Positions 1 to 64,000 of a DNA stretch of 64,000 nucleotides are shown here, in pieces. Within the stretch, counting starts at the first letter, position 1. Each line of letters begins with the position of its first letter. Origin of the DNA: Rhizophlyctis rosea (taxonomy: Eukaryota > Chytridiomycota > Chytridiomycetes > Rhizophlyctidales > Rhizophlyctidaceae); NCBI GenBank assembly GCA_027596075.1, contig JADGJC010000129.1, positions 1 to 64,000 of the forward strand. The letters are read 5' to 3'. The position numbers and the translations under genes were made by a program. The notes below the pieces were generated by a model that did not search any database, was not told the DNA's origin, and worked only from the letters and a program-made list of their open reading frames with translations.

Positions 1-2018
1 CCCCACCACCCGCTCTCCCACCACCATCCTCCCGTCCCCTCTTCCCTCCAAACCCATCCAACCCACCCCCACCCCCATACATCTCCCCAACCATCCCCTT
101 CCCATGATACCCCCCTCCAAACGCTCCCCTCCCCCCTCCTCCACCACCTCGCCCCTCCTCCCCCCCACCCAAAATATCCCTAATAGAAGGCAACGCATTC
201 CCCCTATCATTCCTCCCCGCCCCCGCCAAAAAATCACTACTCTGCGCATTCCGATTAGGCTCCATACTCCTCTCCCCACCATACCCCTGCGTTGACGGAA
301 ACGCCGGTCCCAAATTCGGTGCCGCGTCCGAAAGCGCAGAATAAAACTTATACGGCACATGCGGGGCGGCGTCGTGTGGGGGCGGTGGAGGTGGAGGTGG
401 TTGGGACCGCCAATAAGGCGGATCTAACCTCGACCCCGCACCCTGTAAGACGGAATTCAATGACGGTAAAGCCTGAGATGTCCGTTCCTGCGTCGTGTTA
501 TATTGATCCAGCAGTCTACGAGCGGAGAATGGGGATTCGAAGGGGATGGCGTTGGGGGATGGGCCGAGGTTTGGTGGTGGGTAGGGGGGGTTCAAGGGAA
601 GGGAAGAACGAGAGGTGTCTTTCGAGATGCCACCGCCGGGTTGTGCTACTCCGAATGCGTCGACGATTTTGGAGAGGGTTGCGGCTGAGACGGGGGCGGG
701 TGGTGGGTGGGGGGCGAGTCTTGAGTGGTAGGGAGATGGTGGGGTGGGGAGTTTTGATGTTGGGGATGTTTCGTCTCTTGACGTACCGGGTTTTCCTTTT
801 CCCGGAACTCGAGAAGAGAGTTTGGTCGAAGGCTTTGGCGTTTTACTACCTCCTGCGGATTTCGACGCCTTCAGGTGTGACCGTCCCAGTTTCGGCGATT
901 GCACAGGTGTAACAGTCGCGCTGGCCTGACCGGAAGAAGGTGCGTAGTCGTCAACAATCGGAATAGGTGTAGAAGAATTGGAACTCTCCAATGCTGCTGT
1001 CGCTGACGAACGACGCTTTCGAGAACTAACACGAGGTGGATGAGCCAACTTAATGAGCGTATCATTCAACTCCTCCGCATTCGGCGCTTCCGACAAACTA
1101 GCATTCTTCGCCGCCTCAATCAACGCATCAAACAAATTCGCACAAGGCGTCACCTCTTCCTCCATACCACTCTCATCCCCATCCCCAACCCCATCCCCAC
1201 CCTCCACCGCCAAATCACCCCGTTCACCATTCCTCCTCTCCACCTCCTCCGCCGTCGGCAACTCCACACCCGACAACGCCAACTCCGCATACCAAGCCAA
1301 CCTCCCCAACCTCTCGCGCCGTCTCCGCATCTTCTTCAGTTTAGTCTGGACAGGACATTCCGGCGGCTTTCTTTTTCGGAACGACGGAGGGATTGGTCCA
1401 CCGGACATGGCGACGATAGTCATGGCGGCTTCGGTTGTAGGGGAATGTTCTCTATACCTCTCTGCGTCGTCTTCCAGGACTAACAGATTTCGGTTTTTGT
1501 AGATGAAGGTGTCGGCAGTCCGCTTTGCGTTCGCTTCCTTGTCTTCGTCCTTCTTTTCATCAGCCACGGCGTCCATGTCATCGTATTCCTTCCATTGATC
1601 TAGTACTTTGCGGATTGGATCAAGGACTGGAGGGACTGACGCCTTTGATGTGTGACCGTGACCATTCTGTTCTCCAGGTTGTGAGGAGTCGACTCCATCG
1701 TCTTCGACGCTATTTATTGATTTAGCCGATTGAGTTTGTGGAATGTCCTTTGCAGCGGAGGATGTGCTTGATGCAGATGTTGGTCTGGATTTTACGCTTT
1801 CGGAAGGGGTACGGATCTTGGTGTTGGCGTCTTTGATGCGAGTGCGTATGATTTGGGCAAACTAGTATGGAATGATCATTGGAATTTGGTCACGAAGTGA
1901 TCACCGATCGATGACCGCTTACCGTACGAGCGGCCGCTCTTCTTGCATGTGATTTTAAGCTCGCTAGCGTTTCTACTACATCTTGCGGATAAGAGCTATC
2001 ACACGTGTCGCTGGCCAT
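1..2018 (-). CDS. Hypothetical protein, C-terminus cut by the window edge
   Basis: I do not recognise the family. The start is the ATG at 2016-2018, opening MASDTCDSSYPQDVVETL. Exon 1 is 1923-2018. A GTAAGC donor and a CTAG acceptor remove 1862-1922. Exon 2 then stays open to base 1, giving at least 652 residues. The N-terminal third has mixed composition. A strongly basic patch (KLKKMRRRRERLGRLAWYAE) lies near residue 200 and another (SSRKRRSS) near residue 310; both look like nuclear-localisation or nucleic-acid-contact segments. The remainder is rich in Ser, Pro and Gly, with poly-Pro and poly-Gly runs towards the left edge, and is probably disordered. A nuclear regulatory protein is a guess. 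Low-complexity ORFs on the opposite strand here are shadows. Confidence 0.7.
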
Positions 2019-4073
2019 GGTCGAGGACTCGAAATGTAAATTGTAAAACAACGTAAAAGATGGTTCGGGATGGGCAGGGCGTGTGCCTGAGACAAGGCTA
2101 GTGTTGTGTTTGGAATGAATGATACAATGATATTGATTAGAATTCGCATATGGCACTCTCTCCGTTTGACCAGCATGAGATTCGCCACAGCCACGGCTCA
2201 AAGCATACTCTTTCAATAGCCTTTTTGAATTGTTGCGAATCCCCCACACACCACCCAAGATTATCCCTTCGAGGCATACATACCTATTCCAAGGCCAAGC
2301 TCAATGGTTGCACGATATAATTCTTTCGATGGAATGGGCGCGGTGAATTGGGATTGGATGAAGGTGCCGAATACCGATGGCACGGCTTTGCTACTATCAA
2401 TGTAATGTATATGTGGTATACACGCTATTGTTGAGAGTGTTTATTACGGCGTTCCGTAAGTTTGATGATAGTCGGCACAGGACAGGCGTCCCATTGGATC
2501 ATGAACCTGAAGGCCGGAAGGTGTGAGAAGCAACAGTGTCAACACAGTTTGAATTGATTGAGGAATGATAAGAATCCCAATCGAAGCAGATAGCCCGACA
2601 GACAATCGAACCATCAGTTCATCAGTTTCAATCCTCCCCCTTTCTATCGTTGCCTGCCCCCTGTTTCATTGTGCTGAGTTTGCTCCTGCTCCTGCCCCCT
2701 GCCTGACACTTACCTCTCCGTCTCTCTCTTTGTGGGACCCCGTCCGTTCCGTAAGAGTGTGAGTGAGGAAGGAAAAAGAAGCCCCCTTCAACATCGAATG
2801 AGAACCAGTGCCTCACCAAGTTGGTTTCCAACACCCCCCGCGCTCCTGCGGTCAGTGACAGTCAATCATCCACTGCACTGCACTCACTCACTCACTCACG
2901 CTGCACACAGTGCACAGTGTTCCCTCCATGCAACTCAAAAGAGAGTCGAGACACACACACACTTTTCACCCACGCCATCCCAATGCGACATGTAATTTCG
3001 AAGGGCTCCGCCCCTGCAGGCTTATCCCTCAAGGCTCCGAAAAATGCGCCTGAATCCGGGCGGCTTCCGTCACTAATTTACCCGTAAATGGTATTGACGC
3101 GTAATTCCTGTGAGGTTGGGCCCACCCCATGTTTATGACCACAAATTGGAAAAAGCTTCTCGGTGCATGTGTGACACGACATTGAAGGTGCGCTTTCCCA
3201 CCGATTTGGTACCGGGCCGGATGTTCCTTGAATCTGATCAGGCCCAATGGGAAGCGAGTCAAGCGACTGACGCGTGCGCCACTTGATTCACATTTAGCAT
3301 TTCGGCGCCCTGGACTCCAAGCTCCTGGGTTCCATTCGTCACATGGAGTTGGCTCCCATCTGGACGCGTCGAACTTGTCGAACTTGCATGGCAACTGGGT
3401 CAGTCAGGTCCACGACCCCAGGAAATTTACAGATTTCGCACTAGCAATACGGCATATTCAATAATGATACCGGCAGGGTGAGTCTGAGTGGGAAAGCACC
3501 ATGAGTCAGAAGGCTAGCAGAACTGACTACTAGCCCTTGAGCAAGTCTCATCTGGAGCCAGCAATTCAAAGGAAATTGCTGTAAATCCTTCGAGTCCCTG
3601 GGGAGCACCAATCGAACTAGACACCCACTAAATATCTGTCAGCTTTTGAGAGTGGCGGTTCCAACCCCCTTTTGTGCATGCTACATCAAGCCTGTGATGC
3701 TTGACCGCAACAAACTCAAAGCTTCACCGATCATCACCTTCTGCGAAACGGAAAATCTGAATATCTCGTCGTGCGAAACTTCAAAGGGAAATAGTACGGA
3801 ATGAAAGATATGAATACACTATAGGTCGGAAAGGGAACATCTAGCAAGCTCACGAGGCTGTAAACTCACATGGAAGCCCTCACACAGTACTCGGAACACC
3901 AGACGTTCCGTTGCTGATCTGTAAATGTACAGCTCGCAAGATTGGGAGCTTTCAATTGTTCAACAACTCTGCATCTCAATGCTCCTCCGCTGTGTCACTC
4001 CCTCTTGTGGCTTGCCTATGCGAATGCGACAAAAAACCAAAACCAAACACAACAAATGAGATAAAGAAAAATG
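2019..4073. other. Gene-free stretch
   Basis: I see no convincing gene here. It is the upstream region of the left-hand gene and the downstream side of tRNA-Trp. It holds short CACT/CTCA tandem repeats and a CA run at about 2868-2965. Only short ORFs without recognisable domains are present. Confidence 0.5.
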
Positions 4074-4145
4074 TGAGGCCTACGTGATTTGAACACGCAA
4101 CCTTCTGATCTGGAGTCAGACGCGCTACCGTTGCGCCAAGGCCCC
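4074..4145 (-). tRNA. tRNA-Trp (anticodon CCA)
   Basis: The minus strand folds as a complete 72-nt cloverleaf. The acceptor stem is GGGGCCT with AGGCCTC (one G-T pair). The D stem is GCGC/GCGC. The anticodon loop CTCCAGA carries CCA at positions 34-36. The T arm is GCGTG-TTCAAAT-CACGT and the discriminator base is A. There is no intron. A short T run directly downstream on the minus strand fits a Pol III terminator. The gene decodes UGG. Confidence 0.95.
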
Positions 4146-4377
4146 TTGGGTGCTATTATCCAATTTTTGGACACAACCAAATGTGATTTGTGGAGCTATT
4201 TTTGGTGTGGACACCCCGCCCGGTAGGACCAGCCCAGCCATACGCCGCTCAACGCCGCGCGCCACACTCTCAAACCGCCGGCTGGGCCTGCCTGCTCCCA
4301 ACTTGATGTTGGCAGCAAGTCCATTGAAGGCCCTTCTAGCCACTGCCATCTCTAATCACTAACGTTAGAGCAGCAAC

Positions 4378-5095
4378 ATGGTAAGTAGGCAGCGGCATCC
4401 ATCCGTCTAACCGCTCGTGTGTCAGATAGAGGGAGAACCTATGCTCGACTTTGCGGGGTTGATTGGGACGGTTTAGTGGAAGGGGTTGATGGATGGATGG
4501 ATTGACGGGGGGAAGGTGGGAAGCGGATGGTGAACTCGATGCATGGAGGCATGCGGGACATCTTTGGGCACCCAATGTCGGCGGTCAGGCGGCTTTGCAT
4601 CTCACTGCTGAACGGGCCCCGGGGGACGAGTGAGAACCACCGTTATGGGAAAAGTTGGACACTGCGGAATTAGTCCATAACAGCTAGTGCTGCCCGAACA
4701 GCGTTCACCTATTCAAACCACATATCTCACCTATATTCTTCACCCCTCACAGCCAAAGCAGGTGAAGGAGATCAAGGAGTTTTTGCTCACGGCGCGCCGC
4801 AAGGACGCTAAGTGTAAGTCCACCATTCCCTATCCTCATATTATTGTCATTCGCCAAAACTCACACATTCCAAACAGCCGTCAAGATCAAGAAGAACGGC
4901 AGCCAATACAAGTTCAAGGTCCGTTGCTCCAAGTACTTGTACACCCTCATCGTCGCGGACGCAGAGAAGGCCGAGAAGCTTAGGCAATCTCTTCCCCCTG
5001 GTACGTCAGCACGAATCAATCACACAGTATTGCGACGGTTGGGAAACTAATATTTACCATCTTTTCCAGGACTCGACTCCAAGGACATCAAATAG
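4378..5095 (+). CDS. RPL38: 60S ribosomal protein eL38
   Basis: Component of the large cytosolic ribosomal subunit. The exons are 4378-4380, 4753-4813, 4878-5000 and 5070-5095, which splice to a 70-residue protein starting [20 protein letters not shown] and ending [11 protein letters not shown]. This is a near-complete match in length and sequence to the eL38 family (about 70-78 residues). Exon 1 is only the start codon: ATG is followed at once by a GTAAGT donor and a 372-bp intron, which would be a natural place for an enhancer of ribosomal-protein expression. All junctions are GT-AG. The identity is secure; the exon edges follow the conserved protein frame. Confidence 0.95.
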
Positions 5096-6062
5096 AGGAC
5101 TTCTGCCCATCAACATGAACCCTTTATTCCTCCTGTGCATATAATCCGTCCAATATGAGCTCACCTGCCTTTGGTTCCTAACTGTTCTTGATGGGTTGGT
5201 GGTGGTGGAAGTGGGGATGGTGATTAGGGATGGACGACGGAGGGACGTTCGTGAGGGGTTTGGAATGGAGGCTCGAATGTCGACGAGGGACTTGGACGGT
5301 GGAGTTGGTGGATGAATCGGGACTATTTTGGGAGGAAGGCAACCTGTTTCTGACGTATTTTGCCGTACGGCAAAAGTCAGATGACGAACGTATTCCCATG
5401 CCCGCCATTTGACGGAATCATTGACACTGGACCAGCGTCACAAATTGCACATTCAGGATTTTACCAGTCCAGGGGTCGTTCGCCATCACTAGGCCCTTCC
5501 AGATGAAACATCATAATCCGCCATACTATCCTTCCAGCAGTTGTTTTGTTACTTTGTAAAAGCATGATCAAATGGCTTGAAAGGGCGGCGAAACGTATGG
5601 CATGTCAAACTCAAGCCATTCATACTGACTGTGTGACGCCCTGTTCTGGTCACATATGTACGGAACGTAACCCCAACTAACGCTAACCACTTCTTCAGCG
5701 CTCAGACCTCCCGAGCTCAGACCTCCCGCTCCTTCTCCAGATGTTCGTATGCTGTCTGCTTGGGCTTATCTCTCCAGGCAACGCCCTTCATAATTCTCCC
5801 CTCCGCATATTATTTCATAGAGAGGATCATTCCCGTTACCAAGAAATCCAAAGTTCAAGCCCGGGTCATACGTTCGCATTTCTGCTTCATTAACCATAGG
5901 TACGTTCCTCATCACCACGGAAATCTTTCAAAACTCACTTCGTCCTTGACACTGCATTCCAAATCCCACTCCATCATTTCCGGCCAACAATCCACAGACA
6001 CAACCACACTCCCAACCATATCTTCAAAAAATCAGTCCATAAAACACCCTAGAAAAATCCTA
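5096..6062. other. Gene-free stretch, RPL38 3' side
   Basis: This contains the presumed 3' ends of RPL38 (+) and the rhodanese gene (-). A 14-bp unit, GCTCAGACCTCCCG, occurs twice almost back to back at 5699-5727. I see no domain-bearing ORF; the one open frame on the plus strand (5760-6143) has no recognisable similarity. Confidence 0.5.
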
Positions 6063-6800
6063 TTATTCCTCTTGCCACCCCTTAGGGTTCTCTTGCATAG
6101 GTCCATTTCCCCTATACTCGCGCACACCGCCCTCCAGGTATGATACGTTTTTGTAACCCATCCGCGTGAGGGAGTCCGCGGAGATGACGGAGCGCCGGCC
6201 GGAGGCGCAGTAGACGACTATTTCTGCGTTGGTGTCGGGGATCAACTTTTCCTATTGTGGGTGTTAGAGTTGGACGGAAGGAGGAGGACGAGTGGGGGGA
6301 ATCTTACGATATCACGCTCTAGTGCTCCTCGTCCGGTGTAGGTGGCGCCTGAGATGTGTTCTTCGTTCCATTCGTAGGGTTCACTATGTTTGATGTGATG
6401 TTTGTTAAGTACAAGCAGTTCATCACGAAATTTTTCACCCTTCACATTCTGGACCCTCCCACACAAAAAAAACGAAAAAAACCACCCACCGCACGTCCAA
6501 CAAATAAAACCCAAGCGGTGGGAAGTGCATTTTATCCGATGCCAACTTCGTAGCCAACTGGTCCGGCTTGATGGACTTGACCTTTTTGGCGAGGGCGTCG
6601 GTGTAGTCTTTGAAGGTGCTGCGGTTGTCGAGGGTTTTGAGGAAGGGGGAGGGGCGTTCCATGTAGCGGACGGGGATGCGGGTGAGGGGCTGAAGGAGGT
6701 GGATGACGGTTAGGTTGGTGAAGCAGACATAGGAAAAGGAAGTGGACTAAGGTACCTTTAGATGCCTCGACAGGATGGACGTTCTTGCTGGTCCGTACAT
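6063..6800 (-). CDS. Rhodanese-domain protein
   Basis: Single-domain rhodanese (sulfurtransferase fold) of 169 residues. The exons, read 5' to 3' on the minus strand, are 6756-6800, 6490-6689, 6308-6383 and 6063-6251, and all phases agree. The domain shows the family landmarks: LLDVREPYEW, then HISGATYTGRGALERDIEKL, then the active-site loop CASGRRS with the catalytic cysteine near residue 125, then LTRMGYKNVSYLEGGV. The N-terminus MYGPARTSILSRHLKPLTRI is Arg-rich and free of acidic residues, as in a mitochondrial presequence, so mitochondrial location is likely but inferred. The frame is also open upstream to an ATG at 6956; I prefer 6800 because it begins the presequence-like stretch. Its substrate is unknown. 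The gene diverges from the helicase gene at 7210. Confidence 0.88.
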
Positions 6801-7209
6801 GGTGGTTGATGGATAGCAAAGGGGTATGATCGGTAGGGATGACTTTGAAAAGTGCCGATGAAGAAGCTGCCCAAAATCGTGTGGAAAGGAAGATGGCATG
6901 GAATTAGCTGGTAGCCAGAAAATAGGTAACACCAGTTGGCTGATGCTGGCTAGCAACTCTGTGGTCGCGATAACGTAATGTGGTTTGCCCTTTTTGGGAA
7001 TTGATTGCCACTTTGACGTGTTGTCGTCAAAAATAGCCCCCTCTCAACCCCTTCTTCCTTCTCATTCCCACAAGATTGAAATTGTGTAGGCGTGTTCCCA
7101 CCGTCATCTTGTCTCTTCCCTGTGAGACTTGGTCTCTTCAGACTTCGATACACCCTAGTCCGACAGAAGAGCTTTGATAGCGACGTCACGCCATCTGCTA
7201 CTTCCAAAG
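6801..7209. promoter_or_regulatory. Divergent promoter region, rhodanese / HLTF-like
   Basis: 409 bp separate the two divergent start codons and must hold both promoters. I see no clear TATA box or named motif in it. The upstream in-frame ATG of the rhodanese gene (6956) also lies here. Confidence 0.4.
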
Positions 7210-10200
7210 ATGCCAAAACGGAACTTGTCGTCAGCGTCTGAAGGGTTTACGGAAGGTAACCATTGTACTCAAACAAGACGCAATTCACGAAACATCAAAC
7301 CACAGCAACAGATACATCCCCATCCTCCAAAAGACGCAACCAAGCAAAAGGGAAGGGTCGGTCCGACGAAAACACTTCTCAAGGGCCCATTACCACACCC
7401 GCTATATCAGTAGTCGAGTCAACACCCTACATATCACTAGCAAACCCCAACGCGGCAAACCGAGACTCAACGGATGATACTTCCGACACCTCGACAAACG
7501 CTTCTACAAGAGAAGACGAAGCTCGCGAGCAAGAGTTCGAAATTGGCTTTATTCGAACCAAAATTGTGGGGATACGTCATTATGATGGAATGATAAATAA
7601 GAAGGAGAAAACGGTTCTTGTTAGGGAGCCGCACAATATGTATGATCGATGGGCTATCCGGGTGGATAATGCGGCGAATGAGCAGGTGGGCATGATGGAA
7701 GACAAGTCAATCCATGTATGCTCGCTCACTCAGAAGCTTATACAATGGAGGTTGGTCACATCCCGCGCGATGTTGCATGCCACGTATCCCCGTTGATTGA
7801 CGGCGGCCTGATGCGAGCTGAAGGTACGTCGGCCGCCAGTTTGCAAAGGCGCAAATGTCCTCTTTTAATCTTCGAATAGGCATTGTCATTGGTGACAGAG
7901 GCGTGTACGGACAAGCTCTTGCCCTTGCAGTCGTTACAACATCCGCGAATCAAGAAAGAATAAGAGATGCTTTGAAACGTAGTAGATTATCTCTTGTCTC
8001 CGCCGAAGACTTGAAGTTGCAAAAGTCGGCGGCTGCTCTGGCAGAAGAGGAATGGCAGAGGATCTTACGACAGACTGAGTCGATGACGCCTGAGAAGTCG
8101 CAACAAGTTCTTGAAAGGTGAAGCCTAGCTCGTGGGGAATTTAGCAATTGCTGGGCAAAAGGCTAACTTTACATGACAGTTTGGGCTTGACAACAAAGGA
8201 TCTATCGAAGCTGCCCGAAGCGCCTCAGCCTCCTGGAGTTGTCACAAAACTCTTGAGCTACCAGAAACAGGGATTGCATTGGATGATCAATGCAGAGCAC
8301 CCATCACCCCCGCACGACAAAGTCCCATCGCAATTCTGGTTGGTAAACAAGAGCACGCTGGAATGCAATTGAGTGCACTCATCATGTTGTAGGGTCAAAA
8401 AGAACACTGCAGCAAACGGCGAGCACTACCTCAACCTCGCCACCGGCTTCGCAACCAAAACCTCGCCAGTGCTCACTCGAGGCGGGATATTAGCCGACGA
8501 CATGGGACTTGGCAAAACACTCCAAGTCATTTCCCTAATACTCTCCGACCCTACCGGTGGCGGCGTCGTAGACGTCCCAACACCTCTCGACACATCATAC
8601 TCGAAAGCAACGCTCATCGTATGTCCCTTGTCAGTTGTCGGCAATTGGACTACGCAGATCGAGACGCATGTCCAAACGGGGCAGTTGGCTACTTATGTCT
8701 TTCATGGCGCCGACCGTAACGCAGATCCGAAGTTTCTTGCGGATCAAGATGTTGTGGTTACGACGTATAATATGTTGGCGCAGTCTTCGGTTACTAGTAA
8801 AAAGGGTCTGCATGCTGTGAAATGGAGGCGGGTTATTTTGGATGAAGGGCATATTGTGAGGAACCGGAAGTCGAAGCAGTCGGAAGCGGCATTTAAGTTG
8901 GACGGTAAAGCAAGCTTTACGCCTTCTCGCGTGAACCGATGCTGACTACTGCTCTGGCCAGCCGAGCGCCGTTTCGTGGTTTCCGGCACACCCATTCAGA
9001 ACTCTCTCGCGGATTTGTATTCGATTGTGAAGGTAATAAACCGTTTGTCGACGCTATAAATACCTCTCTTCTTAACGTCTCCGGTAAAGTTCCTTGCTTT
9101 CAACCCATTCGATGACTACGATTGGTGGAACCGCTGCTTCGCTCGTCCAGTGCGAATCGGAGACAGCGAAGGCATCAAGCGGCTGAAGATGTTGATGCAA
9201 ACCATTTGTTTACGTGAGTTCCACCCGGCCTGTTTACTTGCAGCCAGCGAGGTTAACTCCACACCACTATCGCGTCGGTAGGACGAACAAAGAACATGCA
9301 GTTCAACGGAAAACCCATCATATCCCTGCCGACGTGCACCACGTATTTGTACAAAAGTGCGTATGTATCTTCTTATCGGTTGATGCGGATGTGCATTGAC
9401 ATTCAGGCACAAATCAGTCGATTTCAAGCATGAGGATGAACGGAAGACGTACAGGGCGTTTCAGGATGAGTTGGAATCGAGGTTTAGGCGGTATGAGGAG
9501 CGGGATGAAGTGGTACGTCAATGGTTGTGACGGCGTGCATTTGTTTGTGACATCCTCATGTAGTTGTGATTTACACAGATGGAGAACTATGCATGCATTT
9601 TGGAGCTTCTGATGCGTATGCGTCAGGTACATCCCCGTTCCATACTCAGTGTTGATGACAGTCTTATTAACCGACGTTGCAACGCAAAAGTGTTGCAACC
9701 ATTTGAGCTTGCTCGGGGAGCGCAGGGCGATGTCGATAGAAGAAGCGAAACAGATCGCCAGGTCAGCCGCTTTGGATCTGAATAATGAGAATGTGCAGCG
9801 GTTGCTCAAAGTCTTGACGGAGAACGAGGGGGAGGATTGCGCTATTTGGTGAGATTGTTTGGAAGCTGACTTGATGTTGGGTAGCTGCTCATGTCGGTGG
9901 ACGATCTTGCAGCCTCGACCAGTTGGAAACTCCTGTTATTACGCCCTGCGCACACTTTTTCTGCAGAAGTACGTCTTTGGAGTGATTTGAGTTTGATGTG
10001 TTACATGTGTTGACAGTATTATAGAATGCATCGAACAGGTCATCAAAACGAAACCACAATGTCCGATGTGCAGGCGGGATGTGCCACTGCAGAGTCTGAT
10101 CGAGTTGCCTCCACCTCCTGCTCCCATAGAGGATGATGAGGACGAGGTTATGGAAACCTCTGAGGAAGTTGTTCGTAAACCGGGCAGCAGTAAAATCGAA

Positions 10201-11047
10201 GCGTTTCTTGAAATCCTGCAAGGTTCGTCTGCACCCCGTCCTCCGTCATGTAACATCTTCAACGCTCACCAAATCCCAACAGCATCCCTCCACCGCGACC
10301 CCATAACCAAAGCCGTCGTCTTCTCCCAATGGACTAAAATGTTAGATGTCGTCGAGCCTTTCCTCGTTGACCTAAAAATCCCCTACGTCCGATTTGACGG
10401 GTCCATGAATCGGAAGAAGAGGGAAAGGCATATAGAGGAGTTTCAGGAGAATGAAGGGTGTCGGGTCTTTTTGGCGAGTCTGAAGTGCGCGGGGTTTGGA
10501 TTGAATTTGACGGCGGGGAATCAGGTTTATTTGTTGGATCCTTGGTGGAATCCTAGTGTTGGTGAGTCATGTTGTGTTTTTCGTGATTGTGGAGTTGTGG
10601 ACTGCTTTATTCATCTGTCCTACAGAGGATCAGGCGGTCGATAGGATTTACCGGTTGGGTCAGACGAGGCCTGTGTCTGTCTTTCGTATCGTTGTAAGTA
10701 ATATTTCATTTCGCCAATCGACCTCCATCACTCAATCTCACCTTCCACCCCTCCAGATCCGCAACACAATCGAAGAGCGCGTCATGCAACTGCAGGAGAA
10801 GAAACGGAAGTTGGCGCGGAAGGCGTTTGGGGAGAAGAAGAGTACGGAGGAAGTGAGGGCGACACGGTTGGAGGATTTGAGGGCTTTGGTGGGGCTTCCG
10901 CCGGTTGGTAAGGGTGCAGTGAAGAAGGAGGGGGATGTGAAGGCATTGGGTGTAGCGGTTGAGGGGAGTGGATCATCTGGTGGTCCATCGGCACCTATTG
11001 ATTTGACGGTGGATGGAGATGTGGATGTTGATTTGACTGGGGAATGA
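7210..11047 (+). CDS. HLTF/Rad5-type SNF2 helicase and RING ubiquitin ligase
   Basis: DNA-damage-tolerance protein. Members of this family remodel stalled forks and build Lys63-linked chains on PCNA. At least 15 exons join in frame. In order: a Lys/Ser-rich N-terminus; a HIRAN domain (EFEIGFIRTKIVGIRHY through VGHIPRDVACHVSPL); a SNF2 ATPase with motif I GGILADDMGLGKT, motif II LDEGH and motif III VVSGTPIQNS; a RING finger inside the helicase (CAICLD, then CAHFFC, then CPMCRRD); and the helicase C lobe (VVFSQWTKMLDVV, LLDPWWNPSV, DRIYRLGQTRPV). DEGH plus HIRAN plus an embedded RING identify HLTF/Rad5 rather than plain SNF2. I chose the ATG at 7210 because a 56-bp intron (7256-7311) then joins MPKRNLSSASEGFTE to the open frame. 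The C-terminus PIDLTVDGDVDVDLTGE has two hydrophobic-acidic motifs like SUMO-interacting motifs. Partial copies of its 3' end lie at 12.2-12.5 kb. Confidence 0.93.
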
Positions 11048-11360
11048 GTTGGTGTGGAGGTTGTTGATAGTGTAGATAGATTGTAGGTAGTTTTTCGTAT
11101 GCTTTAGTTGGTTGTAGATATATCTGTGTAGGTTGTAATGTGAAGAAGTGTACATGATTTGCTGATTTTGATATGTGTTAGTGCTCAGATGGAACGTATT
11201 GTCTTACTTCAGGGGAAAGACTTTGCGCAGGGTTGGGCCAGTCACAGTGCTTCAGCCGCGTAAGAAAGGAAGATGCACTGTGCTCACAGCCCGCGATGTG
11301 GTGGTGTAGTACCTATACCCACTCTCATTGTGGAGATATATAGTAAGATGTAACCTATGC
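11048..11360. other. Intergenic, 3' regions of converging genes
   Basis: This holds the 3' UTR of the helicase gene. About 85 bp beginning at 11061 recur, diverged, at about 12376. No gene is seen. Confidence 0.5.
11061..11146 (+). repeat. Helicase 3'-UTR segment, repeated at 12.4 kb
   Basis: The sequence from TTGTTGATAGTGTAGATAGA onward is found again, diverged and in the same orientation, at about 12376-12460. The shared core is GTGTAGATAGATTG. Confidence 0.6.
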
Positions 11361-11960
11361 TTACAGAGGATTGTCCATTCTCCCTTTGTAGATGCACTGG
11401 TCTCCAAAGAATGGTGGACAGAATCTTCGCACAACGGTAGGTACGAACATGCAGAGTTTTTCCCTCAATGCCCTTGCTCCCGCCTTCCCTTCCAACCATC
11501 GAACTTCCCTCAATCTCCTCTTAAAATGATTCACACTCCTCCTAAAAGCAATCAAACTCCGCTGGAAATCCTGAAACTGCCTGTAATCAATATCACTCCA
11601 CTTTTGATCAAGATCCAGTACCCGCTTCTTGGCAGCGCGGGAGGCGTGAGTGTACCACTTGATGGCGTTTTCGAAGTCGCGGATGCGGTATTTGAGACAG
11701 GGGATGCAGTGATCGATTGGTGGGTCGTGGAATTTGCAGTCTGGAATGTATTCGCTTGAGCCAGAGGGGTGTACTAACTGCTGTCGACGTATGGGATTAG
11801 AAGCAAGTCTTGGCCGCGTCGAGGGGTGTAGAGAATTTACCTTGGGAGGAGGCTCCAGTGCCGCGCAATAGCACTGTTCAGAATGCGAGTGCCCGCATCT
11901 TTTCAGAACAGAAATTATTTGAGAGAGGGCTTGATGTTGATTTGTTGCGTCAGTGTCCAT
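11361..11960 (-). CDS. Hypothetical protein with an N-terminal Cys/His cluster
   Basis: I do not recognise this protein. The frame from the ATG at 11958-11960 is open for 199 codons and starts MDTDATNQHQALSQIISVLK. The first half has clustered metal-ligand-type residues (CGHSHSEQCYC, then CKFHDPPIDHCIPC). The second half is basic and amphipathic (WYTHASRAAKKRVLDLDQKW, FQRSLIAFRRSVNHFKRRL), so it is probably helical. Two in-frame segments flanked by GTAAATT/CAG and GTACCT/CAG could be short introns of 63 and 48 bp; either choice leaves the stop at 11361. The codon pattern and the organised composition argue for a real gene, but no family anchors it. Confidence 0.45.
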   Translation of the reverse strand: MDTDATNQHQALSQIISVLKRCGHSHSEQCYCAALEPPPKVNSLHPSTRPRLASNPIRRQQLVHPSGSSEYIPDCKFHDPPIDHCIPCLKYRIRDFENAIKWYTHASRAAKKRVLDLDQKWSDIDYRQFQDFQRSLIAFRRSVNHFKRRLREVRWLEGKAGARALREKLCMFVPTVVRRFCPPFFGDQCIYKGRMDNPL

Positions 11961-12171
11961 GAATGTGATACCTGTTTGATGTGGGAAGGGAGACAGTTAA
12001 CGAGCTGATTAACGCGTGCACCTTTTGCCCAGTGCGGTCCCAGGCTTCAATTTTGTTGTGTGGCTGTGCCGTCAGTGTACGTCAGCAAACAATTGGTGGT
12101 TGCCATGTTTATAATATTTACTCATTCACTGACGTACTTTCCCATCCCGCAAAATACTACGGTCAAATCGA
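11961..12171. other. Intergenic
   Basis: Upstream side of the small hypothetical gene. No motif or gene is seen. Confidence 0.4.
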
Positions 12172-12332
12172 CCCGTCAAATCAACATCCACATCCTCATC
12201 CATCATCAAACAATGATTGTCGACCTCCACTAGACAATCCACCACCCACCATCACCCGCCTCCTCCTTCACATTCCCCTCCTTCCCCACTGCACCTTCCT
12301 TCTTCTTCACCTCTAACAACCAGCGGAAGCCA
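12172..12332 (-). pseudogene. Inverted relic of the HLTF-like gene's 3' coding end
   Basis: Read on the minus strand, this interval matches the last about 145 bp of helicase coding sequence (about 10895-11040), with substitutions and indels. Shared blocks are CTTCCGCYGGTTG, then GGTGCAGTG, then AAGGAGGGG with ATGTGAAGG, then GATGTGGATGTTGATTTGAC, in the same order. Indels and stops make it non-coding. It lies head-on to the neighbouring direct copy of the helicase 3' UTR, so the duplicated block was broken and its coding part inverted, or the pieces arrived separately. The similarity is visible by eye; percent identity was not computed. Confidence 0.7.
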
Positions 12333-12375
12333 GAATGTGTCGGGACATTTCAATAGTGTAGATGAATTGTTGTAA

Positions 12376-12460
12376 TTGTTGATCGTGTAGATAGATTGTG
12401 GATAGTTTTAGTGTACTTTAGCAGTTTGTATATATATATAGGTCCAGTGTTGTAGGAATG
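12376..12460 (+). repeat. Diverged direct copy of the helicase 3' UTR
   Basis: Starting TTGTTGATCGTGTAGATAGA, this parallels the true 3' UTR at 11061-11146 in the same direction, including the later TTTGTATATATATATAGG / TTGTAGATATATCTGTG portion and the GTTGTAGGAATG / GTTGTAATG end. Confidence 0.6.
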
Positions 12461-12549
12461 CGTATAAGTTTGATCTCTCTATTTGAAGGCCACCAACGAC
12501 TTGCTACATCTAGATGTCACTACCATCTTCACCTTCACCAAACTCGATC

Positions 12550-13728
12550 TCATACAACATGCTCAACCCCACCACACCATACTCTCCTAACCTTCTTCGT
12601 ATCCCTAATATCCACCAAAGGATTTCCCTCTACCAACACCAAATCCGCCCTCTTCCCCACCTCCACCTTCCCCCGATCCTCCATCCCAAACACCCTAGCA
12701 GCCTCACACGTAGCCCCTCTGACAACATCCAAATTCGACACCCCAGCCTCACAAAGCAACGAAAACTCCTCATGCAAACTCTCCCCATGCCGTACCACAA
12801 ACGGGAAGTTGAGATCAGCACACGCGTCAGTACCACACAGTATTGGTACACCGGCTTCATACATCGCACTAACGCTACTCCTACTCGGTGCACCCTCCTT
12901 CGTTGACATCCCCCCCGTCATGGCACTATGAACCGTCAAAGTAGGTACACAAATGATTCCTTTCTCTTTCAGCCTCTTCACCGTCCCCTCCTCCAAACCC
13001 TTATCCATCGGCACATGCGTAACAACATCAACACCCGCCTCAATCGCCATACAATACGTCGCGTCCGTCACCGCATGCGCAATAGTCATCTTGCCCCTCC
13101 TCCTAGCTTCCCGAACCACGGCATCAACAACCTCCTGACTCGGTCCCGGTATGTCCGTAATGATCTTAATGTAGTCACATCCACCCTCCACATTAGAGTT
13201 CACGAATTCTGCAGCCTCGTCTGGTCCCGTGAGGAGCTTGTCGGCGGGGAAGGAAAAGAGGTGGCTGTGTTTGCTTCCCGGGACGGTAGCGGGCATACCG
13301 GCTGCTTTGATGTCTGGTAATCCCTCGCGTGCGGCGGTGGATTTGAGGGAGGACATGAGGGGTAGGTTTGGGTTTCCCATGTCTAAGGCGGTTGTGACGC
13401 CGTGTTTGAGGAAAGAGTGGAGGTGGGAGGGGTTGTCGATGTGGACGTGACAGTCGATGAGGCCGGGGAGGAGGACGTGGTTTGTGCCGTTGATGGTGTG
13501 GGTTGCGGTGGATGGGTCTGTGTTTGTTATTAGGCCGTTTTCGATGACGATTGTGGTTGGTGGGCTTAGGTCGGTGCCGGTGAAGACGCGGACGTTTTTG
13601 ATGGCGGTTTTGGGGTGGGATGTCATGGCTTGGACTGGGTTTCGATGACCGGGGGTGCTGTTTGAGAAAGAAGTCTTGAATTTGGATAGTTGGAAGAAAG
13701 TGATCGAAATGATTAGCAGGGCAAGCAC
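12550..13728 (-). CDS. Amidohydrolase-family metal-dependent hydrolase
   Basis: Single-exon gene for a 392-residue TIM-barrel amidohydrolase of the imidazolonepropionase/prolidase-like branch. The visible metal and catalytic landmarks are: HxH in LLPGLIDCHVHID (near residue 94), the Lys that is usually carbamylated in CDYIKIITD, His in MTIAHAV, His in VDVVTHVPM, and Asp in VPILCGTDAC. A closing beta-sandwich segment (GKVEVGKRADLVLVEGNPL) is also present. Most members hydrolyse cyclic amides, dipeptides or related C-N bonds; the substrate here cannot be told. The N-terminus MLALLIISITFFQLSKF is hydrophobic, so the protein may be secreted or anchored. A later Met (MTSHPKTAIK, residue 35) would give the plain cytosolic length. 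It is intronless among intron-rich neighbours, which allows but does not prove acquisition by transfer. A fragment of its 3' end lies at 14.5 kb. Confidence 0.92.
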   Translation of the reverse strand: MLALLIISITFFQLSKFKTSFSNSTPGHRNPVQAMTSHPKTAIKNVRVFTGTDLSPPTTIVIENGLITNTDPSTATHTINGTNHVLLPGLIDCHVHIDNPSHLHSFLKHGVTTALDMGNPNLPLMSSLKSTAAREGLPDIKAAGMPATVPGSKHSHLFSFPADKLLTGPDEAAEFVNSNVEGGCDYIKIITDIPGPSQEVVDAVVREARRRGKMTIAHAVTDATYCMAIEAGVDVVTHVPMDKGLEEGTVKRLKEKGIICVPTLTVHSAMTGGMSTKEGAPSRSSVSAMYEAGVPILCGTDACADLNFPFVVRHGESLHEEFSLLCEAGVSNLDVVRGATCEAARVFGMEDRGKVEVGKRADLVLVEGNPLVDIRDTKKVRRVWCGGVEHVV

Positions 13729-14469
13729 GGCGTTTCGCCGACTTTATGTGATTTTGAGTCATCGGGCCGACTGACATGGTTCAGAGACTTTGCGCAGCTC
13801 CATTGTAATTACGCGATACGGCGGGGAAATAGTTTTCCCATAGTAAATGACCACGTACCTACATACGTGGTCGTGTTCCGAACCACGTACATCTTGCAAA
13901 ACCGGCGCGTGAAAACGCGGTGCGCAAAGTCTTTACATGGGCTGTGGAAGTACGGATAACGCGTTGGACCCGGCCCAGTGCAGCGACGTGGTCCATTTTC
14001 ACGGGCTGCGGACGGCGTGCCGCGACTTCCCTACTTCCGCAACCGTCAGGACCCATGGGTCTGGTCGATCATCCGAAAATAAGAGTAAAACTAAACCAAT
14101 CCTCACTGGTCTCCGTTACGTCTGCAACCAAAATACCAGCTTTGAACTTCCAAAAACCAACAAAGTATGGGCCAACCTCATAGTTTTGACGATTATGTGT
14201 GTCCTACGGTCTCGAATATGAAGTAGAGTGTTACTGCGTTGCACCAGAACCTCCTCCCAAGGCATGGTCCCCCCCCACCTCGGGACTGTTTCATCACTAA
14301 CCGCACAAGGCCCTTACAAACTCCGGCAATCGACATCCTGAAGTTCCCAACCCCACCCAAGCCCCAGTCCACCCCTCCACCTCAACCGGATACTCCCACA
14401 TTGGTTGAAGAGGGGTGCCTTACCAATAATGAGTGAAAGACAACATTTCATCGAAACTTGCGCTTCTTG
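13729..14469. other. Gene-free stretch
   Basis: Upstream region of the amidohydrolase gene. A short inverted motif, ACCACGTA/TACGTGGT, occurs several times near 13848-13890. Only short ORFs without recognisable similarity are present. Confidence 0.4.
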
Positions 14470-14600
14470 TAAATACCCCGCCATGGTTGATATCAGGGAT
14501 AGAAAAAAGGTTAGGAGAGTATGGTTTTGGTGGGGGTTGAGCATGTCATATAGGATTGATTTCAGTGAAGCTGAAAGATTGCACTGGCATTTGTACTTTT
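14470..14600 (+). pseudogene. Relic of the amidohydrolase 3' end, inverted
   Basis: The plus strand from about 14480 reads VDIRDRKKVRRVW, against VDIRDTKKVRRVW at the C-terminus of the amidohydrolase (minus strand, about 12555-12600). The match continues at the nucleotide level past the stop: AAGGTTAGGAGAGTATGG, then GGGTTGAGCATGT, then GTGAAGSTGAAAGAT-type sequence. It is a fragment of about 130 bp, in the opposite orientation and about 1.9 kb away. Confidence 0.7.
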
Positions 14601-14741
14601 GAAAACAAAATATCACACCAAGACGCTTGAAATTGGACAAAGACATATAAGCACATAGCAAGCAAAAGCGTTATTTACATATTTACATAGAGTGATTTTC
14701 AGCTACATCCCGAGACTTTGGTGTCTTACTGCAATGGCAAT

Positions 14742-15254
14742 CTAGATAGTGGCCAAGAACGCAAAGCCTACAATCGACAAGACGGTTCTGATCGCATGGT
14801 TGGTACCCCATTTGGTCATGATGCTGGATGCTTGCTCGGCGGTCAAGACTTCTTTCTTGTCCATCAAACGCTCATAGTGAGGTCTGATAAGCAACAAAGT
14901 GACAAGAAGCATGGCCGCGAAGAGCCCGCATGGCACGTAGAGAAGTGGTTGGTTGCTGACGTAGGCGTAACCGCCTGCAGTGAAAGCGGTGATGACCGCT
15001 AGGGGTGCTTGGAGTCTCAAGGCACGTGGGAAGGTGGTCTGGTGTTGGGGTGTGAGTTGAGCATGGATATTGTGATTCACGTTATAACGTACTTGAAACT
15101 CTCCCCTTGCAGTCTCTGCAGGGCGTTCAGCACGCGCTGGGACTTCGGCGACCGTGATGTAGAGGGCTGCTCCTGTAAACAATCCCGCACCCAGGAGGGA
15201 TACGGCGCGTAGCGTTCTGACAAGCGGTGGCAAGCCGATTTGGATTGTGGACAT
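14742..15254 (-). CDS. DUF1772-like small membrane protein
   Basis: 152-residue integral membrane protein with four predicted helices: LLGAGLFTGAALYITVAEVP, PLAVITAFTAGGYAYV, LLYVPCGLFAAMLLVTLLLI and TVLSIVGFAFLATI. The pattern of an early Gly-rich helix, FPRALRLQAPLAV, RPHYERLMDKK and WGTNHAIRTVLS matches the DUF1772 (anthrone-oxygenase-like) family. Some members act in fungal secondary metabolism, but most have no known role and no cluster surrounds this one. A 54-bp GT-AG intron at 15039-15092 lies between ARGEFQ and TTFPRAL. Its length is a multiple of three and it has no stop, so retention would also be in frame; the family alignment favours removal. The start is the ATG at 15252-15254. 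Confidence 0.82.
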   Translation of the reverse strand: MSTIQIGLPPLVRTLRAVSLLGAGLFTGAALYITVAEVPARAERPAETARGEFQVRYNVNHNIHAQLTPQHQTTFPRALRLQAPLAVITAFTAGGYAYVSNQPLLYVPCGLFAAMLLVTLLLIRPHYERLMDKKEVLTAEQASSIMTKWGTNHAIRTVLSIVGFAFLATI

Positions 15255-16719
15255 TGTTATATGGTATTTGTGAAATATCGTGAGCGATGAGATGGCGGGA
15301 GTATTTGACAGGTTGAACTGGTTGTGTCTGCTTTTATTGTTGGTGCTGGCACACCTGCAGTGTGCACCCATCAAACACCATGTTCCATGTTGGTGGCCCA
15401 GTGATATTGCGACATGTCTGCGGTTATGTAATGTTGCGTGTCACAGCAGGTCAGCAACAGCTGATCACAATCATGATCAATGAAATGGACACTCCTCCCC
15501 CTCGCTGGTTCCACTGCTCATTCCGGACATTTCAGCAAGTGAACATCTCCGTCTCGCAACTTTACCCGCCGCATATGATAACAACACTACCTTCGCAACT
15601 TTCACCACATCGAATATTAGTTTACAGTTATCTGATCAGTCCATAACATTTTCCACGTCTGGCCCACTCTCGGGAACTGCGCAAATATTTGCTTAGTCAT
15701 CCAGATTGGTATGAGCCAAACAACAGCATCGTCAGCAGACACGCCTTGTCAAAACACCTAAACCTACTCTGTCTACTTGTCCTTTTATTTTTCCTCTACC
15801 CTCCTCCCAGTACCCTTTCATCATTCGAGGGTTTTTCTAGCTCCGTCAATCCTCCGATTGAGATTAGCGCTGCCTTTCAATATACAGTCTTCCCAAACAA
15901 AAGGTGAGTGACTTGCTAGCAAGTAAAACTGTGGGGCAGGTGATTGGGCGATCTGTCCGAATGAATGGATGGCCCTTCGAGGGTCGTGATGGGGGAACCC
16001 CCAAGATCCCTAAATCCCCGATGCTTTCGACGTGTTCTAAATCCCTATTGTTCCCTTCATAGATACCTTCACCCTCGTTTCTCAACGGAACCCTCATATA
16101 TCCCCTGATAAAATCCCCACCTTCTCCCCCCTCTTTGCCCCGAAAAGTGCACTCCGTCCATCATTCGCGCAAGGACAATCGGGGATTCGTTACGAATCAT
16201 ATCCTTCGACACCAACCCTCATCTTGAATAACTGCCATCGGGTCCATCCGGTTTTTGCGGGCTCACTACCTCAAAGCAGCGATCACGTATCCTATGTACT
16301 CCTGTGCGCCTCATTAGGGAGACTTCGCTTATTAGTTGTTCGTGAGCGGGTCATTTACTGTCTTCATTTGTCGATACCCCACGGTGGAACCTATCTACGG
16401 AGCTGCGCCATTACCCTTGTTGCTTCATCTCCTTCCCTCGTTTGCGGCGACTTTACCGTGACTAGCCGCACGTAGCCGGTATGTATCAACGTTTGATCTT
16501 GTCTTCATTCATGTCATTCACGTGTATCTTACCATCGATGGCCATGAATACTAATTATGTTCCAAATGTTTTCACTCGCATCAGACTACAACGTCTTCCG
16601 TACGTTCGGCAGAGATACCCGCAATATCCTCATACGTATCGACGTCACGGCCGTTTGGTGTCACCCAACGGGTTCGGTATCCAACTCCATCATCTCAAAC
16701 AGCAACGGCATCGTTCATC
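15255..16719. promoter_or_regulatory. Long divergent leader/promoter region
   Basis: 1.46 kb between DUF1772 (-) and the zinc-finger gene (+). It is pyrimidine-rich towards the zinc-finger gene. Open frames from ATGs at 16481 and 16557 run past the assigned zinc-finger start at 16720 in other frames, so if transcription begins far upstream they would act as overlapping upstream ORFs. Confidence 0.45.
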
Positions 16720-18316
16720 ATGGAAACCGCAGAGGCATTACCAAACGCTGACTACCGTGCTGTCGAACAAACAGCTCTCAAGAATGGCCTTCCCATCCAA
16801 ATGCATCTGACAACGGCATCGCCACTTCCAATGCATCCGGCATCTGTGCCAATGGACTGGCGGGCGAAAGATGCAATCTCTCGAATGGATATGCTACACG
16901 AAGGTGTCGGCTTCGTCCCTCCTGTCAATGCCCCAACCATGCCGGTTGCTGCCGCCGCCGATCCAGACTCGCTACGATTCCCCGCTGAACATCCCGAACC
17001 CCACGTACCGCCAGCCAAAACTCGCCGTGGACTGGACAAGAATTGGCATCCGAAATACGTTTGCCACTCACCTGGATGCAACAAGACTTTTACAACAAGG
17101 TAAACGACTGAAGCATTGCGTCTCACGTCCTTCTTAACATGGACTGACTTCCTTCTGCCATAACAGCGCCCACCTTTCTAGACACGTCAAACTCCACATG
17201 GGCATCAAACCTCATAGATGTCCAATCCCGGACTGCGGCAAGGGCTTCGCTAGAAGAGACAACATGATGGTACACTACCGAGCTCACACCCGAAAACTGG
17301 GCCTGACAGCAGCAAACAAGGAACCCGCACCAACGCGGTATAGAAATCCAGCAACAACAGCCGTACGAGGTCGCCAACCATCATACCATCCTCCTCCCGA
17401 ACACGCATACGGCAACTACTACCCCCAAGAACCATACGGCTACTACCCCTACGAAGGACCAGGCAACTACACATTCAGCCCACGACCAGCTCGAAACATG
17501 GTCGGATACCCCGGCGCCCACCAACTCTACGAAATGCACGGCCCCTCAGCCTACACACCCCGCGGCAGCCTCTCCTACGCCCAACGCATGCAAATGATGG
17601 AACAATGGCACCAACTCGGTGGGTCGCAAGCCGGATCACCCCCAGCTGGAATGATACCCGACCAACCACACCCCAACCCACACCCACACCTCGCTCACGG
17701 TCCGCTCCCGTCAACTCCGCACTCCAACCAGGCGTCACAGGGTATTAAGATGGAACAGCAGCAGCAGCAACAACAACAACAACCGGATCTTGAGGGGTCT
17801 TTGGAGAATTATGCGTTGCCGATTGCGACGGAGGCGGGGAGTGCGCCGCCGTTTTCGTATCATTCGTTGATTGCGAGTCCGCATGCGCAGGCGCATTCCA
17901 GTGGACAGCAGAGGTGGGGTCCGTCTAGTGCGACGGGGATGGAGGGGTATCAGCAGGGGGAGGGGGAGGGTGTTGGTGTTGCTGTTGAGTCCGACGTACC
18001 GTTCGTTGCTCATCCTACTGCGGCGGAGTCGGGTGACGCTCCTACTGAAGAACCGTCGGTGGAGACTGTTGGGGATGTTGAGGCTTCTGCTTTGCCTCCG
18101 GCGCCCATGGAGGGCGATATGGTGGATGGTACCGTTGCGGGCGCGGGGGATGAGGCGGTTGAACGGAGTTTATCGGAAAGCGTGACGCCCCCATCACCTA
18201 CTTCTCAACTGCAACAAGCGTACACGAACTACCCCAGCGAGTCGATCGACGTGCAGAATGAGGGTGATGGGGAGGTCGGGGCGTTGGATGGTGGGAATGA
18301 CTTGGTGCAGTTTTAG
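16720..18316 (+). CDS. C2H2 zinc-finger transcription factor
   Basis: 509-residue protein in two exons (16720-17099 and 17167-18316). The intron falls inside the first finger. Two tandem C2H2 fingers occupy about residues 114-170: YVCHSPGCNKTF...HLSRHVKLH, linker MGIKPH, then RCPIPDCGKGF...NMMVHYRAH. The C-x4-C spacing with a GCNKTF / DCGKGFARRDN core is typical of fungal sequence-specific DNA-binding regulators. The fingers are preceded by an Ala/Pro-rich N-terminus and followed by Tyr/Pro/Gly-rich sequence, a glutamine run (about nine Q near residue 320) and an acidic tail, as expected of activation regions. The targets are unknown. The start METAEALPN is the first in-frame ATG; an additional 5' exon cannot be excluded. 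Confidence 0.85.
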
Positions 18317-18876
18317 GGGGATGTATGATGGTAATTGGTGATTTGTCCATGATGAGTGGTGGATGGGATTTGTGTGGAACATTTTAGGGCGGTTGTAGGG
18401 ACTTCTATTTATTTCTAGGAGGTGGGATAGGTGGGTTTCCCCCTCTTGCTAGACCCGAGAGGGAACCTGCTGAGGGGGAAATTTGGGGGTGGCGGGTTCT
18501 TTCTTGGTTAGAACAAGAATGTTTTAGCCTGCGATCACATTGTAATGTAGACTTGCGGTTTCATAATATGTACAGATGGTTTGCTCGTGATTGCTCATTT
18601 TCGATCAGTTCGAAGGTGACTGCCTTTTTTTGTTTTGACGAGACATGTGGTGACGGTAACATCTGTACACTGCTCGCACTCAGAGATGAAATTATGCGAT
18701 TCATTATTGACAATAAGGCGTCTCCTTTGCACCTGCTTGATACTACCAATACGAAAACCCACCGACAGCAACGCACATCCAGTATACTTTCATCAGCAGC
18801 AACAGCACCTGCACGGCATGTAACTACAAGGACTTCCTACTTTGCAATTCCCTCTCGTCCGCCTACACGCCCAGCC
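18317..18876. other. Convergent intergenic region
   Basis: Shared 3' territory of the zinc-finger gene (+) and the RING-ubiquitin-like gene (-). No gene is seen. Confidence 0.45.
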
Positions 18877-20052
18877 CTAACATCCCCTCACTCTAACGTT
18901 TGCATTGATCATTGAGAATTCGAGCATGTTGTAGTCGTCAAAGGTGCGATGATCATCCAAAAGTTTTCCTCCAAATTCCCAAAACACGTCATGTGGGTGT
19001 CCCATCTTGCTAATGATATTCTTAGCGGCCCCGATTGTGTGCTTGGAGGTCACTGAGAAAGGAATGCGTTTGCGGCCGAGGATGCAGGTCATGGGCATGC
19101 GTGGCAATTTGGTTGGGTTGGTGATGTTGTGTAGGAATCGCTTGGTGTTGAGGGGTTGCAGGAAGCGCCAAATGGTTTCGACCTGGTGTTTGTGGGGTTT
19201 GTCGGTTGAGTGAGTGGATGATGACTGGGTGAGGAAAGAAACGATACGCACCTCGCAGTTGTTGCATCTGTTGCCGCATTTGCAATTCATGATGCAGTGC
19301 CCGTGGAAGGCATGCTGGATTTGGTGGATGAAGTGAGTGAGTGATCGTTCCTATGTATCCTCTCAGACATGCGAGGTTCAATACATACTTCACATGTTCC
19401 ATGGACGATGAAACAGTTCGTTATATCAGCTTCCGAATTTGCTTCACACTTTGCACCTTCATAATTAGACAGGATCATTTACTTTCTGTGAATGGGAGAC
19501 AGCACATAACATATGGGAAACATACATGCGACCATCAGCGAGTTTCCACAGAGAAGACATTCGGTCTCGGTGGAGTTGAGGAGCTCAATATCATGCTCAC
19601 TGGTATCTTTCGATAGAGTAGGTTTCAGAATTGTATTTGTGGGGTACGTTGGATGAAGTCTTACCTTTCCAGTTGGTTGGCCTCCCTCCATGCCGAGCTG
19701 GTTCTTCTCCTTTCATGTTCCAGATGTCCAATGGGGGCTTCTCTCCAAAGTGTAGCTCATACGCCGCCAACATCATCGTTCTCCTCTTCTCTCTGGCTGC
19801 TTCATCTTCACCTCCATCGGGGTCATGGTGAATGTCCATATCAATGTCGCGCAAAAATTGCTGGTAGGCGCGGGTGTCGAGGATGTGCTGATGCCAGCAC
19901 TCATCAATCAATGGTGACGCAGAGAGAAACTTGGCGTCCGTGTCCTGCAATTGGGTTTTCAGGACTAGGAAGCATTTGTATTCATGGATGAAACGGGAGG
20001 GTGCATTGGAATCGGAGCGCTTGATGCGTTGCTCGAGAGTTGTGAGGTCCAT
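18877..20052 (-). CDS. WHxHILDT domain - RING-H2 - ubiquitin-like protein, paralogue A
   Basis: 301 residues from five exons: 19665-20052, 19526-19606, 19389-19456, 19252-19314 and 18877-19182 (minus strand). N-terminal domain (about 1-110): KFLSASPLIDECWHQHILDT, then [19 protein letters not shown], then AAYELHFGEKPPLDIW. It resembles the WH-rich motif of GRDP/DUF1399-type proteins, but I cannot name it securely. RING-H2-like region (146-200): CLLC, CAKC, then C-E-H-AF-H-GH-C, ending CGNRC and CNNC, with the C-x-H-x2-H-x2-C core intact. C-terminal ubiquitin-like domain (about 229-301) starts MPMTCILGRKRIPFSVTSKH and ends VRVRGC, so the Gly-Gly is lost and the Ile44 region is altered (FWEFGGKLLDD). 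It is probably a ubiquitin ligase with a ubiquitin-like tail. Sequence before the ATG continues in frame (KIDHVLN) and resembles paralogue B, so a short 5' exon is probably missing from this model. Confidence 0.75.
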
Positions 20053-20659
20053 GTTGAGGACATGGTCGATCTTGTTTGCTACAGTGTGGTTGGTAGTGGG
20101 TCATATTAACGGCCTATACTGCGTGTGCAACGAGGAAGTGGGAAGAGACTGGGAAATTACAGCACATTTAAGAACATTTATGGTAGTCAACGGAATCGCT
20201 GCGCTAGTGGACAAGACTGAAACCATGGGAATGCGAAAGTTTTGCGTTGTTCGATGATGCAGGTTGGCCATGCCCGGGGTGGGACCCTGACTGGGACCCT
20301 CGCGCGCTTCTTTGTCTTGTCTGAACTTAATTCAGCTTTTGATCCTGCCAGCATCATCGACTTCCAGCCCTTCTTCACCATTCGTCTGCTGTAATGTTGA
20401 TTGTGTTTGAAACGACTTATATTTCAGCCTTTCGCCGTGTTGCGTCATTCACACAACAAACACAAATTCGCTCCACATGGGATGAGTCATCGAACAGTTG
20501 TGCATCCATACGCACATTACGCTACTGCGATACTATTACAAAACTTTATACAACAATCTTTAAATGAAACTCTATCAAATCAACGTTTACAACCATATCC
20601 CAGAAGTCCAAACCCCTAGAATCACAAGAGCGGCATCTGCACCACCCCACCATCACCAA
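20053..20659. other. Intergenic between the tandem paralogues
   Basis: Promoter and 5' region of paralogue A and 3' region of paralogue B. A GTAATTTCC donor near 20160 and a CTGTAG acceptor near 20080 mark a probable 5' intron of paralogue A. Confidence 0.4.
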
Positions 20660-22232
20660 TCAACATCCGCCCATCCTAACGACGAGATGAACAGTGCACT
20701 CATCCTCAATCAAGTACTGCCCAAGAGTACGAGGATCTTCCAACTGACGCCCTGCAAAGATCATCCGCTGCTGACAGCAGGGAACACCGGTCTCATTTTG
20801 CACAAGATGCTTGAGGGCCCAGACGGTGTGTTTGGATGTCACGGAGAAGGAGACGGTCTTGCCGTTTAGCGTTCTGACGTGTATGCGCATGCGGGGCAGT
20901 TTGGTGGGTATTTGGGTGGAGTGGGTTGATGGATCCTCTGTTTTGACTCGCTTTTGGAGGTGATGGGTTTGAGGGGTCTGAGTGATAGAGGAGTGGTGGT
21001 TGGAGACTGTTGAGGAACGTTTCTCCGCGATGTTTTGCATTGAATAGATGTCAATGAATGGGGGGACATACGTCAGGACTGTCAAATTTGGGAGTGGCTT
21101 CCAACCATTTAGCAACGCAGTGGCGGTGGAAGGCGTGCTGTGAATGTTTAACAATTAACGGCCAATGAGTGTTTTTCTCCGGAATCAGGGAAAAATAATG
21201 ACAATATAGCAATAGGCATGACTTTTCAAGTTAACATCACGCACATCATGATATTCCCCGAGAATGTTACAATCTTCGGCGCCGTGTTTGCATTCTGGGC
21301 CTGCATGTAGGGATAAGGAATTGGTGAGTGATGTGCAACATGTCGATGCCTCAAGAAAAGGAAGACCTACAGGACACTACTAGTAAATGGCCACAAAGAA
21401 GGCAGTCGCTGTCAGAGGTGATTTTCATGTTTTCGCGGTCTTCCGTCGGATCTACTCGAGCCATTGAGAGACTGAAAGAAGTGATGATCAAGGGTAAAGT
21501 GATTGTTAGCATTTCTGCGCTGATTTTCCGGGGACTGGTAGCATGAACCTTACCATGGACAAAGATTATCGGCATTCCAACACGTTCGTCATCTGGCACG
21601 GTGGCCGGCCGGTAAAACACTCGTTGTATCCCTTCGTTTGGAACATCTATCCATCTCTCCTCAACTCCCAAATCCTTCAAAGCAATAGTCGCCAACCATT
21701 GCACGAACCAAACGCACACGTAGTACACCGCCGGTCGATGCGCAACGCGCAATGAATCCAAGGAGGGACGAATGCAAACCGCCTTCGAACCACCTTCGTA
21801 CTTCCGCTTCACAGTCTGCTCAGGAACCACAGCTGTCTTCACCCCACCCATAGCCCAAATATCCGTAGGCGGCTTCTTTTTAAAGTACAACTCATACGCA
21901 TTCAGCGTCATTTTCCTCCTCTTATCCCTCGCCACCTCATCGTCACCTCCATCAGGATCATGATGAATTTTCATACCAATGCAACTGAACATTGCATCAT
22001 ATGCGCGGGTGTCAAGAATATGGTTGTGCCAGCACTCGTTGATCAGTGGGGAGGGAGAGAGGAACTTTGCGTCTGTGTCGTTGAGTTGGATTTTTACGGC
22101 CAGGAACCGTTTGTATTCGGTTACGAGACGGGCTGCTGCGCGTGGTTCGAGGCGCTTGAGGCGGTTTTGGAGGGAGGTTAGGTCCATGTTTAGGATGGAG
22201 TGGACCTTTTGGGTGATATTTTCGTCGCTCAT
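20660..22232 (-). CDS. WHxHILDT domain - partial RING - ubiquitin protein, paralogue B
   Basis: 399 residues from exons 21554-22232, 21371-21451, 21245-21300, 21072-21137 and 20660-20977. Exon 2 is 81 bp in both paralogues and all phases agree, which supports the model. N-terminal domain: [20 protein letters not shown], then [19 protein letters not shown], then PPTDIW (about 15-126), followed by about 100 residues absent from A. The RING-like region from residue 243 has CLLC, C-PE-C, HAFHRHC and the WL typical of RING-H2, but I find no final C-x2-C. The C-terminal 76 residues (324-399) align without gaps to ubiquitin: [15 protein letters not shown], then [17 protein letters not shown], then [11 protein letters not shown]. 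Leu8, Ile44, His68 and Val70 are kept, as are Lys11 and Lys27. Lys6, 29, 33, 48 and 63 are R, L, E, R and D. The end is Gly-Gly-Cys. The acceptor before the last exon is the least certain junction. Confidence 0.77.
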
Positions 22233-22439
22233 AGTTGTGATTTTGCGGATGGGTTTGTAGATTGTGGTGGGGGAGAGTGGAACGTGGATGTTGGGGTTGA
22301 GATGACTGCGGACTGCGCCTCATTTGGCAAGTCTGAACTTTCGGACAAAGTTGTCTCCATGTGCTCTTCTTCCGTCCACTTTTTTCCAGACGCCGCAGTT
22401 TACAACTGTCAGGCAACCCTTTGGGGCAGACTCTGCGAA
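22233..22439. promoter_or_regulatory. Divergent promoter, paralogue B / RCC1 gene
   Basis: 207 bp between the start codons of paralogue B (-) and the RCC1-repeat gene (+). No named motif is seen. Confidence 0.4.
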
Positions 22440-23877
22440 ATGTCACATCACGCCCTTTTATCATTCGGCTTCAACGGTCACAACCAATCCCACGTGCCCA
22501 AAAGTCAATCAGATGGAAAACAAGTAGGAATCGCCGCCCCAACAGCCTCCATACTCCTCCGCACCACTCACCCCAATCAAATTTTGGGCGTGTCTGCAAC
22601 CTGGGCCACTTCCTTCGCATGGACGACTGAGAATAGGATATACCTCTGGGGCTGGATTGCGCCTTACCGATATGCGTTGCAGGATGAGTCTTATCGGCAG
22701 AAACGACGTGAGGGAGAGACTGGTGGAGCAGAAGATGAAGACCACTCGGAGAAGGAGGTTGGGGAAGGTTACATCCAACTGTCTTCTGACATTCTCGGAG
22801 ACGGTGGACGCATCATCCAAGTCATTGCATATTCTCCACCATTAGAATCCACTCCTCCGTCAACCCCACCAGCCTCATATCCAATCTATATCCTTACAAG
22901 TACAGGACTGTGGACGTTGACACCCTCTCCGCTTCCTTCAAATTCCACACCAGGTCCGACCAGTGGCAACACCCTGAAACGAAAACGCGATTCATCCAAA
23001 CTTCCCAAACCAACACCAACATATACCCCCATAATAAGATCCACAACACTCAAATCCATCTCCCTGACCAAATCCCATATCCTCATCCTGACACAATCCG
23101 AAACATTACACTCTCTTCCCCTCCCGCGTACATCGCAAACCACACTCCCAGACCCCCCATCCATAACACCAATCTTCACACACATCTCGACCTCCCCTTC
23201 CCACGCCCTGCTTTTGGTGGAGAGCGGTGCTGTCCACTCATATGCAGATGGTCCGGTGGGAGGATTGTACGGGCAGTTGGGGCATGGAGTTATGGGTGAT
23301 GATGGAGACGCAGGTGAAGTTGGGAGAAATGATCATAGCAGTAGTAGTTCAACACCGAGGATCAAAATCATAGAGGCACTCCATGGTCTTACGTCCGTTG
23401 GTGTTTCTGCTGGAGGATGGCATTCAGCTGTGGTTACGATAGATGGTGATGTGTACACTTTGTGAGTTCCTCCTTCATGGCTTGATGGAATTGTTCCAGC
23501 CACATCTCACATTATTCCATAGCGGTTCAAACACCCACCACCAACTAGGCACCTCACAATCAACAACCAAAAACACCGCTCTACCAACACCTATTGACCT
23601 CCCACCCGATGTAGATATCACGCCTTACACCAGTCATTCCCCTCCGCGGATTTTCATGTCCTCAGGATCACATCATACGCTTTTAGCCACACCTGCTGAG
23701 CTGTTTGCGTGGGGGTGGAATAAGTGGGGGCAGTGTGGAAGTGGAGGGGAAGATGGGGAAGGAGAGTTTGTGAAGGGGTCACGGAGAGTGGATTTACCGG
23801 TGCTTGGGGAAGGGCAGAAGATTGTCGGGGTTTTTGCGGGGTGGTGGCATTCGTTGGTTGTTGTGGAGTATGATTGA
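22440..23877 (+). CDS. RCC1-repeat (beta-propeller) protein
   Basis: Two exons, 22440-23461 and 23523-23877, give 458 residues. RCC1-type repeats are visible as [105 protein letters not shown] and [14 protein letters not shown]. The opening LLSFGFN and the WHS motifs resemble RCCD1-like proteins more than the Ran exchange factor itself. The middle (about 120-260) is Ser/Pro/Thr-rich and interrupts the propeller. Its role is unknown; RCC1 folds serve as interaction platforms and some as guanine-nucleotide exchange factors. The last part of its coding sequence may be overlapped on the other strand by the METTL14 homologue. Confidence 0.85.
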
Positions 23878-25727
23878 TTGGTGCGCAGTCTCTTGACCAT
23901 TTTGATGAATATCAGCAGATTGCATTGCAAGTTTGTGAGGGTGCGCATTGTGTTTTTATTGACAATTTTGGGATTTGCAGAACGTAATGCCGGGACCATC
24001 AACGCCAACCTTTCTTCCCAGCTGGTGGGGACTTGGGACGGAGCATTTCGATTTCTGAGTGGGAGAGGTGTGGTGGTTGAGTGGAGAAGCGTCAGCAGTT
24101 CATCTGATATACCGAAGACTATCAAAACATTACCCGGCACGTTTCCCAACAAATGATCACCGGGCTTCGCGAAATGGGAGGCGTAGACGGATGGATTGAA
24201 GTTGGAAGAGGTGATGGATTGACCGACTGTTAACCAGCCTGGGCGGATGTTGTGGTCCTGCGGGGGTGGGGTGGTTGGGGTGATGAGGTTACGAACTGCC
24301 GATGTGCTCCGTAAGGGGGAAATACGATTGCGGTATTTTCGACGTACCTCACCGAAAAGCTCCAACCTCCGTCTCCCGAGACAGAAATGTTCGATGATGT
24401 AGTAGAGTTCTTCGGGTTTGCGGGTTCCTGAATTGGTGATGTTTAGCGCTTGCAGAGACTATTCGTCTGAATCCAAAAGTGACGAAATAGGGAAATGCGA
24501 AAGGCGAAATGAATACCTCCATCACTCGGCTCCTCAGCAATAATAACATCCGTATCAACATTACAGTGAATGAAATGACTATCAGTACTACGCCGGACGG
24601 TGCCTTTTATACCCATCAAGCAATGTTCTTTTGTGTGTTGCAGGACCGAGCGGGGTGGCAAAACGTTCAAACCCTATCCATCCTTTCTTCATCAGCCTCT
24701 CCCCACAACTCTCAAAAACACCAACAAACATCCCACCTTCCAAGTCTTATTGGTCTTAATCCACGTAATATCCTCACACCTCCTATACCCCCACCTCGCC
24801 AACAGATCCCGCCCTTTATCCAACCCTTCGCCGTCGCCGACCCAAACGAAGACAAAGGAGGGGTTGGCGGCGATGTCTTCGATTTTGAGTGAGGCGATGT
24901 CGTCCCAGGTCCAGAATGGGGGGGTGGAAGGGAGTTTGGGGAAGATGAAGGGGGAGGGGGACCAGTGGCAGTATCTGTGGTGAGGGTGAGGGTGGGGAAG
25001 GGGTGTTATGTGATGTGGGAGGGACGCTACGTACTCTTCAAGAGGAGGATCGATGAGAATGACGTCGAATCGGGTGCCGAGGGAGTGGAGGTTGAATGTT
25101 TTTAGGTCGGCTTTGAAGTACATGGGCGGTGTTGCGCGACGTTTGACGAGGTCGTTTTTGAGGCGGGAGAGGTCCCGAAGTTTTGGGTATCTGATGAGAG
25201 TTTGTGGGTGTGATGAGTAGGGAAGCACTTTTGCAGGGTGTTAGATGGGTTTGAGGACCTACTCTTCGAACCGATCAATGACGGAACTGTCACGGATGTA
25301 GTTTTGAGGTCTGTAGCCGGTGTTGACGCAGTTTTGGGAGTAGTCGTTGCGGACGATGGTGGTTATCTGATTTGTTTGGGCTGAGAACGTTGTGGTACAG
25401 GGAGGCATAATGTTGCTCCTTTATCCTTACCTTTTTCGGCCGCTGAGTCTGTTCGGTATCAGCGTCATTTGGACGGTATGTTGATTGCTCCTTCTCGGAC
25501 CATCTCGGCTGTTAACGACCCCGGAGGAGTATCAGTTGCTCAGACTTTGCAATCACGTATACACCTAAGTGGCATACCGAAATGCTAATCTGCTTGTCAT
25601 AGCCCGCTGATACTGATTCTCCAGTTGAGGTATCGGATGTACGGGTTGAACTCATCAGCTCCCGCTTCCGTTTGCGGGCTCTGATGACATCGTACAGGAA
25701 GTTACGGTCGATTTCTTGGTCGGACAT
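23673..25727 (-). CDS. METTL14/Kar4-type MT-A70 protein
   Basis: Partner subunit of the mRNA N6-adenosine methyltransferase. Eight exons: 25578-25727, 25431-25508, 25263-25366, 25035-25190, 24737-24974, 24517-24673, 24348-24427, and from 24257 leftward. Landmarks in order: [173 protein letters not shown], and [19 protein letters not shown]. The GEGLD motif, LEEY instead of a catalytic DPPW, and the order place it with METTL14, not METTL3. At the position of METTL14's EPPL it has DPPL. The family supports catalysis structurally and binds RNA. The C-terminus is uncertain: the frame runs open to 23673, antisense to the RCC1 gene, and a real stop or intron nearer 24000 is possible. Confidence 0.88.
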
Positions 25728-26781
25728 ACTTGATATGGGAGTGATCAAGGGTGCAGGGAGATGTAGAAGTTTTGATGAAGAAAGCGTCCTGTTTTGACGA
25801 ACAATTCCATATTTTTTTGGAGATGGACTAGTGACTGTGATGAAACATTTGCCAGGGTGTTTTGTACACGCCCCGCGTAGAAATGGTGAGTCATTATGTG
25901 TATGGTATCGATGTGTCGCGGTGGAGCGTCCCACTGTCTCACATTCAATATCGCTTAGCTCGGGTTCTCGTGTCACTCATCTACCACATTAGATTCGACA
26001 GCATCATGATAGTGTTGCGCGAACTTCAGTGCAGCACCTTGCAAGGTGATGATTTTGCATTAGTCCATATAACCATGCCTCCCTGCCCTCCATCAACGTG
26101 GGCTCATCTAATCGTCAACAACAAGGACCTTTGACTAATTCTCATATGAAGAGCAAATATACCGCCTTACAGTACCTAATACCCATGCATTTACCCATTC
26201 ATCAAAGAAAGTAAACAACGCGTCCCACGGGCTTTCAGGGTGGTGTCGGTTGTCAAACCCTCGCGTTTTCGTGTCACTTTCGTGTTGTTTACGTACTGCG
26301 CCACATGGGTGGGCTCCTTTCCATCCCGCATGAAAGGTGGTGTCAAATTGGTGGTCGCGACTTTTGATGGTGGTGTGTCCGACCTCCTCGCTTAGCTTCT
26401 TTGTCTGCGTAGTTTTCCCACGCTCCTTTGTTGCGAGAGACAACCGCATCTTACATACAAACATCAGCATAACTGCAGCACGCTCAGACGACGCAGTCAA
26501 GCTCAGTAAACAACTGATCAGTCACACACCCCCGTAGTTCCCACTCAGCCAGCGCAGAACGAATTCGACTCAAGTCCACCGCCCGTACGCAGTTTTATTA
26601 GACTTCATAAACTTTTGACATTGGTAAGGAGATATTCGCAACCAGCTTACAGGACCGTGCGAAACGTCAATTACTACTGGGCGGTTTTTTTCTACTCCCT
26701 GTTCTTCTCTCGCTCACGCTTTCCCACAGCGTCGTTACCAGCCCCACAGCCTATCTCACTCGCTGGAGCCGGGAAGCAGTC
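25728..26781. promoter_or_regulatory. Divergent upstream region
   Basis: About 1 kb between METTL14-like (-) and the coiled-coil gene (+). It holds no ORF I would call. The 130 bp before the coiled-coil gene are pyrimidine-rich, as in many fungal core promoters. Confidence 0.4.
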
Positions 26782-29700
26782 ATGACGAGTGACCCGGATG
26801 GTGAGGTTCAGGATGGTGTGGTTTCTTATGAAGCACAATCCGATGGCTCAAACGCGAGCAGTCAAGTACGTGTTTCTCCTCAAAATATGTACCAGTAATA
26901 TTGTTTACAATTGACGATTTTCGATCTGGCTCACAGAAAAGGCGGCTTTTCCAGAAATCACAGGACCTCGTACATGGGTCCATCCTCATTACAGACGTCA
27001 TGCCGCTGATTGACCAGCTCGAAGATTCTGAACAAGCCCAGATTCTTTCACCCGGAGCACGGAACGAGCTGCAGCAAATAGTCGCGCAGATTGCGGACCA
27101 GAATCCGGATGTAGCGCTAAGCGTGGACGAGTTTTGGGACATGATTGCCAAAGCGCAGCCCAGATATAAGGGAATGTCTCCTGCACGAAGACGTTCGGCG
27201 CAGTCACCTCTACACGCACGACATGCTGTCACACCCAACAGCAGCTTCATCCCCATCGCCTCCCGCCTTCACTCGACATTGCGTAGACAATCAGGGGAGG
27301 GCATGATGGCGATGGAGCAACGACCGTCGAGCTACGGAGCAGGGGGCCTCGTTTTGGAACATGACATGCCGTCCTTTTCCAGCAACACCTCCGGAGGCGA
27401 CCTGTTCTTCACACCTCCCACGAAGATGGATGACATCAATACTTTTAGATATTCTGGCAGGGAATCACCAAAGTTTGGAATATACGGGGAGCAGATGATT
27501 TTGAACACAGACCGGAGTTGGAGCCCTAGGAGCCCCAGGAGCCCCAGGAGCAGTTTGGATGGGAGCAGTTCCACTGACTCGTCATCGCCACGTAAAGCTT
27601 TGTTCAATCGTGATGAGCATGCGTTCGAAGCGATCGGTGGTGCATCTGAAACGGAGGAGGAAGAAGAGGTATAACTGACGTCTGACGAAACTCATGTGGT
27701 CCTTGATACTGACGCGTCGACGTTCAGGCTGTACGGCAGGACCGTGCGCAATGGAAGAAGAAGTGCGCGGACTTGGCACGGCGGCTGAAGGAAACGGAGA
27801 AACATCACAAGCAAGCGGACGATCGAGTACACGAGTTGGAACATAAGTTGAGTGAGGTGCAACAGGAACTCTTCGCGAAGAAGAAGGAGAGTTTGGATAT
27901 GAAGGGACGAAATGACGGGTTGATGACGCAGATTGAGACGGTAAGAGCGTTTGCCACTAGTGGGTTATTCGGGTCTCTTGTTGATTGAGCTACTCCATAG
28001 TTGGAGGCCACTGTCATGTCTCTCAAGGAACAGCTGACTGCAACCAAGGCAGCATGCGCGGATCTGAGAACACAGCTTGATAATTACAAGGGTAAGCCAG
28101 TGGTAGGCACCCAGCAGCGCCCACACGGAACACTGACGCACTATCAACAGAGCGTACCGATAACTTGAGAGATGCTGGCCGGAAGAAGGAATTCGATTTG
28201 CGAGAGATGACTGACAAATATGAGGAGCTTGACGAAGCTTTCAAACAGGTACAGGGATCAATGCAAATAGGCCTTCGCAATAAATTACCTGACTTCGCTG
28301 CAGACCTTGGAAGACAAAAATCGATTGGAGTTGGAATTAGGAAGCCTTGAAGACGAAATGGATGCCTCGAATGGGGCGATGGATTCACTCAAGACGGAAA
28401 ACGCCGATTTGCGAGAGACGATTGAGACTCTGAGGGTGACTATTGAAGGTCTTGAGAGGCAGTCTGCCCCGAGCAAGTTAGTATACTGGTGAATTTTTGG
28501 ATTGAAATGTATTTCTACGATTGCTCATTGTGTCTTTCCAGCATTGCCTTCAGAACACCCGGACCGAAGGGACAGTTCAAGGTAAGAACCGGACTTTGTT
28601 GTACATGGTGCAAGCAGTTATGATTGGACTGATGAGTATTCTTAGAGTTTGAAGAATGAGCTGAGCTCAGCGAACGGTCCGAATTACTCATACGGTCCGG
28701 ATGACTCGGTAAGGCCATTCACATGCATACCGTATCGCAAATATCTAACATTCGCTCGGCTATGTGTAGGATTCGGATGAAAGATTCGTCCAAATGCAAC
28801 GAACTACCAGCTTCTCCGAGCAAGCATACAACATCGACGTCCCATGGGTCAAACCTTCATCATCAGATGCATCCGTCCAAGTGCAACCAGATACCCTTTC
28901 CCTATACACACAGACTGCTCGCCTTTCCCTATCATCAAGTAAATCACAAACGGACATGGGGCCACCTGGATTGGTGGAGGCTGGGGCGTCTGTTGCGGTA
29001 GGGCAAGCGATGTCGACACAGACGGATGAGACGGCACTGCATTGGGCGCAGGAACTTGCTGCTGCGTCTGCATTGCGGATAAAGTGCGAGGAGCTGGAGA
29101 GAACGTTGGAGGAGCGGGATCGGCAAGGTGATTGTTTGTTGTGACATTACATGATGTGAACCGCGTCTGACGGGAGGTTTTGCAGCGTACGAGATGGAAG
29201 ACGCCGTAGAAGCAGCCGTCTCGCTTCAATCACAAAACGTACGTCTTGAGTTGTTTGGTGTTTGTGAAAAATCACATAGCTCATCGTAAAATTCACAGGA
29301 ACTACTTCGAGAACAAATCCTAGAAGTCCAACGGCAAGTGATGGAAACCCGGAATGTCTTGAACGCCCGAAAACACTACGATAAGGAGTTGGAACGATGG
29401 ATTGAAGACTTGAAGAAGGATGTTCGGACAACTGAGTACGCTGTGCGGGAATCGCATTCATGTAGGACACATCTCTTTTCATGCAAATTTGTCCGAATGG
29501 GTTGGGATTAACGCGTCTGGCATATGTAAATCTGGTCATCAGCGATTGACAAGGAGTCCAATCAGCAAGCAAAGTTGCGGGAACGTATCATGGAGCTTGA
29601 GAATGCGATTGCTAGTCAGAAGGATGCGGTTCTTGAAGCATTGCCTGTGACGATGCCAGCAAAGGTGGATACAGCTTCTGTTAGTGTGCAAACAGTAAGT

Positions 29701-30160
29701 ACAATATGCAAGACGCGGAGTTCGAGCGAGGTAGCCTAAAATGTGTTGGTGGCTGTTGCTGCATCAGGACGATTCCATGACCTTATACGAACTTCCCACC
29801 ATCAACACCGATCTCGACTGGGACGGTAAGTCAATCCATACCCTACTTCTCCACACATCTCCCAGCATATTGAACCCAAACCTAAACAGGTCGCGCCCTC
29901 CCCTTCACAGACGAAGACCCTGTCTTCGAACCTGCCTCCCCAACCCCCATCGCGAAACGCCAAATCTCAACCTACTCCACTATCAAACGACGACTGTCCC
30001 GGCTATGTTTGTACTCCATCTTTGCGCTAGGTGGAGCGGCGGTGGCGTTGGGGCAGTATGATGGGTCGGATGGGGATGTGCAGCCCATGGAGCAGATTTT
30101 TACGTGGTTGGATGGGAAGTGGGCCGGGGATGGGAGGCGGTTGGCGTATCCTATTTGAGA
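26782..30160 (+). CDS. Tail-anchored coiled-coil protein, KASH-like layout
   Basis: Many short exons; the first two start at 26782 and 26937. The N-terminal region has an EF-hand/calmodulin-like helical stretch (DLVHGSILITDVMPLIDQLE, ELQQIVAQIADQNPDVALSV, DEFWDMIAKAQPRYKG), then a Ser/Pro-rich segment with SPRSPRSPRSS. Next come several hundred residues of heptad-type coiled coil (for example CADLARRLKETEKHHKQADD, LEHKLSEVQQELFAKKKES, YEELDEAFKQ, LRETIETLRVTIEGLERQ, ELLREQILEVQRQVM). Near the end, after KRRLSRL, a single hydrophobic helix CLYSIFALGGAAVALGQY is followed by about 38 residues ending GDGRRLAYPI. An EF-like head, a long coiled coil, one C-terminal membrane helix and a short lumenal tail is the layout of KASH proteins such as KASH5 and the Kms proteins, which tether motors to nuclei. 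This is architecture only: no sequence signature proves the family, and a Golgi or ER tether is the alternative. Confidence 0.7.
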
Positions 30161-31102
30161 TGGGGGTTGGGGAGGTTTGGGTGGGACGACTAGTATAGTA
30201 TAGTGTGTTTGTCGTTTCATGTTGGTTAGCGTACTGTTCACGTATGGGGAGGTTACGCATTGTACAGAATAATTTGGGCCGTTATTTTAACACATGGTAA
30301 TTTGGCGTAATGTAAAGAGCTGTGCTCTTCTGAATGGGGTTCTCTATGGTGGTAAATTATCTCATTGATGTTATTGGAAGCTATTTCCTGCCTTGTAAAT
30401 AGACCTCGTTATATTATCTTCCTAGTTCACTTGTTGTTGTGTTTACTGACAGCGTTTTCATCCCCATCTCAAAGACTTTGTCCGAACAAGCACGTGATAC
30501 CGATATTGCTTACTCAGCATTCGGCATATGGACAGCAGCTAAGCCCCCTCTCATGGAGGATTTCCCACCCCTCCTTCTGGCGGTGAGCCTATTGTTGTGC
30601 TGCTTCACCTTACGGAATCAGATTGCCAACCCGACCCCATCGGGTTTCCCACACTCTACTGCCCGCTATAAAGGTCCTGCTGATACACCCCATCTGTGGT
30701 GAGGACATATATACTGAGACTTGTTTAGGTTGCAGGGTACTCACAGAGCGTCAGGTTCAGCGCACATTGGGATTCATCTTGCTACACCCGGAGCAGAGGA
30801 GGAGTTCAGAAAGATTTCGCGGGCGGCCAAGTCTTGTGGAGATTGCGAGTCAGGGGAGGAAAACCGAGGGCGCAACAAACACCCCACGACGTCCACAAAC
30901 GTACCGCCGCACTTTCAGATCTTGCCAGCTACCCCTCTCCTCCCTCTCCGTCCTGCATCGGTCCCCGCACCACAGCCGACGAGACCCACCGTTCACGCAC
31001 TACTCGGTGTGACAACAGGCTTCTCAATCGCCGCTCTACGTGGACACTTGCACGGGGGCCGACGATTCGAGCTTCCCAGGCGTCGAGTAGTAATACCCCG
31101 AA
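30161..31102. other. Gene-free stretch
   Basis: 3' side of the coiled-coil gene and promoter of SNF5-GATA. Only short ORFs without recognisable domains are present. Confidence 0.45.
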
Positions 31103-33624
31103 ATGAACGACATCTACTCCCGCTCCGCTTACGTGGACTCGGAATACGTAGACTTGGATGAAGCGGAACATGAGCGGCTGAAGCAGAAGAGGGATTTGGG
31201 GGATTTTAAGTATAATTCGAATAAGAGGGCGAGGTTGAGGGGGACGTCGCATGTTTATCAGTGAGTTTGTGGTTGTCTTTGTGGGGTTTTGAGCGGTTGG
31301 GAGGGATTTCTGGTTGATTTGCGTTGACAATGATGCAATTGTTGATTTTGACTGTTGATGTAGCCCAAGAACACAACTACAACGACTTGCAAATACCCCG
31401 GTTCGATTGATACCCATTCGGCTTGATTTGGAAGTGGAGGGCGTTAAGATGCGAGATGCGTTTACGTGGAATCTGAATGGTATACCGCGAGATCCAACTT
31501 TCCCATATTGAGCGTTTCAGGATACCCATCAGTTATTCATGTCATCCCCATCTAGAAACATTGCTAACGCCGGAAAAGTTTGCCGCGATTCTTGCCGAAG
31601 ACTTTGATTCACCGCTGGCCCCTCAATTCGTCCCGCTAATAGCACAAGCCATCCGGGAGCAGGTGGCAACGTATGCTGCTGCATCCGATGATGATGCGCC
31701 GGGAGGGGAGGATGCGGAACTTGTTTTCTCTAATGCTGATGATGATGAATATGATGAGGATTTTCGGATTGTCATCAAGGTAATGAACGCCTGCCACAAA
31801 TTCATGACATTTTCGCGCAACTGCGCAACTGATCCAATGTTTCCTTCATCTCAAAGCTCGACTTACACGTCGGTTCGCTGCACCTACGAGACCAGTTTGA
31901 ATGGCCATTGTATTCGTCATATACGGTATCACCAGAAGATTTTGCTCGACAGCTTGCTGCAGATTTGGGAGTAGGAGGCGAATTCGTGCCGGTGATCGCC
32001 CATGCTATAAGGGAACAAGTCTGTCTTGCCAGAATCAACTTCCAAGATGCGACCGAGGCGCCGCCGGTGCCTGGTCGACCGTTCCGGGAACTGAAAACGG
32101 AGGACGAGTGGGAGCCGGAGTTGAGAGAGTTGACGGAGGCGGAGAGGGAGAAGATTCATAAGGAGAAGGATCGGAATACTAGGTTCGGCATTCTCACGCT
32201 CATTCATTTTTGGACTCATCACTAAAGATTTGTTTGGATTCGCTTCGTAAAGGCGTATGCGTCGGCAACAACGAGCATATACTACTACTCGTGGTGCACC
32301 CCCTTCTGGTCCCGCGAGCATGTTACGTCAACAATCATCTTTCACCTACCCCTCGGATACCCCTCAATCTCCATTCGTACCTGCACAACCACAACGAACG
32401 AGTAGTTTACATCAGTATGCAAACTTCGGATCATCTCAAAACCCATACGCTAGTCACAGCAGCGGCGGCGGATTCGGAACTACAATGAACCCTTACCAGC
32501 AAACACCCACGCATTCCAGACGACCAATGGGGTACACCAATTTCGCAACGGATACTGGCGGTAGGTATGGACATATGTATGCTACACCGCCGCCAATGGA
32601 TGCATCGGCCGGTTATGGCATTCGGGCGGGTGGGGGAGGTCAAGCGTATGGAGGGATGGTGGTGGGTGGGGCGGTAGATTTGGGAGCGTATAATCCAGTC
32701 ATCAATCCGAAATTGGCGGCGCTTGCTACCGCTGGTGGGGCGGCGGCGTATGTTGGAGGATACGGATCAGATCCGTACGCGTATGGCACCGAAACTCGTA
32801 GCGGAGGCTACACTTCCACCACATACGGAAGCGGTCCCCAGTACGCGTACCCACCCGCATACACACCCGCGTACCCATACAACTTCACGCCCCACTCTTC
32901 GGCAACGCCGTCCATCTCGTCTCACCTCTTGAATGGATACACACCCTCGCAGATTCAAGAACGCGACCGACGGAGAAGAAATAATCCGGAAGTTGTTGAT
33001 CCTGCGCTTTTGGCGCGGCAGATTGAGTTGATGCAGAGGACGGTGGATCAGAGGGGGAGTACTGGAACTGGAAGTGAGACGCCGGAGAGTTTGGCGGATG
33101 TGGAGGTTCCTTGTCCGGTTTCGAGACGGGGGAGGGGGAGGAAGCATAGGGGGTTTGGAGCTAGTGCGAATGTGTTTAATGCGGATGGGAGTGTTGATGT
33201 TGGAGGTTGGTGTTTTTTGTTTGGTGTTTTGTTTGGATCTTCTTGGGTTTGCTTTTTTTGGTCGGTTTGCGCGTTTCCCTCTTTCTGGTGACGTATCAAT
33301 AGTAGTTCTCTTTCATTTGCCTATGAATTCGCCATTTCCGAAACTCCCCACCTGCTCGTTCCCCCCCTTTTCCTCTTTCATTTATCCGATTTTGAGTACC
33401 TCGTCACTTACCGAGCTATAACTAACCCCCACCACACAGAATTCCGCCGCAACTGGCGCTGCACGTGGTGCTGCCTTTCTGGTAAATACACGCCAACGCT
33501 ACGGAAGGGACCGTTGGGGCCCAAGTCTGTGTGTAATGCGTGTGGGATTTGGTATAGTAAGCATGGAAGTTTGCCGGCGGAGCGGTATCAGGAGCATCAG
33601 GATACGCCGTTGGGGGGGATGTGA
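31103..33624 (+). CDS. SNF5/SMARCB1-family chromatin remodeller subunit with C-terminal GATA finger
   Basis: Core subunit of a SWI/SNF- or RSC-type complex (Snf5/Sfh1 family). Exon 1 (31103-31260) encodes [20 protein letters not shown]. The two SNF5 repeats follow: repeat 1 with [52 protein letters not shown]; repeat 2 with [56 protein letters not shown]. An acidic insert ([12 protein letters not shown]) lies within repeat 1. [23 protein letters not shown] helical segment follows. The long Gly/Tyr/Ser/Pro-rich region (about 32.3-33.1 kb) is probably disordered. The last exon ends with a GATA-type zinc finger, CTWC-x20-CNAC ([16 protein letters not shown] within the loop), and [12 protein letters not shown]5-GATA fusions occur in fungi, so this is a known arrangement. 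The final exon begins after the CACAG near 33438. Confidence 0.9.
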
Positions 33625-34173
33625 TTGCGGGTGGTGGGAGGTTTGGGAGTGGTGTGTGAGGAGAGAGCGGGAAGGGGAAAAGGGGCTAAAGTGGTGGTGG
33701 ATAATGAAAGTGAAACAATCCAAGTCTTGTTTGTGATGAAACGTATATGTTGGTTGTGGTTAAGGACAAGGTTGAGGGGTGTCAAGTTGCGTGAGGTGGT
33801 GAGAGTTCTTCACACCCTCTGTTCGATACCAGAATTTTGCCTTGCGGGTTTGATATAGGCAATGATGATATTGCGAAGTCAGCCACCAATGTCACCCATG
33901 TTGCCAATCGACAGCAAACGAAATCTGCTTCTCCTTTCATCTTTGCCGAAACGGTTATCTTGCATTGCACTGGTCAGCTCATGGAGCTCCTTTGTGCCAC
34001 ATTATCATTTGAAAAATCGCCACCTTTCTTCGCTGCAGTCCAACACCATATGAAAACACAACGGCTGGTCAGCCGGGAGTCGTTGGTCGGCTGAAAAGCC
34101 AAGAAGTGGAAAACAGAAGAGAGGAATAAGCAAAAGATCAAGACAAAAAATTATTCGCGGACTTCTTCAAAAG
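33625..34173. other. Gene-free stretch
   Basis: 3' side of SNF5-GATA and the downstream flank of tRNA-Ser. A weak T run lies just past the tRNA 3' end on the minus strand. No gene is seen. Confidence 0.45.
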
Positions 34174-34255
34174 CGTCGCCTGCAGGATTCGAACCTGCGC
34201 TCCCAGAAGGAAATGGCTTAGCAGGCCACCGCGTTAACCACTCCGCCAAAGCGAC
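34174..34255 (-). tRNA. tRNA-Ser (anticodon GCT)
   Basis: 82-nt class II tRNA on the minus strand. The acceptor stem is GTCGCTT with AGGCGAC (one T-G pair). The anticodon loop CTGCTAA sits between TGGC and GCCA and carries GCT. A long variable arm (TTTCCTTCTGGGAG region) marks it as serine. The T arm is GCAGG-TTCGAAT-CCTGC and the discriminator is G. TTTT follows within a few bases as a terminator. It decodes AGC and AGU. Confidence 0.95.
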
Positions 34256-34895
34256 CTGTTTATAGGGGTGAGCGTGCATTAAATATATACTCAAAGACGC
34301 AATGGGGTGAGAATTTTTAACTGATTACAGGGATTGCCAGCCAAAGAGCAGGTAGCAGGTCTAGGAAAACGATGCAATGAAGCGGCTGAAGGCACTGGAG
34401 AGAGACCAGACAATTGTGAAGGATGGGGTTGGTGCCGCTATGTTTTATGGAATACAGTGGGAAAGGCGGCACGGTTTTTGGGTGGTGCATTTGACCTGCC
34501 ATGATGCCATCATGATGGTCGATGGAGTGGGCCTGTCACTGTGATGCGACCTAGTCATACACCAGGGCGCGCCGTCCAGTCAGGCGGTATGGTCATGAGG
34601 GTTTCGAAGAAGTACTGGAAGGGGTTTCCGACTCAGAATATCACTTTCCTCTCTTCATCGCGACTCTCCATCCCTTCCAAACGCCGGTGCCAGGTGTCCC
34701 GGCCCGCCAGTGGAACTCCTGCCCATGATGACGATACCGGATTGCATCTGCAGACTCGGCGCCCCACAAATGTGCCGGTCAGTGGGCTCCTATCAATGAT
34801 AGCAATGCCGGATCGCAGCCCGCGGAGGATCGTGTAAGTAATGGTCCACATCCTTGACTTTTGATCTGAGATTTGCTCATGATGACTTTGCACAG
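34256..34895. other. Gene-free stretch
   Basis: Upstream of the possible relic. A plus-strand ORF at 34541-34837 has no recognisable similarity and could be a 5' exon of that relic, but phases did not let me join them. Confidence 0.35.
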
Positions 34896-35537
34896 TCAAA
34901 TATTTTCAGGCACAATGCCCCGCCAGATACTTCAACGCCGGCTTCTATCGTCAGCTCAATGCCATTGATGACGACCCATCACTATCGGAGGATTTGATGC
35001 TAGTTAGGATCAAGCAGTTCATTGTTGAGCACGTGAACCACCCGTTGAAGGTAATCAAACAGTCCAGAGATGGAGAGGTTAGTTTGCTTGCTGATTTTGA
35101 TGTAGGGATGGGAACATCAATCACACTCTCGCGCACAATTTGTTCATCCTACTGTGCAGGGCCGAGTTTACTTGCTGTGCTCCGACATGCCGCCATATCC
35201 ACATACTGACCCTAAAAATCGGTATCAGGAGGGGAAGTAGAAGGGGGAAAAAGTCACCGGGCAGGACCAAAAACGCTTTCACCGTATTGTCGCTTCGGAG
35301 GGGTTGACCTTATGGGATTTGATCTACGCCTTATACAAGGGGCAAGTCGACCATCCCATGCGGTATGTATCCAATCATGCGCGTTGCAATCTCGGGGTTA
35401 TCCTCAGATCTGGGGTGATTGCAGACATGGTCGAGTGGTTGATGAGATGGAGGTTAAAATTGAAGAAAGCAGCTTGGTTTGAGCCGCATTGGTTGGCACT
35501 CATTGATTCCCTTATCGGCCAAACTGCCGCGGTATAA
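34896..35537 (+). pseudogene. Possible gene relic with an in-frame stop
   Basis: Family unknown. After a CACAG acceptor near 34895, a coherent frame reads YFNAGFYRQLNAIDDDPSLS, LMLVRIKQFIVEHVNHPLKV, KQSRDGE. A GTTAGT...TGCAG intron ends at 35159. The frame then continues GRVYLLCSDMPPYPHTDPKN, RYQEGK and meets a TAG at 35238-35240. It stays open beyond it (DQKRFHRIVASEGLTLWDLI, YALYKGQVDHPMR) to a possible GTATGT donor at about 35364. A further segment reads WLMRWRLKLKKAAWFEPHWL, then LALIDSLIGQTAAV, ending at 35537. Coherent, mixed-composition protein on both sides of a single stop suggests a decayed gene or a mobile-element remnant. No repeats or terminal structures were seen. Confidence 0.3.
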
Positions 35538-36238
35538 GACATGTGGGGGACCATTGGACCGAAGACCATACGAAAGAGTAAGGGTCACCTTGTGTATCCA
35601 AATAGATTCAAGGAAACACTCACCCCTATGACAAACAACCGTTCAACCTCTCTAGGCAGATATCTATTGGGTACACTTCCGGCAACTTTGTAGCTAACTC
35701 AGCACCGTGATGAACCCTCTCAAACTCAATAAATGACGACCAGCGATCCCAAGTGCGGGTGAGAGAGATTAGCTGTTGTTTTCTATTGAGTGTGTCAGAT
35801 GGGTGGATAAAGGTTTAGGAATGGGATTGATTTTTTCGTTTCGTCGGCTGTAGGACTACATCCAAGACGGGGTGGGGCCTTTTCTTTGAATAGAGCAGCA
35901 TGCATCGGACTGGTTCATGCCACGAATTCGAGGTGAGATCCTGATCGGATATCGCCGCCGGCCCACAGTCGAAGTGTTCGGCAACACCTTCACATCCACA
36001 TCTTCGCTAATCGGCGGGCAAAGCCACCCCACCTCTGCACGTTCTCCGAGATGTAACGCAGTGCAACACAAAACCTTCCCCCAAACATGCTGAACCATCG
36101 CGAAAGCAACATAATCTCACAGACAGACACGACACGATAACAACATCTCCTGGACTCAATCTTCCATCATCTAATAATTTGACAATCATATAAATCATCG
36201 AACCACTCCCATTCCACCAACCCTCAAAATCCCCCAAT
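35538..36238. other. Gene-free stretch
   Basis: 3' flank of the RabGAP gene. I see nothing in it. Confidence 0.4.
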
Positions 36239-39200
36239 CTAAACTTCGTCCCCCGGCCCAAAAATGTCCTCCTTCGTTGTAGACGGGGATGGCGACGGAG
36301 ATGGTGCTGTTTGTAATGCTAAATCAGTTTGAATCCGCCATCAAAACGGGAACGTAAGGCAACCAACGCGAAACGGCCAACGCCACTTACCAGGACCAGG
36401 ACTGGAAGTAGACTTAGGAACTACTGATGATGGTGCCTGTGAAGCCGCCCCAGTGGTTTCTATCTCACTCAAATCGCCCGTACTCGTTTCCGCTAGGAGT
36501 GTGTCCACTATTGCAAAACCATCAGAAAAAACTGAAGCTACACTTTAAAGCCCATACCGCCAAGAACCACCCGCACCACCCACCTTCCTGCAACAAATCA
36601 ACCTCATCTCCACCCTCCTCCTCCTCCTCCTCCTCCTCATCCTCCTCCTCCTCCTCCTCCCCCATAACAACCAAAGGCTTCTCCGTCAAAGGCTTCAACT
36701 CCCCTTTACTCTCCTCCCCCTCCCCACTCCCACCACCCTTCTTCTCCCCCCTCGTACTCCTCCGACTCCCCATCCTCCCCGCCCACTTCAACCCCCCCGC
36801 CCAAAGACTCTCCACAATCTCCTTGCTCCCCGTCCCGACCATAGCACCACTAGTAGAAACCTGCACCGCCTCCTTGGAATGCTCAAACTTGAAACTGCTC
36901 GCCAACCCCTTATCGAAATACTCGACGAGAAATTCGTCACCAAGGACTAGTTCCCGGAAGGTCGAGACGGAGATTAGGAAGTCGTCTTTCGGTTTCCCAT
37001 CCTTTCCTTCCTCCGCAGCAGCGCCACTGTCATTCTCCTTCGGTTTCACACCCAACGTCTCGGGCTTGAGCATAAAAGCTCTATTCAACAACCCACTAAC
37101 ACTCCCCAAATGCCGATCCCCTTCCTCCCTCCTCAACAAAAACAACAACCCCTCACTCAACTGAATAATCTCCTCCCGATTCAAAAACCCATCCTTATCC
37201 CCATCATGCAACTCAAAGAACAAATTCATCCGGCTCATAACATCGCTATGAATGATCTGTCCCAACCCCAATATAACGTCCTGGAAATCAACCAATCCGT
37301 CCCCGTTGCGATCGAACACCTGCGCAAAAAGTTTTTGGAGGAGGCCGCTGCCTACGACGGGTTTAGCGGGGGCGTCGGCGCCGACGCGGCTTTGTTGTTC
37401 GGTTAGGTCGAGGTCTAGGTTTGCCCATGTCGTTAGGCGGCTCATGAAAGCTTTGAAGTGCTCGAAATCCATCCGGTCCGACGATTTCTTCTGTTCCTCT
37501 TTCTTGTAATACTGCACGCGGAAGAACTGGTCGCACAGGAAGAGGAGCTCGTCCTTGCTGAATTTCGACGTGTTGTTGAGGTTCCGGATGACGCTCCGTT
37601 TGGCATACAGGTCCAATCCATGTACGACTTTCAGTTGGAGGGTTTTGCGTAGTTCTACGATCATGTCGTGCGTTACCATTTCGAATTCGCGGTAGGCGGT
37701 GAGGATGAGTTGGTTGAAACGGGTGATGCGCGCTGCTCTTTTGTCGGATGTTTCCACCTTTTCGCCCAAGCTATTGTAGTATTGCTTCAAAGTGAACCTG
37801 GACATAACATTGAATGAGATGTGCATATTCCGCACAGAACACCGACATCCCAAAACATCCTTCTTACATCAATTCACCATCGTCCTTCACTTTCAAAATC
37901 GCATCCCCATTGGTCTTCAGTATGGCCATCCTACACCAAGCATCAGCAAAAATGCCTTCACCTCAGCCAACCACCAAATCATCAACACCATACCCAATCT
38001 GGAACAAAACCTACGCGTATAATGTCAGCCTCCATTCCAACGAAAGAAAAAACACCAAACAAACAACCGAAACAAACACACACCTTCGGCCCCTCCATGA
38101 AGAAGCAATCCAAAATCCGCACCGCAAACTGCAACGGCAGCGAATTGATATACAAACTCAAGAACCACGGCAAACACGCCACAGAAAGCTGGATGTCGTT
38201 CTTCTTGAAGTGGTCCGCCAGGATCGGCATGTACTTCCCGACGAGGTGGTCAAAGACGTGGTTGTCGATGACGGCGCCGAACATGTTTGTGCTGTGCGTA
38301 ATGTTTAGCCTAAGGATCATTTGCAGGTGTGGATGTCACGCTTCAAATGGTTTAGCTCACCTATAATATCCGGGCAGCATGCGCTCACAAAGAACAGTCA
38401 AGATCCAAAAGGCTTGCTCCTCGGTTAGGTATATGAGCAACACGCTGACAACAATGTTCATGGCCTGGCAATAGCCGATCTCCGGTTCGTGATAAGAATA
38501 GGCCTTATTGTACGATTGCGATTGTCAGTCCCTCGCCCCACAACCGCCATACTATGCAAACTCACATATAGCACCCTCCGCAAAGCATTGATCCCTTCGT
38601 CTGTCTGGTATCCGCTGTATTCTGGTAAACTCCTACGAATGATGGACCGTTTATAAGCGCTACACGCATGCCACCCGGAACGTTACACGCACCTATTCAA
38701 GTCCTTTTCAATCTCTTCCGTGGACAAGGAAACTTTCCCTCCGTGCTTGCGATGTAATTCCTCGTAGTGGCCTTCGTTCATGTACCTGCAGATCATATCA
38801 GTATTATTTCCGCGGGTAGTGTGCTCCCCACAATGTGTGTTACCGTTTGTGGATAGCCCCACAGCACACTTCCCATACCTCCCCTGTATCAACGAAGGTC
38901 AGATCGCCCTCACAGTCAGTATTGACATCAGCAGCTTGCCTCTCAAAACATCTGGCAGACCCATCACCCGGACGAGCTTGATGAATGTTGGCAGTCGTAT
39001 GAGTGTCAAATTCCGTCCGTATTCTGGTAGCGCCGTTGAGCTTAACTTGCGCGTGTGGTAAACTCATAGCTGAACTCACCTCGCAAATAGGGTATCCAAT
39101 ACTTTAGTTTGCCCTTTTCTCTCAACGCGCTCCTGAAAACAAAACCGTCACAGAAACGTCACTGACCAAGAACCAAAATCAAACCCTTACTTCTTGGTAT

Positions 39201-41016
39201 TCTCGATATACCCATACTTAAGCCCCAACCCGCCCACAACCACATCCTTCCCCTGCAACACGCTTTCCGAAGGACAACTCGCCACAAATGCCTTCAACTG
39301 TTTCATGAGCCCCATATGCGCCTGCAACCGATCCCTTAACGAACTACAAAACCGATCGCTCTGCGTCTTATCCCCAAGCAACTGGAACAACAACTTCAAC
39401 TGATGCCTCCCCGTAATCGCGATCGTCGACACCTGCGTACTGATCTTCTCCACCCGCATGATAGCATAAAACGGCAACACGAGGTAGCACTGGTACTTTG
39501 CGTCCGAGTTGAAGCAGAGGAACGTGCTGGAGAGGTATAGTTTGCCGACAAAGTTGGTTTGGGTATTGGCGATCGAGCAGGCGGAGTGGATTTCTTCGAC
39601 GAGGGTTTCGGAGGAGGGGAGGTTGAAGAGGCCTTGGAATTTGGCGTTGCGTTTTTGTTCTTCGAAGCTTTGTTTAAGTGGACGGGCGCCGGGGAGGGAG
39701 GCTTTTGATATCGAGGTTCCTGCTGTCGTAGTAGAGAAGAGCATTTGGGTAGGGTCAATCTGCTCCGACAGGGCTAGACCGGGTGCCGGATCCGTGGCTG
39801 TGCTTTTCAACAATCGTTGCATGGCAAGGGTTGTCAAATGCTCTAGAAGGTCGAATGTCTCATCTCGGTGGAAAAGATTTGAGAACATATGCTTTCATTG
39901 AAGTCAGTAAAAAGAACCATGACTACAGAACTAACCAGCGCCTGAATTACTGACCTCAGTCTTGTTTCTAGTAACAATCCGGATGGCGTCTGAAAAAACG
40001 CCACGTTTGGATTTCTCCTTTGATAGTTCCTCTATGTCCTTTAGTTCAATTATCACCTTCGTTTCCGTTCCGAGGACAAACGAGTAGAAGCAGAGATACG
40101 ACACGGACAGATACATCCACCCTTGGTTCAGTAACTTTTTGTGGTACGCGCATGAATAGACTGCAGCAAGAATGTCCAGCTATCAGCATTCGATGTATGT
40201 TCATGCTCCGAAACCCGCCTCCTTACAGTTCACTAGTCTTTCATTTTCCGGCATGTGGAAGATCTGACGCCACGATCGGGCAGCGGCACGGAATTTCGCG
40301 TCGGTCGATTTTTCGTCCGTGTCATTGTCTGAATCAGTGGGAAACGTCAAATGCTTGTTGCATCAGCTAGGTACATCCCAAAGCAATGCAGACCTTCGCT
40401 TGTGACAAGACTTTGGAATTTAGACACCGCATACGCCTCCTTGTCATGTGGGTCCTCCAATTCCGCCAACTCTTCCCCAAGATTCTCTGTAGCTTGGCAT
40501 TTGAGAACGTCATGTGCAGCGCGGACAACTCTGATAACGCACCTTGAATCCAATTCCAATCCCTTTCCGCGCCCTTGATGCTGTCTGCCGTCTGTTTCGG
40601 ACTAATGTCACTGTATGCTCAGCTTTCAAGAAGACGCGTCGATTCTTACTGAAATCATATGACCGACGTCTGAGCTCTGAGGACTTTTCAAGAGGATTCG
40701 AAAAGGGGACTGTTTGGTGTCGAAACTGCACATATGCGCAATTAAAATCGGCCACGGCAGAGTCATTCGTTCCACGTTCCAGTTTACACGTACACATTCT
40801 GCAAGGTTGCCCACACGGACTTCATCATCGTTCCCTCTTGCTCCTTCAGCTTTTGAAGTAGAAACAGGTCATTCTCCTATTAGCGCGCGTAAAGTTAGTG
40901 ATTCTCACGCGCTTCACGACCTAAGAATAACTTTAGGCCGTGCCGAGAGTCCTCCGACGAACCTTCACGGTTTCCCAGAAGGACGTGATGTCCACCAAGG
41001 TCGGCAAAATCCACAT
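36239..41016 (-). CDS. GRAM-GRAM-TBC-EF-hand RabGAP (TBC1D8/9, Gyp2/Mdr1 type)
   Basis: GTPase-activating protein for Rab GTPases. The start [18 protein letters not shown] (ATG 41014-41016) parallels the opening of TBC1D9. More than a dozen exons follow. GRAM 1 contains [38 protein letters not shown] 2 contains [40 protein letters not shown]. The TBC domain shows the arginine-finger motif (IEKDLNR, then [20 protein letters not shown]), the glutamine finger ([18 protein letters not shown]), [20 protein letters not shown] and [20 protein letters not shown]. After it comes an EF-hand-containing region with two calcium-loop-like motifs, [12 protein letters not shown] and [13 protein letters not shown] long Glu-rich tract (about 36600-36660) and a Ser/Pro-rich tail ending [11 protein letters not shown] close the protein. 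Both catalytic fingers are present, so it should be active on endosomal or plasma-membrane Rabs. Plus-strand ORFs here are shadows of its low-complexity tail. Confidence 0.92.
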
Positions 41017-41509
41017 CTTCGCCTGCTACTCCAGTCGCGTAAGGGCGTCAAACGATGAGTGGCTCCACGGTCTCAATTATGAAGATATGGATGGGACTCT
41101 CGGTTGGAGAGGGTATGTGGCGCACAAGCAGCGACTGATGGTTAGGTACCACAATCACAGAGTGCGGTTTCAGGTCACCAAGGGAGGATTGAAGGCATGG
41201 GAGTGGGAAGGTCAAAACAACACTGGCCTCACAGAACGTCCAACGCGGCGGCGTTGTTGGTAGGAGTGGCTTGGGCAAACATTCATCTTGGTGGCCGCAC
41301 AGGCAGCGCACAGGGGCCGTTTCGGGACCAGTTGGCCCGATTGCTGATGTAATCGCTGCATTTGACGACTGGGTGTTCAATGTAAGCAAGATGCAATCAC
41401 TGATTGAACTGCGCCATTTGCCGCGTCTAGGATGGTACGAGTTCGCCTGGCCTTCGACTTTGACTTTCCCACACTCCCCCACTCTAGATCCCATCGCCAT
41501 TAGCCAACT
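41017..41509. promoter_or_regulatory. Divergent promoter, RabGAP / NAE1
   Basis: 493 bp between the two starts. Short ORFs in it have no similarity. A pyrimidine-rich stretch precedes the NAE1 start. Confidence 0.4.
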
Positions 41510-43762
41510 ATGATTGACAAGAAGACTCAAAAATACGACAGGCAGCTTCGGTAATTTCCAATATATCCTATGTCTTGTTAGTGTGACGTAGCGTTAACAT
41601 TATAGTTGCAGTCTTTGGGGTGGGCATGGTCAGGCTGCGCTAGGGTCCGCCAAAGTTTGCCTGATAAATGGGTCAGCAGTCGGAACGGAGACCCTGAAAA
41701 ATCTCATTCTGCCAGGTAACTGCCTAAAACCATTGTCCTTTGTTTCGTAGCTTCAATATCGTGAACGTGGTCCGCTGAATTTGGTTCATATAGCTATCGG
41801 GTCGTTTACAATCGTGGATGACAAACCCGTGTCAGCTTCTGACGCCGGGAACAACTTCTTCCTCACCGCGGACTCTATCGGACAGTCGCGGTCAAAAACC
41901 GTGACGGAACTTCTCCGTGAGCTGAACGAAGAAGTCGAAGGTTACAGCGTCGAGCAAAGCGCAGAACACATCATCTCCAACAACCCTCAATTCTTCCACC
42001 AATTCAACCTCGTGATCGCCAGTCAGCTGCCAGAATCCACACTACTCAAGCTGGCCGACATTTGTTGGAATGCGAAGATTCCGTTGTTTGTTGTCCGCAT
42101 CAATGGATTCTTTGGTTACTTCCGCATCGTTGTCCCTGAGCATACCAGTAAGGCGTTTGTTTACATGTCCCTTCCATAGCGCTTTGTTTACTCACACAGT
42201 GTTTACTTTCAGTTGTTGAGCCGCACCCGACACAATTGCTGGACCTTAGACTGGACTGCCCATTCCCAGCACTTGTGGAATACGCTAGCAAATTTGACTT
42301 CAACAGCTCTGACACGCTCGCCCTCAGCCACATCCCATATGTCGTCATTCTGCTCAGATGTATAGACGACTGGAAGCGAACGGTGAATATCTTCTGTGTG
42401 AACTTTCTGAACGCATCCAATATTGATGCACGCCGTAGCACAATGGGGCGATGCCTTCATCATCAGCCGAGCGGAACGAGTTCAAGCAATTCATTCGCCA
42501 ATTGCAAAGCAAGGATTTGAATGACCCTGAGAACTTTGACGAAGCATACGCGTCCGTATTCAAGGCTTTGAGCAGAACAACTGTAAGCGGAATCAGGGGA
42601 CATCATGCTCTATACCATTCGCGGCATATTGACAAACATTTGACAGATTCCCAGCTCAACGAAGGAAATCATGGATGATTCAAAGACACAGACAATCACT
42701 GCAACTGTAAGCACGTTCAATTCCTAGACGAGTATCAGTAATATTGACGTTTTTGGCAGACACCTGACTTCTGGATCGTGGCACGAGCACTGCGGGAATT
42801 TGTGGCCAACGAAGGAAATGGCCAGCTTCCACTGGCCGGGGTGGTGCCGGACATGAAGGCTGATACAGAGTCGTTCGTGACCTTGCAAACAATGTGGGTC
42901 CAATCTATCCCTAATCGACCAATTATCGCATCTTACACTGAATGGCGACCGTTTGGATTACAGATACCGCACGAAGGCGCGGGAAGACTCAAAAGCAGTG
43001 CAACGCCGCGTTGCAGCATTACTTACATCCGTCGGAAGGCCCAGCGATGCCATCGCTGCTGACGAAATCGACATGTTCTGCAAATACTCTGCTCACTTGA
43101 AAGTGATTCGGTACCGCTCCCTGCAAGAGGAATACACGCCGAAAACCGTCAAGTCGCATGAGATTGGTAGGTGGTGCGAAGTGTGTTGGAGTTATGGTTG
43201 CGCTCCGAGTTTGCCTTTAACATGTTACCAACTTTAGGCCGGTGGCTGCACGATTTGGAAGACAATATCGTGTACTACGTCCTACACCGCGCCGTGGACC
43301 GATTCTACGAGACTCACAAGCGATACCCCGGTACGTGATACGAAATGAATGGTTTTGTTCAGAAGCAGCATAACGTATTGGATAGGAATCTGAACTCTCA
43401 CACCATAATAGGTTATCATAACCAAGAAGTCGAAACAGACGTCGGGATACTCAAGAAAACCGTCACGTCTCTACTCAACGAATGGCAGCTCAGCGGCACC
43501 ACCATTTCAGATGACCACGTACATGAGATGTAAGTTGCACGCCAGGAAACGCTTGCTCCGTCACCATTCTCACCGACCAATAACATGTTTTTTCATCAAC
43601 AGCGTACGAGCTGGCGCATCTGAAATCCACACCGTTGCCGCTCTTCTCGGTGGCATCGTCTCTCAAGAAGCCATCAAAATCCTCACGCGCCAGTACATTC
43701 CCATGGACAACACCGTCATCTTCAACGCCATCAAGTCGACGAGCACTGTGTATAATCTCTGA
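41510..43762 (+). CDS. NAE1: NEDD8-activating enzyme E1 regulatory subunit
   Basis: Half of the heterodimeric E1 that activates NEDD8/Rub1 (APPBP1 in animals, Ula1 in yeast). It pairs with UBA3. Exons 41510-41550, 41612-41715, 41794 onward, and several more to the stop at 43760-43762. Landmarks: [132 protein letters not shown], and at the C-terminus [40 protein letters not shown]. As expected for this subunit it has the E1 fold but no catalytic cysteine segment. It faces SEC13 tail to tail, with 274 bp between the stop codons. Confidence 0.94.
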
Positions 43763-44036
43763 TGCACCAACCCGCTGCATCTTCTCCACCATCTCATTAG
43801 TCGCACAGATAGAAAGTAGTAAAAATCCACCCTTACTTTCAACCGCGAAAGAAGGGACTGGTTGCTTCCTGATTCCACAATCTGCAAAATATATACCAGA
43901 AATTTACATATATAACCCTTCCCAAACTTCCATCACTCTTCACCCACATCAAAATATCATCAAAAAACAAGTCGCAACCCGCATAAGCCCAACACCAATC
44001 AAATTAAACAAAAAACACACGAAAAAAAAACATGCT

Positions 44037-45500
44037 CTACATGCTCTGCTGGTATCCCTCATTGACGTCCCCAATCTGGCCCCACTCCCCATCCAAGTTT
44101 TCCTTCCATAGAGTGACCTTGTTGTCCCCGCACGACACGGCCAGGATGTTGCCGGAGGCGGACCAGGAGAGCCGCCAGACGACGTCTGGGAAGGGGTCGG
44201 CGCGGAGGGGTTTTTTGTGCCATTCGGAGGTTGGGGAGTCTTGTGTCCAGATGATGACGGTTTTGTCCTGGTGGTTGGGGAGAAGAGCGTCAGTGTGGGG
44301 TGCAAAGGAAAGGGGTGCAAACAAAAACAACAAGGGCGGAGTTCTCAACCCCAAGATGTCGGCGAGATCCCTCACCTGCGAACAACTAGCCAAATAACTC
44401 GTTGGCAACCCAATGTTAGGAGCCCATGCCACATCCCTAACCCAATCCGTATGCCCCTCCAAATCCTTCTCCAACTTCCACGTCCCGTTCTCCTCCCTCC
44501 AGACCTTAACCAAATTATCGCACCCGGCGGACGCGAAGCGTTTCAATGTCGAGGCGGGGGCGCCGCCCGTGACGTGGATGAGGGTGCCGGGGACGATGGC
44601 GGGTGCCCAGGTGATGGCGTTGGCGCCGATGGAGTGGGCGTTGATGAGTTGGGTTTCCCAGGTTGCGTCACTGTCTGGAGGTTTTTGTGTGTGTGGGGTG
44701 AGTGTGGGGGTCGGAGTGGGGTAAGGGGATGGGTTCTTACCTTTGAAGCTTAGGAGAGAGACTTTTCCGTCTGATGAGGCGGCTGCTAGTATTGCGCCGA
44801 ATTCGTGGGGTGCCCAGGCGATTGCGTTGACTTTGATTTGTATGATATTTCGGTAAGTGCCCCACGTTCAACGTTAGTGGTTTGGGCTTTTCAAGTTCAT
44901 ACCTGAAGCAGTATGGGCGGTGTGCTCTTTGATCCGGGACCAAGTACCGTTGCTTTCACGCCAGATCAAGACGCGAGAATCATAGGAACATGAGGCGAGG
45001 ACGTTGAAGTATTTTGGGTGAGCCCATGCTACTTGCCACACTGGGCCTTCGTGTCTGCAAAAAAGTCTTGGGGTCAGACGTTCGTCCAGGACGGACAACT
45101 GGCAAAGCGACAGCGAGAGTGGAAAAGACGGCAGCTGCTTCTGACGTACCCTTTCAAAACATCGATGGGCCGGTAGTTGTTTTCGCCCTCGGCCTCGAAT
45201 AGTCGGATGGTTCTGTCAGAAGAGCAAGTGGCGAGGCGTTTTCCATAGTAGTCGAGTTGGGCATCGTGCTGGAAATAGCCCGTACCGATGAGTAATGGTC
45301 GACGGTAAGATATGTGAGTTCAACGTCTCATGAGCCTCGTCCGGGACGGGCACGCGCAATTGTATACGGGAAACTCACGATCATATCCTCATGTTGAGAA
45401 TCAAACGTTTGTACAGCTGGTGCGGCCGCCTGGGAGTGCTTATCAGTACCATGGCGTCGAAAAAGACTGTTCCAAATCAAAGGAGTGCGTGCTGTACCAT
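44037..45500 (-). CDS. SEC13: SEC13, COPII coat and nuclear-pore WD40 protein
   Basis: Six-bladed WD40 propeller that pairs with Sec31 in the COPII outer coat and with Nup145C/Nup96 in the nuclear pore Y-complex. Blades are visible as [20 protein letters not shown] / [33 protein letters not shown] / [78 protein letters not shown] / [10 protein letters not shown], and [20 protein letters not shown] / [16 protein letters not shown]. The first exon is the ATG alone (45498-45500); GTACAG follows, and the next exon begins [17 protein letters not shown]. The choice is supported by frame and by the protein's normal length. It is divergent from NDUFB8 with 391 bp between the starts. Confidence 0.93.
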
Positions 45501-45891
45501 GTTTGTGAGCGGTCGGTGGGAGGGAGGGAAGGGTGGGTTATGCCAGACTGACGATGGAGATGAGGATTATGGGAAAGCAAGTGAGCGCCGTTTGGTGAAG
45601 GCCGAATTGCCAGCTGGCATTGTGGCTTGCGGCCGGTGAGATATTGTAGGTCAGGATAGATATATGTGTCAGAATGACTGAGCCCGAATATTGCGACCCA
45701 ACTTCAAGGCCCCAAAATGTCCCACCATTTCACCAACCCACTTTCCACCAATTTCCCAACGGTCATCGTCACAACCGATTGCGACCGTGGTAAGGTTGAT
45801 CGCTGCATAGGCCCTACTCAGTCGGTAGGTCATCGTCCACGCTGTGTCCGCCTGAACACGCTGTCACTGAACTAATCCCACCTCACCAGCA
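45501..45891. promoter_or_regulatory. Divergent promoter, SEC13 / NDUFB8
   Basis: 391 bp between the start codons. No named element is recognised. Confidence 0.4.
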
Positions 45892-46987
45892 ATGACGGTG
45901 CAAATCGCGCGGCAGGCGTTGCGCATTAGCGCTCGCCCTCAGTTGATGAGCAAGCGAACTTTCCTGTAAGCGTTCCGCCACACTTCCTTTTCAAAACCCT
46001 TTTTGACCATGAATCCTTTGACCTTATCATGTCATACTAACAAACACCCCCAACAGCCCCCCCAACCACGCCTGGAAATGGCCCGTGAAACCGCCCCTCC
46101 CCACCGCCCCCGAACTGTGGACCCTGAACCAAACCGGCGGCCAAAAAATCGCCAAAAAACAACCACAAATCGAACCCAACGACATCGGCGACCTCCCCTG
46201 GGACACACCCCAAGAAGACATCAAAAACAACCCAGACGCCCTTTTCGCCCACCCATACTACAACCAAATCCAACCCGTAAACGTCGGTGTAGGACCCCTC
46301 CTCCCCCCCTTAAAATGGCCAGAATACGACCAAGCTCGCCTCAGCTACGAAGACTCCGGCCTCCCCGGCGGCTGGCGCAAAGTCGAGTGGGACAACTACG
46401 ACGAAGCTCCTATTGGGAATTACCCCCGTCTCCCGATGCAGTGGGCGGAGTTGAAGGATCCCTACAGGTATTGGGACCCTCAGGGTCGTCGTAACTACGG
46501 TGACTTGGAACACGTCGACGCGCAGTACCTTGATGAGTGGGGGCCTGGCCCGCAGGAACGGTGGGAACCGGTTTTGAGTAATGCGTTGAAGCAGCTTGCT
46601 ATGGTGGCGGTTATGGCGCTTTGTGTTTGGTATTATAATCCGGCGGATCGTAGATACTTTGTGAGTGTTTCCGTCATCAATTGTTTTTTATTCTGCTTTG
46701 ATTATCTATTCCGCTCGATTGGTGGATTCCATCCGGCCGCCTTTCCCGTACCATCCACCCCCTAACCCCCATCCTCTTCTCCATCTCACTAGGCCGAGAA
46801 GACTTTGCCCTTCGACGGTCTTCGTCTTGAGCTTGGTGGTGACCCGGACGACCCGAACGACAGATCTACTGCGGTAAGTTGGGTCGACACACACTTACTC
46901 ATGAGTTGCTATGTAACTCCAAAAGTCGATAACTAACGCTTGCTATTCTTCTTCTGTTGGTAGGCCCGCGTCTACGTCAAACCTTGA
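45892..46987 (+). CDS. NDUFB8: Complex I accessory subunit NDUFB8 (ASHI)
   Basis: Membrane-arm accessory subunit of mitochondrial NADH:ubiquinone oxidoreductase. Four exons: one opening MTVQIARQALRISARPQLMS, a long second exon, a third reading AEKTLPFDGLRLELGGDPDD, and a last one ending ARVYVKP. The first about 25 residues are Arg-rich with no acidic residue, as in a mitochondrial presequence. Family landmarks: NYPRLPMQWAELKDPYRYWD, PQGRRNYGDLEHVDAQYLDE, one transmembrane helix (ALKQLAMVAVMALCVWYY), then LRLELGGDPDDPNDRSTAAR. Its presence means this fungus keeps complex I, unlike the budding yeasts that lost it. Confidence 0.9.
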
Positions 46988-47473
46988 TCCTCTCATATCG
47001 CCTTTTTCTGTTGGGAACAATATACATTATTCTGCCGACTTCTGTTGTTTTTTTGGATGTGTTGTGAAATGGATTGATGTACTCGCACATGATTGGATTT
47101 CGTCAGCTGATCCAGCTCGAGCTCAAAGATGGAAAGAAAGGAGGAAGCAGCGACTTCGTTGTTAACAGCCGGAGGTTCTTTTGTCCCTGGATGTGGTCCA
47201 AATCTGAGAGACATCGATTCGGATTTGAGTGATGCAAGTTGGTGACGATGCAAAAATACCCAGTCTCGACGACTCCGCAAAGTGGAATACCAGACCCCCA
47301 TCCACATCCATACCACACCCCTTTATTTCCGCCACGCAAAGAAAATCATACATTATTACAATCCTCCAACAAAAACCCATCTTGAAACGATAATTTTTAA
47401 TAAACAAAAAAACAAAAGCGACATCTATTACACAAATCCCCCCTTCCCTCTCCTTCCCTTATCACCTCCCACC
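46988..47473. other. Convergent intergenic region
   Basis: Shared 3' region of NDUFB8 (+) and eIF2-alpha (-). It is AT-rich around 47340-47430. No gene is seen. Confidence 0.45.
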
Positions 47474-49003
47474 TCAATCCTCATCCTCATCCTCCTCGTC
47501 ATCCCCACCCTTCCCCGCATCCCCATCAGCCTCCACAGCACCCTCCTCATCACTGCCCTCCTCGTCACCAGAAATTTCAGCATTCTCCCTCTCCACCCGT
47601 GCCATCAATTGCGCGAGTTCCAGATCGTCCGTTTCGGAGACCGCTCGGGGCTGGAGAGAGTGAGAGGGGTGCGGTTAGGTGTGTGTTTTGGTGTGGGGTG
47701 TGGTGAGTGATCATGCGAGCAGGATATGAATCTACCAAACCCCACGACTTCCCGCAGACTAAACAAAAAAGAAAAAAAAGTGATAAAGTACCTTCATCTT
47801 AACCGACAACCCCCCACTCTGCTTCTTAATCGTCTCCTCAATCTTCGCTATTGCCTTCTCAAGCGCCTCAATCCCACTAGCCTTATCCAAACTCTGCGTA
47901 ATCATAACATAAAGCGGCGGCGCAACAAGCTTAATCTTAATCTGCGCGTCCTCAGTCGAGCAACCCTCCCCAGCCTGCAAAGCACTCTTGATAGCGTCGA
48001 TGCCTTCGTAGCCGAAGCATGTAACTTCGATATCGGCACGGATTTTGATGGGTTGGGGTGTGAGTCGGCGCCGGATGTTGGCGACGAGTTCGCGTTTGAC
48101 GTCTTCGGGGACGGAGAAGTCTGCGAAGACTTTTTCGGGGTCGCTGGGAGGTAAATAAAGAGGGGGAGGTGAGTGTGGCTTCGCAATACTTTACATCAAT
48201 CAAAAAAGGAAAACATACGTGATGGCAATCTTGAAAGCGTCATATGCGTGGCCATACTTCTTGTAAAGCGGCCATGTGTATTTGGTGTAGAGGTCCTCCA
48301 AGCTGGCGTTGAGCTTCTCGGCGACGTGACGCATGATGCTATGTACCTGATGATCGCAAAAAAGAGATATAAGTCGACGATCTGGCAAAGATACGGTGGA
48401 GATCAAGACTCACGGCTTTGGACTTGTTGAATTTCTCTTCGCACTTTGCAACGTCTTCGGCCGAGACACGACGTTTTGATAGATCGATGTATCCTGTTGT
48501 CAGAAAGGTAAAGAAATGCATCTATATCATCGAAGAAGCTTCATGATTCGCAATTCAAGTGCCAAAAACATACCCTTCTCCTTATCAACCCTAAGCACAA
48601 CCACAACCTCATTCCTCCCCACACGAATCAACTTCTGAATAGACCTAATGCGCCGTCTTGACAATTCACTCAACAAGATCATTCCCTCAATGTTGTTGTA
48701 CTCCATCAGGTGCACATAGGCACCCATTTCAGCGATCTGCCTGACGTTGACCATGACGAGCGAGTCGACTTCCGGGAAGCGCTCCTCGTACATGCGGCAG
48801 GCGAGACGGGATTGTTGGGCGGTGAGAGCGGCGGCTGCGGAGGGTGTCACGGCTGCTGCGGCGGCTGAGGTGGATTGGTCAGTTGGGTCGAGGGGCTCGT
48901 CGTTTCCGAGGGAGGTGTTGCCGAGTTTGTTGGCGAGGGTGGCTACTTCGGGGGATTGCGATTCGACGTCGGAGTCGTCGCCGTTATGTCTTTCTGAGGC
49001 CAT
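47474..49003 (-). CDS. SUI2: Translation initiation factor eIF2 alpha subunit
   Basis: Regulatory subunit of eIF2, which carries initiator tRNA to the ribosome. Phosphorylation of the conserved serine by Gcn2-type kinases lowers translation under stress. The S1 domain is clear ([60 protein letters not shown]), with the regulated serine in [11 protein letters not shown] intact. Then come [15 protein letters not shown], the helical domain ([32 protein letters not shown]) and the alpha/beta domain ([57 protein letters not shown]), closing with a Glu/Asp-rich tail. There are five or more exons. Unusually, about 70 Ser/Ala/Asp-rich residues ([20 protein letters not shown]...) precede the position where the family normally starts. 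An ATG 10 codons further upstream is also in frame. Confidence 0.94.
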
Positions 49004-50874
49004 TGTTGCGGTTTGAACTGTGTAAGCAATCACAGGAGTCTGTTGACGTATAGTGATCTAAGTCAAGATTTCCTCTGCAAGTATGAGTTAGGTTAGAGCG
49101 CTATTGGCCAGGTCGACAGCGGTACCGCCATGCAAGCACTTGAAGCACACCTGAGTAGCAGGGATTGTAAGGGAATTGTGTTCGAGCACAGTGCTTATGC
49201 GGTTATCAAAAATAGGTTCGGCAAAAACGAGGATTGGAATGGAGATGGGAAATGGGAGGTCATCGCTCAGCCTGTGAAAATGCGTCACTCTGACTGTGAC
49301 TGTGCCACTACTCTCGGGGACTGGCCTGTCATGACTCATTACATGTCACACGCAAGCCGCAGTAACTCCCAAATGCAATGGAACGCAGCCGGCAACACAG
49401 CTTCCCTTTCCGCTGGCATTCCCACACTCCATCTCCTGCACATCAGCTACACCAAAGGTTCACAATGCTGAGACAGAGGATAGTAACAGAAGAGTCAAAA
49501 CGGTAAGGTGAAGGGAAACGGATGGGAATTATCAGCGAGCTGCTCGTTTGTTCGAGAGCAGACGGTGCACCAATATTCAGGTATGGGCATTGTGGATTTC
49601 CCTGTCTTCACCCACAAACAATCTGATATTCTTTCCAGTTACAGTTCCGGACGCAGAGCTTGCTTGACACCAATCCCGTCCTCAAAGTTGATATGGCATT
49701 GCGCACTTCGACGGAACTACCAAGGGATTCGTTATGCTTCGGCAGAAGATCCCCCTTGTTCATACATTGGGCTGCTGACCGGGAAACCACGCCTTGGTTA
49801 CCTTTCAGATCCCCAAAATGGAAATCCCAGCGTTTCGTTGGGATACGTGGAATTATTCTTTGTCATTGGGCTCACTCTGAGGTGGGATTGAACCATCTCG
49901 CGGAACTTCACACGATTGAAAAGTGTCATATTGTGTGTTATTTCACGTTCGTTCTTCATTTATATTGCAGCGCGCAAATCAAGCGCGCGGAGGGACAAGC
50001 AGTGCGAACGTAATGGGGACATAATCTTTCAACTTTAGGACGAACATCCATAGGCAACCTCATTGGCGGTTTCAAGTCGGATAGCCATTCACCAGCAATG
50101 TTCTTGCGGCGATGCTTACGACGTGTATACGACGTTCTATAACAGTGGGGTACAATTCCAATGTATCAATGACCCACAGCGAGGTTCGTCAGGAGTCAGC
50201 CCTTTTTGGTGCGGAAATACAAGAGGGTACTAGGTTCGTTTTTGACTTGGAAGTGCGAACCAGATCGTATCGCCTGCTGGGGTTGGGTAGTGCAGTTGTA
50301 ATGGTTGTTACGTAAATACTTAGTTCTGCAGGATTGTCTTGATTACGATTTGATCCTCTTCCTTTGAACACACATTTACCACTCTCCTTTGCTGGCTCTG
50401 GCGGGGAGAGAACGCGTGAACTGTCGCCTCTCCTGCCATTTTACATCTTCGGGCATGTTTCGATCGTTCGATTTGTTAAATACCAACCCTGTCGTTGTAC
50501 GAACCCTGCACCTGATTATTACACCCGTGTCTGTGCCCCTGATTTGGACACAACAGGGTTTGAATGACAAACTGCCGTGTACACTGTAAATCAAAGTACG
50601 TTACACCGGCACGGCCTTTGGGGCAAACTTGTGGCAGAGCCGTTCCTGAGCTTTTTCATGATATCCTTCTTTCCCCACCATAAAATCTAGAGTTTACAGC
50701 CAGACCTATATACTGAAGTACGTCCCATGGAATCGTCTGTCACACAATTATAGTGGGCACCACATGATCACGCATGTGTGGAGAAACAAAGGCTTTTCAG
50801 AGTATGCACCTATGGGCAGTTGATTTACAACAGAACCATTCTCCTCATAGAACGTTCCGCATGATACATCCACC
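49004..50874. other. Long gene-free stretch
   Basis: 1.87 kb between eIF2-alpha (-) and the TPR gene (+). Several ORFs of 60-127 codons occur in different frames, but none has a recognisable domain or a convincing splice pattern. I saw no terminal repeats or other mobile-element signature. Confidence 0.45.
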
Positions 50875-52599
50875 ATGGCAACCAACCATACTCGTGGCCA
50901 TACATCCAAAGCCAAAGATAGCGCTCCAATGCTCGGAATCCGATTATCATCCTTGGAAGTGATGATAACCACCATCTGTGGTGGCGGTCGAGACGAACTG
51001 CATACGCTGACAACCGCGGACGTCTGCGAGAAGTACATACAGCCCCTCACCAAACCATCCCAATCCCTCTGCGAACGCTTCCTCACCGAACACCCCGCCT
51101 TCGTCGGCACGCCCAATTGGTTCATGAGCCATTGCTGGCGCTACAAATTCCTGAACGTCATTGATGCCAACACCTCCTTCTTCCTCCAAGACTCCAGCAC
51201 CCCCGACGTCATCATCTGGTTCGACCTCTTTTCCATGCCACAACACGGCCGAGCCAAAATCGGTGCAGATTGGCTGAAAACAACCTTCCTCAACACCATC
51301 GCAGCAATCGGTAACGTCCTCATGGTTCTAACTCCCTGGAACAACCCTATCACCTTGACACGCGCTTGGTGCGTGTTTGAGCTGTATGCATGTGCAGCAA
51401 GCAACTCCAACTTCCAAGTCGCCTTACCACCGCCCGACACGTTTGCCTTCAGTACAGCCCTACAATGGGATGATGGCTACACATTCTACAAAACCCTGGC
51501 TTAAATAAAGTCCGAAGACAGTGAGGCAACGGAAAAGGATGATCTGATTGCCATCCACACAACCATACGAGAGACGGTGGGCTTTGGTACTTTAGATCGA
51601 ATGATCCTGTCCTTGTTGACAGACTGGATGGAACGGGTGCTGGCTGGTCACATCGAGCGCACCAAAGGGACCGGGAATAGTGGGGAGTGGATGATGCGCT
51701 TGGGCACGCTTCAGCTTCATCGGGGGATGTTTGAGGAGGCCGAGTCCCTCTTCATGGGTGCTATGGAGATATTTTTGCGGGAACGTGGGGGAGATGATCC
51801 GTCTACCATCAGTAGTATGAGCGCCCTGGGCATGACGTGCACGAATTTGAAGAAGTTTGATTTGGCGGAGCGGTTGCAGGAGGAGGCTCTGGAGCGGTTT
51901 CGAGGATTACTGGGCAAAAATAGTCCAGCTGTTTTTGAGACCGCCGCAAATCTCGGGACAACATATCAGGCGCAGGGGAAGTATGATAAGGCGAAAAGGC
52001 TGTATATCAAGTACCATAGACGGATTGAGCAGGTCCTCGGTAAGGACGACCCAATGACGCTTGATTTCATTCATAATTTGGGCCGATTGTACGTCCTCAC
52101 GGAAGATTACGACCAAGCCGAACCACTCCTCACGGATTGCCTTGCCAGAAGGAGACGGACAGTCGGCAATGGCCATCCGCACACCCTGGCCGCGATTGAC
52201 GTGCTGGCCGGTTTGAATGTTAATCGGGAAGAATTTGACAAAGCGGGACCTTTGGCGATGGAGGCTTTAGAGCGGGGACGGCAGAGGCTCGGAGAAAAAC
52301 ACCCGGACACGATTAAATATCTCTTCAAGTTGGGTTTATTCTATGCACTGAAACAGAGGTTCGACCTGGGGGTGACTTGTATGGAGCAGTGCGTAGCACT
52401 GAGAAGGGAGGTACTGGGACACACGCATTCGGACACTTTGCAGGCAATGGATTTTTTGGCTGACATGTCTCCGAGACGGGACGCATCGGCGGGAACGTGG
52501 CATTCGATGGATTCCCTGGGGATACGGAATGAGGACGGTGTTAGTAGGACGGGACAAAATGTCAGTAGAAATTCGGCTCGTCATTGCGGTATCTTATGA
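50875..52599 (+). pseudogene. TPR-repeat protein with N-terminal W/H-rich domain, interrupted by one stop
   Basis: A single uninterrupted frame apart from one TAA at 51502-51504. The N-terminal domain reads PNWFMSHCWRYKFLNVIDAN, IIWFDLFSMPQHG, WLKTTFLNTIAAIGNVLMVL, TPWNNPITLTRAWCVFELYA. This resembles a domain common in chytrid and oomycete proteins placed before kinesin-light-chain-type TPRs and often compared to TIR-like effector domains. The stop replaces the codon after FYKTLA. The frame resumes at once with IKSEDSEATEKDDLIAIHTT, IRETVGFGTLDRMILSLLTD, then at least five TPRs (for example RLGTLQLHRGMFEEAESLFM, LGRLYVLTEDYDQAEPLLTD, HPDTIKYLFKLGLFYALKQR). It is intronless. Either a recent pseudogene, a sequence error, or stop readthrough. 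The N-terminal half alone (209 residues) could also be made as a free domain. Confidence 0.75.
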
Positions 52600-54013
52600 C
52601 GCACATCATCTTTTCCGTGCCGCATCTGCTCGAGGGAGAAGAATCGGAGGTCTGTCAGGGAAGGGTGGAAGGGCAGTACGGGATGGCGGGAGGGTGAAAT
52701 TTGGATTGACGGGGGAAAGCACATCAGTCAGAGGCGAACATGGTAGACGTGGTATGGAGGGGCAAAGGTGGTCATCCTTGGGCAGCCGGCAAGTGGAACG
52801 ATAAGGGGGGGTTTCGTCGCTAAACGGACCTCAACGGGGCACGAGCTCACTTAGTCACAACTTGGCATCAAGCAATCTAATAGTTACTTATCGGATATTT
52901 GGATAGGTCAACATCCACGCGCTACGTAATGATGCCAGACTGCGAAGCTTCGTGGAGCGGAGTTGCGTGACAGGTGTTCGGGTAGCAAGCGACGGATTTC
53001 GGGACAGCGAAACCTAGAGAATTTCCAACCCACTTGAAATACAAAGGGTTTAATAAACAAAGATCATATACTGGCCCTCCATTGATCCTGCGTTTACATG
53101 TTGCCTTGGCAAAGATGAAGACTGCGGCATTCAATAACAACCAACAGGGATTAGTCATTTTCGGCCCTGCCAACCGACGCAGCGCAAACTGCTACCAGAT
53201 GATGAAGTCTCTCATTGACGTGCATTCTGTCAATGATTTCAGAGGTGACAAAATCAAAGCGAGTCTCATCATTCCCTCACACGTTTGAGGGGGGCAGAGT
53301 AAAACTTTCAATCAACCTCTCTGGCCTTGATGCGCATTTTTCCAGTGCACTCTGAAAGTCGCCTTATGGCTGAACCGATATAATGATTATTATTTTTTGC
53401 CGTAGTTCCTTTGTTGTTGCACTACTGTGCACTTGACGGAGATGGCATTTAGTGGAGTTCCCACAGTGAGCGGGCTTGCACTGACTCTCCTAGCTGTGGA
53501 CTTTTGATCGGTCACGTGATCATGTTGAGTGTTGAAGGCGGCCTTCATTGGCGCACAATTCTGAAATACATGTTGAATGATGATAATGGTGATGTGCTAT
53601 GGGAAGCGCTGGCACTTGATGCTTTTTTGGTAAAGGAGTTGGAAACCGTGGAATTTGCCTGTGGAAGCGGGCAACTTCACGGAACGCACCTCCGATAACC
53701 CCGCCGACCTCCGAGTTCTTTATTTCAATTTTTGGGTTCGCTTCATTGCGCAGCAGGTGTGACCACGTGCGCGGGGTTGGACGCTGCGATTTGCTCGCCG
53801 ACGTCTCGGACGTATTGGATTCATCTATGGCAGTTACCTACACCATCCGAGCAACCCGTCGCGTAACGCCAGAAGGAAAGCTAAGACAAGAAGTTGGCAG
53901 CGCTTCGATCGAATATGAAAGCAGGGAAGCATATAAGGATGTCTCCTACCCAGCGGTATCATCAAGTCGAGTATCACTATCACGTTATGCGACATCGCCC
54001 ATCTTTCTGAACC
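52600..54013. other. Gene-free stretch
   Basis: Between the TPR gene and the membrane-protein gene, both on the plus strand. An ORF at 53034-53288 and another at 53746-54111 lack similarity and are not called. Confidence 0.4.
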
Positions 54014-55278
54014 ATGAGCGTAAACCAGGACACCAAATCCTTCCATACCAACCCTCTCCTCCCAACGACAACATCCGACCTCACCCCACCCAACACCCAA
54101 AGCAACCATAACCCCCTCATCAAACCTTACACCACCAGTGCCCGTCACATCAAAAACTCCGCTTGGGCCCTACTCTTCCTCCTCGGCATAATCGGAACAA
54201 CCATCTGGGTCATCTTCACCTTCATCAACCACAACAAAGCCGTAGACCAATTCAAACGATCTCACCGCAACTGGTGCGACCTAGATGACCGCAACGCACC
54301 CGGCGGCTTATGCCGAGGCGACAACGACCCACGACAACCCCCGGATAATCCTGGTGGATCAATCGTGGCGTCTGTCTTGTCGCTCATATGCTTTGCTATG
54401 GTTTATTTTGGCGCCTTTTCCTTTTATTGGTCGCGCTCCAGTCAAGTCGGGCACGCACTCGGCGCCCTAACTCCAGCTCGGGAAGTTCCCAATCCTGATG
54501 TGAGGAAGTTCGTTAATCCGGAAGAGAAGGTCATATCTGTGAGTTGGGTTAATGTAATGGAGGCGAGAAGGGTCCTTGAGCAGTTGAGGGGTGCTCAACC
54601 GATATGTGAAGTCGAAGGAACGGTGTGGCAAGACCCTAACGATGACGATTACACCAAGATATGTGTAGGAAGGCATTGGGAAAGGGTCGCGTTCGAGAGG
54701 TGGGAGGATCCCATGGGGCGATATGTCCTTCGGGAGGTGGAACAAACTTTGGATGTTGGAGATTATGATGGTGCGTTTATACATATAGAGGGTTGGGTTG
54801 CTGTTCTCGATGCGCCAGTATCAGCCTAATTCCTTCTTTTACTCCGCAAAAAACTTCAGTCCTCAAAATAACCATCAAAACCTCCTGCAAACTCCAATCC
54901 GAACATCTCCAAACCACCGAACAAGCCTTCATCACCGACTTCGAAATCAACTACCGCAACTACCTCCCCATAAAACCCACCCCACCCCGCAACTGGACTT
55001 ATGAGACCCAAACAAAACTCGTCTCGTCTTTTCAAGACCCCTTTCCACCACCGACCCAACCATTCAGGCGGGGATACCAACTACCAAATCAGGAGCGGTT
55101 GGTAAATAATGTGGAGGAAAAGGTTCTGTTTGTGTATAAAGGGGAGAAGAGACCGTGGTGGACAGATGTTGGGTGGTATAGGTGGTGTTTTTGGTTGCAT
55201 GTTGGGTGGCTGTGGGAGTGGAGTGTTGGGAAGAGGTATGGAGTGGTGGATGTGGAGTTGCAGAGGTGGTTGTATTGA
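54014..55278 (+). CDS. Multi-spanning membrane protein, unknown family
   Basis: Not recognised with confidence. Exon 1 starts MSVNQDTKSFHTNPLLPTTT. Two hydrophobic helices follow, NSAWALLFLLGIIGTTIWVI and SIVASVLSLICFAMVYFGAF, around a polar loop with NWCDLDDRNAPGGLCRG. A soluble middle contains KVISVSWVNVMEARRVLEQL and WQDPNDDDYTKICVGRHWER. A GTGCGT donor near 54771 and a TTCAG acceptor near 54858 remove a short intron and shift into the frame VLKITIKTSCKLQSEHLQTT, INYRNYLPI, NNVEEKVLFVYKGEKRPWWT, ending in a Trp-rich hydrophobic stretch (WYRWCFWLHVGWLWEW) and the stop at 55276-55278. Two N-terminal helices, a long loop, then a C-terminal hydrophobic segment is loosely like TMEM151 proteins, but this is layout only. 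Confidence 0.65.
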
Positions 55279-55785
55279 TTGAAAGGGAGATACACCTGCG
55301 CTTTTGTGTCTTGGACAACCTTGATACTCTTGAAGGGCTCCATTTTGTCCTTGAGTTTGCCGATCAGAAGATAACTGGTTATAGGTCATTGATGTATTGG
55401 TGTTGTCTGATTTCGTAACCATCATCGGAAATCGGTTCACTTGAAAACCCCTCTGTCCCACATTACAAGACCTGACATGTACACATTGGATGATATCCTG
55501 ATTTGGACATAAAAGTATGGTCTGCTGAATCGTAGTATGCAGCAGGAAGTTTTTCAGGAGGAGATCGAGGCGCTCTCGGAACTTCCGCTACTTCGGTGCC
55601 AGACTCGGTGGTGAGAACATGTGCAGCCCATTGTCGATATTTACAAGAATTGCCAACGTTGGCAAACGTTGGTTCTGATGCATTCTCCAACAAAATATAC
55701 AATATACAACACCATTTGCATGTGTGCTCAGAAGCACTCTAACTGACACTGTAACTCATCAACGATTAACGACTTCCCCTCCACT
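55279..55785. other. Convergent intergenic region
   Basis: 3' sides of the membrane protein (+) and the dehydrogenase (-). No gene is seen. Confidence 0.45.
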
Positions 55786-56845
55786 TCACTGATACGCCGC
55801 AGTCTCCTTCTCACACCACTCCCAAAACTTCTCCGCATTCCCATTCCTCGCCCCCTCCAACACATCGCTCCTCAAATTCTCCGTATCAATCCTCCCCCAC
55901 GGAATAATATACCCCCCATTAGTCTCCTTCGTCACCTCCGGACTCCATCCAGCAAACAGCTCTGTGTACCCTCCCAACTTGGCTTCATGAAACAAGGGTT
56001 GGAAGAGCATACTCTCAACCTTCGATATGTGACGTTGTAGCTCTGTACGCAAATTACCAGGATTCCAAGCAACGAAAAGAACGTTTTCGTCCGTGTATCG
56101 CCGCGCAAATTCGTGCGCTAGGAAGAAGTTTCCGGCTTTGGATTGGGCGTAGTCTGTTGATGGGGTGTTGTGTACTTTTGGCGCACCTGTCGATGGGTCA
56201 AATTCGACGCCGCCTTTGGGAGAGCCGAGTTGGACTACTAGGGAACCGGCAAAGGTCGCGCGGACGGTGTTTGGCGGGGAGGTTTTGGCTGTTTGAGAAA
56301 GGATGGGGAGGAGGAGGTGTGTGAAGAGGTAGGGGCCTAGACAGTTCGTGCCCATTTGGACTTCGTGGTTGTGGGCGTCTTTTGTGCCTACGGGCGGAGT
56401 CATGACCCCAGCATTGTTGGTAAGGACGTCTAGGCGGGTCTCCTTGGAGAGGAAGGATTGGACGGCGGGTTTGATTGTTACCAGGTTTGAGAAGTCAACC
56501 TTTGTGTGAAGGGTAGCAAGTGTTGGGATCAGGACTTTGCAGAAAGAAGTCAATTTCTTCCAATAATGTGAGTCTTACCAGCAGGAATTCCAATCTTCCG
56601 GTTGAGTTGGGGAACTCCGCTTTCAATCCTTCAATGGCCTTCAAAGCCTTCTGTTCTGTCCGACCGGCAACATAGATAGTTGCATTTTTCTGATACAGGA
56701 AACGGACTAATTCAAGACCACAACCCGTATACCCGCCCGTGACAATGTGGACTTTGCCGGATTGGTCAGGTAGGTGGGTTTCCGTAAAGGTAGGAGGTGG
56801 GAGGTTGAAACTCTGTTTGTAGAAGGAGGATGCTTGCGCGCCCAT
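55786..56845 (-). CDS. Short-chain dehydrogenase/reductase
   Basis: NAD(P)-dependent oxidoreductase of the classical SDR fold, 326 residues in two exons (56579-56845 and 55786-56499). The intron joins RLEFLL to VDFSNLVTIKPAVQSFL. Visible motifs: the cofactor-binding TGGYTGCGLELV (TGxxxGxG), the NNAG motif in LDVLTNNAGVMTPP, the catalytic YAQSK, and NPGNLRTEL after it. The adenine-side residues AGRTEQKA follow beta-2, where Arg suggests NADP preference (inferred). A 30-residue N-terminal lead (MGAQASSFYKQSFNLPPPTF) precedes the fold, as in WW-domain-oxidoreductase-like fungal SDRs. The substrate is unknown. No neighbouring biosynthetic genes hint at a pathway. Confidence 0.92.
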
Positions 56846-57640
56846 TGTTGACGCTTTGTAGGATACTTTAGGTTAGAGGTTGATTGGATTGCGTTGGGAA
56901 TGAAACGTATTTGAGTATGCGACGTATGAAAGATTGAAAAGCGAAGGGCTCCGCGTGTGGCCGCTTATATTGGGAAGGCGTGATGTTTTTGATCAGGAAT
57001 AGGCAAGTGGCTGCGATACGACGTGGATGTTGATTTTTGGCGCATCACTTCCAGGATTTGTCCGCGGTGTTGGATATCGGACGTCCGAAACGGCTTTGGC
57101 GCCTGCGGAGCCAGATTGATTATGTAAGTAAAGCAGGTCGCGGTCCTCAAACAATACACACATCAGGGGGGCGGGCCGTTCGTGGTGCTGTTGCCGCGCC
57201 CGTTCGAGTCCGATTCGCGAGAAGGAACGAGCTAGTAGGCGAACAAGGGTGGCGAGGGCACGGCGACGTTGGAGCAGTTTGTGAGGGGGATGATGAGTTG
57301 TGAGCTAGCCAACGGCCAAGTCGCAGGATACCGTGCTTGACATTTACCCTTCGCCGCTGCTGTGAAGGAAAATTTAAGCTTTTTCATTGTAAGGAACAAT
57401 CCCGCCTCTGAGGACAAGCTATGCATCTGTTCAGGCATTCTCGCACTACTTCATCCGTATAAATGTATTGACAAACATAGCTACGTTCAATGCTTGTCAG
57501 TTCATGGTAACAGTGAATGTCTTGGATAGCTCTATCTAGTCCTATCAATCTATTTGGGCATATTGCATCTATCTATGAATCCTATCACTTCACTTACTTC
57601 CTTAACACTACACCCGACCAAAAGCGCTCACGTCGCCACA
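56846..57640. other. Gene-free stretch
   Basis: Promoter of the SDR gene and 3' flank of the HET-DM9 gene. Short ORFs only. Confidence 0.4.
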
Positions 57641-60371
57641 TCAAACAATAACAAGGCTCTCAAACCTCTCCGCATCCTCCCAACACCCCTTCCAACTTCC
57701 AATAACCGGTCCCAAATACTTGTATGTCCCCTTCGCACCCCCCAAAGCTTCCAGCAACACACCACCCATAACGTCGCACCGGTTCTTCCTGAATGTCCAA
57801 ATTACCAGCTTTTCACCTTTGGACCAGGAAGATGGAAAGGGAAGCGTGTTGTCTTCGGATCCATCGTCGTCATCCACATCTTCGTTGTCGTCATCTCCGT
57901 CACCATCTTCGGGTTCTGTTTTCTCCTGTTTTGAGAGCCATTTCTGGGCGTTTTTGGAGTCGACAAGGATTTCATATTCGTCGAGGGTGATTTCTTTGGG
58001 GGGGAAATCGGGGCGTTAAGCTCAAGCTAAGTATTAATTCATCATAAGCATTTACCTGCTCCTCCGTATGCGATGTGACAACCGTCTGGCAAGTGGCGAC
58101 CAGCTTTACCAACATGGAGGCCGCCCTCATGGTACACACGTGCTGCAAATAGCGGTTATGAATTGGGTATTTACTAAATCTAGATCTGATTACACCATTA
58201 ACTCACCAATGTAAAGCGGATTACCATTGCCTTCCTGGCCAGCCTGTACAGCTCCGTCGGGAATCTTATTGCCTGTGGTAGAGACCTGAAGCCATAAAAA
58301 GATTGTAACGATGGATATGACGATACAGAGGGAATTCATAAACTGAATGACAAACCTTACCCAAGATGTTGGTGGCAGCATATCACTCTGCTCCACTTCT
58401 TCCCATGAACTGTCTGCTTCTTCATCATCTCCCTCCAGCTTCTCATTGTCCTCAACGTCCTCTCCTTCATTTTCTTCATCTTCATTGTCATTCTCCTCCT
58501 GACCAACGTCACCACCCTCCCCTTCTTTCTCGCCATCTTCTTCATCTCCCTGCGCCTCCTGGTCGTCCTCTCCATCCTCTCCTCCTTCTTCCGCATCTTC
58601 CGCGCCATCCTCCTCCTCACCATTGTCACCACCCTCCTCCTCCTCATCTCCATAAACTCCACTCAAACAAACAACCTCGACTCCCTTCCCCTCCACATCA
58701 CAAACCCAAGCCCTATCCCACCCAATATTGAACGAGACCCAACTGGTGAAGTCCGGATCGTCTTTTGCCTTACTCTTCTTGAATGTCTCCCTAAACACTA
58801 AACGTCCCTTTACGCCTCGCGCGTTCGTGATCCGCACACCCTCACCACCCAAGAGTTCCGGATCGCACAGTGCGCTCAATTCATCGTCGGTGACGATCCA
58901 ATTGTCCATGCTTTGTGGTGCCCAGGTCAGGCCGATTTGTTTGAGGTGGGGACCGGACGTGCGCATGAGGGCTAGAGCACTGCGTGGAGTGATGTGGGAG
59001 AGGAGGCGCCGGTAGATTGTGTCAAGGTCGTCGGTGTAGGAGATGGGGAAATCGTCGACTTCTGAGAGGAGACCTGATGCACAATATTGACATAATGTCA
59101 CTAAGATAAATGATAGAAAGATCCCCGGCATTTGATAAGGAGGGCGTAAAACGCCCTTCGGCGAAGCCTCACCTAAAAGACCATACACCCTATCCTGGTC
59201 CCTCGAACATTGCCTCCCTTTACTAAAGTAAATCGCTTGGGTCGCCGTGACGGTTTCCATCTTCCTCATCAATTGACATCCCATGAAGTTATGACACCCG
59301 TTCCACAAGTCGTCATCAAATCCGCCAGGCCACTCAGTCCCGCCCATCGTAGCCTTCCGAAACACCTCAAACACATCATGCACATCGAAGTTGTTCACTA
59401 ATCCATACTCGCGCGAGGTGTTTTCTGATGTCGGCCAGGAGAGGAAGTACAGATCGATCGGAAGGACAAACTCCTGGAGTGTCCAAACTCGTTGAAGCCA
59501 TGGGTCGCGAAGGAAATCAATACAAGCCTGCAATCTTTTCTTCCCCTTCTTTCCGCCAAATAACTCCTCAACAACCCTCGCATCATGTCGAGACGCGTGA
59601 GTCCACCCAGCATGTCCTCCACCCCACTTCACCAACCCCCTTGCCGCAATCTCGCTCATCTCCTTAAAGTACCCCAAAGCATCGATGCCTTCCTCGTGAC
59701 TCAGTAGGGCAATCGTACCTCCGCCGTTACGGTAGTATTGCCTCATGGCGGTAACTTGCGTCTCGGCGTCGCGGGAGCCGGAGGATTGGTCGATGCAGAG
59801 AACGTCCATCCACAGCCATTTGCACCAGGGGACGGCACGTTGGAGGGTTGTAAGGAGGGTGGAAATTTTGGTTGGGTTGTCGACGGGTGCGGACCAGGTG
59901 CAGCCGTAGGGGGTGAGGTCTTCTGAGTAGGATATGTCGCCCCTTCGTATTGTGGGTGTGAAGTCAGCTTACGATGTCATTGAACGTCCGTTCGATCGCT
60001 TCACGACCCATGTAAACAAACAGAGAGAATCCGCACAAGTAAACAAATGAAACCAATCTCTCTCCCCTTCCCTCCCACACCCACAGAAACCCCCACAAAA
60101 CAAACGCCCTCCATAAAACTCACCAAACATGCGAAATACAAAAATACTTCTGCGCCTCCAACCGACAATACCCACACAACTCGCTCGTAACAACCACCTG
60201 CCTCGTCCGCAAACACATCAACCGCACCGGTAAAGGTCCCAACCGCGCACGCGGGCCCGATCGCGTATTATATTCGCTGATTCGTTTACAACACGCACAG
60301 ACCGCCGGCTGGGCATCCTGGAATTTTTCGAATTGGGTGTCGGAGAGGGTGGTTATTCCTAATGTCAACAT
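57641..60371 (-). CDS. HET domain - transmembrane - DM9 repeat fusion protein
   Basis: 774 residues in five exons whose phases all agree: 60124-60371, 59173-59942, 58207-59073, 58056-58142 and 57641-57993. N-terminus: a Cys-rich segment (CACCKRI, CGYC), then a HET (heterokaryon incompatibility) domain from about residue 76: KYFCISHVWGDISYSED, RAVPWCKWLWMDVLCIDQSS, AETQVTAMRQYYRNGGGTIA, FLRDPWLQRVWTLQEFVLPI, and DQDRVYGLLG. Then a predicted globular part (ISYTDDLDTIYRRLLSHITP), an almost purely Glu/Asp/Gly linker (about 481-565), one hydrophobic helix (FVIQFMNSLCIVISIVTIFL, about 578-600), and a DM9 repeat (DUF3421, about 624-670): NPLYIARVYHEGGLHVGKAG, RHLPDGCHIAYGGAE, LDEYEILVDS. The C-terminal about 100 residues (SSWSKGEKLVIWTF...CWEDAERFESLVIV) are unassigned. 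HET domains trigger cell death on non-self fusion; DM9 proteins are mannose-binding lectins in animals. An ATG further upstream (60512) is in frame; I chose 60371. Confidence 0.83.
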
Positions 60372-60879
60372 GATTTTTGATCGTGCTGGTATGCGAGGAC
60401 GAATTGGCGACATTGGCGAGGAGGATTGGAATTTGGAGGTGGGAGGAAAGGAGGTGATCTTCTCATTGTATAGGATTCTTTGGTGGGGCCCTAATGGTGA
60501 GATTTTCTTCACCCCAAACCCTCATGAAGGGAAGCGGCGACGCGATGGTGTGGGGGCTCCTTTGGGGCGTCCGCGCAGCATCCGGATTCAATTCCGGCAG
60601 CCCACCGCGGAGGGCCGGAGGACCTGCATAACAAATGTATGTGGAACGTAAGTTTGGGCGTCTTCTGCTGCCGCTGAGACAAACCCCTCGGAGCGTGAAA
60701 TTTCATATGCCTCTTTTTGAAAATCCGCTCAAGCAATCAAATAAACGTTCAGTTGGCGTACGGGGCACGGTACAATAAGGACAAACAAAACGATCTTTCC
60801 ATAACATAAATCAAAAAAGCACCAGCACTCCAGACCATAGGAGCCAGTTATTTCTAGCAGACCAGATCTCATTTCCTTC
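60372..60879. other. Intergenic between HET-DM9 and RABGGTA
   Basis: Promoter of the HET-DM9 gene and 3' region of RABGGTA. No gene is seen. Confidence 0.4.
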
Positions 60880-63362
60880 TCACAGCACAACATCAACTCC
60901 CCTCCCCCTCAACCCCCCAACCAACCCCCCCCACCCCTCACTCCCCACAACCGCATTCCCACCAACTTCAAAACTTTCCAACCCACTCACACCCTCCAGC
61001 TCCCTCAACCCTTCCAAACTCCTGATATCGTTCCCCTTAACCCTTAGAATCCTCAACCTCCTCAACCCACTAACACCCTCCACCCTCCTGAGCCGATTAT
61101 CATTGAGATTAATCTCCTCTAATAGTGGAAGGCATGCAACTGATTTCATGGAGCGAATGTGGTTGGAGGAAAGGTCTAGGATGCGAATAGTAAAGAGGGG
61201 TGAGATGGTTTGAGGAGAGAAAGTTGTGAGAGGATTGGGTGAGGGGGCGAAGGTGAAGGATGTTGATGGGGTTGTCTGCCAAAGTATGATAATGGGACGT
61301 CAGCACAATACCAGGATAGCTGAAAAGGCAAACAATGGTCTCTTACCGCTGAAGGATAAACAGCCGCACTAACGGCACGTTGGAGCAAGAAATCGCTTTC
61401 TGTGAGGACAAGGTCAGCCAATCCATTCACGAGGAGATTCTCACATCAATATGCCGTACTCAAATCCCGATAATACTCCGCCCTAAACGAATCCAACTTC
61501 TCCAACCTCCCAAGAATTTTGACAGCCGCCTCGTCACGTCCCCCCACCTCTTTCAACATGTAAACAAGCGTCAACAGCGCCCCTAAACAAATAAACAAAA
61601 GAAGATGTAAACAAACACATTGCACTGAGTGGCAACGCCACGTCCCACCCACATTTACTATCCGGCTCAACCTCCACCAACTCCTCCACGGACTTCAATT
61701 CCCGCTCCCAAATTGAATGCGATTGGTACGTTACATCTTGTTGTTGCTCGTCGGCGTGGACTGGGTCGCTGTCAATGGGCATGGCGGCTTCCACGGTAAC
61801 CGTTGCAGTTGCTGAATAAGGCAGTCAACAAATGGATGCAACGGCAGAACTCTCTTTTCTTTGAACTCACCATCGCCTAATTTGAACTTCCGCAGAATTT
61901 TGCCGCCCAAAGAGCCACCAGATGCAGATCGGAATGCCTCTCTCCCCAATGTCACAACAAGCTCGTTGCCTTTGGGAAGAGCAGGCAACCAGATCGTGTG
62001 AACGGGGGTATATTCGGAAGATTGGGCGGCAGGAGATTGTGTTACTTCGTTGCCGTCAATTGTGACGGAAATAGCTGCTGGTCGTGACATCTAAAAGGAG
62101 TTGCTCGATCAATATCGGGCGATTAAAGCTCCCTTTTTGTCTCTTCCCGCAGGTAGACTTTACCAAAGTGGGCTGATTGAATGACAATACAATGGCCGAT
62201 CTTTCAGTCTCTCGCAGTAGACATGTTCCCAACAATGTAAGCGGTAAAGGCTCTGATGCAAATTGAGCAGATTAGTTGCATGTTCTCTACGAGTCAAACT
62301 GCGTTTCCCATACACACGTTTGCCCAGCAACCACCGCTGATACAACCAAGCGCTCTGATCTGCCGGTTCCGTGTAGACTGCATTGCGCACGAGTTCCAAA
62401 TCTGCCGCACATGCTGATGAGTTTCCATCCTATTAAAATCCACACAGAGCGTCACAAACCCTGCTCAATCGTCTTCTGTTGCTCCACCGGCGTCGTGAAC
62501 GTCGCAAACAACTGTTTACTCCGATAATGCCACGCAGAGTAATTGGAAAAGTTCTGGTGGATCTTTGCGGTTGAGAAATCAAATTCGTCTTTTGGGGTGC
62601 GGTCGGGGAGTTGGGCGATTACGTCGCGTCGGTATTTCCATCCGTGGACTGTTGCACGCGAACAGAAGGGAAGCGATTTCAACATCACCCGTAAGACGAT
62701 ACTGCTGAATGTTTCCACTCACAATTTCGTGCATCTTTATCCAACAACATATCCACCAACTTCAGTTCCCGCGCCCAATCAGGTTGAGGAGAGGACTCCA
62801 ACGTCCAGCGCCGATGGTTCCATAGCCAATATGATTTGGGATTGGTGAGGAGAGCTTGGTCCACTAGTTTGAGCTCCTGTTTGCACCGTGCCTGTTTGGT
62901 AGCTTCATCCCTGCAAGTAAATAATGGTCAGTACTCCGGGTGGCGGAGCCCCAGGTATGGTGAACCAATTACCTACAAGCCTTCGAACAAATGGAGGAGA
63001 ATCTCTCTCCTGAAATTCCATACGGTGTAATGTTCGGGATTGATTGAAAGTACAGTGGCCGTCAGTTTGAGAGCTTCCTCGTCCAGTTCGCCATTTCGCC
63101 GCTGAGCACGGAGCACTATGTTAATCCCTATGGTGCAACACCCAGCAATCGACAATAGGTCGCGTTTACCTTTCGATAAGTACTCTCGCACAGCTCCTTA
63201 TACTCTGCTATTCTTCGCTTATTCTTCTCCCTTCGAGCTTCGAGGACGCTCTCGGGCACCTTGACTTTCTTTTGGTGGTGCTGCAAGATTGAAGGGGGTC
63301 AGTATCACGTTTCGTAGCAGGAGTGAGCGCTAGTCAGCTCATACCGTGCCGTCGGAAGACAT
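60880..63362 (-). CDS. RABGGTA: Rab geranylgeranyltransferase alpha subunit with LRR tail
   Basis: Alpha subunit of the enzyme that attaches geranylgeranyl groups to Rab C-termini, acting with the beta subunit and REP. The first exon is MSSDGT. The next begins [20 protein letters not shown]. Prenyltransferase alpha repeats: [20 protein letters not shown] / [69 protein letters not shown] and [18 protein letters not shown] beta-rich insert follows ([40 protein letters not shown]), in the place of the Ig-like domain of the mammalian protein. Then [20 protein letters not shown] and leucine-rich repeats ([57 protein letters not shown]), ending GRGVDVVL. Keeping both extra domains makes it like the animal and plant enzymes rather than the shorter yeast Bet4. 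Confidence 0.92.
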
Positions 63363-63860
63363 GGTAGCTTATGCTCGCGTTGCCTCTCCAGTAGTGCAAT
63401 TGGTTTGCTTCAGGCAACACGATGAAGTGGTTGTAAACAGCGACATAAGAAGAACGCGCTTGCCTCTGGCCGGAAGTTCGGAACCCAGAAACAGGTCTCT
63501 GATAGCTATTTTTAGCCCTATACACAGCCAAAGGCAAGTTTCAGGGTCCTAGGAAATTGCATTTGCAGAATGGAATTCTCTTGAGGTTAAACTTGCTAAT
63601 GTTATGCACATCATGAATCACCCGTGCGATGATAGCAGTCATGTTTGCGTCCGTGAGGGCCAATGTATAGAAGACAATCATTCAGATCTGGGCCCATTAT
63701 CGACTCGGAAGGGAAATGGTGTCTGATCCTCAGGATTGTCACGCGGCACGTGTGAACGGAAAGACGGTCCATGATTTTCCCTTTGCTCACATGCTCCAGT
63801 AAACACAAGTATCTCTTCCAAAAAATACATATATACATGGCAACCCTCCTCCTCCACCCA
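63363..63860. other. Intergenic, RABGGTA promoter
   Basis: Upstream region of RABGGTA and 3' side of the peroxidase gene, both on the minus strand. No gene is seen. Confidence 0.4.
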
Positions 63861-64000
63861 TCAAAACCGATAAACCTCAGCCCCCTCCGGAAACTCCACC
63901 CCACTCTCCATCAACTTCCTAAACGCTCCAGCAAAATCCCCAAAAAACTTCTCCTGATCTCCCGCATACTCCTCACAAATCCCCCTCAACTCCGGATCCC
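63861..64000 (-). CDS. Cytochrome c peroxidase, C-terminal end only
   Basis: The minus strand from the right edge reads DPELRGICEEYAGDQEKFFG, DFAGAFRKLMESGVEFPEGA, EVYRF and a TGA at 63861-63863. This matches the C-terminal helix region of yeast-type cytochrome c peroxidase (family pattern DP-x4-I-x-EYA-x-DQ-x-FF-x-DF-x-x-AF-x-KL). A class I plant/fungal ascorbate- or hybrid-type peroxidase would look similar over so short a piece. The heme and catalytic residues lie outside the window. Confidence 0.75.
   Translation of the reverse strand, partial: DPELRGICEEYAGDQEKFFGDFAGAFRKLMESGVEFPEGAEVYRF

Follow-up and report, generated by a model that had tools for sequence, protein, structure and literature searches.

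A tandem gene pair of Rhizophlyctis rosea predicted to join a GRDP-like domain, an RBX1-type RING and a ubiquitin-like domain ending in Gly-Cys

Two tandem genes and their relatives in the genome

The window analysed here is a stretch of 64,000 nucleotides of Rhizophlyctis rosea contig JADGJC010000129.1, in which two tandem paralogues, termed genes A and B, both on the minus strand, fill positions 18877-22232 (Table 1). Their exons were predicted from splice signals, reading frame and comparison among copies, giving five exons in each gene with matching exon phases and, in both, an exon 2 of 81 bp that has phase 1 at both ends. Each gene encodes, in this order, a WHxHILDT domain, a RING and a ubiquitin-like domain (UBL). 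A sequence-only reading of the same DNA had described adjacent same-strand paralogues with shared exon phases and an 81-bp second exon, which we find as described; the N-terminal, RING-like and UBL motifs that it quoted are present, and its models likewise had five exons.

Some details of the models are less certain. In gene A, the first in-frame ATG is at 20052 and the true start is uncertain, as is the last intron, where the frame is open even without splicing. Exon 1 of gene B has two candidate donors, both of phase 1, a weak GTGGTT after 21794 and a stronger GTAAGG after 21554, and would reach 21554 if the latter were used. At the last zinc-ligand codons of gene B the genome reads VCPPIH-stop, and these codons are overlapped by the GTATGT donor at 21071, the use of which is the only way to splice them out.

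Table 1. Predicted features of genes B and A in the window
Feature	Position	Strand	Content
Gene B, span	22232-20660	-	
Gene B, exon 1	21794..22232	-	GRDP-like (WHxHILDT) domain at 22232-21843
Gene B, exon 2 (81 bp)	21371..21451	-	first RING cysteines DCLLC..VVSC; phase 1 ends as in RBX1
Gene B, exon 3	21245..21300	-	RING middle; phase 0 end before HAFH as in RBX1
Gene B, exon 4	21072..21137	-	followed by GTATGT donor, or by VCPPIH-stop if unspliced
Gene B, exon 5	20660..21022	-	linker and UBL (20890-20663); ends VVRMGGC-stop; PF00240
Gene A, span	~20076-18877	-	
Gene A, exon 1	19665..20076	-	GRDP-like domain at 20076-19708; start position uncertain
Gene A, exon 2 (81 bp)	19526..19606	-	first RING cysteines ECLLC..MVAC
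Gene A, exon 3	19389..19456	-	AKCEANSEADITNCFIVHGTCE
Gene A, exon 4	19252..19314	-	HAFHGHCIMNCKCGNRCNNCE
Gene A, exon 5	18877..19182	-	linker and diverged UBL (19098-18880); ends NVRVRGC-stop

We scanned the genome assembly (44.1 Mb, 634 contigs) with the N-terminal domain of B and obtained 11 matches at 10 places, and a second query returned the same 10 places. The N-terminal domain, the RING and the UBL follow one another in order at four of the 10 (A, B and the copies labelled C1 and C605, of which C1 and C605 are nearly intact), and two others (C627 and C284) are decayed versions with remnants of all three parts. Elsewhere the N-terminal domain is joined to an RRM (C602), to a weakly UBL-like end (C621) or to other sequence (C22), and at C13 the copy is broken and neither a RING nor a UBL was seen. 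An eleventh locus, C318, lies at the start of a contig, which cuts into the RING, and the UBL follows.

In C1 and C605, a single open frame, uninterrupted by introns, spans the RING end and the UBL. On this observation we rejected the possibility that the parts belong to unrelated neighbouring genes. Because the three-part order recurs on other contigs, and because its last two parts share a single open frame at C1 and C605, the arrangement appears to be more than chance, and it is very likely that genes of the A and B type encode the GRDP-like domain, the RING and the UBL in one predicted fusion protein. This domain order was not found in the open-licence PMC literature searched, and in this respect the earlier remark that no described family with such an order was known still stands. 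On the predicted sequences, the family is a new fusion within the ubiquitin system that combines an RBX1-type RING with a GRDP-like domain and a UBL.

Origins of the RING and of the N-terminal domain

The middle part of the proteins, previously described as RING-like, is a RING and can be placed more exactly as an RBX1-type RING-H2. We scanned the spliced models of A, B and C1 against zf-rbx1 (Pfam cut-off 31 bits), and all three passed, with 33.7, 33.7 and 60.2 bits, respectively, RBX1 itself scoring 89.2 bits. The same RINGs scanned exon by exon scored poorly.

The intron positions were compared, partly by inspection, with those of the canonical RBX1 of the R. rosea genome (C281). RBX1 has a phase 1 intron in an Asp codon six codons before the first ligand, a second phase 1 intron that splits the Cys codon of the third ligand, a phase 0 intron before HAFH (HxFH) and another phase 0 intron four residues past the Trp. 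C1 shares all four of these introns. A, B and C627 share the first three, as does C605, which also has the last, and C318 has the last; gene A has no intron at the place of the fourth. RBX1, C1 and C605 have an exon 2 of 51 bp. Relative to this length, C627 (57 bp) has 2 additional codons ahead of the first Cys and A and B (81 bp) have 10, which sets the first intron 2 or 10 codons farther from this Cys while its phase and the Asp codon are kept.

APC11 was also considered as the donor of the RING and was rejected on introns, despite the 36.8 bits that the RING of B reaches against zf-ANAPC11, which is slightly above its own zf-rbx1 score: a gene at C33, which we take to be APC11-like from its motifs, is open across all four RBX1 intron places. 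Since the intron positions and phases match those of RBX1 at C281, unlike the APC11-like gene, the comparison indicates that the family RING is an RBX1-type RING-H2 that descends from RBX1 together with its introns.

The family lacks the segment WNAVALWAW, which in RBX1 is encoded by the exon preceding the first shared intron, and the GRDP-like exon stands in its place. The N-terminal strand of RBX1 is the part inserted into the cullin (PMC9507964). With this segment replaced, canonical cullin binding by the family would not be expected.

The state of the RING differs from copy to copy, as judged by zinc-ligand and E2-face positions numbered after human RBX1. The best-preserved RING is that of C1, with 12/12 RBX1 zinc-ligand positions kept. 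Gene A also keeps 12 zinc-ligand positions, the last as Cys, and its E2-face Trp and Pro are missing. In gene B one zinc-ligand position holds a His, and splicing as modelled removes the final two ligands. C605 has one changed ligand and a frame break or possible intron before CPGD, C627 is missing several ligands and C284 is missing two RING exons. Because ligands are lost or broken, E3 activity appears doubtful in B, C605 and C627; it seems possible in C1. That at least one copy is an active E3 is a tentative proposition to which we give somewhat less than an even chance.

The WHxHILDT domain had been called unknown. It does fall outside the Pfam cut-off, but a distant homologue can be named. 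Searches with PF07173 (GRDP-like, gathering cut-off 22.7 bits) gave no match for B, C1, C621 and C602 up to E 10 or for A up to E 1, and the C22 copy reached 12.7 bits, which is below the cut-off. When viral sequences were scanned with the family profile, the 82 pattern matches included one sole relative, a phage-contig protein (L037) that passes PF07173 with 26.9 bits. Using hhalign, we matched the family to this protein with a probability of 96.8 (E 2.4e-10) and to two of its four relatives found in bacteria (GTDB) with E 2e-12 and 1e-15. None of the three bacterial relatives scanned with Pfam reached the PF07173 cut-off (22.4 bits, 12.7 bits and no match).

The AF2 model of the N-terminal domain, built from six sequences, is all helical with a pLDDT of 84.3 and a pTM of 0.81. 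When this model was searched against BFVD with Foldseek, the top viral hit was a Harvfovirus protein that bears the name GRDP-like (E 3.2e-4, probability 1.00, TM 0.70), and there was no convincing match among solved structures. In an alignment of two sequences from the window, one from the phage and three from bacteria, the invariant residues are Glu-Tyr, Trp-His-x-His, Leu, Thr, Tyr, His-x-Pro and the last Tyr. Collectively, the PF07173 score of the phage protein, the hhalign matches and the match of the predicted structure indicate distant homology between the N-terminal domain and the GRDP-like proteins of bacteria, phage and giant viruses, although the domain lies below Pfam's cut-off.

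The ubiquitin-like domain and its terminal cysteine

The UBLs match PF00240 with E-values of 2e-22 to 3.6e-23 for B, 1.2e-6 to 1.8e-7 for A, 1.7e-18 for C1 and 3.5e-17 for C318. Structure prediction, which had been suggested for every domain, gave a poor fold for the UBL of A (AF2, pLDDT 54).

All six readable family UBLs end in Gly-Cys followed directly by a stop codon, the tails being RVRGC in A, RMGGC in B, RLGGC in C1, RLCGC in C605, RLRGC in C284 and KLRGC in C318. This set takes in C284, a broken gene in which the UBL frame is open, and leaves out C627, in which the UBL is broken. The position of Gly76 of ubiquitin is thus occupied by Cys in 6/6 UBLs; a Gly-Gly pair occurs in two (B and C1), where it stands before the terminal Cys and never at the very end, and Arg72 is kept in five, with Lys in C318. 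The six UBLs share 21-44% pairwise identity, and 27-57% with ubiquitin. Their alignment has 73 filled columns, five of which are invariant: a Pro ahead of the domain, a Lys, a Gly, the final Gly and the final Cys. Among the invariant columns that have a counterpart in ubiquitin, the family differs from ubiquitin at Cys76 alone.

Using the UBL of B as query, we found 17 other UBL loci, and Gly-Cys-stop was seen at none of them, one (L047) not being read to its end and some being single exons or internal UBLs. Another of these loci (L056) ends in Arg-Cys-stop, and the polyubiquitin of the genome ends in RGGL-stop. The UBL of C318 as query gave 26 matches, and the four that reach through the terminal Cys are C318 itself, C1, C605 and B. 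A query with NEDD8, as a possible source of the UBL, matched C5 in separate segments, one of 23 residues (74%) and one of 27 (70%), and the UBLs of C1, C605, B and C318 at 32-45%.

The two ends of the proteins evolve differently. For the N-terminal domain, 10 pairs gave a pS of 0.52-0.76 and a pN of 0.18-0.34, and dN/dS was 0.12-0.37 in nine pairs, near saturation, the remaining pair being saturated. For the UBL, pN was 0.36-0.55 and dN/dS was 0.20-0.74 in 7/10 pairs, the other three being at or near saturation (printed values 0.00, 0.00 and 0.03). The N-terminal domain is clearly constrained; the UBL is fast-evolving, yet its last two residues are unchanged.

Possible roles and comparison with known systems

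We propose that the family consists of cullin-independent, RBX1-derived RING proteins in which the GRDP-like domain provides targeting and the UBL mimics ubiquitin without being conjugable, a reading to which we assign a probability of about 0.5. The fusion would have arisen in a copy of RBX1 whose RING exons became linked, via a phase 1 intron, to a GRDP-like-coding exon, and which also acquired a ubiquitin-derived exon at its 3′ end. The GRDP-like domain would then substitute for the cullin in targeting or as a scaffold, an E2 would be recruited by the RING, of which C1 has the best-preserved version, and the UBL would serve as a non-covalent mimic of ubiquitin, in cis or with partners, its attachment through Gly-Gly presumably being impossible. 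The conserved terminal Cys would carry some function. Counting against the proposal are the decay of the RING in several copies, the slightly higher zf-ANAPC11 score of B, the rapid evolution of the UBL and the poor AF2 fold of the UBL of A.

The broken copies C284, C627 and C13 and the damaged RINGs of B and C605 could also mean that the family is decaying, with most copies being pseudogenes and the fusion having no present function. We consider this unlikely, as the low dN/dS of the N-terminal domain, the complete zinc-ligand set of C1 and the retention of Gly-Cys across such diverged UBLs all speak against it. A flexible tail with one conserved Cys would suit a lipid anchor, as in MUB/UBL3, which are prenylated, membrane-anchored ubiquitin-fold proteins; the tails, however, read xGC-stop and contain no CaaX box, and CC or CxC, which are signals for geranylgeranylation, fit C605 (CGC) only, making lipidation highly improbable.

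The sequence-only reading had favoured a ligase that conjugates itself to its targets. Under this hypothesis, processing would leave the UBL with a C-terminal Gly-Gly, after which E1 would charge it and the protein's own RING would transfer it to targets. The Gly-Gly of B and C1 ahead of the terminal Cys and the basic residue at position 72 (Arg in five UBLs, Lys in C318) are compatible with it, and a deubiquitinase could in principle trim one residue. However, A (VRGC), C605 (LCGC), C284 and C318 (both LRGC) have no Gly-Gly, and B and C1, once stripped of the Cys, would have a tail shorter by one residue than that of ubiquitin. Because the tails end in Gly-Cys, with Cys in place of Gly76 in every case, the idea of self-conjugation through Gly-Gly is not borne out and we regard it as very unlikely; the family UBL is probably not a Gly-Gly donor. 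Dehydroalanine-76 ubiquitin is processed by the conjugation machinery, as stated in a review that cites a G76A study among others (PMC7056813), and since position-76 variants sometimes enter the E1 pathway, E1 charging of the Cys76 tail should not be presumed absent.

The terminal Cys may, alternatively, act through its thiol. The UBL would sit where a donor or distal ubiquitin sits, in cis or in trans, and Cys76 would form a disulfide with the catalytic Cys of an E2 or a deubiquitinase, which would be blocked or sensed according to the redox state. The standing of Cys76 as the sole invariant UBL position that departs from ubiquitin fits this idea, as does the adjacent RING, which would bring an E2 near, and the laboratory variant ubiquitin G76C forms such disulfides with E2s, HECT enzymes and deubiquitinases at their catalytic cysteines (PMC10619426; PMC4734694). 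On the other hand, the reducing cytosol is unfavourable, the reactivity of G76C differs widely among deubiquitinases and is nil for some (PMC10619426), and E2 binding may have been lost from the RINGs of B and C605. We regard this alternative as quite improbable.

If the cullin-independent, RBX1-derived RING protein is the right reading, a descendant of RBX1 would have been released from cullins through exon shuffling, turning a CRL subunit into a stand-alone protein, and the terminal Gly of a UBL would have been swapped for Cys and held while the remainder drifted; either point would be surprising to specialists. The family also poses a clear and cheap question, namely the role of Cys76. If this residue does form disulfides with catalytic cysteines, the UBL would be a natural, built-in false donor and a reversible redox switch of the ubiquitin or NEDD8 system. 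To our knowledge, a redox-controlled Cys76 disulfide switch has so far been confined to laboratory use.

Parkin and other RBR ligases carry an N-terminal UBL and a RING-IBR-RING in one chain, and they resemble the family in having a RING-type ligase domain and a UBL on the same chain; in the family, however, the UBL is C-terminal, there is a single RBX1-type RING and the origin is different. In UBA52/RPS27A and polyubiquitin, ubiquitin comes first in the chain and is released by cleavage at Gly-Gly. As in these, a ubiquitin-family domain is made within a larger protein, but the family UBL comes last and ends in Cys. RBX1/ROC1 shares with the family the RING sequence, the zf-rbx1 score and the intron positions and phases, and with A and C1 the zinc-ligand layout, whereas the family is devoid of the cullin-binding N-terminal strand and has a GRDP-like domain ahead and a UBL behind.

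The GRDP-like (DUF1399) proteins of plants, bacteria, phage and giant viruses are similar in the fold and motif of the N-terminal domain, and plant GRDPs join this domain to an RRM (PMC4299439), as C602 does. The family differs in lying below Pfam's cut-off, and A and B in being without a glycine-rich tail; in the literature searched, neither a RING nor a UBL is mentioned for GRDP-like proteins. Engineered ubiquitin G76C (PMC10619426; PMC4734694) has the same replacement of Gly76 by Cys. It is a laboratory reagent, whereas the version carried by the family occurs naturally, has diverged and forms part of a fusion with a RING.

Surroundings of the gene pair

Exon 1 of gene B is followed by an in-frame open stretch of 80 codons, which may be coding or a piece of a long intron. 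Neighbouring the A/B pair are a frame with C2H2-like zinc fingers, which score under the Pfam cut-offs, and an RCC1-like frame, the start of which adjoins gene B and is divergent from it.

Coordinates of the features discussed
Feature	Location	Coordinates	Strand
C2H2-like zinc finger frame	window	17138-18316	plus
Open stretch after gene B exon 1	window	21554-21793	
RCC1-like frame	window	22509-23465	plus
GRDP-like domain + RRM, single open frame	L014 (C602)	1740-2984	
GRDP-like protein L037	phage-like IMG/VR contig	2920-3474	

A second group of UBL proteins

The same genome encodes a second group of UBL proteins (L033 on contig C164, L045 on C56, L046 on C106 and L051 on C471), in which the UBL is internal, ends in ..GG and is followed by a common segment, FVDL..GS..APRW..GL.VEG.C.N..C.A. 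In L033, RING-like cysteines are found downstream of this segment.

GRDP-like domains at other loci

A separate locus, L034 on contig C84, matches the GRDP-like family PF07173 at 41.1 bits; this six-frame match contains one TGA, and a Cys/Gly-rich open frame lies downstream. The tail of L037 is rich in Cys, Gly and His. According to PMC4299439, plant GRDPs have a GRDP-like domain joined to an RRM, a fusion that the C602 frame shares.
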